A stretch of 34,690 nt of DNA from a virus: positions 1 to 34,690 of IMG/VR virus record IMGVR_UViG_3300025131_007093; one strand, given 5' to 3'. The notes below the pieces were generated by a model that ran no database searches, had not been told where the DNA came from, and was given only the letters and a program-made list of their open reading frames with translations. The translations under genes and the position numbers were made by a program. Of the stretch, positions 1 through 34,690 are shown piece by piece. Numbering within the stretch: position 1 is the stretch's first letter; every line of letters begins with the position of its first letter.

Positions 1-37
1 CACCCAAAACCAAAGCAGTCTTTGTAGAATATTTCAT
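1..37 (-). CDS. 5'-terminal fragment of an unidentified gene
   Basis: An ATG on the minus strand at position 37 overlaps the TGA stop of the NAD synthetase gene as ATGA. It opens a frame of 12 codons reading MKYSTKTALVLG before the window ends. The overlap arrangement is the same as at many real junctions here, so this is very probably a true gene start. A beta-strand followed by a glycine (TALVLG) would fit a Rossmann-type nucleotide- or sugar-binding fold, but 12 residues cannot identify a family. Confidence 0.55.
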   Translation of the reverse strand, partial: MKYSTKTALVLG

Positions 38-792
38 TTTTTGTCTCCAATTTTAAAAATAGGTATATCTATCATTTTATGTAAATTCATATTTCTATGA
101 TTCCTATATACATCCATTATCTGTTGTTGTGTTTCACTTGCTTCCAAGTAGCTACCAGTGTGGTTCATTACCCATTCCAAATCATCATATGTAACTCCAA
201 GCTGATCTTCATCAGTCCTACCATCACTCCACAAGCCATCTGTTGGCTTTGCTGTCAAAATCTCATCTATTATTCCAAGTTCTTTTCCCAGTATATATAC
301 TTCAGATTTCATTAAATCAGCAATGGGACTTATATCAACTCCACCATCTCCATATTTTGTAAAAAAACCTACCCCAAAATCTTCTACCTTATTACCAGTT
401 CCCACAACAATGCCATTTGAACCTCCAGCCATGAGATAAAGTGTAGACATTCTAATTCGTGCTCTTGTATTGGCCAATGATAGGTCATTATGAAACAATG
501 CTGGTGTATTGTTCTTTAAAGTCTCATATGAATCTGTTAAATCAATATGATATTCTTCAATGTTATTATAATTTTGCTTTAACCATCCAATATGTTTTTG
601 TCCTCTATCAGTTTCATCTTGATTTTGATGAATTGGCATTGTCAATAAAATAGTTCTCTCACCAGTCATAGCACATAGCGTCGAAGTGACAGCAGAATCA
701 ATACCACCAGATACACCCACAACTAGTGTCTCTAAATTATTTTTTTTAAAATAATCGGCTATCCAATTTGATATTTTTTTGTGTAATTTAAT
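34..792 (-). CDS. nadE: Ammonia-dependent NAD+ synthetase with an apparent AUU start
   Basis: NadE joins ammonia to nicotinic acid adenine dinucleotide with ATP, the last step of NAD+ synthesis. The PP-loop SGGIDS (residues 28-33) and the later blocks GDGGVDISPIADLMKSEVY, TDGLWSDGRTDE and LGVTYDDLEWVM are typical of the family. There is no glutaminase domain. The first ATG/GTG/TTG-type start in frame is a GTG at 720, which would remove the first beta-strand and leave the protein starting inside the P-loop strand. Upstream the frame stays open to a TAA at 795 and encodes a family-like N-terminus (HKKISNWIADYFKKNN, residues 4-19). The only plausible start there is ATT at 792, placed 6 bases after a good AAGGAAG ribosome site at 805-799. 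I therefore choose ATT, giving 252 residues. It sits at the end of the sugar-transferase block and may replenish NAD+ during infection; that role is inference. Confidence 0.85.
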   Translation of the reverse strand: MKLHKKISNWIADYFKKNNLETLVVGVSGGIDSAVTSTLCAMTGERTILLTMPIHQNQDETDRGQKHIGWLKQNYNNIEEYHIDLTDSYETLKNNTPALFHNDLSLANTRARIRMSTLYLMAGGSNGIVVGTGNKVEDFGVGFFTKYGDGGVDISPIADLMKSEVYILGKELGIIDEILTAKPTDGLWSDGRTDEDQLGVTYDDLEWVMNHTGSYLEASETQQQIMDVYRNHRNMNLHKMIDIPIFKIGDKK

Positions 793-803
793 TTAACGCT
801 TCC

Positions 804-1616
804 TTATATTTTTGATGCTGTTATGCATAAATGCCACCCAAAAATTGACTCTATCTTTTTAAATATAAAATTAGGTATTATTCTAAAATACCACCCTTTT
901 TCATATATATAATTTTTATATTTACTTATTTTATATGGAAATATATGTTCTGCCTTTATATCATTTACTTTTAAATTATTTTTATTTAATATTTCTGTTA
1001 TTTTATTTTTACTATACGTATATGTAACTGGACAGCCTGTCTGTGCTTCAGAATATTTCATAATTAATTCTTTAATCTTCCAAAATTTAAATTTACTTTT
1101 TAAAAGTATCCAAAAAACTTTCCAAGAATATCTGTTATAAACCATAATTTTTACTTTACCATTTTTATTTAATAGTGAGTTAAAATATTTTATACTGTTT
1201 TCTGGACTCGGTGTATGATGTAAAACACCAAATGAATATATAAGATCAAATTTTTTATTTTTAACAACATTTGCAATGTCTTCTGCATTACCCTTAATAA
1301 ATTTTATATTTTTTGTTAATTTAAAAACTTTAGCACGTTTTTTAGCTAATTTTAATGACTCATTTGATATATCTATTGCAGTTATATTTGCACCACATCT
1401 AGCAAAATTAATTGTATCTGTTCCTATTCCGCAGCCTATCTCAAGTACATCCTTTCCCTTCCAATCTTTAAAGTTTGCAAAATCAGGTATATGATATTCA
1501 ACAAAATATTTTCTGTATTCTACATCATCAAAATATTCTTTTGTGCCAACTTTTTTCTTTGAATGCCTAATATTACAAGGTCTATCATTCCAATATTTTA
1601 TTACTTTATCAATCAT
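804..1616 (-). CDS. Class I SAM-dependent methyltransferase
   Basis: The protein has 270 residues and carries SAM-binding motif I, VLEIGCGIGTDTINFA, at about residues 55-70, followed by the acidic strand end ANITAIDIS and a motif IV-like DLIYSFGVLHHTPSP segment. This is the Methyltransf_11/25 type of small-molecule methyltransferase. The substrate is not visible. The location after a run of glycosyltransferases suggests O- or C-methylation of a sugar, as in surface polysaccharide clusters, rather than DNA methylation; there is no DPPY-type catalytic motif. Its ATG lies 8 bases inside the end of the preceding glycosyltransferase gene, so the two are translationally coupled. Confidence 0.8.
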   Translation of the reverse strand: MIDKVIKYWNDRPCNIRHSKKKVGTKEYFDDVEYRKYFVEYHIPDFANFKDWKGKDVLEIGCGIGTDTINFARCGANITAIDISNESLKLAKKRAKVFKLTKNIKFIKGNAEDIANVVKNKKFDLIYSFGVLHHTPSPENSIKYFNSLLNKNGKVKIMVYNRYSWKVFWILLKSKFKFWKIKELIMKYSEAQTGCPVTYTYSKNKITEILNKNNLKVNDIKAEHIFPYKISKYKNYIYEKGWYFRIIPNFIFKKIESIFGWHLCITASKI

Positions 1617-2610
1617 AATATTTAATATCCTCTATTTGTTTTTTAACAGAATCAAAACTAAACACTTCATTTACCTTATCCCATGCATATTTAACAGTTT
1701 CAAAAAACTTATTTTCATCATCTAAATATTCAACAAATTTTTCTTCTAAAATTTTTAAATCGCATGTTGCAGTCTCTGGGTACAAAATAAAATGATTATC
1801 ATTTAACCCACCGATATTAAGTGTTCCTGTACTGGCAATTTGTGTTACCTGATTACCTGGAAAATAATCAATGGGGTCTAGATTAAAATGAAATGCACAT
1901 GATGACCATTGTGTAATAAAATCTTTTAAAGGTATCAACCAATCTTTTTCAGATGAAACTTTTTTATATTTTAATGGTATATTATATTTCTCGCTTATGT
2001 ATGAAGAAAATTTAACTGTATCAGCAATTCTGTCTTGCCTATGTGCGTCATAAACCCATATTGCTTTATCTTTATCTCTCCAAAAATTATCATAATAATA
2101 ATCTATATTATGAGGTTGAGCAACAAAATTAAATGGCAAATTAACATTATCACTTAGATTTTTAAATTCTTTTAATTCTGGCCTATTCATCACAACAGCA
2201 TCACATTTATTAAGAAAATCAATTCTTGCTAAATGTTTTGGATGATTATAATCATAAGGTGGGCCAACCCAGACTTCTTTTATAAAGCCGACTATTTTAG
2301 CATTAGGATATTTTTTTCTAATATTATCAACGTCTATCCAAGGAAATTCATCTTTTCTATTTAAACACCTCTCAACTGTCAAGAAAATTAAATCTAAATC
2401 TAAATCAGGTAAATCATATTTAAACTCTGACCAATTGATAAAATATCCATTCTCATATAACCAAGGGTAATTCCATGTACTTATATAGCACTCACTTCCA
2501 ATTGAAACATTAAATTCATTTAATTCCCCTTTAAAATTATAAGGCTTATTATTTTTTACATAATATGAATTTATATTACCAATTAAATCTATAATCAATG
2601 CAAAGTTCAT
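1609..2610 (-). CDS. Putative glycosyltransferase (GT-B-like), family unassigned
   Basis: This is a 333-residue protein without a clear family signature. The C-terminal half has a pattern seen in GT-B enzymes: DAVVMNRPELKEF (an acceptor-to-donor domain transition), AIWVYDAHRQDR, then QVTQIASTGTLNIGG followed by a short helix region that ends the protein. No signal peptide or membrane segment is seen. It overlaps the upstream gene by ATGA and the downstream methyltransferase gene by 8 bases. The glycosyltransferase call rests on context and on this weak fold-like pattern. Confidence 0.5.
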   Translation of the reverse strand: MNFALIIDLIGNINSYYVKNNKPYNFKGELNEFNVSIGSECYISTWNYPWLYENGYFINWSEFKYDLPDLDLDLIFLTVERCLNRKDEFPWIDVDNIRKKYPNAKIVGFIKEVWVGPPYDYNHPKHLARIDFLNKCDAVVMNRPELKEFKNLSDNVNLPFNFVAQPHNIDYYYDNFWRDKDKAIWVYDAHRQDRIADTVKFSSYISEKYNIPLKYKKVSSEKDWLIPLKDFITQWSSCAFHFNLDPIDYFPGNQVTQIASTGTLNIGGLNDNHFILYPETATCDLKILEEKFVEYLDDENKFFETVKYAWDKVNEVFSFDSVKKQIEDIKYYD

Positions 2611-3635
2611 TCTTTTTCAACACCCGATAAATTTAAAAAAATATTATAGATGTATTTAACAAAGTCATGCTTATTATATTTTTTATTATAACTTTCTCTC
2701 ATGTTTTCAACATAATAGTTTTGTAATTTTGAATAATCAGATAAAACATAATCAATTTTTTCTTGTAAATCTGTCCAATCATATTTTACTGCAACATATG
2801 TTACATTGTCTTCATATATGAAAGGTTTTGAATCAATAAAACTAACATCTGGTTTTACTAAAACACTTCCAAACATAGCCGACTCAATATCTCTTGGTGC
2901 CATAGACCCATAACCTAATGGGGCCATAATAATTTTTGAATTATACATCATCTGATAGTATTTATCTTTGGGTATGCGCTTTCCATCAATTAATTTTGCA
3001 ATTTTTAAATTTTTATATTTTGACAGTGACAATTCTTCTAATAATTTTCTTCTATGTTCATCATAATATTCTGTTTGACATAAATCGTGTTCATATACGG
3101 GTGGATCTGTAGGATAGCCAAACATGCATGATATATCATATTGCTTTTCTGAATTATATTGTAACCAATTTGGTTTAACTGTACTTAGCCAATTACATCC
3201 AGTTAATTTCATCTTTGATTTTAAATTGTCTATATCATCAACAGAATAATTTCCCTCTCCCCAATAATATCTACCATTTGCCCATCCTTTTTTATATAAA
3301 TCAAAATCTTTTAGATATGAATTTTTAAGAAATAATAATGCATTTGATTCTCTAAACACATCAACTGTTCCAATTAGTGTAATTGCATCTTGACCATCTA
3401 TAATCATGTGATCGCCAGTTATTTTTGATAAAAATTCTAATCCTTTATCAATTGATTCTTTTAATGATTTCTTTTTATCTATTATACTTGCTTGACCGAC
3501 CCATGCATAATCATAATCATCTGAATCTGTAAATTCTATACCGACTTCTTTAAATAGATTATGTGCATGTAGAAATGGACGAAATGTTGTCTCATTTCTA
3601 TGTATGTCTCTTTCAAGTAACCTTATTTTTATCAC
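2607..3635 (-). CDS. Exostosin/GT47-like glycosyltransferase
   Basis: The 342-residue product resembles the C-terminal donor-binding half of exostosin-type enzymes: YYQMMYNSKIIMAPLGYGS followed by MAPRDIESAMFGSVLVKPD matches the pattern 'Y-x-x-x-x-x-S-K-x-x-x-x-P-x-G ... R-x-x-E-x-x-x-x-G-x-x-x-V'. The start codon is GTG at 3635, two bases after the stop of the preceding gene; no better start lies nearby. It likely transfers a sugar to a glycan. Donor and acceptor are unknown. Confidence 0.6.
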   Translation of the reverse strand: MIKIRLLERDIHRNETTFRPFLHAHNLFKEVGIEFTDSDDYDYAWVGQASIIDKKKSLKESIDKGLEFLSKITGDHMIIDGQDAITLIGTVDVFRESNALLFLKNSYLKDFDLYKKGWANGRYYWGEGNYSVDDIDNLKSKMKLTGCNWLSTVKPNWLQYNSEKQYDISCMFGYPTDPPVYEHDLCQTEYYDEHRRKLLEELSLSKYKNLKIAKLIDGKRIPKDKYYQMMYNSKIIMAPLGYGSMAPRDIESAMFGSVLVKPDVSFIDSKPFIYEDNVTYVAVKYDWTDLQEKIDYVLSDYSKLQNYYVENMRESYNKKYNKHDFVKYIYNIFLNLSGVEKE

Positions 3636-3637
3636 GA

Positions 3638-4258
3638 CTATATATCTTTATAAAATTCGTTTTGTTTTTCCTGTATATCGATTGTCTTATGATGATAAAA
3701 ACAATATTTTTCTTCATTTGGTAAAAATGAATATTCACGATATCCTTCTAATACTTCATGAACTTCATTTTCCCATCTTATATTTGGTCTGTTTTTCCAT
3801 ATTCTACCTTGCCAATCTGGAAAATTTATCCAACCCTTTTCATTAACTCTCCAATTCCATTTTTTAATATGTTCTTCTGTTATATTTTTAACTGTATTAA
3901 CTCTTGGCACCCAATATAAATCTATGGTTGGATTAGATTCTAAAATAATTTTTATATTATTTATTAAATATTTATTTGGTATTTCATCAGCATCAATATT
4001 AAAAATATAATCCCCAGAACACATTTTTCTTAAAAAATTTTTTTGACCGGCAAAGTCTTTAAATAAATTTCTCTGCTCAAATACTATATTGTATATTGAA
4101 ACAGTAGCATCCAATATCTTTTTAGTATCTTTATTGTCTGAATAATCATCTAATATTACAATCTCGTCTTCTTCATCTTTATATTTAACAAGAAAATCTA
4201 TAAGTTTCATTAAAGAATCTGTTTCATTGTGAGTTAATATTGAATATGATATTTTCAT
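3638..4258 (-). CDS. Family 2 glycosyltransferase (GT-A fold)
   Basis: The protein has 206 residues and opens with the GT2 strand ISYSILTHNETDSLMKLIDF. It then shows EIVILDDYSDN and the metal-binding DxD motif as YIFNIDADEIP at about residues 91-101, and a late WENEVHEVLEG segment common in GT2 enzymes that act on lipopolysaccharide or teichoic acid cores. There is no transmembrane segment, so it is a short soluble enzyme. It begins two bases after the stop of the preceding gene. Confidence 0.8.
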   Translation of the reverse strand: MKISYSILTHNETDSLMKLIDFLVKYKDEEDEIVILDDYSDNKDTKKILDATVSIYNIVFEQRNLFKDFAGQKNFLRKMCSGDYIFNIDADEIPNKYLINNIKIILESNPTIDLYWVPRVNTVKNITEEHIKKWNWRVNEKGWINFPDWQGRIWKNRPNIRWENEVHEVLEGYREYSFLPNEEKYCFYHHKTIDIQEKQNEFYKDI

Positions 4259-4260
4259 AA

Positions 4261-4725
4261 CTAAAACTGATATTCTATAACTTTCAAATTACTTAATGAA
4301 TTCCAAAAATAAGTTCTATAAATATCTAAATTTCTTTTTTCCATAAAATCTTTAATTACAAATCTATATGTATCTCTTCTTTCAGCTTTAGCAACTTCCC
4401 CTGTATTTTTAAATTTAACAAATGTATATGTTGAACCTAATTTATTTTGTGGGTCATCCTTATCTAGTAAAACAGTATTAACTTTCTGTGACATGTCACC
4501 AAATAATAATCTAACTTCATTTTCAAGTAAATAATTTAAATTTAAGCCATGAATTAAATTCTTTTTTCTATCCCTATATAAATAAAGAATCAATGGATAC
4601 TTATCAAAAGCATCCTTTTGATAATAGTTAAATTTCAAAATCATGCCTGGCTTTAAACCTATTTCATTTGACAAATAGTGTTCATTTAAAATTTTTCTAT
4701 TATGTCTAGTTATTCTTTTTGCCAT
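4261..4725 (-). CDS. Uncharacterised phage protein with SH3-like N-terminus
   Basis: This is a 154-residue basic protein of unknown function. Residues 20-66 alternate in a small-barrel style pattern: GLKPGMILKFNYYQK, then PLILYLYRDRKKN, then LIHGLNLNYLLENE. I recognise this as a layout found in uncharacterised proteins of many large tailed phages but cannot name a Pfam family with certainty. The ATG lies 20 bases inside the end of the zinc-ribbon gene upstream, so the two are probably translated together. Confidence 0.65.
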   Translation of the reverse strand: MAKRITRHNRKILNEHYLSNEIGLKPGMILKFNYYQKDAFDKYPLILYLYRDRKKNLIHGLNLNYLLENEVRLLFGDMSQKVNTVLLDKDDPQNKLGSTYTFVKFKNTGEVAKAERRDTYRFVIKDFMEKRNLDIYRTYFWNSLSNLKVIEYQF

Positions 4726-5296
4726 CTTTTATTTTATTTAATTTGGGTAATGTTAACTTTGTAGGCTTCTTAGAATCTTCACGTTCTTTTATAATAGACT
4801 CAACACTTGCTTTTTCATCATCAAGTTTCTCTTTCCATTCCTTAGATAATTTTTCTAATTCTTTCATACAACTATAAAACTCTTTAAATATCTGTACATT
4901 ACTATCATCATATTTCTTTTCAAAAAAACCACCATCTGGATTAGGATAATCTTTTTGTTCTTTTTTTGGTATATCAACTAACTCTGCTAATGCCCATTTC
5001 ATTTCTACTTTATGATTTACCATATTGTCAATATTAATCGGATAAAGCATTCCATTTGGTAAAGTCATAATGCCTGGTATCCATATTCTGTTATTCTTAA
5101 CCCTTGACCAGCCTTTCATATCTTCTGTCAATTTTTTATATTCATGGTTTTCTTCTAAATCTGATTCATTATCAATTTTAAACTTATCTGTTGTTGCATA
5201 TCCACAACTTAAACATTGCATTAATTTCGAACCATTTTTTTCTATAACATGCAATTCATGTTTAAAACATAACGGACAATTACTTTTTATATCCAT
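4706..5296 (-). CDS. Zinc-ribbon protein of unknown role with an LPKL tail
   Basis: This 196-residue protein begins with a two-knuckle zinc ribbon (CPLC at residues 7-10 and CLSC at about 28-31). A conserved-looking middle follows (WIPGIMTLPNGMLYPINID, then KKEQKDYPNPDGGFFEKKYD), then a coiled-coil-like charged helix (residues 140-170) and a basic tail. The tail contains KLTLPKLNKIK, which closely resembles the doubled motif LKLPKLKKV that ends the adjacent upstream glycosyltransferase. Function is unknown; the shared tail suggests that both proteins dock on the same partner. Confidence 0.65.
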   Translation of the reverse strand: MDIKSNCPLCFKHELHVIEKNGSKLMQCLSCGYATTDKFKIDNESDLEENHEYKKLTEDMKGWSRVKNNRIWIPGIMTLPNGMLYPINIDNMVNHKVEMKWALAELVDIPKKEQKDYPNPDGGFFEKKYDDSNVQIFKEFYSCMKELEKLSKEWKEKLDDEKASVESIIKEREDSKKPTKLTLPKLNKIKDGKKNN

Positions 5297-5300
5297 TACT

Positions 5301-6671
5301 CTATGTCACCTTTTTTAGTTTTGGAAGTTTTAATTTAGACAAATTAGATTCTTTATTACTAACTTTTTTTAATTTTGGCAATTTAAGTTTTACATTTGAT
5401 GGCATATTTTCTAGGTATCGGTCTAAAGTATTATTTATAAGTTCAGACATCTTTGACAATGTAAATTTATTACGATTTTCTCTCATTAATGATTTTGCAT
5501 TTTCCTTTATAGAAAATTCATTTTTAAATGCATATTTTAAATTCTCAAAAGCAGAATGTTCATTTATAACAAACCATTGACTTTCAGGTATAATAATATC
5601 TTCCCAAACAACTGATTTTGACACTTTAACTAATTCTCCATCAACAAGACTTGAAAGTTTATTGCTTAAGAAATCAATATGACCACTCCAATTAGAAGCA
5701 ATAACAGGTAACCCAACCATCGTTGCTTCTAATAAAGGTCGACCAAAACCCTCACCATGTGTTAGTGAAACCATACATTTAATTTTAGGATGATTATATA
5801 ACATATTCATTTCTTTATCTAATAAGCTTCCATGAAGTAAATATATATTTGGCAAATCCCACTCACTCGGAAAATTATTTTTAATGCTTTCTATTTTTCT
5901 TTTACAATCTTTATAATCAATTATTGAAAAATTTGCACCACTTGTCTTCAATATAAGTGCTGGTTTTTTCTTTAGATTAGCAAATGTTTCATAGAATATT
6001 TTTATTAATTTAGAAACATCTTTCCTATCTTCACCAAACCCACCCTGACACCACTGACCTACAAAAAGAAAAGCAAATTTTTCACTAACCTTTGTATTTA
6101 TATAATTTATAATATTTTTCTCTTCTAAATCTAAAGTTTTATTACCTATTTTAATTGGTTTATATATCTCATCATCTGTACCCTCAAAAATAACTTCAAT
6201 TTGTTTTTGCACCTTAAGTTCACCGGTTTTTACTTGAGTTCCATCTGGGCGATTTTCCATTTTATCATAAACAGTATTCATAAAACTTGCTTTTGAATGT
6301 TGAGAAGGTACAATAATAAGATCCATTTTATTACAACCCTCTATCCATTTTCGAGACACAGCATTAGTTTCTATGCCAGCAGTTATACCAATATTAAATC
6401 TACCTACAGTTTCAAATTCATTCGGTATTCTTATATCTACATAAATATCAGGTTGCCTATCAACTTCAGGCGTTGATAAAAATCTATCCAATATTAATTT
6501 ATGTTTAGAATTACTCATTTCTAAAAAGTTTTTTGGAGTGTCACCCCATTTAACATCCCATAATTTTATATCATACTTGTTTGAATCATAAAATGAATAA
6601 AATATAGACCTTGCGTGGTCTCCATAGCCACTTCTAGAACTAAATGGTGCACACATTAAAACTGTCTTCAT
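5301..6671 (-). CDS. GT4-type glycosyltransferase with doubled LPKL tail
   Basis: The GT-B enzyme has about 456 residues. The N-terminal strand and loop are MKTVLMCAPFSSRSGYGDHAR. The C-terminal donor site reads SLTHGEGFGRPLLEATMVGLP, the E-x7-E motif of GT4 retaining enzymes, followed by VIASNWSGHIDFL. I start it at the ATG at 6671, which overlaps the upstream stop as TAATG and is preceded by a strong GGAGG; the longer frame has no such support. The last 35 residues hold two copies of LKLPKLKKV separated by about ten residues, an extension not expected in GT4 enzymes and shared with the next gene. Confidence 0.8.
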   Translation of the reverse strand: MKTVLMCAPFSSRSGYGDHARSIFYSFYDSNKYDIKLWDVKWGDTPKNFLEMSNSKHKLILDRFLSTPEVDRQPDIYVDIRIPNEFETVGRFNIGITAGIETNAVSRKWIEGCNKMDLIIVPSQHSKASFMNTVYDKMENRPDGTQVKTGELKVQKQIEVIFEGTDDEIYKPIKIGNKTLDLEEKNIINYINTKVSEKFAFLFVGQWCQGGFGEDRKDVSKLIKIFYETFANLKKKPALILKTSGANFSIIDYKDCKRKIESIKNNFPSEWDLPNIYLLHGSLLDKEMNMLYNHPKIKCMVSLTHGEGFGRPLLEATMVGLPVIASNWSGHIDFLSNKLSSLVDGELVKVSKSVVWEDIIIPESQWFVINEHSAFENLKYAFKNEFSIKENAKSLMRENRNKFTLSKMSELINNTLDRYLENMPSNVKLKLPKLKKVSNKESNLSKLKLPKLKKVT

Positions 6672-8065
6672 TATATAACCTCCAATACATATTTTTTTCT
6701 TGGTGTCCATTTTTCAAATGCCATATTCATACTATCAATAAACCGTTTTCCCATTTCTTCTGAATCCATTCCTATTTCTTTATTTTTAACGAATTCATAT
6801 CCTAAATTTCCACATTTTTCTCTTTCTTCTTTTCCCATATCATACCAATATTTTAATGCTTCCCCTGCATCTTGATATCGACACCTATCATCAAAAATAT
6901 ATGGTGTCGCGGGAGAACCCTGTAAGCTTATATTACTTGGCCAAACGGGTTTAACCCATTCTCCATGATCTGTAATTTTTTTATCATGGTTTGAATAAAA
7001 TTCAATATATTCATCTTCACTAAGATATTTTCCACCGTTAACTTCACCAGAATTTGTTAACACCGGTTTCCTAAATCCACACTGATCTTGTAAACCCCCT
7101 GTTACATTAACAACTACGGGTTTTCCAACAGATAAAGCTTCTGCACTTCCTAATCCAAAACCTTCATTTGAAGCTAAATTTATATAAACATCTATAGAAT
7201 TAAAAAGATAATTCATCTGTTCATCATTAAATGGTCCACTTGTGTAATGCGTAAATATAACATTATAGTCTGGAATCATATTGCTGCATACTTCTGGTAT
7301 ATCCGTACCGTTATCATCTATTGGAGCACAATGAAATACCAATGCACACTCCCTTTGCTTTTCTTCAGGTAACTGATCTACAAAATGCTTATATGCTAAC
7401 ACAACATCACCGGGCTGTTTACGCCGTATATTTCGATTTGAATAAAGAACTTTAAAATTATATTTATCTAAACCAAATTTTTCTTTAAATTCTATAAATT
7501 TATTATTGTGTTTATTTACCTTAAAAAATTTTTTCTTTGAAATTCCATGTGGAACATATGTTATCTGCCAATCTTCATAATCTGATAACATTCTCCTGTT
7601 TATTCCATAAGTCTGCTTTGATATTGCCATAAGTAAATCACAGCTTCTATAAAAATTTTCATTCCATAATGGGTCGGGAAGATCATCCCAAATATTATAA
7701 TAAAAGATTGGAATTTTTAATCTTATTTCATGTTCCATCTGATATAGCCACATCCAAAAGCGCGGATCAGTATAATGCAATATTGCATCAGGATTTTCCA
7801 ATCTTAATACTTCTCTTAAAACTTCAGGATTTCCATATCCACTAACAGGATAAATTTTTAAATACCCATCTTTAACACCTAATTCATCTTGCAATGACTT
7901 AGACATATCAAATATTTTTCCTTCTTCAGGATGATTTATAGCACCACCAATTTGTACCCAATCATAATGATTAGCTGTTTCTACAACAATGTCTTTTGAA
8001 ACAGTAGCTATTCCACTATGCATCCTAAGATCATCTGACATCAACAGTATTTTTTTCTTTTTCAT
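6671..8065 (-). CDS. GT4-type glycosyltransferase
   Basis: The enzyme has about 464 residues and a GT-B fold. Its N-terminus is KKKILLMSDDLRMHSGIATV, a nucleotide-sugar glycosyltransferase opening, and a donor-site block reads NLASNEGFGLGSAEALSVGKP, the GT4 E-x7-E motif, followed by VVVNVTGGLQDQCG. I prefer the ATG at 8065, just after the upstream TAA, over the GTG six codons earlier, which would overlap the upstream gene. It pairs with the next gene as two GT4 enzymes in series, suggesting stepwise glycan assembly on DNA, a virion protein or the host envelope; the target is not visible. Confidence 0.8.
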   Translation of the reverse strand: MKKKKILLMSDDLRMHSGIATVSKDIVVETANHYDWVQIGGAINHPEEGKIFDMSKSLQDELGVKDGYLKIYPVSGYGNPEVLREVLRLENPDAILHYTDPRFWMWLYQMEHEIRLKIPIFYYNIWDDLPDPLWNENFYRSCDLLMAISKQTYGINRRMLSDYEDWQITYVPHGISKKKFFKVNKHNNKFIEFKEKFGLDKYNFKVLYSNRNIRRKQPGDVVLAYKHFVDQLPEEKQRECALVFHCAPIDDNGTDIPEVCSNMIPDYNVIFTHYTSGPFNDEQMNYLFNSIDVYINLASNEGFGLGSAEALSVGKPVVVNVTGGLQDQCGFRKPVLTNSGEVNGGKYLSEDEYIEFYSNHDKKITDHGEWVKPVWPSNISLQGSPATPYIFDDRCRYQDAGEALKYWYDMGKEEREKCGNLGYEFVKNKEIGMDSEEMGKRFIDSMNMAFEKWTPRKKYVLEVI

Positions 8066-8066
8066 T

Positions 8067-8264
8067 TTAATATCCACTTCCACTTACTGTCAAGCTATCC
8101 ATATAATTTAACCTATTTTTAAAGCTTTCATCACTATTATATAAATACATTGATCTATTTATTAATTTTTGCAAACTCATTTTTGTGTTTACTGTATCTG
8201 CTTTAAAATTTTTGTATATGTCTTCTATGATTTTAATAGAAGTTAATTTTGTTGAAACCTTCAT
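8067..8264 (-). CDS. Small ribbon-helix-helix-like protein
   Basis: This 65-residue protein has the short strand STKLTSIKI, followed by two helices (IEDIYKNFKADTV and SLQKLINRSMYLYNS) in the order of ribbon-helix-helix proteins. Such proteins bind DNA as dimers and commonly act as small regulators in T4-like phages. A T4-type late-promoter-like TATAAATA and a GGAG ribosome site lie just upstream, so it may be the first gene of a late transcript that continues into the glycosyltransferases. The fold call is from pattern only. Confidence 0.6.
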   Translation of the reverse strand: MKVSTKLTSIKIIEDIYKNFKADTVNTKMSLQKLINRSMYLYNSDESFKNRLNYMDSLTVSGSGY

Positions 8265-8284
8265 ATTTTGATCTCCATAACGTT

Positions 8285-8292
8285 TATTTATA
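8285..8292 (-). promoter_or_regulatory. T4-type late-promoter-like TATAAATA
   Basis: On the minus strand the octamer TATAAATA ends 21 bases before the ATG of the ribbon-helix-helix gene, with GGAG between them. This is the position and sequence of T4-type late promoters (gp55/gp33 system). The flanks are nearly all A and T and include the same octamer on the other strand, so chance occurrence is a real possibility. Confidence 0.4.
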
Positions 8293-8307
8293 TATAAATA
8301 TATATTA

Positions 8308-8709
8308 TTATGAAATGATTAATGTTTTTTTATTTAATTTTTGTGCATAATCTATTGTACTCATTGTTCCGTTTGAAATAACATTATCTGGAATAAATCC
8401 TACAACCACATCACTTCTTTCAGCTATTTTTTTATTTCGCTCAAAATAACGCCACTTTGCAAAAGATTTTCCATACTTAAATTCTGGAAGAATACAGTGC
8501 ATATTATATTGATCGTGTGTTGGCGGAAATTCTTCATACTTCATATCAAACTCTAAAGCATATTTTTTTGCGTATTTATCTGCACCATCTTTACATCCAC
8601 CACTAACTATTGTAACACCATCACCGTATCTATTTTTTAGCTCAAATATAAAATCTTTAATTTTTATTTTATCTGTCCATCTTCTTGATCCAACTATTGC
8701 AATATTCAT
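8308..8709 (-). CDS. SLOG-domain protein (YspA/DUF2493-like)
   Basis: The 133-residue protein starts with NIAIVGSRRWTDKIKIKDFI and continues with TIVSGGCKDGADKYAKKYA, the two nucleotide-binding glycine motifs of the YspA-like branch of the SLOG superfamily. RSDVVVGFIPD and SNGTMSTIDYA follow, completing a Rossmann-like fold. SLOG domains bind nucleotides or nucleotide-sugar derivatives, including NAD-related molecules; the ligand of this branch is not established. It overlaps the nuclease gene upstream by ATGA. It is a standalone domain with no fused effector. Confidence 0.8.
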   Translation of the reverse strand: MNIAIVGSRRWTDKIKIKDFIFELKNRYGDGVTIVSGGCKDGADKYAKKYALEFDMKYEEFPPTHDQYNMHCILPEFKYGKSFAKWRYFERNKKIAERSDVVVGFIPDNVISNGTMSTIDYAQKLNKKTLIIS

Positions 8710-9563
8710 TTTATTCCTTTATCACAATATTTTGTTTGATTAAATTCACACCATCTACATGAATCTTTACTTGGAGCCGCCTCATATTCTTTAAGTATTC
8801 TATTACCCTCATCATCAAATGCACTATCTATAAAATTTGATAAAGAATTAAGTGTTCTTTTAACACTAACAGTTCCAGATGCTGGTGAAAACAACTGAAT
8901 TCGTTTTTGTGGAAAATCTAAATTTTCCCATAGCTTTCTTTTAACTATAAAATATTCTACATCTATCATATCAATTGGAACATTATATTTTTGTGAATAA
9001 AAATGCTTATATAATAATACTTGTGATGTTTTATTTTTATTCTTTTTTTCCTTATCCCTCCAACCCCATGTTGAGGTCTTTATATCAATTATCTTTATTC
9101 TACCAGATTGTACGTTTCTAATTATAACGTCAATATAACCAACAAATCTTAACTTCCCCTTTATTTCAATATTTAAAGGAAACTCACAACCAAGCAATTC
9201 CCATTTTTTACTAAAATATTTATTTCTATTTTTCTTAAAAAAATCTATAATATTTATACCATCCTGAAAAAACTCTGTTAATTGTTTTTGTGTACAGGGA
9301 TTTTTTCCACATTCTTTTTTTGATTTTAAAAACTCATCTGAAAGATTCTCATGTAATAATTTTGAAAGGTCTAATGAATCTGCACTTTTTATTGTGTCAT
9401 TATACATTGTGTCTAAATATGTCTGTAGTGTTGTGTGCATTGCTGAACCGAATACTAAATATATGCTAGGTTCAAATACATTTACTTTATCTATATAGTT
9501 TAATTGCCAATGCTTAGGACACTCACTAAACAATGATAACTGTGAATATGATATGTGTGCCAT
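8706..9563 (-). CDS. RecB-type PD-(D/E)XK exonuclease-like protein
   Basis: The protein has about 285 residues. The opening ISYSQLSLFSECPKHWQLNY is the motif that starts Cas4/RecB/AddB-like nucleases, with the first cluster cysteine. Residues about 140-165 give the catalytic FVGYIDVIIRN and KIIDIKTST (the D...DxK core). The C-terminus has CRWCEFNQTKYC, so with the first cysteine it could hold an iron-sulphur cluster as in Cas4/AddB. I start it at ATG 9563, which has GGTGGAGG upstream; a longer frame to 9653 would run into the FmdB-like gene. It probably processes DNA ends in recombination or replication. Confidence 0.8.
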   Translation of the reverse strand: MAHISYSQLSLFSECPKHWQLNYIDKVNVFEPSIYLVFGSAMHTTLQTYLDTMYNDTIKSADSLDLSKLLHENLSDEFLKSKKECGKNPCTQKQLTEFFQDGINIIDFFKKNRNKYFSKKWELLGCEFPLNIEIKGKLRFVGYIDVIIRNVQSGRIKIIDIKTSTWGWRDKEKKNKNKTSQVLLYKHFYSQKYNVPIDMIDVEYFIVKRKLWENLDFPQKRIQLFSPASGTVSVKRTLNSLSNFIDSAFDDEGNRILKEYEAAPSKDSCRWCEFNQTKYCDKGIK

Positions 9564-9600
9564 CTTATTATTTTCCTCCACCTGGGGGTTTCTTAATTGT

Positions 9601-9822
9601 TCAGCCTTTACCCGATTGAGGTTTTGAATATCCGTCCTTGAACCATCCACCACCTTTTAATTCAAATGCTGATTTAGATATTTTCTTTTTCATTCTCTCG
9701 TATTTGTCCTGCTTATCTGGATTATAGCAGCATCTCGGACACAACGGTGCCGGATCGTTCATAGACTGTAGTGTTTCTTTTTCAGTGCCACAATTTGTAC
9801 AGTGCCACTCGTATATCGGCAT
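9601..9822 (-). CDS. FmdB-type zinc-ribbon protein
   Basis: This 73-residue protein has MPIYEWHCTNCG then APLCPRCC, the two zinc knuckles of the FmdB_1/CxxC regulatory family, and the family's common C-terminal pattern KGGGWFKDGY. The role of FmdB-like proteins in phages is not known; they are often described as putative regulators. It is followed by a 37-base gap that holds the ribosome site of the nuclease gene. Confidence 0.75.
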   Translation of the reverse strand: MPIYEWHCTNCGTEKETLQSMNDPAPLCPRCCYNPDKQDKYERMKKKISKSAFELKGGGWFKDGYSKPQSGKG

Positions 9823-9824
9823 TT

Positions 9825-10049
9825 TTAATCTAATTCTTTAAGAAATACTGATGGTATTTCACCACAACTTTTGCACGTGTACACTTGAATTGGCGCAAGA
9901 GACTCTTGACCCAAGGGTGACATAATTGCAGATATTTTCTTTATTAAATATGATATTGTAAATAATGAACTATCACATTCTTCACACTTCATTGTCTCTG
10001 CTTTTTCTAAATCTATTTCCTGATTCATTGGTGTTGTTAAATCTTTCAT
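9825..10049 (-). CDS. Small two-knuckle zinc-finger protein
   Basis: The 74-residue product has CEEC (residues 22-25) and CKSC (about 59-62), separated by SLFTISYLIKKISAIMSPLG and a short strand. It is probably a single treble-clef or zinc-ribbon domain. I know similar short proteins in marine T4-like phages but no assigned function. It overlaps the dCMP deaminase gene upstream by ATGA and ends two bases before the FmdB-like start. Confidence 0.7.
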   Translation of the reverse strand: MKDLTTPMNQEIDLEKAETMKCEECDSSLFTISYLIKKISAIMSPLGQESLAPIQVYTCKSCGEIPSVFLKELD

Positions 10050-10504
10050 TTTAATTCCTCACAAATTATATTATTTTCATTTAAAAAATCTATACCCTGT
10101 CTATCTCTATCATATTCTAAAAAATAATATACTTCCTTTATTCCAGATGCACAAATTAATTTTGCACAACTTAAACACGGTGAAATTGAAATATATAATA
10201 TTGTACCATCAGTTTTAATCCCATTTCTTGCTGCATATGAAAGAACATTTTGTTCAGCATGTATTTCATTTCTTTCAGAATAAACTCTATGTTCATCATT
10301 AAAGGTTATAGATGAATATGGTTCCTTATATTTTTTTCTAAAATATTCTTTACAATGTTGTTTTTTTGATGGTGCACCATTCCAACCTGTAGATATTATT
10401 CTTCCATCTCTTACAATTATCGCAGAAACCTTAATTCGTTCACATGTAGATCGCTCTTTAAATGCTTCTATTATTTTTTTAAATACTTTTTGTTCTTTGT
10501 TCAT
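10046..10504 (-). CDS. dCMP deaminase
   Basis: The enzyme converts dCMP to dUMP, feeding pyrimidine hydroxymethylation or thymidylate synthesis. The 152-residue protein has the zinc and catalytic motifs HAEQN and SPCLSCAKLI, plus ISTGWNGAPS, the loop typical of dCMP deaminases. It follows the family B polymerase with a 26-base overlap and belongs functionally with the dUTPase and the hydroxymethylase upstream. The allosteric dCTP site cannot be judged from sequence alone. Confidence 0.9.
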   Translation of the reverse strand: MNKEQKVFKKIIEAFKERSTCERIKVSAIIVRDGRIISTGWNGAPSKKQHCKEYFRKKYKEPYSSITFNDEHRVYSERNEIHAEQNVLSYAARNGIKTDGTILYISISPCLSCAKLICASGIKEVYYFLEYDRDRQGIDFLNENNIICEELK

Positions 10505-12971
10505 ACTGTTTTAAAACTTCATCAACTATAGAGATAAATTTAAATTCATCTAATTGTTCAATGACCTGCTTACTAAAAAATGTATTATAATCTATAGTAA
10601 ATTTATCAGCATTCTTATCAATTAAATATAAATCTTCTTCTAATAAACATAATGCACTATGCCTATCTTTTGGCTTTAAATCATTTTCACATAATGAATT
10701 AACATAAAACAATAATGGATTATCATTATGAGTTATTTTAACATTCAAAATATCATTTGCCCATACTGATGCCTTTAAATGTTGAGGTATATTCTTTTTA
10801 TATGATTTAAATGTTTTACCAAATGATTTTGTTATTCCTAATTTGGAATATGGAACACATTCAATATCTTTTCTAAGCTTCATTAAATCATCAATTATTA
10901 ATTCTTCCCTTACCGATTTTTCAGCTAAATAATTTAATTTAAGCTTAATAAATTTTGGAGCATCTTTTCTAATTATATTGAGACCTTTTATATATTTTTT
11001 ATTGCTATTTCTTTCAATACCATAATATCGTTTTTTTGAATTTCCAAAATAAACATATTCTAGGTCTTTCTCAAACTTTAAATCCATTAAAAAATACTCA
11101 TCATTGACAGTCTTACAATATTTTGTTACAAACTCAGACTTTAACATGCCAGTAAACTTGTTAGCTAACGTGTTAGTGATATCACCAGCAGACTTTCCAT
11201 TCATCTTAACAAAGCAAGAATCAGTATCCCCATAAATAACTGGATGATCCAATTCAGTATGTAATTTAACAGTGGCAAACTTCAGTGCTTCTCTTGCAAA
11301 ATAAGTTATAGCATCAGCACATTCTGGTGTATATAATCTAAAATAATTAAATCCCATAGCACCATAAGCACTATTTAAAATTAATTTAATAGCTAATTGT
11401 TCTCTATATGCCGCATATTCTTCATCCTTAGTAAATTTACCAATAGAAATATTATTGTTTATTTCATTACGCTTCAAAAATAATTTTTTTAATAAAAATG
11501 GAAGTAATCCTAATTTATGTGAATGAGCAAAAAATAAATATCGCTCACCAAATAATTCATTAGAATATCCAGTATCAATATATTCTATTCCATCATCATT
11601 TAAACCATCTATTATTTCATCCAATGATAAACCAATCTTTTTTGCAGACTTTTCAGATGCAATAAATGTTTCTGGACTTATATTAAATGCCATTATTGTA
11701 GTTGGATAAAGACTTGTATAATCTAAAACTGAAACATTTTTATGTACTCCTGGCTCTTTTGGATTTAAAACAATCGCACCAGTATATTTTTGTCTTGATT
11801 TTGTTTTTCTAGTTGGAAATATTATTTTATTATGAAATGAATTTAAAATGTAATTGTCAACAATCATAGATTTAAAAAATACCATATTAATAGAATCTAA
11901 ATTAGCTATTTGTTGAAGATTAATATACAATTCAAATACTTTTAATTTATTGCTTATCTCAATTAATATCTCAACATCTCTAATAGAATAATCTAAAAAT
12001 GCTTTATAATCATCTATCCAATTTTTCCATGTTTTTTCTTGAAGCTTTTCTATATTTGGATCATCTAAAATTTCTTTAGCTGCAGTTTTTAATTTCCAAT
12101 TTGATAAATTATAGTCTAAATCTTGTAACGCATTCATTAAATCTATGTGGTCTAATCCATCAATATAAATTTTCCAATATTCACCCCTCTTATATATTGT
12201 AACTTTATCTACTGGTGATAATCTTTTATAATCTATTCCTAAAAGTTTACATCTATTTATTATATATGGCAAATCAAATTGTCCAGAATACCAACCAGAA
12301 ATAATATCAACATTTTTCATTGACACATAATTTAAAAATCCAAATAATACTTCTTCTTCAGTTTTTACAAAAACATACTCAACATTATCCTTTTTAATAA
12401 TCTCTGGTTCATCAAAATTTTTAGTTTTTTTAGGATTCCAAGAAAATACTGTATATTTTTTTTCATCTGTAGAATACAAAACTATACATGTTATAGGCAT
12501 TTTTGGACTTTCTGGAGTATTTGCATTTCTATCATCTTTATCATACCACGTTTCGATATCAAAAAAGACAATATTTCTATTACTAGACCACTCTATATTA
12601 TTATCACAAATATATCGAAATGATGGAGAAATATCTTCTTCAAAGACTCTATATGGATATTTTTTATATAATTGCTTTTTATTTTTTATTGATGTATAAT
12701 ATACTCTACAAACTTCTTCATTATCAATTGTTTTATAAACTTTACCTTCTTCAACTTTAAAGCCTGTGTATTTTGATAAATCGTTTGAATACTCTTTTAC
12801 ATAATAAAAATAATCTTTATAATTATCAGTTGATCTTTTAAAATTATTATCTTCATCATATCCAAATTTATGAATTTTCCACTTACCTCTATCAAATTCT
12901 GTACAAATTCTAGATAATTTCATGTTAGAATATAATACATTTTTATTATGCGATGAAACAAGTTTTTTCAT
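10479..12971 (-). CDS. Family B DNA polymerase with 3'-5' exonuclease
   Basis: This 830-residue replicative polymerase has Exo I (FFDIETW, residues 136-142), Exo II (SGWYSGQFDLPYI), Exo III (YSIRDVEIL), motif A (VLDYTSLYPTTIM), motif B (KLILNSAYGAMG) and motif C (YGDTDS, near residue 581). All catalytic aspartates are present. The ATG at 12971 overlaps the dUTPase stop as TAATG. A second ATG at codon 17 (12923) starts the conserved body (MKLSRICTEFDRG) and follows directly after the 37-base repeat, so an internal start from a local promoter is possible. A family A polymerase is also present in this window. Confidence 0.95.
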   Translation of the reverse strand: MKKLVSSHNKNVLYSNMKLSRICTEFDRGKWKIHKFGYDEDNNFKRSTDNYKDYFYYVKEYSNDLSKYTGFKVEEGKVYKTIDNEEVCRVYYTSIKNKKQLYKKYPYRVFEEDISPSFRYICDNNIEWSSNRNIVFFDIETWYDKDDRNANTPESPKMPITCIVLYSTDEKKYTVFSWNPKKTKNFDEPEIIKKDNVEYVFVKTEEEVLFGFLNYVSMKNVDIISGWYSGQFDLPYIINRCKLLGIDYKRLSPVDKVTIYKRGEYWKIYIDGLDHIDLMNALQDLDYNLSNWKLKTAAKEILDDPNIEKLQEKTWKNWIDDYKAFLDYSIRDVEILIEISNKLKVFELYINLQQIANLDSINMVFFKSMIVDNYILNSFHNKIIFPTRKTKSRQKYTGAIVLNPKEPGVHKNVSVLDYTSLYPTTIMAFNISPETFIASEKSAKKIGLSLDEIIDGLNDDGIEYIDTGYSNELFGERYLFFAHSHKLGLLPFLLKKLFLKRNEINNNISIGKFTKDEEYAAYREQLAIKLILNSAYGAMGFNYFRLYTPECADAITYFAREALKFATVKLHTELDHPVIYGDTDSCFVKMNGKSAGDITNTLANKFTGMLKSEFVTKYCKTVNDEYFLMDLKFEKDLEYVYFGNSKKRYYGIERNSNKKYIKGLNIIRKDAPKFIKLKLNYLAEKSVREELIIDDLMKLRKDIECVPYSKLGITKSFGKTFKSYKKNIPQHLKASVWANDILNVKITHNDNPLLFYVNSLCENDLKPKDRHSALCLLEEDLYLIDKNADKFTIDYNTFFSKQVIEQLDEFKFISIVDEVLKQYEQRTKSI
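12925..12961 (-). repeat. 37-base repeat, copy 1 (inside the start of polB)
   Basis: This 37-base segment matches 19383-19419 at 32 positions, including 19 identical bases in a row, and similarity may extend weakly further. It falls in codons 4-16 of the polymerase gene. Read on the minus strand it contains TTGTTT, 18 bases, then TATTAT, which would make a sigma70-like promoter. A transcript from it could initiate only a few bases before the ATG at 12923. It may instead be coding sequence whose copy was moved elsewhere. Confidence 0.7.
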
Positions 12972-13408
12972 TATTTTATTCCCGTTGATCCAAATCCACC
13001 AGTTCCTCTATTAGAACTATATGAATATAGTTCATCTTCTGGTACAAATTCTATTGATGGTTCTCCCAGCTTTAATAAAACAAACTGAATTATTTTTTCT
13101 TCTGGAGCTATATTTACTGGTGAATTTCCCACATTAGTTAAATGAATGTGGATTTCTCCCTGATAACCACAGTCAACTACACTTGCTCCAACATCTAAAT
13201 TTTTCTTCAATGCAACACCAGACTTATTGAATGCAACTAGTGCATATCCTTTTGGAACATTTACTTTAATTCCAGAAGGAATAAATACAGATTGTTGTGG
13301 TTCCAAGTCTACTGTATCAAATTCTTTAGGTACAAAAAAATCTATACCAGCATCTGTTTCATTTGCTCGCACTGGATCTTTAACTTCTCTAATTTTAGAT
13401 ATTTTCAT
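12971..13408 (-). CDS. dut: Trimeric dUTPase
   Basis: The enzyme hydrolyses dUTP to dUMP and pyrophosphate, keeping uracil out of DNA and supplying dUMP. The 145-residue protein has the five trimeric dUTPase motifs in order: ETDAGIDFF (1), NKSGVALKK (2), GVVDCGYQGEIHIHL in the form VGASVVDCGYQGE (3), EKIIQFVLL (4) and NRGTGGFGSTG (5). Length is normal. It overlaps the kinase gene upstream by 14 bases and the polymerase gene downstream by TAATG. Confidence 0.95.
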   Translation of the reverse strand: MKISKIREVKDPVRANETDAGIDFFVPKEFDTVDLEPQQSVFIPSGIKVNVPKGYALVAFNKSGVALKKNLDVGASVVDCGYQGEIHIHLTNVGNSPVNIAPEEKIIQFVLLKLGEPSIEFVPEDELYSYSSNRGTGGFGSTGIK

Positions 13409-13967
13409 TTACTTTTTCCTTTATAATATGTTTATCCATAAATTGTTCAACATCACTTAATGTTGATTCAATATTTAGTTTTAAATCAATTAAAATCTTA
13501 TTTTTTATATGTGTCTTTTTAAAATAATCATGAAATAAAAGCCTCTCAATATTAAAATGATTTTCATCTATTGCTAACGATTTTCCATCATCTCTATTAA
13601 TTATATTTTTCCCTAAATCAGTTAACATTATCAATAAAACTTTAACATCACCCAATAAATTTAATAAATTATTTTCAAAATCTAAAATCCACTCTGGATT
13701 TGCTTTTCTATATAATGGACCATAGATATATTCTCCAATCCATGATCTATTTAATATTACATTTATATTATTTTTCTTTGCACATAATAGCATAGTCAAT
13801 ATTGTATTAAAACTTTCCTTTGCCCAAGCCGTATGATCTTTAGCCTTTAAATATGGCTTTGACGATCCAATTGTCATTATATTGGGTGAAATTAAATAAT
13901 TTTGCCTAATAAAATTAATTGTTGAATCCTTTCCACATCTATCTAAACCTTCAATTACGATAACCAT
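13395..13967 (-). CDS. Thymidylate-kinase-like P-loop nucleotide kinase
   Basis: The 190-residue protein starts with MVIVIEGLDRCGKDSTINFI, a Walker A loop at residues 7-13 of the TMP-kinase type, but with Asp following the lysine where Thr or Ser is usual. NRSWIGEYIYGP resembles the LID/DRx region of deoxynucleotide kinases. It could phosphorylate dTMP or a hydroxymethyl-dNMP, the role of gp1 in T4. Because it lies directly after an HMUDK_hel-like protein, it could alternatively be the kinase part of a 5-hydroxymethylpyrimidine DNA kinase. AGGAG lies before the ATG. Confidence 0.75.
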   Translation of the reverse strand: MVIVIEGLDRCGKDSTINFIRQNYLISPNIMTIGSSKPYLKAKDHTAWAKESFNTILTMLLCAKKNNINVILNRSWIGEYIYGPLYRKANPEWILDFENNLLNLLGDVKVLLIMLTDLGKNIINRDDGKSLAIDENHFNIERLLFHDYFKKTHIKNKILIDLKLNIESTLSDVEQFMDKHIIKEKVNENI

Positions 13968-13976
13968 ATTTTTCTC

Positions 13977-15170
13977 CTATGTTATGGCACATTTTCTAGG
14001 ATTTATTGAAATTGGCGCCTTAGCCCTTTTTGCAGCTAATTTATAATTCTCATTACAGCTTTCAAATACACTAAATTGGCACATTGAAATTTCAATTCCA
14101 AAGGTTGTAAATCTTCCTAATTCACTAGATTCTTCTAAATATTTAAGTTCATCAGAAGATTTCATATCAAACCAATCTATTTGATTATCCCGAATTAACA
14201 ATATTGCATGAGATGTAGTTTTATAATTGGCTGGAACATCTCTAAATAATTTTGAAAAAGTCTTACTTGCTCCAGGACCAGCTACAACATAATTTGCATT
14301 TTCATCTAAATTTCCGTGTTCAACATTTAATAAATTAAATTTATCTTTGTGTTCAATATTAATAATTGTCTGTGAACCGATTTCTGGCATTCTTGCTAAA
14401 TTTGATGAAAAATGATAACCATAATAATTTCCAATTCCCCTATGTGATGTCAAAAATTCAAATGATTCTTTCATTGTTGGTTTAGTTTTATAAAAATTTA
14501 TCCAATTATCACTTAATCCAAGAATCCAATATAACATATCACTTGGTCTCATTTTTCTAATCAATTGATCCTGTTTTAATGTTGGTTTAACTTTTTTACA
14601 TGTTGTACCTAAAATATCAATTAGTGATGGATTATTTCTTGTATAATTCCTAGACGCAGTTTGCAGTGATGTTCTTAATTCAGTTGTTCCCCAAATTTTT
14701 GTACCATTTAATTTTGTTAATTCTAAATTATCTAAAATTTTTCTAGTGTATTTTATATTATTTTTAAATTCATAAACATTTACAAAATTCCAATCTGTAC
14801 CTTCAACTATAATTTTAAGAGTGGAAGACGGTCCATAAAATTTAACAATTGCAGAATTTATTAATCTGTCTTCAAACGTTGCTTTTTCATTATAAAATAA
14901 ATTATCATTTAACCAAATAATTTCATCATGAAAACTTCTATTTGGATGAAAATATGGTACTGGTTGTCTGTCCAAATCATTAAATCCAGTTTTAAAATTA
15001 TATTTTGAATTAACCTTAAAAGATTTAAATGTATCAGAGCTATCTATTCTAACTTTCCACTCTCTTCTATTAAACTCTTTAATAAAATTAGAAAAATCCT
15101 TTCTAACATTATCATTTGATAACTTTTTTAAATCTGAATAGTTTAATTTTAAAAAATCTGAAGTTTTCAT
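13977..15170 (-). CDS. HMUDK_hel / thymine-pyrophosphorylase-like base hypermodification protein
   Basis: The C-terminal half of this 397-residue protein resembles the superfamily of alpha-glutamyl/putrescinyl-thymine pyrophosphorylases and 5-hmdU DNA kinase helical domains. It shows a helix-hairpin-helix-like HRGIGNYYGYHFSSNL (243-258), YVVAGPGASKTFSKLF (294-309) and a late MCQFSVFE (363-370), the positions where that family has G-I-G, A-G-P-G-A and C-E-F. The family replaces an activated 5-hydroxymethyl group in DNA with a nucleophile. The N-terminal half (1-180) is not the usual one, and the C-E-F acid is Gln here. The assignment is from remembered motifs and is moderate. It is coupled by ATGA to the FkbM gene. 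Confidence 0.55.
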   Translation of the reverse strand: MKTSDFLKLNYSDLKKLSNDNVRKDFSNFIKEFNRREWKVRIDSSDTFKSFKVNSKYNFKTGFNDLDRQPVPYFHPNRSFHDEIIWLNDNLFYNEKATFEDRLINSAIVKFYGPSSTLKIIVEGTDWNFVNVYEFKNNIKYTRKILDNLELTKLNGTKIWGTTELRTSLQTASRNYTRNNPSLIDILGTTCKKVKPTLKQDQLIRKMRPSDMLYWILGLSDNWINFYKTKPTMKESFEFLTSHRGIGNYYGYHFSSNLARMPEIGSQTIINIEHKDKFNLLNVEHGNLDENANYVVAGPGASKTFSKLFRDVPANYKTTSHAILLIRDNQIDWFDMKSSDELKYLEESSELGRFTTFGIEISMCQFSVFESCNENYKLAAKRAKAPISINPRKCAIT

Positions 15171-16030
15171 AATTTATATTTTTTGATTTGTTTTTTAATT
15201 TGCTTTCTTACAATTTTACTTGGCTGCGTTGGTTTTTTTCTTAAAATTGGTTTAATTCCATTTATTTTTTTATCATCTAAATAACTTAAATCATAATTTA
15301 CTTGTTTAACTTCTCTACGAAAACAAATAATATTTAGTAATCTTAATTTATCAAAAATAAAAACTGGATTAAAGGCATGAATATTCCATTCTTCATGTAA
15401 AAGTTTATATAATTTTAACATTTTTGGATATGAAAAATTTGTCATTCCATGTAATTCTAATGCAAGAACTCTTATGTATGATGGCAAAGATTTTTTAATT
15501 ATATTATATTCATATCCTTCTACATCTATTTTTAAAATTGTAGGTTTATATTTTTCTAATAAAAAATTAATTGGATATCCATTAACAGATTTTATTATTA
15601 AATTTTCATTATAATTTTTTGATGTAATTTTACCAGCACAGGAAGAATTTGTATTATCCTTTATTGAAAAATTAACCTTTGAGAAATCATTATTTCCAGT
15701 TACAGCACCAAATAATTGTGTACAATTTTCATATTTCGATAAATTAAAATCTAAGACTTCAAAATTAAATTCGTCCGGTTCTACCGATATTACCTTTGAA
15801 ACCTTATCGCATATCATTTTACCTAATCCACCTACATTTGCTCCTAAATCAAGAACAATATCTGATTCTGAAAAATCAATTAATGAGTAATGTTTCAAAC
15901 ATTCTCTTATCATTTTTAAATCTACAGAATTTTTTCTATAATAAATGTCTAATTTTTTATAACGTGTTGGTTCTTCTTCAATAATTGTAAAATTTGGTTT
16001 TGAATAACTTTTGAATTTAACGTCTAACAT
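15167..16030 (-). CDS. FkbM-family methyltransferase with lysine-rich C-terminal tail
   Basis: The protein has about 287 residues. SAM motif I is VLDLGANVGGLGKMI (residues 59-73), VEPD follows at about 83, and TILKIDVEGYEY (164-175) is the hallmark of FkbM O-methyltransferases. The last 28 residues are very basic (KIVRKQIKKQIKKYKL), unlike ordinary sugar FkbM enzymes, and could bind DNA. I start at ATG 16030 rather than the TTG four codons earlier. The gene sits between a HAD phosphatase-like gene and the HMUDK_hel-like gene, so a role in methylating a DNA-linked group is a reasonable but untested inference. Confidence 0.8.
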   Translation of the reverse strand: MLDVKFKSYSKPNFTIIEEEPTRYKKLDIYYRKNSVDLKMIRECLKHYSLIDFSESDIVLDLGANVGGLGKMICDKVSKVISVEPDEFNFEVLDFNLSKYENCTQLFGAVTGNNDFSKVNFSIKDNTNSSCAGKITSKNYNENLIIKSVNGYPINFLLEKYKPTILKIDVEGYEYNIIKKSLPSYIRVLALELHGMTNFSYPKMLKLYKLLHEEWNIHAFNPVFIFDKLRLLNIICFRREVKQVNYDLSYLDDKKINGIKPILRKKPTQPSKIVRKQIKKQIKKYKL

Positions 16031-16412
16031 TTTCCATCTCAATTAAATTATCATGATTAACCATTATTACTTTAACATTGAATTTAGAAAAAAGTTTAAT
16101 TTGTTCTGCTTGAATTGGATCATCTTCATAGTGTATAACTACTTCATATCCCTCACTATTTAAATTGTTAATTATATTTGCTTTATGTCTTCCACTATTA
16201 ATTCTAGTCTTATCAATAAATTTTTTATCATTAAAAAAAATCTTATTATGTATATTGTGTTTTTTTAGCCATTTTAATGTAGAATTAGATTCTTCAAATG
16301 ATCTACCAGTTATAATAACATCATCCATTGATGATGGCCTAAGACCAACACCATATTCATCTAAATTAATTACACCATCACAATCATAACTTTTAATTTT
16401 TTTATTTTTCAT
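16017..16412 (-). CDS. HAD-superfamily phosphatase-like protein
   Basis: This compact protein of about 131 residues has the HAD nucleophile motif as KSYDCDGVI (Asp10 and Asp12 from the ATG at 16412). It then has VIITGRSFEES (motif II with Thr), a lysine region (HKANIINNL) and YEDDPIQAEQI (motif IV acidic pair). All HAD core elements are present, with no cap domain, so a macromolecular or large substrate is possible. The longer GTG start at 16418 is less likely. It starts inside the end of the inositol-phosphate synthase gene, so it could dephosphorylate that product; this is inference. Confidence 0.7.
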   Translation of the reverse strand: MKNKKIKSYDCDGVINLDEYGVGLRPSSMDDVIITGRSFEESNSTLKWLKKHNIHNKIFFNDKKFIDKTRINSGRHKANIINNLNSEGYEVVIHYEDDPIQAEQIKLFSKFNVKVIMVNHDNLIEMENVRR

Positions 16413-17685
16413 AATCACTATGTGCCGTTTGAAATGAATATTCTAAATTTTTTGCTTTTGGATTATTTTGAATTAATTGTGGTTTGGTATATTTAGTTAA
16501 CTCACGCTTTGCTAATGAATCACATTCAAACTTTGCATCCATAGTTTTCATTTGTAACGGTGGAGTTTTTTGTGTCCATGCAGATGCTCCTCTTAAATAA
16601 CCAACAATTCCCATTTCAGATGCAACTTTGCAAAATCGTATTGCACTAATAACTACTCCACCAGAATTTGGTGAATCTTGTACAGATAAACGACATGTCA
16701 ATTCATATCTAGCTCCACCAAAACCATATGCTACTATATCAATATTTGCAATCTTATTATCTGAAGCTAAATATGTTCCACCTGGTTTTTGTTCAACAGT
16801 TAAAGATGGTCCAGCATATAGAGTCATTCCTTCAATTCCTAAATTTCTAACTGTATTCTGTCCTTTTAAAACATTTTCCTTTGAAACGTGTTTATCATGT
16901 AACCTATTTTGTTTAGCCATATTCAAAAAATCTGTATTTGCAGTTCTTCCATTTTGAATGTGTTCTTGTCCTTGAGTAGAACCACAAGCTTTATTTTCTT
17001 GTATATGTTGTGTAACTAAAAGTCCAGAATCTATCATTGAACCCTGTAAAACTTCTGATAGTCTTGAAGCACCATATGCTGACCTCATATCACTTCCAAC
17101 AATTGTAACATTATTATCAATTGCCAATTGTTCCAATTCCATTGCATCTTCTGTAGAAATTGATGTTGGAACACAATTTACAATGTGACAACCTGCTTTA
17201 ATTGCTCCTGTTAAATACCAATTAGATGCTTCAGTTGAACCAACTGGTAAATAGCTTATAACCACATCAACTTTATGATACTTAAGCAATTCCATATATC
17301 TTTTTCTAGAAATTGCTGGTTCAGCACCAACCCTAAAACTAACTTCTTCTGGATAATCTAACATATGATCCGCTATTCCATCTAACTGGGGACCAGAATA
17401 AACTATTGCTCCATTTTGTATACATGTATTATCAATTTCATCAACAATATCCATTGAACAATTTGGTTTTGCTCTTAATGCTGTGATCAAGGGTTTATTT
17501 ACTTTTCTAATATCAACGTCAAAACCACAAACATATTTTATATTATTAACTGTATAATCTCCTATGTTTGGATACATTAATCCAACCAATTTATTTTGAT
17601 TTTTAATATAATATTGTGTTCCTTCAACTAAAGATTTAGCACAACTACCTATTCCAATAATTGCAACTCTAATATTATTTTTCAT
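16402..17685 (-). CDS. myo-Inositol-1-phosphate synthase
   Basis: The enzyme converts glucose 6-phosphate to inositol phosphate using bound NAD+. The 427-residue protein has the Rossmann motif AIIGIGSCAKSLVEG (residues 8-22), ISYLPVGSTEASNWY, GSDMRSAYGAS (197-207, in place of the family's GDDIKSQ-GAT), TDFLNM (251-256) and VQDSPNSGGVVISAIR (335-350), the near-invariant C-terminal block. The closest pattern is the short bacterial/archaeal type, not the long eukaryotic enzyme. It begins 18 bases after the SGNH-like gene with AGGAG before the ATG. Its presence within a pyrimidine-modification module in a phage is striking. Confidence 0.88.
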   Translation of the reverse strand: MKNNIRVAIIGIGSCAKSLVEGTQYYIKNQNKLVGLMYPNIGDYTVNNIKYVCGFDVDIRKVNKPLITALRAKPNCSMDIVDEIDNTCIQNGAIVYSGPQLDGIADHMLDYPEEVSFRVGAEPAISRKRYMELLKYHKVDVVISYLPVGSTEASNWYLTGAIKAGCHIVNCVPTSISTEDAMELEQLAIDNNVTIVGSDMRSAYGASRLSEVLQGSMIDSGLLVTQHIQENKACGSTQGQEHIQNGRTANTDFLNMAKQNRLHDKHVSKENVLKGQNTVRNLGIEGMTLYAGPSLTVEQKPGGTYLASDNKIANIDIVAYGFGGARYELTCRLSVQDSPNSGGVVISAIRFCKVASEMGIVGYLRGASAWTQKTPPLQMKTMDAKFECDSLAKRELTKYTKPQLIQNNPKAKNLEYSFQTAHSDYEK

Positions 17686-17703
17686 ATCAGTTCTCCTATT
17701 TTT

Positions 17704-18684
17704 TTAATTATTATATCCAAAATTATTACATCTAAAATTTGGATATCCAATATGTACACCCTTTGGTCTTTCCATTATTTCAACCTCAAACTGTTTTCCA
17801 TCCATATCATACCAATGTTCAGGATATTCAATAATTTCACATGATGCATTTTTTCTCATGTTCTCAATAACTAATTTTGTTATTTCCAATCTACTTTCCC
17901 TATTTCCATAAAACGATGTACCCTTATACCATCCAGTTTTTGCCATTTTTCTAGATTCACTTTCAACTGGAACTGGTGTTGCTAATTCAACTTTAACCAT
18001 TTTATCATTCATTAAATTTTCTGTAAAAGTAAAATAATTTGACCATAAACTATTAGCGGCCTGTATTGGATTTTCTTGTCTCATTATGTGATGCCTAATG
18101 TCAACTGATCCAAACATTAATGTTACTTTTTTAACACCATCTGGAATCATATCATAAATAAAATTTTTATCTTTTATTGCACCATATAATGTTTTTGAAT
18201 CTAATCTAATTACTGGAATTCCTTTTGGTGCAATAGATAAAGAGTGGCTATCACCAATTACAACATGATCTTTTATCATTCGTCTCATGGTTAAAGTTTG
18301 AATGGTTTCACAAAAATTATCTAATTTATTTAAAAAATCTGAATTAAATTTTTCATAAGTTTTTGGATTTTTTAATCTAGACATTAACATTGTACCTAAT
18401 TTTGGCATTTCATGGTCTAAAATAATTGAACTTCCTCCGCCTTCTAAATAATTCATCCACCTATTTAATCTTTCCCACAATTTAGCGTCTGCTCCTCCGA
18501 ATAAATTTAAAGCCCCAGAATAACTAATTCCCATATATAAACATGCAACCTTTAAATCTGTGTAATCAGATTCACCAAATTGCATATCAATATCTAAAAC
18601 ATCTTTCCATATTTTTGCATATGCAGCATTATGAGAATATTTATTTTTTGGAATTGTTCCACTTAATCCAACTATTTTTTTCAT
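17704..18684 (-). CDS. SGNH/GDSL-hydrolase-like protein
   Basis: The 326-residue protein has the SGNH block I as VVIGDSHSLS at 141-150, a block III-like LMFGSVDIRHHI at 189-200, and a C-terminal PKGVHIGYP at 307-315 where the catalytic His would lie. The Asp of the usual D-x-x-H is not in its normal place. About 140 residues with the opening KKIVGLSGTIPKNKYSHNAA precede the SGNH block and are of unknown fold. It may be an esterase, deacylase or acyltransferase on a sugar-like substrate. It lies between the hydroxymethylase and inositol-phosphate synthase genes. Confidence 0.6.
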   Translation of the reverse strand: MKKIVGLSGTIPKNKYSHNAAYAKIWKDVLDIDMQFGESDYTDLKVACLYMGISYSGALNLFGGADAKLWERLNRWMNYLEGGGSSIILDHEMPKLGTMLMSRLKNPKTYEKFNSDFLNKLDNFCETIQTLTMRRMIKDHVVIGDSHSLSIAPKGIPVIRLDSKTLYGAIKDKNFIYDMIPDGVKKVTLMFGSVDIRHHIMRQENPIQAANSLWSNYFTFTENLMNDKMVKVELATPVPVESESRKMAKTGWYKGTSFYGNRESRLEITKLVIENMRKNASCEIIEYPEHWYDMDGKQFEVEIMERPKGVHIGYPNFRCNNFGYNN

Positions 18685-18697
18685 ATATTAACCTTTA

Positions 18698-19357
18698 TTA
18701 TTTTATTAAATTAAAATGTCGTTCATAAATATGCATTGAAGCTGCATTCCAAATTATATCTCCAATTTTTAAATTTGGATAAACATCAAGCAAATCTTCT
18801 AATAATTTATTCAATACCCAATTTTGCCAAAACCGATCATTTTTATATCCAAAAACTGCATCATTTGATCTCATTTGTACAACACAATTTAATTTATCAT
18901 CTCTAATAAAATAAGTTACAGCGTTTGTACACATAAAATCTGACATTTCATGCTTATTAAATTCAACTTGCATTGATGGCCTATTATAAATCATAATACT
19001 TCTTCTTGTATCTTTATGTAATTTAAGAGTATTTAATGCATGATTATATTGATATCCATTTTCTTGATCAAAAATTACCCATCCATAATTTGAATTTATA
19101 TAGCCATTATAATCTGCAACCATTTTCCAAATTTCAGGAGGATCTGGCATATCATAAACATATAATGATTTACTTTTATACCAATCTAATTCTTTTTGAA
19201 CATAATCTTTATTAACTTTACCAAAAATTGATTCTTCATCGGCAATAAATGATTCACCTAATAATTCTATCATCTTTACACCAGTTTTATCAATAACAAA
19301 ATCATCGTTATTATATTTTAAAACCAATTCACTTTTAATATCATTAACTTTTTTCAT
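18698..19357 (-). CDS. Thymidylate-synthase-fold pyrimidine hydroxymethylase (dCMP-type)
   Basis: This 219-residue protein aligns without gaps to the catalytic part of thymidylate synthase. Cys143 (FMCTNAVTYF) matches E. coli Cys146; RSNDAVFG (163-170) matches the Arg166 block; His209 and Tyr211 in MHIYERHF match His207 and Tyr209; Glu56 matches Glu58. The position of Asn177, which selects dUMP in thymidylate synthase, is Asp174. dCMP hydroxymethylases such as T4 gp42 have Asp there. So it probably makes 5-hydroxymethyl-dCMP, although hydroxymethyl-dUMP cannot be excluded. The C-terminal tail of true thymidylate synthases is absent. A promoter-like repeat and an AAGGG ribosome site precede the ATG. 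Confidence 0.85.
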   Translation of the reverse strand: MKKVNDIKSELVLKYNNDDFVIDKTGVKMIELLGESFIADEESIFGKVNKDYVQKELDWYKSKSLYVYDMPDPPEIWKMVADYNGYINSNYGWVIFDQENGYQYNHALNTLKLHKDTRRSIMIYNRPSMQVEFNKHEMSDFMCTNAVTYFIRDDKLNCVVQMRSNDAVFGYKNDRFWQNWVLNKLLEDLLDVYPNLKIGDIIWNAASMHIYERHFNLIK

Positions 19358-19382
19358 TTTATAACCCTTATAATTTAACGTA

Positions 19383-19419
19383 TTAGAATATAATACATTT
19401 TCCTAATACGAAGAAACAA
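19383..19419 (-). repeat. 37-base repeat, copy 2 (between nuclease-like and hydroxymethylase genes)
   Basis: This copy starts directly after the stop codon of the PD-(D/E)XK-like gene and ends 25 bases before the hydroxymethylase ATG. It differs from copy 1 at 12925-12961 in five of 37 bases. Unlike copy 1 it does not lie in a gene: read in the polymerase frame it has a TAG. Two copies of such length in one window are unlikely by chance in unrelated sequence, even allowing for the AT bias. Confidence 0.75.
19390..19419 (-). promoter_or_regulatory. Putative sigma70-like promoter before the hydroxymethylase gene
   Basis: On the minus strand TTGTTT (19419-19414) and TATTAT (19395-19390) are separated by 18 bases. 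A transcript would start near 19383 and carry a 25-base leader with AAGGG before the hydroxymethylase ATG at 19357. This would drive the modification block separately from the reductase. No expression data exist here, and the AT-rich context makes such hexamers common; the fact that the whole element is repeated is what raises it above noise. Confidence 0.45.
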
Positions 19420-19884
19420 TTATTTTAAAAATTTTTTAATTTCTTTACTATTTTTATTCTCTTTCCACCATTTTTCTACATCAGATTGCATAATTACTTT
19501 TCCTTTAAATTTTGGATTTGGGCAATCTTTAACGAATTTCATAACAATATCGATTGGAAGCATAGCCATTATTTTCACATAAGAATATCTTTTATTGACT
19601 TTGCAAAAAATAACCCATTTTACTGTTCTAGTTCCTTTCCATGAATACCATTTTTGATATGATAAATCCCAACAACTTTTTACTTCATAATATATACCTT
19701 TATCGTCTCGAATATCCCATAACCTAGGAATGTTTGATGGTTTCCATTTAGTATTTCGCCATTGAGCAGCCGCTTGCTCTGTTATATTTCCTTTATAAAC
19801 TTTTGGATGCTTAACTCTAGTACCCCAAAGATGTTCCCTTGCTAATGTTCGCATTTTTTCAGTAACCTTTAATTTAACTATCAT
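19420..19884 (-). CDS. PD-(D/E)XK endonuclease-like protein
   Basis: The protein has about 154 residues from the ATG at 19884, two bases after the reductase stop. The segment ITEQAAAQWRNTKW followed by LWDIRDDKGIYYEVKSCW gives E...D-x(n)-E-x-K, the active-site order of restriction-like nucleases. The rest is rich in Lys and Trp (VEKWWKENKNSKE). It may be a nicking or homing-type endonuclease, or a Holliday-junction-like enzyme, but no family is recognised. The longer TTG start at 19899 overlaps the reductase and is less likely. The 37-base repeat follows its stop directly. Confidence 0.55.
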   Translation of the reverse strand: MIVKLKVTEKMRTLAREHLWGTRVKHPKVYKGNITEQAAAQWRNTKWKPSNIPRLWDIRDDKGIYYEVKSCWDLSYQKWYSWKGTRTVKWVIFCKVNKRYSYVKIMAMLPIDIVMKFVKDCPNPKFKGKVIMQSDVEKWWKENKNSKEIKKFLK

Positions 19885-19886
19885 AA

Positions 19887-21860
19887 CTATACTTCGCAAA
19901 AATCTCCATCACAAAATTTTTCAACTTGAGCTTCTTCACCCTTTATCATACCAAATGATAATTTATTTATTTTCGATAATAATTTATAATATGTTTTTTC
20001 ATTTATTGCTTCATACGGCATTTGTTTATATGCTCCTAAATCATGTCTTGGTAATAAAGATATACCCTTTAAATGGTATTGAAAATAATTTAAAACATTA
20101 GACAACTGATCTCCTTCATTTTTTGGATCAAATGTAGCTGTACAACTTACCTGATTATCTGCCCAATGTCTTTGCATAAAAGCTGCCAAACTAAATTGTT
20201 CCCAAATAGTAAGTTCACTAGCTGTTTTTATGCCCTCACCAACATCAACTGGAATTTCTACAACAACAGTTGAATCCTCTGAACCAAAAGCAGGTTCTAT
20301 TTTATATCCTGCTTTTTCTAATGGTTTTAATAATTCTGAATAATTTGATATCCTAATTCTTCGTATATAAAATCTAGATTCTGGATAGTGTAATCCTGGT
20401 GTTGCACCAGCCAAAAGAGATACAGTACCTGATGGTTTTACTGATGTTGTTTTTATTGAACGTGGAACAGCTAACCAATCAGAATACTGTTTATCAAGTT
20501 CTTGAATGTGGTCATATCCTTTTTCTAACCAGCATTTTAATTTTCCAAGTCCATAGTTTGTTATAAATTGTGCTATACCACTTACTGAACAACCTATTCT
20601 TCTATTTCTTAGCATTACTCTATTAGTTTCAGGCCAGTGTGTTTTACCCAATGTAACTGTTTTTGCATACAAATAAGCATATTTTAATGTTAATAAATAA
20701 TCATCTAAATTCTTATGATTATTTGGAAATGTTTCAACAAGACAACAAAGTTCATATGACTCAAGTGTTTGTTCAAGACAGGGATTACCTCCTGCTGCAC
20801 GGTGATCTTTGTTATCTTTTCCATTTTTCATTCTAGAATAACCACGCATATTTTCCAACCAAGCAAGACCTGGTTCTCCATTATCCATAATTCTTTTACA
20901 GATATCTTCATAATCCATACCTAATTCAGCATATACTGAATTATTTGACGTCCATCCATAAGATTCTCTATGTGGATTATTTTTATAATTTTTCAAATCT
21001 AGATATTCTTCATCAAATGGATCTCCAAACACTATCTCTGCTGTTCTCCTTACATTACCAGCAACAACACATTTACCAATTAGATTCATTATATCTACAA
21101 TTGTTGTTGTAGTTATTGGTGCTCCAACATTATTTTCAAGTATATCTATAATATCATTATGAATTTCTTTAAGAGGTTCTGAACCACTAGATACACCACC
21201 GAAGCCCATAATTGGTTCACCAGATGATCTAATTTTGTTATAATTAAAAACCATTGGCGCGGTATTATGAAAATATGAATCTAACAATAATTTAACCGAT
21301 TCTACCCATCCTTCACGTGTATCCAGAATAACGTATGTTTCTTCATTTCTATCCCTATTTACTCCCTTTATAATTATTTCATCTGCACCTCTTGTATCAA
21401 AGCCAACACCAACACCTAACATAGATGCATCCATAAGAAAACAAAACGGTTTAGCATAATCATCTTTAATTGTTGAAGTTGATACAAATGCACAGTTATT
21501 TAATGCTGCATATAAACCTCTTTCTTCAGTTATAGAAGTTCCCATGGCCCACAATCCACGGCCTGGTGGCAAGAACTTCATATAAAATATTCTATCATAC
21601 ATTTCTTGAGCAGATCGCTGTGCTTGCCAAGGATTCCAACCGAGCTGATGGTGTTCGATCCATTCTTTCTGCATAGAATATGTTCCTTCAACAACCCTCT
21701 TAACAGTTTCCCACCATCTTTCATTTTTTCCGTCTTCTTTTATGCGAGAATATGTTCTCATATAAACTAATTCGCCCAATCCATTAAATCCGAATGGGGG
21801 TTTCTTTCGTTTATATTTTGAAATAAAATTTTCAGATAAAATAAATTTACTAAAACTCAT
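19887..21860 (-). CDS. Class II (adenosylcobalamin-dependent) ribonucleotide reductase, monomeric type
   Basis: This 657-residue enzyme reduces ribonucleotides to deoxyribonucleotides. Cys123 (NNCAFVS), Cys361 and Glu363 (NPCLEQTL), and Cys372 (YELCCL) match the redox and radical residues of the Lactobacillus leichmannii RTPR (Cys119, Cys408, Glu410, Cys419) with identical local spacing. The C-terminal reducing pair is Cys650 and Cys655. PSGTVSLLAGATPGLHYP supports this type. No class I small subunit or class III activase is nearby, so cobalamin is expected to be needed from the host. GGAG lies before the ATG. It follows the helicase gene after a 46-base gap. Confidence 0.92.
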   Translation of the reverse strand: MSFSKFILSENFISKYKRKKPPFGFNGLGELVYMRTYSRIKEDGKNERWWETVKRVVEGTYSMQKEWIEHHQLGWNPWQAQRSAQEMYDRIFYMKFLPPGRGLWAMGTSITEERGLYAALNNCAFVSTSTIKDDYAKPFCFLMDASMLGVGVGFDTRGADEIIIKGVNRDRNEETYVILDTREGWVESVKLLLDSYFHNTAPMVFNYNKIRSSGEPIMGFGGVSSGSEPLKEIHNDIIDILENNVGAPITTTTIVDIMNLIGKCVVAGNVRRTAEIVFGDPFDEEYLDLKNYKNNPHRESYGWTSNNSVYAELGMDYEDICKRIMDNGEPGLAWLENMRGYSRMKNGKDNKDHRAAGGNPCLEQTLESYELCCLVETFPNNHKNLDDYLLTLKYAYLYAKTVTLGKTHWPETNRVMLRNRRIGCSVSGIAQFITNYGLGKLKCWLEKGYDHIQELDKQYSDWLAVPRSIKTTSVKPSGTVSLLAGATPGLHYPESRFYIRRIRISNYSELLKPLEKAGYKIEPAFGSEDSTVVVEIPVDVGEGIKTASELTIWEQFSLAAFMQRHWADNQVSCTATFDPKNEGDQLSNVLNYFQYHLKGISLLPRHDLGAYKQMPYEAINEKTYYKLLSKINKLSFGMIKGEEAQVEKFCDGDFCEV

Positions 21861-21906
21861 ATTGTATCTCCAAAAACTTTAATTGTTACTAAAAATATAA
21901 ATATCA

Positions 21907-23259
21907 TCATTCAACTAAATCCTTATATTTATCAGATAAAATTTTTCTAATTACCCTATCCCTATTATTCATTTTTAATTGCTGTTCTTGCCCATCTGGT
22001 GTATTAGATTCATATATATCAATACCACCTATGTTTGTATTAATTTTAGCAGGATATGTTAATCCGTCTGGTCCAAACCTATTTTTTATCACATGAAATC
22101 TTCCAGTATTTGCAACTTTATCTTCGATTTTTCTAGATAACGATATAACAAAATCTGCTGTCATAACTTTTTGATAACTTTCTGCAACCTTCTGTGCTTC
22201 AATAACATCTTCATCTAATGCAGAGCGATTAGCTTGAGATGCAGTCCATATTGGTATTTCAAACTGTCCTGCCAATCCTCGTAAATCCTCATAAATATTT
22301 CCAAGTGCATGTCTAACTTCCTTTGCATATCCAATATCTCTCATTATATCTGCATAATCCAATATAACCAAATCGACACCTTTTCCAAACGATTTAAATT
22401 TTTGTAGATGAGCCTCTAATGTATTTATAGTAGCTGTCTTAGTTGGAAAATATTTTATAGTTAAATCTCCCTCTATAGGTTCTAATTTTTTAATAACATC
22501 TTCTTGATGATATTTTAGATTCTGATTTGCTATTCCAGTAAAACAACTATCGTATCTTAATCCAACATATGCTTCATTTAATTCTAATGTATAATGTACA
22601 ACAGATTTATTATTTTTTAATGCACCTGCACCTATTGCAGACAAAATCCAAGTTTTTCCAACACCTGCAGGAGCAACAATTACACCTAATTCTCCGGAAC
22701 CTAAACCACCTTGCATCAATTCATTAATTACATCCCATGGTGTTCCAATAACGTCTCTAACATTTTCTACATATCTTTCTTCTATTTGTGTTAAATATTC
22801 ATGGCCAAAATTTCTCTCAATTCCTGCATTCATTGCATCATCTATTAATGTTTTTATTTCAGCAAATTCACCATTTGTTTCTAAAATATCAACAGATTTT
22901 ATAATTGCATTTTTAAGTTTTTGATTTTTAAAAAAATCTAATGTTTTATTTTGTACAAAATCTAAATCATTAGCTTGTAAATTATTATAAATTTCTTTTA
23001 ATGTTTCTAATATTGCAGTTTTTAAAACATCACTTTCTACTTCACTTATTTCAACTTTATAAACATCAAACGTTATTTGTTTTTTATAGTTTTTATAATA
23101 TAATTTACATTTATTGACCAACCACTTTGCTGCATCTGTTTCATAATAATTTTCATCTAATATATCATAAATTTGCTCTAAAAAATTAGGCTTAGTCATT
23201 AAGCAGGCTATAGATTTTATTTGAAAACTATGTCCAAACTGTGATAGTTTATTATCCAT
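21907..23259 (-). CDS. DnaB-type replicative helicase (T4 gp41-like)
   Basis: The 450-residue protein has a short N-terminal domain (FGHSFQIKSIACLMTKPNFL) as in gp41-type helicases. The RecA-like core follows: Walker A APAGVGKT near residue 197, then a Walker B VDLVILDYADIM near 297, and PIWTASQANRSALDE, the DnaB H3 region. Hexameric DnaB helicases unwind DNA at the fork in the 5'-3' direction. No primase was found in the window. It overlaps the exonuclease gene by 8 bases. Confidence 0.9.
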   Translation of the reverse strand: MDNKLSQFGHSFQIKSIACLMTKPNFLEQIYDILDENYYETDAAKWLVNKCKLYYKNYKKQITFDVYKVEISEVESDVLKTAILETLKEIYNNLQANDLDFVQNKTLDFFKNQKLKNAIIKSVDILETNGEFAEIKTLIDDAMNAGIERNFGHEYLTQIEERYVENVRDVIGTPWDVINELMQGGLGSGELGVIVAPAGVGKTWILSAIGAGALKNNKSVVHYTLELNEAYVGLRYDSCFTGIANQNLKYHQEDVIKKLEPIEGDLTIKYFPTKTATINTLEAHLQKFKSFGKGVDLVILDYADIMRDIGYAKEVRHALGNIYEDLRGLAGQFEIPIWTASQANRSALDEDVIEAQKVAESYQKVMTADFVISLSRKIEDKVANTGRFHVIKNRFGPDGLTYPAKINTNIGGIDIYESNTPDGQEQQLKMNNRDRVIRKILSDKYKDLVE

Positions 23260-24307
23260 TTGAATACCTAAATCTATCTAATCGTATAAATTCTGTAATC
23301 CATGTTTCCATATTTGGAATATGACTCCACAATTTATCTTGAATAAACATTGTTGAAAATTTATATTTTACCAATTGTGGAATTTTTTCATGTATAACAT
23401 TTTGAATTTTTAATTTATTATGATTACCAATATCTACATTGTGCAATTGCATTAATAAATAATTACGCTTTAATAATTTATAATTATTCTTTATATTTTC
23501 AAAAAGCTTTATTTTTTTACTAGTTTTATCAATAAAATAAATTAAATCTTTAATATCAAATTTTTTATTTTCTGATATTTGTGGAATATTTTTAACTATT
23601 GTTTTTATTCCTGCTCCCCTTATACCATTTATATTATCAGACTTATCTCCATCTAAAATTTTAAATGTTAATAAATTTTTTGATGGTATACCATATTCTT
23701 CAAAAATTTTATCTTTATCATATAATATTTTTTTAGTTGGACTCCAAATTTTAATGTTATTATCTACTAATTGTAAAAAGTCTTTATCAGTACTCATTAT
23801 AATTTTTTCGTCTTTTAAAACTGTTGTAGAAATATATGCAATTACATCATCTGCTTCAATATTATCTATTGATAAAATGGAAATAGGTAATTGATCTAAA
23901 TATTTAATCAATCTAGATAACTGCATTCTCATAGAATATTCTTCGTCCACCGGTGAAGTAGACCAATCAACATTTCTATTAAATCTATGTCTTACTTTTC
24001 TTTGTGATTTATATTCAGGATATAATTTTTTTCGTTTTTTTGTACCATTTTTACCATCAAAAACAATAATACATCTAGTGGGCTTTAATCTTGATATTGA
24101 ATACCTTACTGATTTCATAAAACCAATTATCCCTCCAACATGTACACCATCATCGTTAATGGCTGGGTTCGCACTAAATGCACGAATAAATGTATTTAAT
24201 CCATCTATAATTAGAACACGGCTATTTACATTTAATGAGTCTTTAGTACTTTGTTCATGTTCTTCGTCTATTTCCTGCAATATGGAATTATAATTATTAG
24301 AGTTCAT
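23252..24307 (-). CDS. 5'-3' exonuclease / flap endonuclease (T4 RNase H-like)
   Basis: The 351-residue protein has the 5'-nuclease metal sites: VLIIDGLNTFIRAF (first Asp), CIIVFDGKNGTKKR, SIDNIEADDVIAYIS (the E-A-D-D cluster), MSTDKDFLQLVD, and KILDGDKSDNINGIRGAGIKT, the H3TH DNA-binding motif. In T4-like replication it removes RNA primers from Okazaki fragments. An N-terminal stretch (1-28) precedes the fold. It is coupled to the RecA gene upstream and the helicase gene downstream by short overlaps. Confidence 0.88.
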   Translation of the reverse strand: MNSNNYNSILQEIDEEHEQSTKDSLNVNSRVLIIDGLNTFIRAFSANPAINDDGVHVGGIIGFMKSVRYSISRLKPTRCIIVFDGKNGTKKRKKLYPEYKSQRKVRHRFNRNVDWSTSPVDEEYSMRMQLSRLIKYLDQLPISILSIDNIEADDVIAYISTTVLKDEKIIMSTDKDFLQLVDNNIKIWSPTKKILYDKDKIFEEYGIPSKNLLTFKILDGDKSDNINGIRGAGIKTIVKNIPQISENKKFDIKDLIYFIDKTSKKIKLFENIKNNYKLLKRNYLLMQLHNVDIGNHNKLKIQNVIHEKIPQLVKYKFSTMFIQDKLWSHIPNMETWITEFIRLDRFRYSNG

Positions 24308-25403
24308 CTACAACTTTATCTGTTTCAATAACATCGTCTAATCCCAACTTATCAGATTGATATTTTAAAATAGATTTGTCACAAATTAGCTTGTAAATTT
24401 TTTCTTTTAATTCTAAATCATTATCTAATTTTTCTGCAAAATCTTTAGATAAAAATTTTATTTCCTTAGATGTATCAGGATCAATATAGGTATACCATGC
24501 ACCAGCGGTTTTAACTAATTTATGTTCTTTCATAACAGTTAACCAACTATCATAATCACTTATACCCCTATCAAAATACAATATAAATTCAGCAACCCTT
24601 AATGGTGGTCCTAATCTGTTTTTTATTACCTGTGCCTTAATTTTAATACCAATTGTATTCTTTTTAGCATCTTTAATCTGTCCTGCATTTTTTAATCTAA
24701 CACGTGTTGACGCATGAAATGGAAGCGCTTTTCCTCCTGATGTAGTCCAGGGATCTCCAAACATTACACCAAGCTTCTGTCTTAATTGATTTGTAAAAAC
24801 TAAAGCAACTTTCTGTCTTGCTATCATCTGTGTTATCTTACGCATTGCTTTTGATATAACTATTGCCTTTGAAGTTGCCCATCCATCTTTATCAAAATCA
24901 GCATCCATTTCAACTCTAGTTGATGCTGCAGCCAAACTATCAACAAGAATAGTTACAAGCCTATCTCTATCAGATTCTCGTATTTTAGTTACAATATGTT
25001 CTATTGCTTCAAATATTTCTTCAACTGTTTCTAATTGAATATATAGCATTTTTGAAACATCTATTCCAATTGCTTGTAAAAAATCTTGAGAAACTGCAGA
25101 TTCAGTATCAATATACACTGCAACACCACCTTTCTTTTGAGTATCAGCTAAAACATGCGCGCCAACTAAAGATTTTCCACTTCCTTCTAAACCATTTAAT
25201 TCTGTAATTTTGCCAACACCAATTCCACCATTTGGTTTATTTGAAATAGCAATATCTAAAATAGACGATCCGGTTGATATCCAATCCTTAACATCTGTTG
25301 GTGACGCTTTATTAGAATCTAAAAAATAAGCAACTTGATGTGTTTTGAATTGTTTATTGAGACCGTCAGCGATTACAGCAGCAAGTTCATCTTTTCCTAC
25401 CAT
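24297..25403 (-). CDS. RecA/UvsX recombinase
   Basis: The 368-residue recombinase forms filaments on single-stranded DNA and exchanges strands. Walker A is ELNGLEGSGKSLVGAHVL near residues 67-84; VAVYIDTESAVS and TILVDSLAAASTR give the Walker B region; LVFTNQLRQKLGVMFGDPWTTSGG-type sequence gives loops L1/L2 with the family's conserved Gln. It is nearer to bacterial RecA in these motifs than to T4 UvsX, as in many marine T4-like phages. AGGAG precedes the ATG. Confidence 0.92.
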   Translation of the reverse strand: MVGKDELAAVIADGLNKQFKTHQVAYFLDSNKASPTDVKDWISTGSSILDIAISNKPNGGIGVGKITELNGLEGSGKSLVGAHVLADTQKKGGVAVYIDTESAVSQDFLQAIGIDVSKMLYIQLETVEEIFEAIEHIVTKIRESDRDRLVTILVDSLAAASTRVEMDADFDKDGWATSKAIVISKAMRKITQMIARQKVALVFTNQLRQKLGVMFGDPWTTSGGKALPFHASTRVRLKNAGQIKDAKKNTIGIKIKAQVIKNRLGPPLRVAEFILYFDRGISDYDSWLTVMKEHKLVKTAGAWYTYIDPDTSKEIKFLSKDFAEKLDNDLELKEKIYKLICDKSILKYQSDKLGLDDVIETDKVVDEL

Positions 25404-25428
25404 ATAAAAACTCCTATTTAATTATTTT

Positions 25429-25448
25429 GGGCGAGACTATGCTCGCCC
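25429..25448. other. GC-rich hairpin between ssb and recA genes
   Basis: A perfect 7-base GC-rich inverted repeat (GGGCGAG and CTCGCCC, six-base loop) stands out in the AT-rich gap. A second 6-base AT stem (attatt and aataat) lies outside a two-base mismatch on each side. There is no U-run on the minus-strand transcript, so it is not a standard intrinsic terminator. It may protect or delimit the ssb message 3' end or act as a processing site. Confidence 0.7.
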
Positions 25449-25467
25449 TTAATAATGTTTAAATTAA

Positions 25468-26220
25468 TTATTCGTTAAATAATTTATCAAATGCATCTTC
25501 AACATCTGTAGCACTATTTGTGGTTGAAGATTTTTTTACAGTTTGATCTGATATTGTTGATGTTTCATCTGTTGGATTTAGATAGTTTGACAAAGCTTCT
25601 TTTAATTCGTCATATGTTGGTTCATTATATAACTTTGTTAATTCTGATTGTCCATTCAATAATTTTTCTAAAATATCATTATTTTCAGTTAAAGGAGTTT
25701 GATTTGGTTTAACACGTATTGTAATTTTTCCAAATTGATTTCCTGCTTCTTGTGGTGTTTGTTTTTCAACAACAATATCTCTACCATTTATTGAATCAGC
25801 AATATCACCATAATCTGGATCCGCAATAAATCCCAAAAGCTCTTGATATACTGTCTTACCGAATCCCCAAAACTTTACACCTTCACGCTCCTGTCCACGA
25901 ACAATAACTGGAACAAAGGTTCTCATTTTGGGTTCAAGTTTTTTGCCCTGAATCCATTCGTCTCTACTACCTGCCTGTTTAAGTTTATCGGCAAACTCAT
26001 TTATAGGATCTGGTCGTCCAAATGAAACTGGAGATAAGTAGGTTTTATTGTCACCTAAATTATAATGAAAATACAACTCTATAAATGGATTTGCCTTATT
26101 AAACTCATAAGGTACCATTCTGATATTAGTTTTTCCTGGTTGTGGTTTCCAGAAATTTTCTTTTGTTGAAGTTGTGTTTTGAAGTTGAGATAACTTTTTT
26201 TTGATTTGTTCAATATCCAT
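25468..26220 (-). CDS. gp32-like single-stranded DNA-binding protein
   Basis: This 250-residue protein has a basic N-terminus with the phage SSB opening (KKKLSQLQN). It continues with WKPQPGKTNIRMVPYE, PFIELYFHYNLGDN and PVSFGRPDPINEFADKL, the OB-fold pattern seen in gp32-like proteins of marine myoviruses, and ends with an acidic tail VEDAFDKLFNE that would bind replication partners. The zinc-binding cysteines of T4 gp32 are absent. A late-promoter-like octamer and AAGGAG lie just upstream. It is followed by a hairpin and then recA. Confidence 0.85.
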   Translation of the reverse strand: MDIEQIKKKLSQLQNTTSTKENFWKPQPGKTNIRMVPYEFNKANPFIELYFHYNLGDNKTYLSPVSFGRPDPINEFADKLKQAGSRDEWIQGKKLEPKMRTFVPVIVRGQEREGVKFWGFGKTVYQELLGFIADPDYGDIADSINGRDIVVEKQTPQEAGNQFGKITIRVKPNQTPLTENNDILEKLLNGQSELTKLYNEPTYDELKEALSNYLNPTDETSTISDQTVKKSSTTNSATDVEDAFDKLFNE

Positions 26221-26235
26221 TGAATTTCTCCTTAG

Positions 26236-26243
26236 TATTTATG
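26236..26243 (-). promoter_or_regulatory. Late-promoter-like CATAAATA before the ssb gene
   Basis: CATAAATA on the minus strand is one base from the T4-type late consensus TATAAATA and lies 15 bases before the ssb ATG, with AAGGAG (26233-26228) between. It sits in the longest gap of the window (26221-26321), where a promoter would be expected. SSB genes are usually early or middle, so this may be coincidental. Confidence 0.3.
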
Positions 26244-26260
26244 TTTTATTATTTAATGTT

Positions 26261-26281
26261 TATGGTTTAATTGAAACCATA
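26261..26281. other. AT-rich hairpin upstream of ssb
   Basis: TATGGTTT and AAACCATA form a perfect 8-base stem with a 5-base loop within the gap between the zinc-ribbon gene and the ssb gene. No U-run follows. It could be an autoregulatory or stability element in the ssb leader, since gp32 messages in T4-type phages are translationally regulated from their leaders, or it could be neutral. The rest of the gap is AT-rich with no ORF. Confidence 0.4.
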
Positions 26282-26321
26282 TAACCTATTCATTAATATA
26301 TATAATGAAAATATTTCAAAA

Positions 26322-26705
26322 TCATTTTTTATTTTCGTATTTTTTCCACTTATCTATAGGACATTCAGCAGTTGCATAATGAGTTTTAACATTCATAAAA
26401 CAACCGCATTCAGTACACCTACCATCTTTTCTGTTTGTATCAGGATTAGTTTCATCATATAATAGATAAGGACATTGTTTGCAGATTTCCCATCTCTGTT
26501 CTGCAATATTCTGTGGAACTATAACCTGCTTTCCTTTAACAAAAGCTTTTAAACTTCTCCAGTGATCGGTTGCCAAATTTCGTATCATCTGAGATGCTGG
26601 TGGAAGTTTTTTTTCTCCCGCTAACATCTTTTCTGTATTATCTATCTGTTCTAATTCTTCTTCGGTTGCAGGTCGGTCTATTGTAGGCTTAGGCTTATAT
26701 GTCAA
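26322..26705 (-). CDS. Small zinc-ribbon protein
   Basis: This 127-residue protein ends in a zinc-binding domain: CKQCPYLL, then RCTECGCFMNVKTHYATAECP, a pattern of four or more cysteines typical of small phage zinc ribbons whose function is unknown. The N-terminal half is acidic then basic with TDHWRSLKAFVKG before the ribbon. The start is a TTG at 26705 overlapping the previous TGA as TTGA, with TAGGTG upstream; no ATG lies before residue 26. It is coupled to the thioredoxin-like gene. Confidence 0.7.
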   Translation of the reverse strand: MTYKPKPTIDRPATEEELEQIDNTEKMLAGEKKLPPASQMIRNLATDHWRSLKAFVKGKQVIVPQNIAEQRWEICKQCPYLLYDETNPDTNRKDGRCTECGCFMNVKTHYATAECPIDKWKKYENKK

Positions 26706-27394
26706 TTAACACCTAGATGCTTTATAAGTCTATCTAATTTGTCTTCAAGAGCTTTTAATCGTAGATCAACTGGTGCTGTTACCTGTGGCTGCTGTTGGTT
26801 TGGTGCATTTCTGATTCTCTCCTCGAGCTTATCTGCTGGTATGAGGTTTGGAAGATGTTTATTTTCCTTCGACCATTTTTTATATCCTGTGCGCCATTTC
26901 TTTATCTCATTATTTGAAGATCCAGGTCTAGGCATTGGTGGTGGCATAGATTTCGGTCTTGGCATAGCAAGGAGTTCATCAGCAGTTTTGAGATTTGGAA
27001 GATGTGAATTCTCATCTGTCCATTTTTCGTATTCAACTTTCCAATTATTTTCTTCACCTTTCTTTGCATCATGAAAAGGTACACGTGGTGCTGGACCTTT
27101 AGGTCTGGGTGGAGGTGGAATATCTTCTCCATTTATCCATTTTAATACAATATCTTTATCACGATAACCACAGACATGATGTCCTGTTTCAGCATTAACA
27201 AACAGAGGTGTGCCGCATCTTATATTATGCTTCTTTTTAAGATCTTCAGCTATATCTTTATTTTCTTTCTCTGCCAGATCAAGTCTTAAGATATTGTGAT
27301 CTTCTTTGTTTAACTCTTCAACAACAGAATCTGCTTGCTTACAAAAAGCACAACCTATTGTGTAAAAATAATATAGTTTTGATTCATTGCTCAT
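26702..27394 (-). CDS. Thioredoxin-fold protein with proline-rich linkers, a duplicated motif and a C-terminal coiled coil
   Basis: The first 90 residues form a glutaredoxin/thioredoxin-like domain: YYFYTIGCAFCKQ with redox pair Cys15 and Cys18, and CGTPLFVN with the cis-proline at 63. Two proline-rich linkers follow, around 92-106 and 143-158. Between and after them is a motif repeated twice (residues 116-144 and 165-193) with the shared core W-x4-Y-x-K-W-x2-E-N-x-H-L-P-N-L-x2-A-D-x-L. The last 25 residues are a coiled-coil-like helix (DLRLKALEDKLDRLIKHL). It may be the electron donor for the reductase; the repeats and coil suggest assembly with a partner. GGAG precedes the ATG. Confidence 0.75.
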   Translation of the reverse strand: MSNESKLYYFYTIGCAFCKQADSVVEELNKEDHNILRLDLAEKENKDIAEDLKKKHNIRCGTPLFVNAETGHHVCGYRDKDIVLKWINGEDIPPPPRPKGPAPRVPFHDAKKGEENNWKVEYEKWTDENSHLPNLKTADELLAMPRPKSMPPPMPRPGSSNNEIKKWRTGYKKWSKENKHLPNLIPADKLEERIRNAPNQQQPQVTAPVDLRLKALEDKLDRLIKHLGVN

Positions 27395-27422
27395 AACCTA
27401 TCTCCTGTGTTTTTATTTGATA

Positions 27423-27818
27423 TTAAATATTAACTATTTTAAAAATTCTAGTATTAATTTTATTTAACCCTTCAGAATTTGTTACCATTATCATATTTTT
27501 GAAATTTTCCCAGGGCACTTGATACCCTGTATCAAGCACTCCATTATTTAAATTTTTTATAACCTCATTTAATGCATTGATTGTATATAATGTATTTGAA
27601 TACTTTTTTCTATGCAATGAAATTGTATTTGAAACTAAATTATAATCTATTCCCTCATCAGATTCTACATTATATGTGCATATAAGTTCTCTAATATCAT
27701 CTTCATTTTGAAGAACATAAATCTTATTAAAGGCTATTGTATAAGACTCTTTTATTTTACTGATTGTATTATCAATATTTCTTTTACTTGTAAATGTGCA
27801 GAGTAGTTGTGTTTTCAT
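27423..27818 (-). CDS. Conserved phage protein of unknown function
   Basis: The protein has 131 residues from the ATG at 27818, two bases below the upstream stop; a TTG three codons earlier is also possible but would overlap. It has the alternating pattern KTQLLCTFTSKRNIDNTI, then KIYVLQNEDDIRELICTYNV, and NTLYTINALNEVIKNLN, a mixed alpha-beta layout. I recall similar proteins in T4-like phages of marine bacteria without a function. No catalytic motif is seen. It lies between the 723-residue protein and the thioredoxin-like gene. Confidence 0.6.
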   Translation of the reverse strand: MKTQLLCTFTSKRNIDNTISKIKESYTIAFNKIYVLQNEDDIRELICTYNVESDEGIDYNLVSNTISLHRKKYSNTLYTINALNEVIKNLNNGVLDTGYQVPWENFKNMIMVTNSEGLNKINTRIFKIVNI

Positions 27819-27819
27819 A

Positions 27820-29991
27820 TTAAGCAATAATCTTAATTAAATTACCAGCAAATACTGAATTGGGTCTCATAACTACTTGTGTAGTTCCATCTTTATATTT
27901 ATATATTTTCATTTTAAATCCAGGATTAGGACTAAATTTCATATGACTGTATGATGTGATTCCATCACTTACCTCTAGTTCACCAGTTCTAGTATTAGCA
28001 TCTATATTTCCGAATGGTTGAAAATCTATATCCGAATTGTGAACCTTTTCTAATATCAAGCCAGCTCTACAATACTGATCTAAAGAATCTAATAATAACT
28101 GTTTGTTTTCTAAATCTAAATCTTTAGGAAGTGTTCCTTTATCCTGCCATAGTGATATCGTATCTTCAGCCCAATCTCTAGTAGAACGACCATTTGGTAA
28201 TAGTAATTCACCTTCTATCATTTCATTATCCCTAGCCCACTTTTCTATAGAGTCCAACTGACCCTTTCCATTTGCTATTCTATCTGATGTTAATGGCTGT
28301 TTAGCTGTGCCCATAAAATTATTATGTAAGTCAATAACTTTAGTTAACATTTCAGAAGTTTTCTTGTTTTTAAATTTAGTTATTCGTATCTTATCGGCCG
28401 CACCAGAAGCAGCTCCACCATCCATCTTAACGCTAAGTCCGCCGGCTTTCTCCAGTGTAACAACATAACCTGTACCCGACGCTAATTTTTTAAGATAATC
28501 TGGATTATTTGAATCCAGACCTGATAAATCTGGGTACGAAACTAAATCTACTACCTTAACTGTCTCTCCATGTGGAGCTTCAGTTGGAATTCCATTTTTA
28601 TTCATAGATAGCATAACTAAAGATTCAGTCAAATCAGCTGCACCCTTACGTATGGAATTGACTTTATTCATCTTATCTAATATTTCCAAACATTTCTTCT
28701 CATATTCAACTGGGTCTTCAATATCTGAAAGAGACTCTACCATACCCACTATTTCTTTTTCAGCAGAAGTTGGATTTTCTCCCAGATGACCCTTAATAGA
28801 ATCTGCTAAAACTATCGGTCCTTCCTTTGTAAGCCTATCTCGTCCTTCGGGTGTGGTAACGTCCTGACCATCTATAAGCTGTACAAACTCCGCTTTTTCT
28901 AGATCGGCATATAATTCCATTTGATCATTATATCTTCTAATTGCTTTTATTGTTAATTTGGCTTTCTTTTCAGCGTCTTCACCACTTAATCTTTGTGGAC
29001 CCACCATCAATTCTGTCAATTCTTTTATCAATTCGTCTCTTTCTGGTTCAGTCTTTCTAGTCATGACATGACTTCCAATGGTTACGGATGTTATTACTGA
29101 TGGATCGTCATCCGAATACGTCTTTTTAACAGTGTGTTCGATCGGTTTTCCTTTTGCCATTTTACCAATAGTCAATGTCTTACCACCTATCTTTGGTGGA
29201 GCAACTTCTGCTGCTGATGTTGTAGCTGCAGTTGTTTCTACTCCCTGATCTAATAGTCTATCTCTAACTGCCATTGCAACTACTCCAGTTCCAAGCTCTA
29301 TTTTATTCCTACGACCCTGTCTAAAATCTCCAACATCACTATTTGACATATATATGGCAAGTTCTGGATTAGACATCTTACTGGTATCCTTTATCTTAGC
29401 ATATTTATTAAACAATTCTATGTCTTCCTCTGATAAATCTTCATTAGCTTTAAATTTATCCAATATCAATACAAATTTATCTTTATCACCTTCATCCCAT
29501 GGTACCTGGTTTAAGTTATTAGAAGTTTTATTATATACTGAATCTAACTTATTCTGTTCAGATTTATTTTTTGGTTTCCATTTTGTTTCCTTTTCCTTAT
29601 CATCAACAAATGGATCTGCATCTATTTTCATGGGCTTGGGCTTTGGTTCTTCTTTTTCATCTGGCTCATCACCACCAATTTTAACAAACTTACCTGCATC
29701 ATCTTTTTCAAATGTGGGTGTATCCGGTTTTGATTTGCCGTCAGGACCTACATCCTTTTTTAATTTATATTTGCCATATCCAATACTAATATATTTATCA
29801 GATTCATCAGCTTCTCGTAATTTACCCAATAGAATTTCAGCAAATTTTTTAGGATATCCCATCTCATTTAATGTCTCTTTTAACTTTATACGGTGAATTG
29901 GATTACTCACATCTGGCATGCCATTATCTACATTGTACGACCACTCTCTAATTATATTATCTAAATGTTTATGTGTTAAGTGATTAAGCAT
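27820..29991 (-). CDS. Large protein of unknown function, possibly virion-associated
   Basis: This 723-residue protein has an N-terminal helical domain (residues 1-62) with HLDNIIREWSYNVDNGMPDV then LKETLNEMGYPKKFAEILL, a module found at the start of several unrelated marine phage proteins. It is followed by a charged, proline-rich linker (about 75-150), a long helical middle and a compact C-terminal domain ending YKDGTTQVVMRPNSVFAG. No enzyme motif is recognised. Its location next to tail genes and its modular build suggest a structural or injected protein. It starts one base after the family A polymerase stop. Confidence 0.65.
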   Translation of the reverse strand: MLNHLTHKHLDNIIREWSYNVDNGMPDVSNPIHRIKLKETLNEMGYPKKFAEILLGKLREADESDKYISIGYGKYKLKKDVGPDGKSKPDTPTFEKDDAGKFVKIGGDEPDEKEEPKPKPMKIDADPFVDDKEKETKWKPKNKSEQNKLDSVYNKTSNNLNQVPWDEGDKDKFVLILDKFKANEDLSEEDIELFNKYAKIKDTSKMSNPELAIYMSNSDVGDFRQGRRNKIELGTGVVAMAVRDRLLDQGVETTAATTSAAEVAPPKIGGKTLTIGKMAKGKPIEHTVKKTYSDDDPSVITSVTIGSHVMTRKTEPERDELIKELTELMVGPQRLSGEDAEKKAKLTIKAIRRYNDQMELYADLEKAEFVQLIDGQDVTTPEGRDRLTKEGPIVLADSIKGHLGENPTSAEKEIVGMVESLSDIEDPVEYEKKCLEILDKMNKVNSIRKGAADLTESLVMLSMNKNGIPTEAPHGETVKVVDLVSYPDLSGLDSNNPDYLKKLASGTGYVVTLEKAGGLSVKMDGGAASGAADKIRITKFKNKKTSEMLTKVIDLHNNFMGTAKQPLTSDRIANGKGQLDSIEKWARDNEMIEGELLLPNGRSTRDWAEDTISLWQDKGTLPKDLDLENKQLLLDSLDQYCRAGLILEKVHNSDIDFQPFGNIDANTRTGELEVSDGITSYSHMKFSPNPGFKMKIYKYKDGTTQVVMRPNSVFAGNLIKIIA

Positions 29992-29992
29992 A

Positions 29993-31243
29993 TTATAACT
30001 TATTAGTTACATCTCTCATTAAATTGTAATCAAAACCTACTTTGACCTTCGTTAAATAAATATCAGATTCTAGAATTTTTTTTATATTTTTCAATGCTTT
30101 TTCTCCATCTCGCTTATCAAAATCAATGAGAAACGAATCATATGTATATAAAATTAAGTTACTTTTAATCATATATAAATATCTCTGTAATTCGATTATT
30201 ATCTTAATATTTTGTTCGGTCTCAACCGCTTGTATATAATAATTAAATAATTTAGTTTTTGTAATTTCATTATGATTATGTTTAAATATTGGTCTTTTAT
30301 ATATCGGTGTCTCTATTTTTCCTGTTTTATTGAATTCTTCCCATAATACTGTTATTAAATTATTAACAGAATCAAAAAATGGATTTAATTGAATTATGTC
30401 CCAGGGTATACCCCCATAAAGATATTGAAATGTTAACTTTTTCCCTTCTTCTCTATCTACACAATATAACTTTGCTAAATGGTCATGTGCCGACCCTTCT
30501 GGAAATGTATAATCAATTAAATTTGCTATTAATCTTACATGACATGCATCATAATCATATTCAATAAGATAATCATTATTAGGTATTATTAATTGTCTCT
30601 TATCACTGTCTAAAGCAGCAAAATTTATTCCACCAAAACTATTTGACGGCCTTCCAGTTGTTGTATATAATGAATAATTTGTAAATAATTTACCATCTGA
30701 AAGATGTCTTTTTGATTTTTCATTGAAACATTCTTTAACCTTTATTCCTGATTTTTCTATTGAATATAAGGCTAACATTGCATCATTGTTATATTTTTCA
30801 TATGAATCAAAATTTATTTTATTTCTATCATCCCAAATACTTTCAATATTTTTTGAAATCTTATCACAATATTCTAAATGCTTATAAATTGGTATGACTT
30901 CATTAATATTTTTTAGTGAATAATATCTATCATAAAGAAAATTCATTGCATTATTATGTATTTCTTCCATAGGTTTATTGTAAATATAATAATGTAAGAG
31001 ATTTATATCATATACTTTCTTAAACGAATGAGTATGTAATAGAAACTTCTTATTTGGAGTTAGTATTGTTTTATCTTCTAAAAAATCAAAACTATCAACA
31101 CCAAACTGATCGTGATGATTTAATGTCAATATTTTCGATTCTTCATTTAACTTCTTTGCATATAATAATGAGAGACTATTATCACTATGCAATGGATGTA
31201 ATAAATTATCTGAGAATATTGGAATAACTATGTATTCTTGCAT
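29993..31243 (-). CDS. Minimal family A DNA polymerase-like protein
   Basis: The 416-residue protein contains the family A palm and fingers motifs. T-G-R at 196-198 with INFAALDSD corresponds to the TGRLSS...NLQNIP region. Motif A is IEYDYDACHVRLIA, with Asp230 equal to E. coli Pol I Asp705 and His235 at the Glu710 position. Motif B has Arg264, Lys268, Phe272 and Tyr276 in exact register with Arg754, Lys758, Phe762 and Tyr766. Motif C is LYTYDSFLIDF, with Asp369 equal to Asp882 but Tyr and Ser replacing its neighbours His and Glu. The catalytic set is retained, so it may be active. The first 180 residues are unlike known exonuclease or thumb domains. Confidence 0.8.
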   Translation of the reverse strand: MQEYIVIPIFSDNLLHPLHSDNSLSLLYAKKLNEESKILTLNHHDQFGVDSFDFLEDKTILTPNKKFLLHTHSFKKVYDINLLHYYIYNKPMEEIHNNAMNFLYDRYYSLKNINEVIPIYKHLEYCDKISKNIESIWDDRNKINFDSYEKYNNDAMLALYSIEKSGIKVKECFNEKSKRHLSDGKLFTNYSLYTTTGRPSNSFGGINFAALDSDKRQLIIPNNDYLIEYDYDACHVRLIANLIDYTFPEGSAHDHLAKLYCVDREEGKKLTFQYLYGGIPWDIIQLNPFFDSVNNLITVLWEEFNKTGKIETPIYKRPIFKHNHNEITKTKLFNYYIQAVETEQNIKIIIELQRYLYMIKSNLILYTYDSFLIDFDKRDGEKALKNIKKILESDIYLTKVKVGFDYNLMRDVTNKL

Positions 31244-31293
31244 TATAACCTTTATTTAATATAAATATAACAATTATTTCTTAAAATTATTTT

Positions 31294-34200
31294 TTATTTT
31301 ACAGAAACAGGGCCTAATGGTTTCTCTTCTAAAGCTTTTTTATCCAATCTCTGCTTTTCAATTTCTCCAAGATATTTTTTTATATCTGATATTTCATCGA
31401 GATCATTATATTCAATTATATCCCAATATTGGTCCTTTATAACAAAATAATATTTTTTATCTTTCTCAAGCGTTATCTTTCTCTTTGTTATATATTCTTC
31501 TTTACCTGTACCCATATTATATTCTTTTGATATCTGCATAACCTTATTTTCATAGTATCTATTTAATGCTTCATTTGACGCGAACGGATCTGCATCAAAA
31601 TCAAATGAGGGCATAGTCCATTTTAAAGTTATATCAGTTTTCTTAGTCGCAATAAAAGAAAACTGATAATCAAGTTCTGGAAATAAATGTACATTTGTTC
31701 TAAATGATTCAATATTTTTCATTTTTGACAAATAAGACCCGAAATTCTGAAGACCTAATGAATCAGTAAAATATGATTTTTTTATATAAAAATTCTGATC
31801 TAAAAATAATTTATCTACAATTTCTTCAACTAAACCTGGTAAAACTTGCATTAATCCCTTTATTGATGTTGTCCAACCAGATGTTGTAACTTCATGACTT
31901 ATTTCTGTTATTAAAAAATATACTTTATCTCTATATTTTCTTGGTAAATAATCAACTCTAAATTTATTTCCAGGTAATAATCCTGATATTCCATACATTG
32001 TTAATTGAACTTCAGCGAATAATATGTTTGCTGCTTGTGATCTCTTATCATGTTTTTCTTTTGCTTTATTACTCCAATAATCAAATTCATCTTTAGAAAA
32101 ATGTTCTTTATCAGGGTTGGGATCATTTTCTCTTTCCTGCTTTAATTCTCTATCATATTTTATCTGTTTTGCCTTTAATTTATTTTCTGGAGAATCGTCT
32201 CCTTTAGTAGCAGTAGTATCTTTATTACCTACAAGATTATATAATTCTTCCGAAAGTTTATTATTATAAGTATCTTTTTTACTTGTCTGTTTTAAATCTA
32301 AAACACCATAAAATGCTTCTTCTCCTGTCGCTGTTGAATCTGTTAACTTATAATGTTTATCTTCATTTGCTTCTGGAGTGGGAGATTTAACTTTTACATT
32401 TGGCAAATAATTATAATTAATATTATCACCCTTTTCTAAACCTTCTATTGAATATCTTTTCTCAATTTCTTTTGTAACATAAAGTGAATCGATCCCTGAA
32501 TTTGATTTTAACTTTGTCGACCTTCCAAAATTAGATTGTGCAAATATTGCATCTTTTAATCTGCCTGAAGGCAACCCTATATTTATTGTGTATCCCTTTA
32601 CAATTGTATTTGGTGAATGTGGTTTAAATAAAAACGTGTTTTTAAACTCATCTTCAGCCGTTGTATCATTTATAACTGCTTCTGAATCGATTACAGAAAG
32701 TTTTTGTTGTTTTGGAGAATCAGGTGAAAAAATTGTTAAATTATATACATATTCTGAATTCTTATTTATTTCATTTAATATTATTTCTACAGCTTCTTTT
32801 GTAGTATTTGATTTTTGAAATGCATTTTTTATTAAACTTACCTGAATAAAAATGCTATATATAGAACACTTATCTAATATTTTATCTGCTTCCCAATCTT
32901 CCTCTTCTGATTCATATTCTGACTGCAATGAATATAAAAACCTTAAATCTCCACTTATATGTTTTGTAGTTTGTTGTCTAGCATAAAGATTCTTATTGAA
33001 TTCTATTTCAGATATTGATGAATCCCAATCTATTCCAGACTCCGTATTCTTATCAAATCCTGTAACTCCAAGATAATCATTTAATATTTCTCTTTCAAAA
33101 AACTTCCAGCTTACAAATATATTTTTTGGATCAGCCATGTCGGCAGTTTCAGGCATATCAGAAATACTTTCATATCTTGCACCTACCCAGAATACTTCCT
33201 TATTATCACCCTTTGGAACATTTGGATTATTACTTTCTTGATATTTATATAGATATAACGAAGCCCACCTATAAAAATATTCTTTAGATAAAGATGGCTG
33301 TTTAATATCTTTATAAAGCATACTATTTAAAAAATTTTTATCGAATGTTTTAGTAGCTTCTACCAATACAACTCTATCAATTTCATCTACTATATTTCTT
33401 CTTATATTTCTATCAACACCTATATCTTCACTCATTAGTGCAAAGTTCTCTGATAATAGCTCTAATGTACATTCAAATGAGCCATCTTCTCTTATATTTG
33501 TTTTTGCATCAATTACTCTACCAACAGTTGTTTGTAAATCTCCAGCCGATTTTTTTACTGGGCCATCTTTGCCAAAGATTCTGTCAAATATATCATTTTT
33601 TGACATTTGTTTTGCTTTACCATCATCAAATATTATAGTATTCGGGTCATATAAATGTGCAGTATCCCAACCAAAATCTATAAAAACTCTTGCACCAATA
33701 TTTAAAAAATATTTTGAGTATATCTCATCAAAATCAGTTAAATTATACACAATGAAATTAACAGTGGTGTTTAAATATAAAGGAATGTGTTTAACAATAC
33801 TTGTCCCTTCAGTTCTTTGTGATATAGATGTTATTCCAGCTGGTGGTCTTAAGAACTCATTATTATTTTTTTCAAATTCATTATAAAATATTTTTTCATT
33901 AGCTTTCTGTTCTACAGTATCATTTGGAGAAACAACCTGTGTTGTATCGTGATTGCCTATTGAATATATTTTTGTTTCAAGTGTTGAAACTTTATCTATT
34001 GTCTTTGTCTCTTTGTTATATATTTCATCTTCTTCCAAATCCCAATTTGGATTCGGATCTTCTTCATGCTCCCAATTATAAATCGGTTCAGCTTTTGTAG
34101 CTTCAATTGCTGTCCAAATTCTTGCGAATGGTGTTCTAGATGAGAGATCAGCTAATATTTGGCCAGTTTCACCACCTTGAGGAAAATTATATTCAGAGCT

Positions 34201-34350
34201 ATACATATCAACAACATCAACTAAATTGTCTGATGCACCCTGTATTGCTTCACCAAAATTTGCAGTTCTAGCTAACTCCTGGCGTAATGCTAATTTTTGC
34301 TTGACATATGGATCAATATCACTCCCGAAAACATTTAATTTTAGGGCCAT
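31294..34350 (-). CDS. Baseplate hub-like tail protein
   Basis: The 1018-residue protein has a region near residues 770-830 (GISGLLPGNKFRVDYLP, YRDKVYFLITEISHEV, WTTSIKGLMQ) that matches the gpD/gp27-like baseplate hub fold: a barrel domain in which the ligand is attached through a hub-spike interface. Before it is a long acidic, low-complexity insert (about 650-740). After it a C-terminal domain contains the FN3-like strands LDYQFSFIATKKTDITLKW and KYYFVIKDQYWDIIEYND, which could bind glycans. N-terminal residues 1-100 carry SSRTPFARIW. It starts at TAATG directly after the LysM-like gene, as in tail modules. The size is larger than T4 gp27. Confidence 0.7.
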   Translation of the reverse strand: MALKLNVFGSDIDPYVKQKLALRQELARTANFGEAIQGASDNLVDVVDMYSSEYNFPQGGETGQILADLSSRTPFARIWTAIEATKAEPIYNWEHEEDPNPNWDLEEDEIYNKETKTIDKVSTLETKIYSIGNHDTTQVVSPNDTVEQKANEKIFYNEFEKNNNEFLRPPAGITSISQRTEGTSIVKHIPLYLNTTVNFIVYNLTDFDEIYSKYFLNIGARVFIDFGWDTAHLYDPNTIIFDDGKAKQMSKNDIFDRIFGKDGPVKKSAGDLQTTVGRVIDAKTNIREDGSFECTLELLSENFALMSEDIGVDRNIRRNIVDEIDRVVLVEATKTFDKNFLNSMLYKDIKQPSLSKEYFYRWASLYLYKYQESNNPNVPKGDNKEVFWVGARYESISDMPETADMADPKNIFVSWKFFEREILNDYLGVTGFDKNTESGIDWDSSISEIEFNKNLYARQQTTKHISGDLRFLYSLQSEYESEEEDWEADKILDKCSIYSIFIQVSLIKNAFQKSNTTKEAVEIILNEINKNSEYVYNLTIFSPDSPKQQKLSVIDSEAVINDTTAEDEFKNTFLFKPHSPNTIVKGYTINIGLPSGRLKDAIFAQSNFGRSTKLKSNSGIDSLYVTKEIEKRYSIEGLEKGDNINYNYLPNVKVKSPTPEANEDKHYKLTDSTATGEEAFYGVLDLKQTSKKDTYNNKLSEELYNLVGNKDTTATKGDDSPENKLKAKQIKYDRELKQERENDPNPDKEHFSKDEFDYWSNKAKEKHDKRSQAANILFAEVQLTMYGISGLLPGNKFRVDYLPRKYRDKVYFLITEISHEVTTSGWTTSIKGLMQVLPGLVEEIVDKLFLDQNFYIKKSYFTDSLGLQNFGSYLSKMKNIESFRTNVHLFPELDYQFSFIATKKTDITLKWTMPSFDFDADPFASNEALNRYYENKVMQISKEYNMGTGKEEYITKRKITLEKDKKYYFVIKDQYWDIIEYNDLDEISDIKKYLGEIEKQRLDKKALEEKPLGPVSVK

Positions 34351-34619
34351 TATATTCCTATTGCATCTTCAGTTGAGATGGGTACTCTTATTTGTAAACC
34401 GCCTTCCAAATTCATTGACTTTAAATTATTTACTCTTGCAATAAACCACCATAAATTTGGATCGTTATAGTATTCTGATGCTAAATTGTCTAATCTGTCA
34501 CCTTCTTGTGTTATAAGCAAAATATCACTGTTCTTTTCAGGGACTTCTCTATATAATGTTGTATTATATTTTGATCTGTTGTTTTTTGTTGTTATTTGTG
34601 TTGTTCTATATCTTGGCAT
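34350..34619 (-). CDS. LysM-like baseplate protein (gp53/tail protein X type)
   Basis: This 89-residue protein has ITQEGDRLDNLASEYYNDPNL followed by WWFIARVNNLKS and LEGGLQIRVP, the LysM-like motif of T4 gp53 and of P2-like tail protein X. These proteins bridge the baseplate hub and the wedge or tail tube. It precedes the hub-like gene with a TAATG overlap, a usual pairing. The N-terminal tail (RTTQITTKNNRSKYNTTLY) is basic and probably flexible. Confidence 0.8.
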   Translation of the reverse strand: MPRYRTTQITTKNNRSKYNTTLYREVPEKNSDILLITQEGDRLDNLASEYYNDPNLWWFIARVNNLKSMNLEGGLQIRVPISTEDAIGI

Positions 34620-34624
34620 GGTTA

Positions 34625-34690
34625 TTATTCGCCTTTATATCCAAAGAATCCTTCATTTGTCTTATCTTCATTAAAACCTAAACTTGGAAC
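34625..34690 (-). CDS. 3' end of an unidentified upstream gene
   Basis: The minus strand is open from the window edge to a TAA at 34625, encoding VPSLGFNEDKTNEGFFGYKGE. The stop lies 5 bases before the LysM-like start, and the segment is glycine- and aromatic-rich as in many tail protein C-termini. Its position suggests another baseplate or tail gene, but 21 residues cannot identify it. Confidence 0.5.
   Translation of the reverse strand, partial: VPSLGFNEDKTNEGFFGYKGE

Follow-up and report, generated by a model that had tools for sequence, protein, structure and literature searches.

We propose, with a probability of roughly two in three, that a T4-like phage carries a gene module that decorates the cytosines of its own DNA with inositol. 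The module lies in a stretch of 34,690 nucleotides (IMG/VR record IMGVR_UViG_3300025131_007093) that was analysed as a whole and is referred to here as the window. The analysis established the identities of the genes, a hydroxymethylase of the dCMP type, the protein folds, a near-obligatory and repeatedly re-formed gene association and, in relatives, clamp-type tails. Comparative support for inositol as the attached group is strong; the joining of inositol to the base, and the step of each enzyme, we infer.

Gene content of the locus

A sequence-only reading had described a tight run of eight genes, and coordinates, strand, gaps and profile matches confirm it: all eight open reading frames from the hydroxymethylase to the dUTPase are found on the minus strand, with intergenic gaps of -26 to +18 nt. 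In order, they encode a gp42-type dCMP hydroxymethylase (18698-19357; PF00303, E 3.5e-13; phrog_160, E 3.5e-46), a protein of SGNH/GDSL fold (17704-18684), which has no Pfam match and was recognised with AlphaFold2 and Foldseek, an inositol-3-phosphate synthase (MIPS; 16402-17685; TIGR03450, E 2.4e-59; PF01658, E 2.8e-7), a HAD phosphatase-like protein with HAD motifs (16017-16418; phrog_415, E 1.9e-9; PF03767, E 2.8e-4, under the cut-off), an FkbM-family methyltransferase (15167-16042; TIGR01444, 56.2 bits against a cut-off of 37.7), a protein of the HMUDK_hel/aGPT-Pplase superfamily, termed HEL (13977-15170; PF18723, E 2e-6), a thymidylate-kinase-like P-loop protein (13395-13967; phrog_761, E 9e-10; TIGR00041, E 1.2e-5) and a dUTPase serving the nucleotide pool (12971-13408; PF00692, E 2e-19; phrog_135). 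On the same strand follow a T4-type DNA polymerase (10479-12971), which clusters with its counterparts in related loci, and a second nucleotide-pool enzyme, dCMP deaminase (10046-10504; PF00383, E 4e-22; phrog_174). From the hydroxymethylase through the dCMP deaminase the gaps are 13, 18, -17, -26, -4, 9, -14, -1 and -26 nt. This gene content supports the claim that the run is a DNA hypermodification module. Two phrog_2170-type glycosyltransferases are also encoded in the window, at 5301-8083.

Predicted modified base

The family profile of the hydroxymethylase has the T4 dCMP hydroxymethylase 1b49 as its top PDB match (E 1e-103). A dCMP hydroxymethylase was defined by Asp at the position of T4 Asp179, which is Asn in thymidylate synthase, together with the catalytic Cys; the window protein has both, and its Asp174, aligning with T4 Asp179, and Cys143 are invariant among 11 aligned relatives including the window. 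The Asp form is present in 156 of 166 relatives. Judged by these residues, the enzyme is one predicted to make 5-hydroxymethyl-dCMP. Since it is a T4 gp42-type dCMP enzyme, the modified base would be 5-hydroxymethylcytosine, not hydroxymethyluracil, and the analogy with thymine hypermodification drawn in the sequence-only reading is not supported.

In phages M6, ViI and phiW-14, thymidine is hypermodified via 5hmdU, a 5hmdU DNA kinase and alkylamine transferases (PMC6449724). The likeness to these systems is that a hydroxymethyl-pyrimidine in DNA is then acted upon by enzymes of the HMUDK_hel/ADDT/aGPT-Pplase group, which the HEL of the window matches. The window differs from them in having cytosine rather than uracil, inositol-making rather than amine-supplying genes, and a HEL that lacks a P-loop kinase domain and has an SGNH-fold partner.

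T4 itself makes glucosyl-hydroxymethylcytosine with gp42 and alpha- and beta-glucosyltransferases (PMC2993671). A gp42-type dCMP hydroxymethylase is common to both phages, but no match to a T4 glucosyltransferase was found among the module genes, and the proposed donor is free inositol instead of UDP-glucose, giving an ether bond to a carbocycle. The predicted nucleoside, inositolyl-hydroxymethyl-dC, is isobaric with glucosyl-hydroxymethyl-dC (C16H25N3O10; calculated [M+H]+ m/z 420.161, or 434.177 with an O-methyl group); as the two are isomers, mass alone cannot tell inositol from glucose, and inositol decoration would be invisible to mass-only surveys.

Proposed inositol supply by MIPS and a HAD phosphatase

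The MIPS family profile matches the inositol-3-phosphate synthase 1gr0 with E 2e-107 over 360 positions. Membership of the class was judged by whole-enzyme homology and conserved DSPNSAG and KTPP motifs, all of which the window protein has; among relatives,.DS.NS occurs in 169/169 and K[TSV]PP in 164/169. With 201 bits against the TIGR03450 equivalog cut-off of 638, the protein is by sequence a family member but not a mycothiol-type equivalog, and its predicted activity is the conversion of glucose 6-phosphate to inositol phosphate. The same profile also matches 6k96, a five-membered-cyclitol-phosphate synthase (E 3.4e-56). Since this match comes together with a score far below the TIGR03450 cut-off, the cyclitol made may differ from myo-inositol.

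The HAD family has a DxDG motif in 149/149 members. Of 89 loci (best scan matches), 82 have its gene close to MIPS, and in isolate phages it is present in exactly the same 18 records as MIPS. The phosphatase probably frees inositol from its phosphate, and the pair would constitute a portable cassette making free inositol, found in hundreds of phage sequences, T4-like ones among them.

It is unlikely, if quite conceivable, that the DNA is hypermodified with a different group: another cyclitol, an inositol phosphate joined through its phosphate, or a further inositol derivative. The match to 6k96 speaks for such a group, as does the FkbM gene that accompanies the cassette in both HEL and ADDT settings. 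However, 1gr0 is by far the better match, and HAD accompanies MIPS in nearly all loci and in every setting (best matches), which points to removal of the phosphate. Such a group is also disfavoured by 44RR-type phages, in which a membrane symporter for free sugars takes the place of MIPS.

Association of MIPS with DNA-modification genes

The co-occurrence of hydroxymethylase, MIPS and HEL genes, a survey of which the sequence-only reading had proposed, was determined for loci that were the best matches of scans and represent a subset of phage MIPS. MIPS was found near 78 of 80 HEL relatives compared with 7 of 80 gp42 hydroxymethylase controls (IMG/VR, best matches), and all seven MIPS-positive controls also had HEL and HAD. 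It was likewise near 70 of 74 ADDT loci (best matches). Fisher tests against the gp42 controls gave 3e-34 for HEL and 5e-30 for ADDT, for loci that are not independent.

The pair occurs in three settings: hydroxymethylase with HEL and SGNH; TET/JBP oxygenase with ADDT (PF18724) and a kinase; and 7-deazaguanine genes. Among 250 MIPS loci (best matches), HEL was present in 152, ADDT in 84, both in none and deazaguanine genes in five; the remaining nine had no such setting, and every one was a short or cut contig. A second MIPS scan assigned 72 of 80 loci to a setting, the other eight being cut. Hence, in two scans of best matches, every MIPS locus whose flanks are intact had a DNA-modification setting. 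The finding of an inositol synthase without the other genes had been named as grounds for discarding the proposal; over several hundred loci, MIPS without HEL occurred only beside ADDT or 7-deazaguanine genes, so that the proposal is not refuted, and the survey supports the inclusion of the synthase in the module. Explaining the settings on a MIPS tree of 92 rows takes 19 changes; at least 13 for HEL, and at least 11 for ADDT, are required by well-supported branches. The cassette switched setting at least 11 times on this tree. Because the MIPS-HAD pair almost always lies beside base-acting enzymes, these phages probably attach inositol, or a compound close to it, to their DNA.

A reading of MIPS and HAD as auxiliary metabolic genes, providing inositol for lipid, compatible solute or glycan and merely sharing the operon, is improbable. 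Metabolic genes often cluster near phage replication genes, and the two phrog_2170-type glycosyltransferases would suit a glycan, but intact-flank MIPS loci are always in a base-modification setting (two scans, best matches), and that setting was swapped many times. Furthermore, MIPS is rare at gp42 loci of T4-like phages, as the controls show, and glycosyltransferases are not among the commonest conserved genes around MIPS.

Caulobacter phage Cr30 and Stenotrophomonas phages Moby and IME-SM1 resemble the window in having the MIPS-HAD cassette beside DNA-modification genes. Cr30 differs in its TET/JBP, ADDT, TAGT-like protein and PF18751-type kinase, and Moby in its 7-deazaguanine genes and the absence of a thymidylate-synthase-family gene. 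We tentatively raise the possibility that MIPS-HAD is a general cyclitol supply, delivering inositol to hydroxymethylcytosine through HEL, to TET/JBP-made hydroxymethylpyrimidines through ADDT and to 7-deazaguanine in Moby-type phages, so that inositol would be a widespread class of DNA decoration. No ADDT relatives were found in cellular genomes.

Proteins predicted to act on DNA

The match of HEL to PF18723 (HMUDK_hel), which had been suggested for this protein, is significant (27.9 bits, above the Pfam cut-off of 25) and is confined to the C-terminal third of the profile; among relatives, the copy in locus L089 scores 39.9 bits and that of 44RR 17.2, under the cut-off. In BFVD, HEL matched the SP10 5-hmdU DNA kinase (E 1.1e-5) as well as phiRSL1 and Lucky3 (6.3e-4). 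A Foldseek search of the PDB gave no significant match and a sequence search of the PDB none; in a second look at the PDB, the top 29 rows were all HhH DNA glycosylases or their homologues (Z 5.3-7.6). We conclude that HEL has a DNA-glycosylase-like fold resembling the helical domains of phage 5-hmdU DNA kinases, and propose it as the base:inositol transferase. A conserved catalytic Asp at the glycosylase position was dropped as a claim, the motif being present in only 68/105. Profile comparison detected no homology between HEL and ADDT (hhalign probability 1.3% and 4.6%), and the notion that they do the same job consequently rests on mutual exclusion and common neighbours; an E-x3-C-Q-[FY] motif is present in both.

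Alternatively, HEL could be only the DNA-binding partner of a kinase, the product being phosphorylated or simple hydroxymethylcytosine to which glycosyltransferases encoded elsewhere add sugar. PF18723 owes its name to a helical domain in 5-hmdU DNA kinase, HEL structurally matches the SP10 kinase, and the thymidylate-kinase-like gene adjoins HEL in the window. We nevertheless hold this to be very doubtful: homologues of that kinase occur in only a few related loci (for example L096, L178 and L181) and are missing from nearly all HEL loci; HEL is not itself a 5-hmdU DNA kinase, since its sequence in the window contains no P-loop (GxxxxGK[ST]); and the near-obligatory MIPS-HAD pair would be left unexplained. 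Being so rare among relatives, the thymidylate-kinase-like gene was rejected as a conserved part of the module and is not an obvious hydroxymethyl-DNA kinase; its product is probably a nucleotide kinase and possibly a hydroxymethyl activator.

The AlphaFold2 model of the SGNH protein (pLDDT 92.6) matched SGNH esterases in Foldseek with E 2e-5 and probability 1.00. The class was defined by the fold, the block I Ser and the block V His, and the window protein has all three. Its motifs are GDSH at 144 and GSVDIRHH at 192; GDSH is found in 155/155 relatives and His311 is invariant in the alignment, while block III, for which the class has Asn (GxND), reads GN.D in 107/155 and has Ser in the window (GSVDIRHH). 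The protein is fused to HEL in Aeromonas phages and is also found without MIPS (56/80 loci, best scan matches); a 381-aa SGNH partner in MIPS-free loci has no detectable relation to HEL or ADDT. It probably acts on hydroxymethylcytosine-bearing DNA and is a candidate for the step that activates the hydroxymethyl group. FkbM genes, present in ADDT-type as well as HEL loci, may encode enzymes for O-methylation of the attached group.

Proposed pathway and phages with related genes

In the inositol pathway that we propose, 5-hydroxymethyl-dCMP from the gp42-type enzyme would be built into DNA, and MIPS would convert glucose 6-phosphate to inositol phosphate, from which the HAD phosphatase would release free inositol. 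HEL would flip the base and couple its exocyclic CH2 to inositol, so that 5-(inositolyl-oxymethyl)cytosine is formed. On the same DNA, the SGNH protein would activate the hydroxymethyl group or tailor the product, and FkbM may O-methylate the inositol. Other phages would plug MIPS-HAD into ADDT after a TET/JBP oxygenase, or into 7-deazaguanine insertion. If true, the proposal would add a new chemistry to the decorations of DNA: a cyclitol, its carbocycle probably ether-joined, resistant to glycosidases and probably also to enzymes recognising glucosylated cytosine. It would imply DNA-acting transferases of a new kind, with a free polyol as substrate, and a phage gene readily taken for part of host metabolism would instead mark DNA modification.

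A search of the literature gave nothing linking phage DNA modification with inositol, a search to which further papers or the MetaGPA supplementary domain list could add a mention. The 5-hydroxymethylcytosine carbamoyltransferase and carboxymethylcytosine systems (PMC8670742, PMC12783734) are other recent phage cytosine hypermodifications with different chemistry, and the main texts of both papers leave inositol unmentioned.

Aeromonas phages 44RR2.8t and 31 have gene 42; the question of what is carried by phages that have this gene but no glucosyltransferases was left undecided in a 2010 review (PMC2993671). Like the window, they combine gp42 with SGNH and HEL, here as a single fusion protein whose HEL part is ~48% identical to that of the window. 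MIPS was not found in 44RR, and a HAD match is absent from 44RR/31-type phages. All 19 Aeromonas phage records with the fusion (19/19) have an SSF sodium/sugar symporter, the gene for which adjoins the fusion in 44RR. Its top match is vSGLT and it may carry hexose; identification of the group as inositol from this symporter was rejected, as that match does not separate hexose from inositol. Inositol decoration, if true, would explain how hydroxymethylcytosine is decorated in 44RR and 31, two phages with gene 42 and without glucosyltransferases.

LExFF tails on DNA-acting proteins

The HEL and SGNH proteins of the window have no LExFF tail, a point against the proposed pathway. In related loci, this tail was found on proteins likely to act on DNA, namely HEL (32/38), SGNH (32/37), C5-methyltransferase (19/19) and TET (15/16), and on the DNA polymerase in 23 of 25. 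It is rare elsewhere (MIPS 1/71, HAD 0/60, gp42 0/34, dCMP deaminase 0/29, others 19/456). LExFF is a clamp-type tail that, in relatives, DNA-acting enzymes have in common with the DNA polymerase and not with MIPS or HAD.

The gene run and the modified base

As the sequence-only reading had proposed, the eight genes at 12971-19357 form a genuine run, all on the minus strand with intergenic gaps of -26 to +18 nt. In order of transcription they encode a gp42-type (dCMP hydroxymethylase) protein (18698-19357), an SGNH-fold protein (17704-18684), inositol-3-phosphate synthase (MIPS, 16402-17685), a HAD phosphatase (16017-16418), an FkbM methyltransferase, the HMUDK_hel-like protein HEL (13977-15170), a thymidylate-kinase-like protein and dUTPase, with a T4-type DNA polymerase and dCMP deaminase following. 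The window is an IMG/VR virus record 34,690 bases long; since UvsX and gp41 helicase lie upstream, we consider it a fragment of a T4-like phage. The module is very probably a DNA hypermodification system.

The analogy first drawn with thymine hypermodification, for which a route from 5hmdU through a DNA kinase to an alkylamine transferase has been described (PMC6449724), needs correcting. The best PDB match of the hydroxymethylase family profile was T4 dCMP hydroxymethylase (1b49, E 1e-103), ahead of CMP hydroxymethylase (E 4e-20) and thymidylate synthases (E 2e-19), and the Asp that replaces the thymidylate synthase Asn in T4 gp42 is invariant across the aligned set. The base is therefore expected, from sequence, to be 5-hydroxymethylcytosine rather than hydroxymethyluracil. 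The computed formulas of 5-(inositolyl-oxymethyl)-dC and glucosyl-5hmdC are identical (C16H25N3O10, [M+H]+ 420.161), so a survey that relied solely on mass would mistake either nucleoside for the other. In the literature searched, no paper connects inositol with phage DNA modification. Phages 44RR, 31 and 25 carry gene 42 but no glucosyltransferases, and whether such gene-42 phages, among which RB69 and JS98 are named, carry another modification is not known (PMC2993671).

MIPS accompanies proposed transferases of changing type

Relatives of MIPS, HEL, gp42, SGNH and the amino acid:DNA transferase ADDT were taken from IMG/VR and their neighbours scored with profiles built for this analysis; the MIPS sample comprises the best-matching loci of two scans, a subset of phage MIPS. 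MIPS was found near 78 of 80 HEL genes; of the two without it, one belongs to 44RR and the other to a locus truncated 0.5 kb upstream of HEL. It was also near 70 of 74 ADDT genes. In the gp42 control it was nearby in 7/80 loci, all seven of which also carry HEL and HAD. L273 and L298, near-identical full-length loci with ADDT, HAD and kinase and no detected MIPS, are the only intact loci of the ADDT scan to lack it.

The MIPS-HAD pair occurs in three settings: (A) with gp42, HEL and SGNH, often beside a C5-methyltransferase-like gene; (B) with a TET/JBP oxygenase (PF12851, E 1e-19), ADDT (PF18724, E 4e-20) and a P-loop kinase (PF18751, E 6e-9), often with FkbM; and (C) with the 7-deazaguanine genes GTP cyclohydrolase, QueE and QueC, often with a DpdA-like gene. 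Loci without an assigned setting (9 in one scan, 8 in the other) are all short or cut contigs. HEL and ADDT occurred together in 0/250 MIPS loci and, in the second scan, in 0/80. Because the loci are related to one another, Fisher values overstate how independent they are, and phylogeny gives the better test. Across a tree of 92 MIPS proteins, 19 changes of setting are required; counting only well-supported branches, the minimum is 13 for A and 11 for B. The smallest well-supported set containing the window MIPS includes settings A, B and C. Retention of the supply genes while the transferase is swapped is expected if the transferases share a substrate. We put the probability that the group attached is inositol, or something closely derived from it, at about three in four.

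Among cultured phages, Caulobacter phage Cr30 carries the entire TET-ADDT-MIPS-HAD-kinase set; its gene annotated 'putative SNF2 DNA repair protein' (L004:3709-5037) is the TET/JBP oxygenase (PF12851, E 8.7e-23). In Stenotrophomonas phage Moby (L003:8204-13618), as in L032, L404 and L439, clusters of 7-deazaguanine genes (GCH1, QueE, QueC, DpdA-like) enclose MIPS and HAD, with QueC directly after HAD and no other conserved gene of unknown function. An inositol conjugate of 7-carboxy-7-deazaguanine is a conceivable product.

HEL and clamp-type tails

Window HEL matched PF18723 (HMUDK_hel) at 27.9 bits against a cut-off of 25, as the sequence-only reading had anticipated; a P-loop is absent from it. 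In BFVD, its AlphaFold2 model (pLDDT 90.7) matched the predicted structures of several HMUDK_hel proteins and of the 5-hmdU DNA kinase from Bacillus phage SP10 (E 1.1e-5). Foldseek gave no significant match to the PDB; in a second look at the PDB, helix-hairpin-helix DNA glycosylases and their homologues filled all of the top 29 rows (Z 5.3-7.6), and unrelated rows scored no higher than 3.5. A glycosylase-like fold is thus likely, not proven, since Z below 8 may reflect a common arrangement. HEL quite plausibly joins inositol or a close derivative to hydroxymethylcytosine.

In RB69, the C-terminal peptide of DNA polymerase binds the sliding clamp. Among related loci, an LExFF-like C-terminal tail was present in HEL (32/38), SGNH (32/37), C5-methyltransferase (19/19), TET (15/16), DNA polymerase (23/25) and ADDT (10/17); the counts were 1/71 for MIPS, 0/60 for HAD, 0/34 for gp42, 0/29 each for dCMP deaminase and UvsX, 0/25 for gp41 and 19/456 for other ORFs. 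Window HEL and SGNH have no such tail. Our reading is that HEL and SGNH would act on DNA at the replication fork and that MIPS, HAD and gp42 would make small molecules. A C5-cytosine-methyltransferase-like gene (PF00145; example L025:6483-7697) whose product ends in an LExFF-type tail accompanies gp42 and HEL in about 30 loci, although cytosine should already be hydroxymethylated there.

Proposed supply of the attached group

HAD was found near MIPS in 82/89 loci, across all settings, and among isolates in exactly the 18 records with MIPS, which suggests that it removes phosphate to yield free inositol. The FkbM protein may methylate inositol. An SSF symporter is present in 19/19 Aeromonas phage records with an SGNH-HEL fusion (81-100% identity). 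In 44RR, where no MIPS was found, it adjoins the fusion; uptake of a free sugar or polyol in place of synthesis fits the same model. The best match of the symporter is vSGLT, annotated as a sodium/glucose cotransporter, which makes a hexose a possible cargo.

The SGNH protein

The SGNH model (pLDDT 92.6) has a clear SGNH/GDSL hydrolase fold (Foldseek E 2e-5, probability 1.00), and GDSH and the C-terminal His are kept in its relatives. In 19 Aeromonas phage records (44RR2.8t, 31 and relatives) a single stretch holds both SGNH-like and HEL-like sequence, in 44RR as one 795-residue protein, which ties their functions together. Since it is also found with gp42 where MIPS is missing, SGNH is a candidate for an activation step in the gp42-HEL setting. 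A tailoring role is equally possible, because Aeromonas phage phiAS4 has SGNH and no HEL: there UDP-galactopyranose mutase, a 358-aa protein and SGNH stand in a row (L005:4763-8035), with gp42 also in the phage, and galactofuranosyl-hydroxymethylcytosine is a candidate product. In 74 SGNH loci without MIPS (examples L382:5808-6953 and L237:2259-3161), a 381-aa protein lies beside SGNH and gp42 in 61 and a PLP-dependent-enzyme-like protein in 56; such loci probably specify a further hypermodification of hydroxymethylcytosine, possibly one involving an amino acid.

Other genes in the window

An NAD synthetase-like gene lies at 34-720 (phrog_11189, E 1e-73); NAD is the cofactor of MIPS, and a link between the two is only a guess. 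Two overlapping glycosyltransferase-like genes (phrog_2170; 5301-6710 and 6671-8083) lie on the same strand, at a distance of about 8 kb from MIPS; they are not conserved around it at other loci and could serve in glycan extension.
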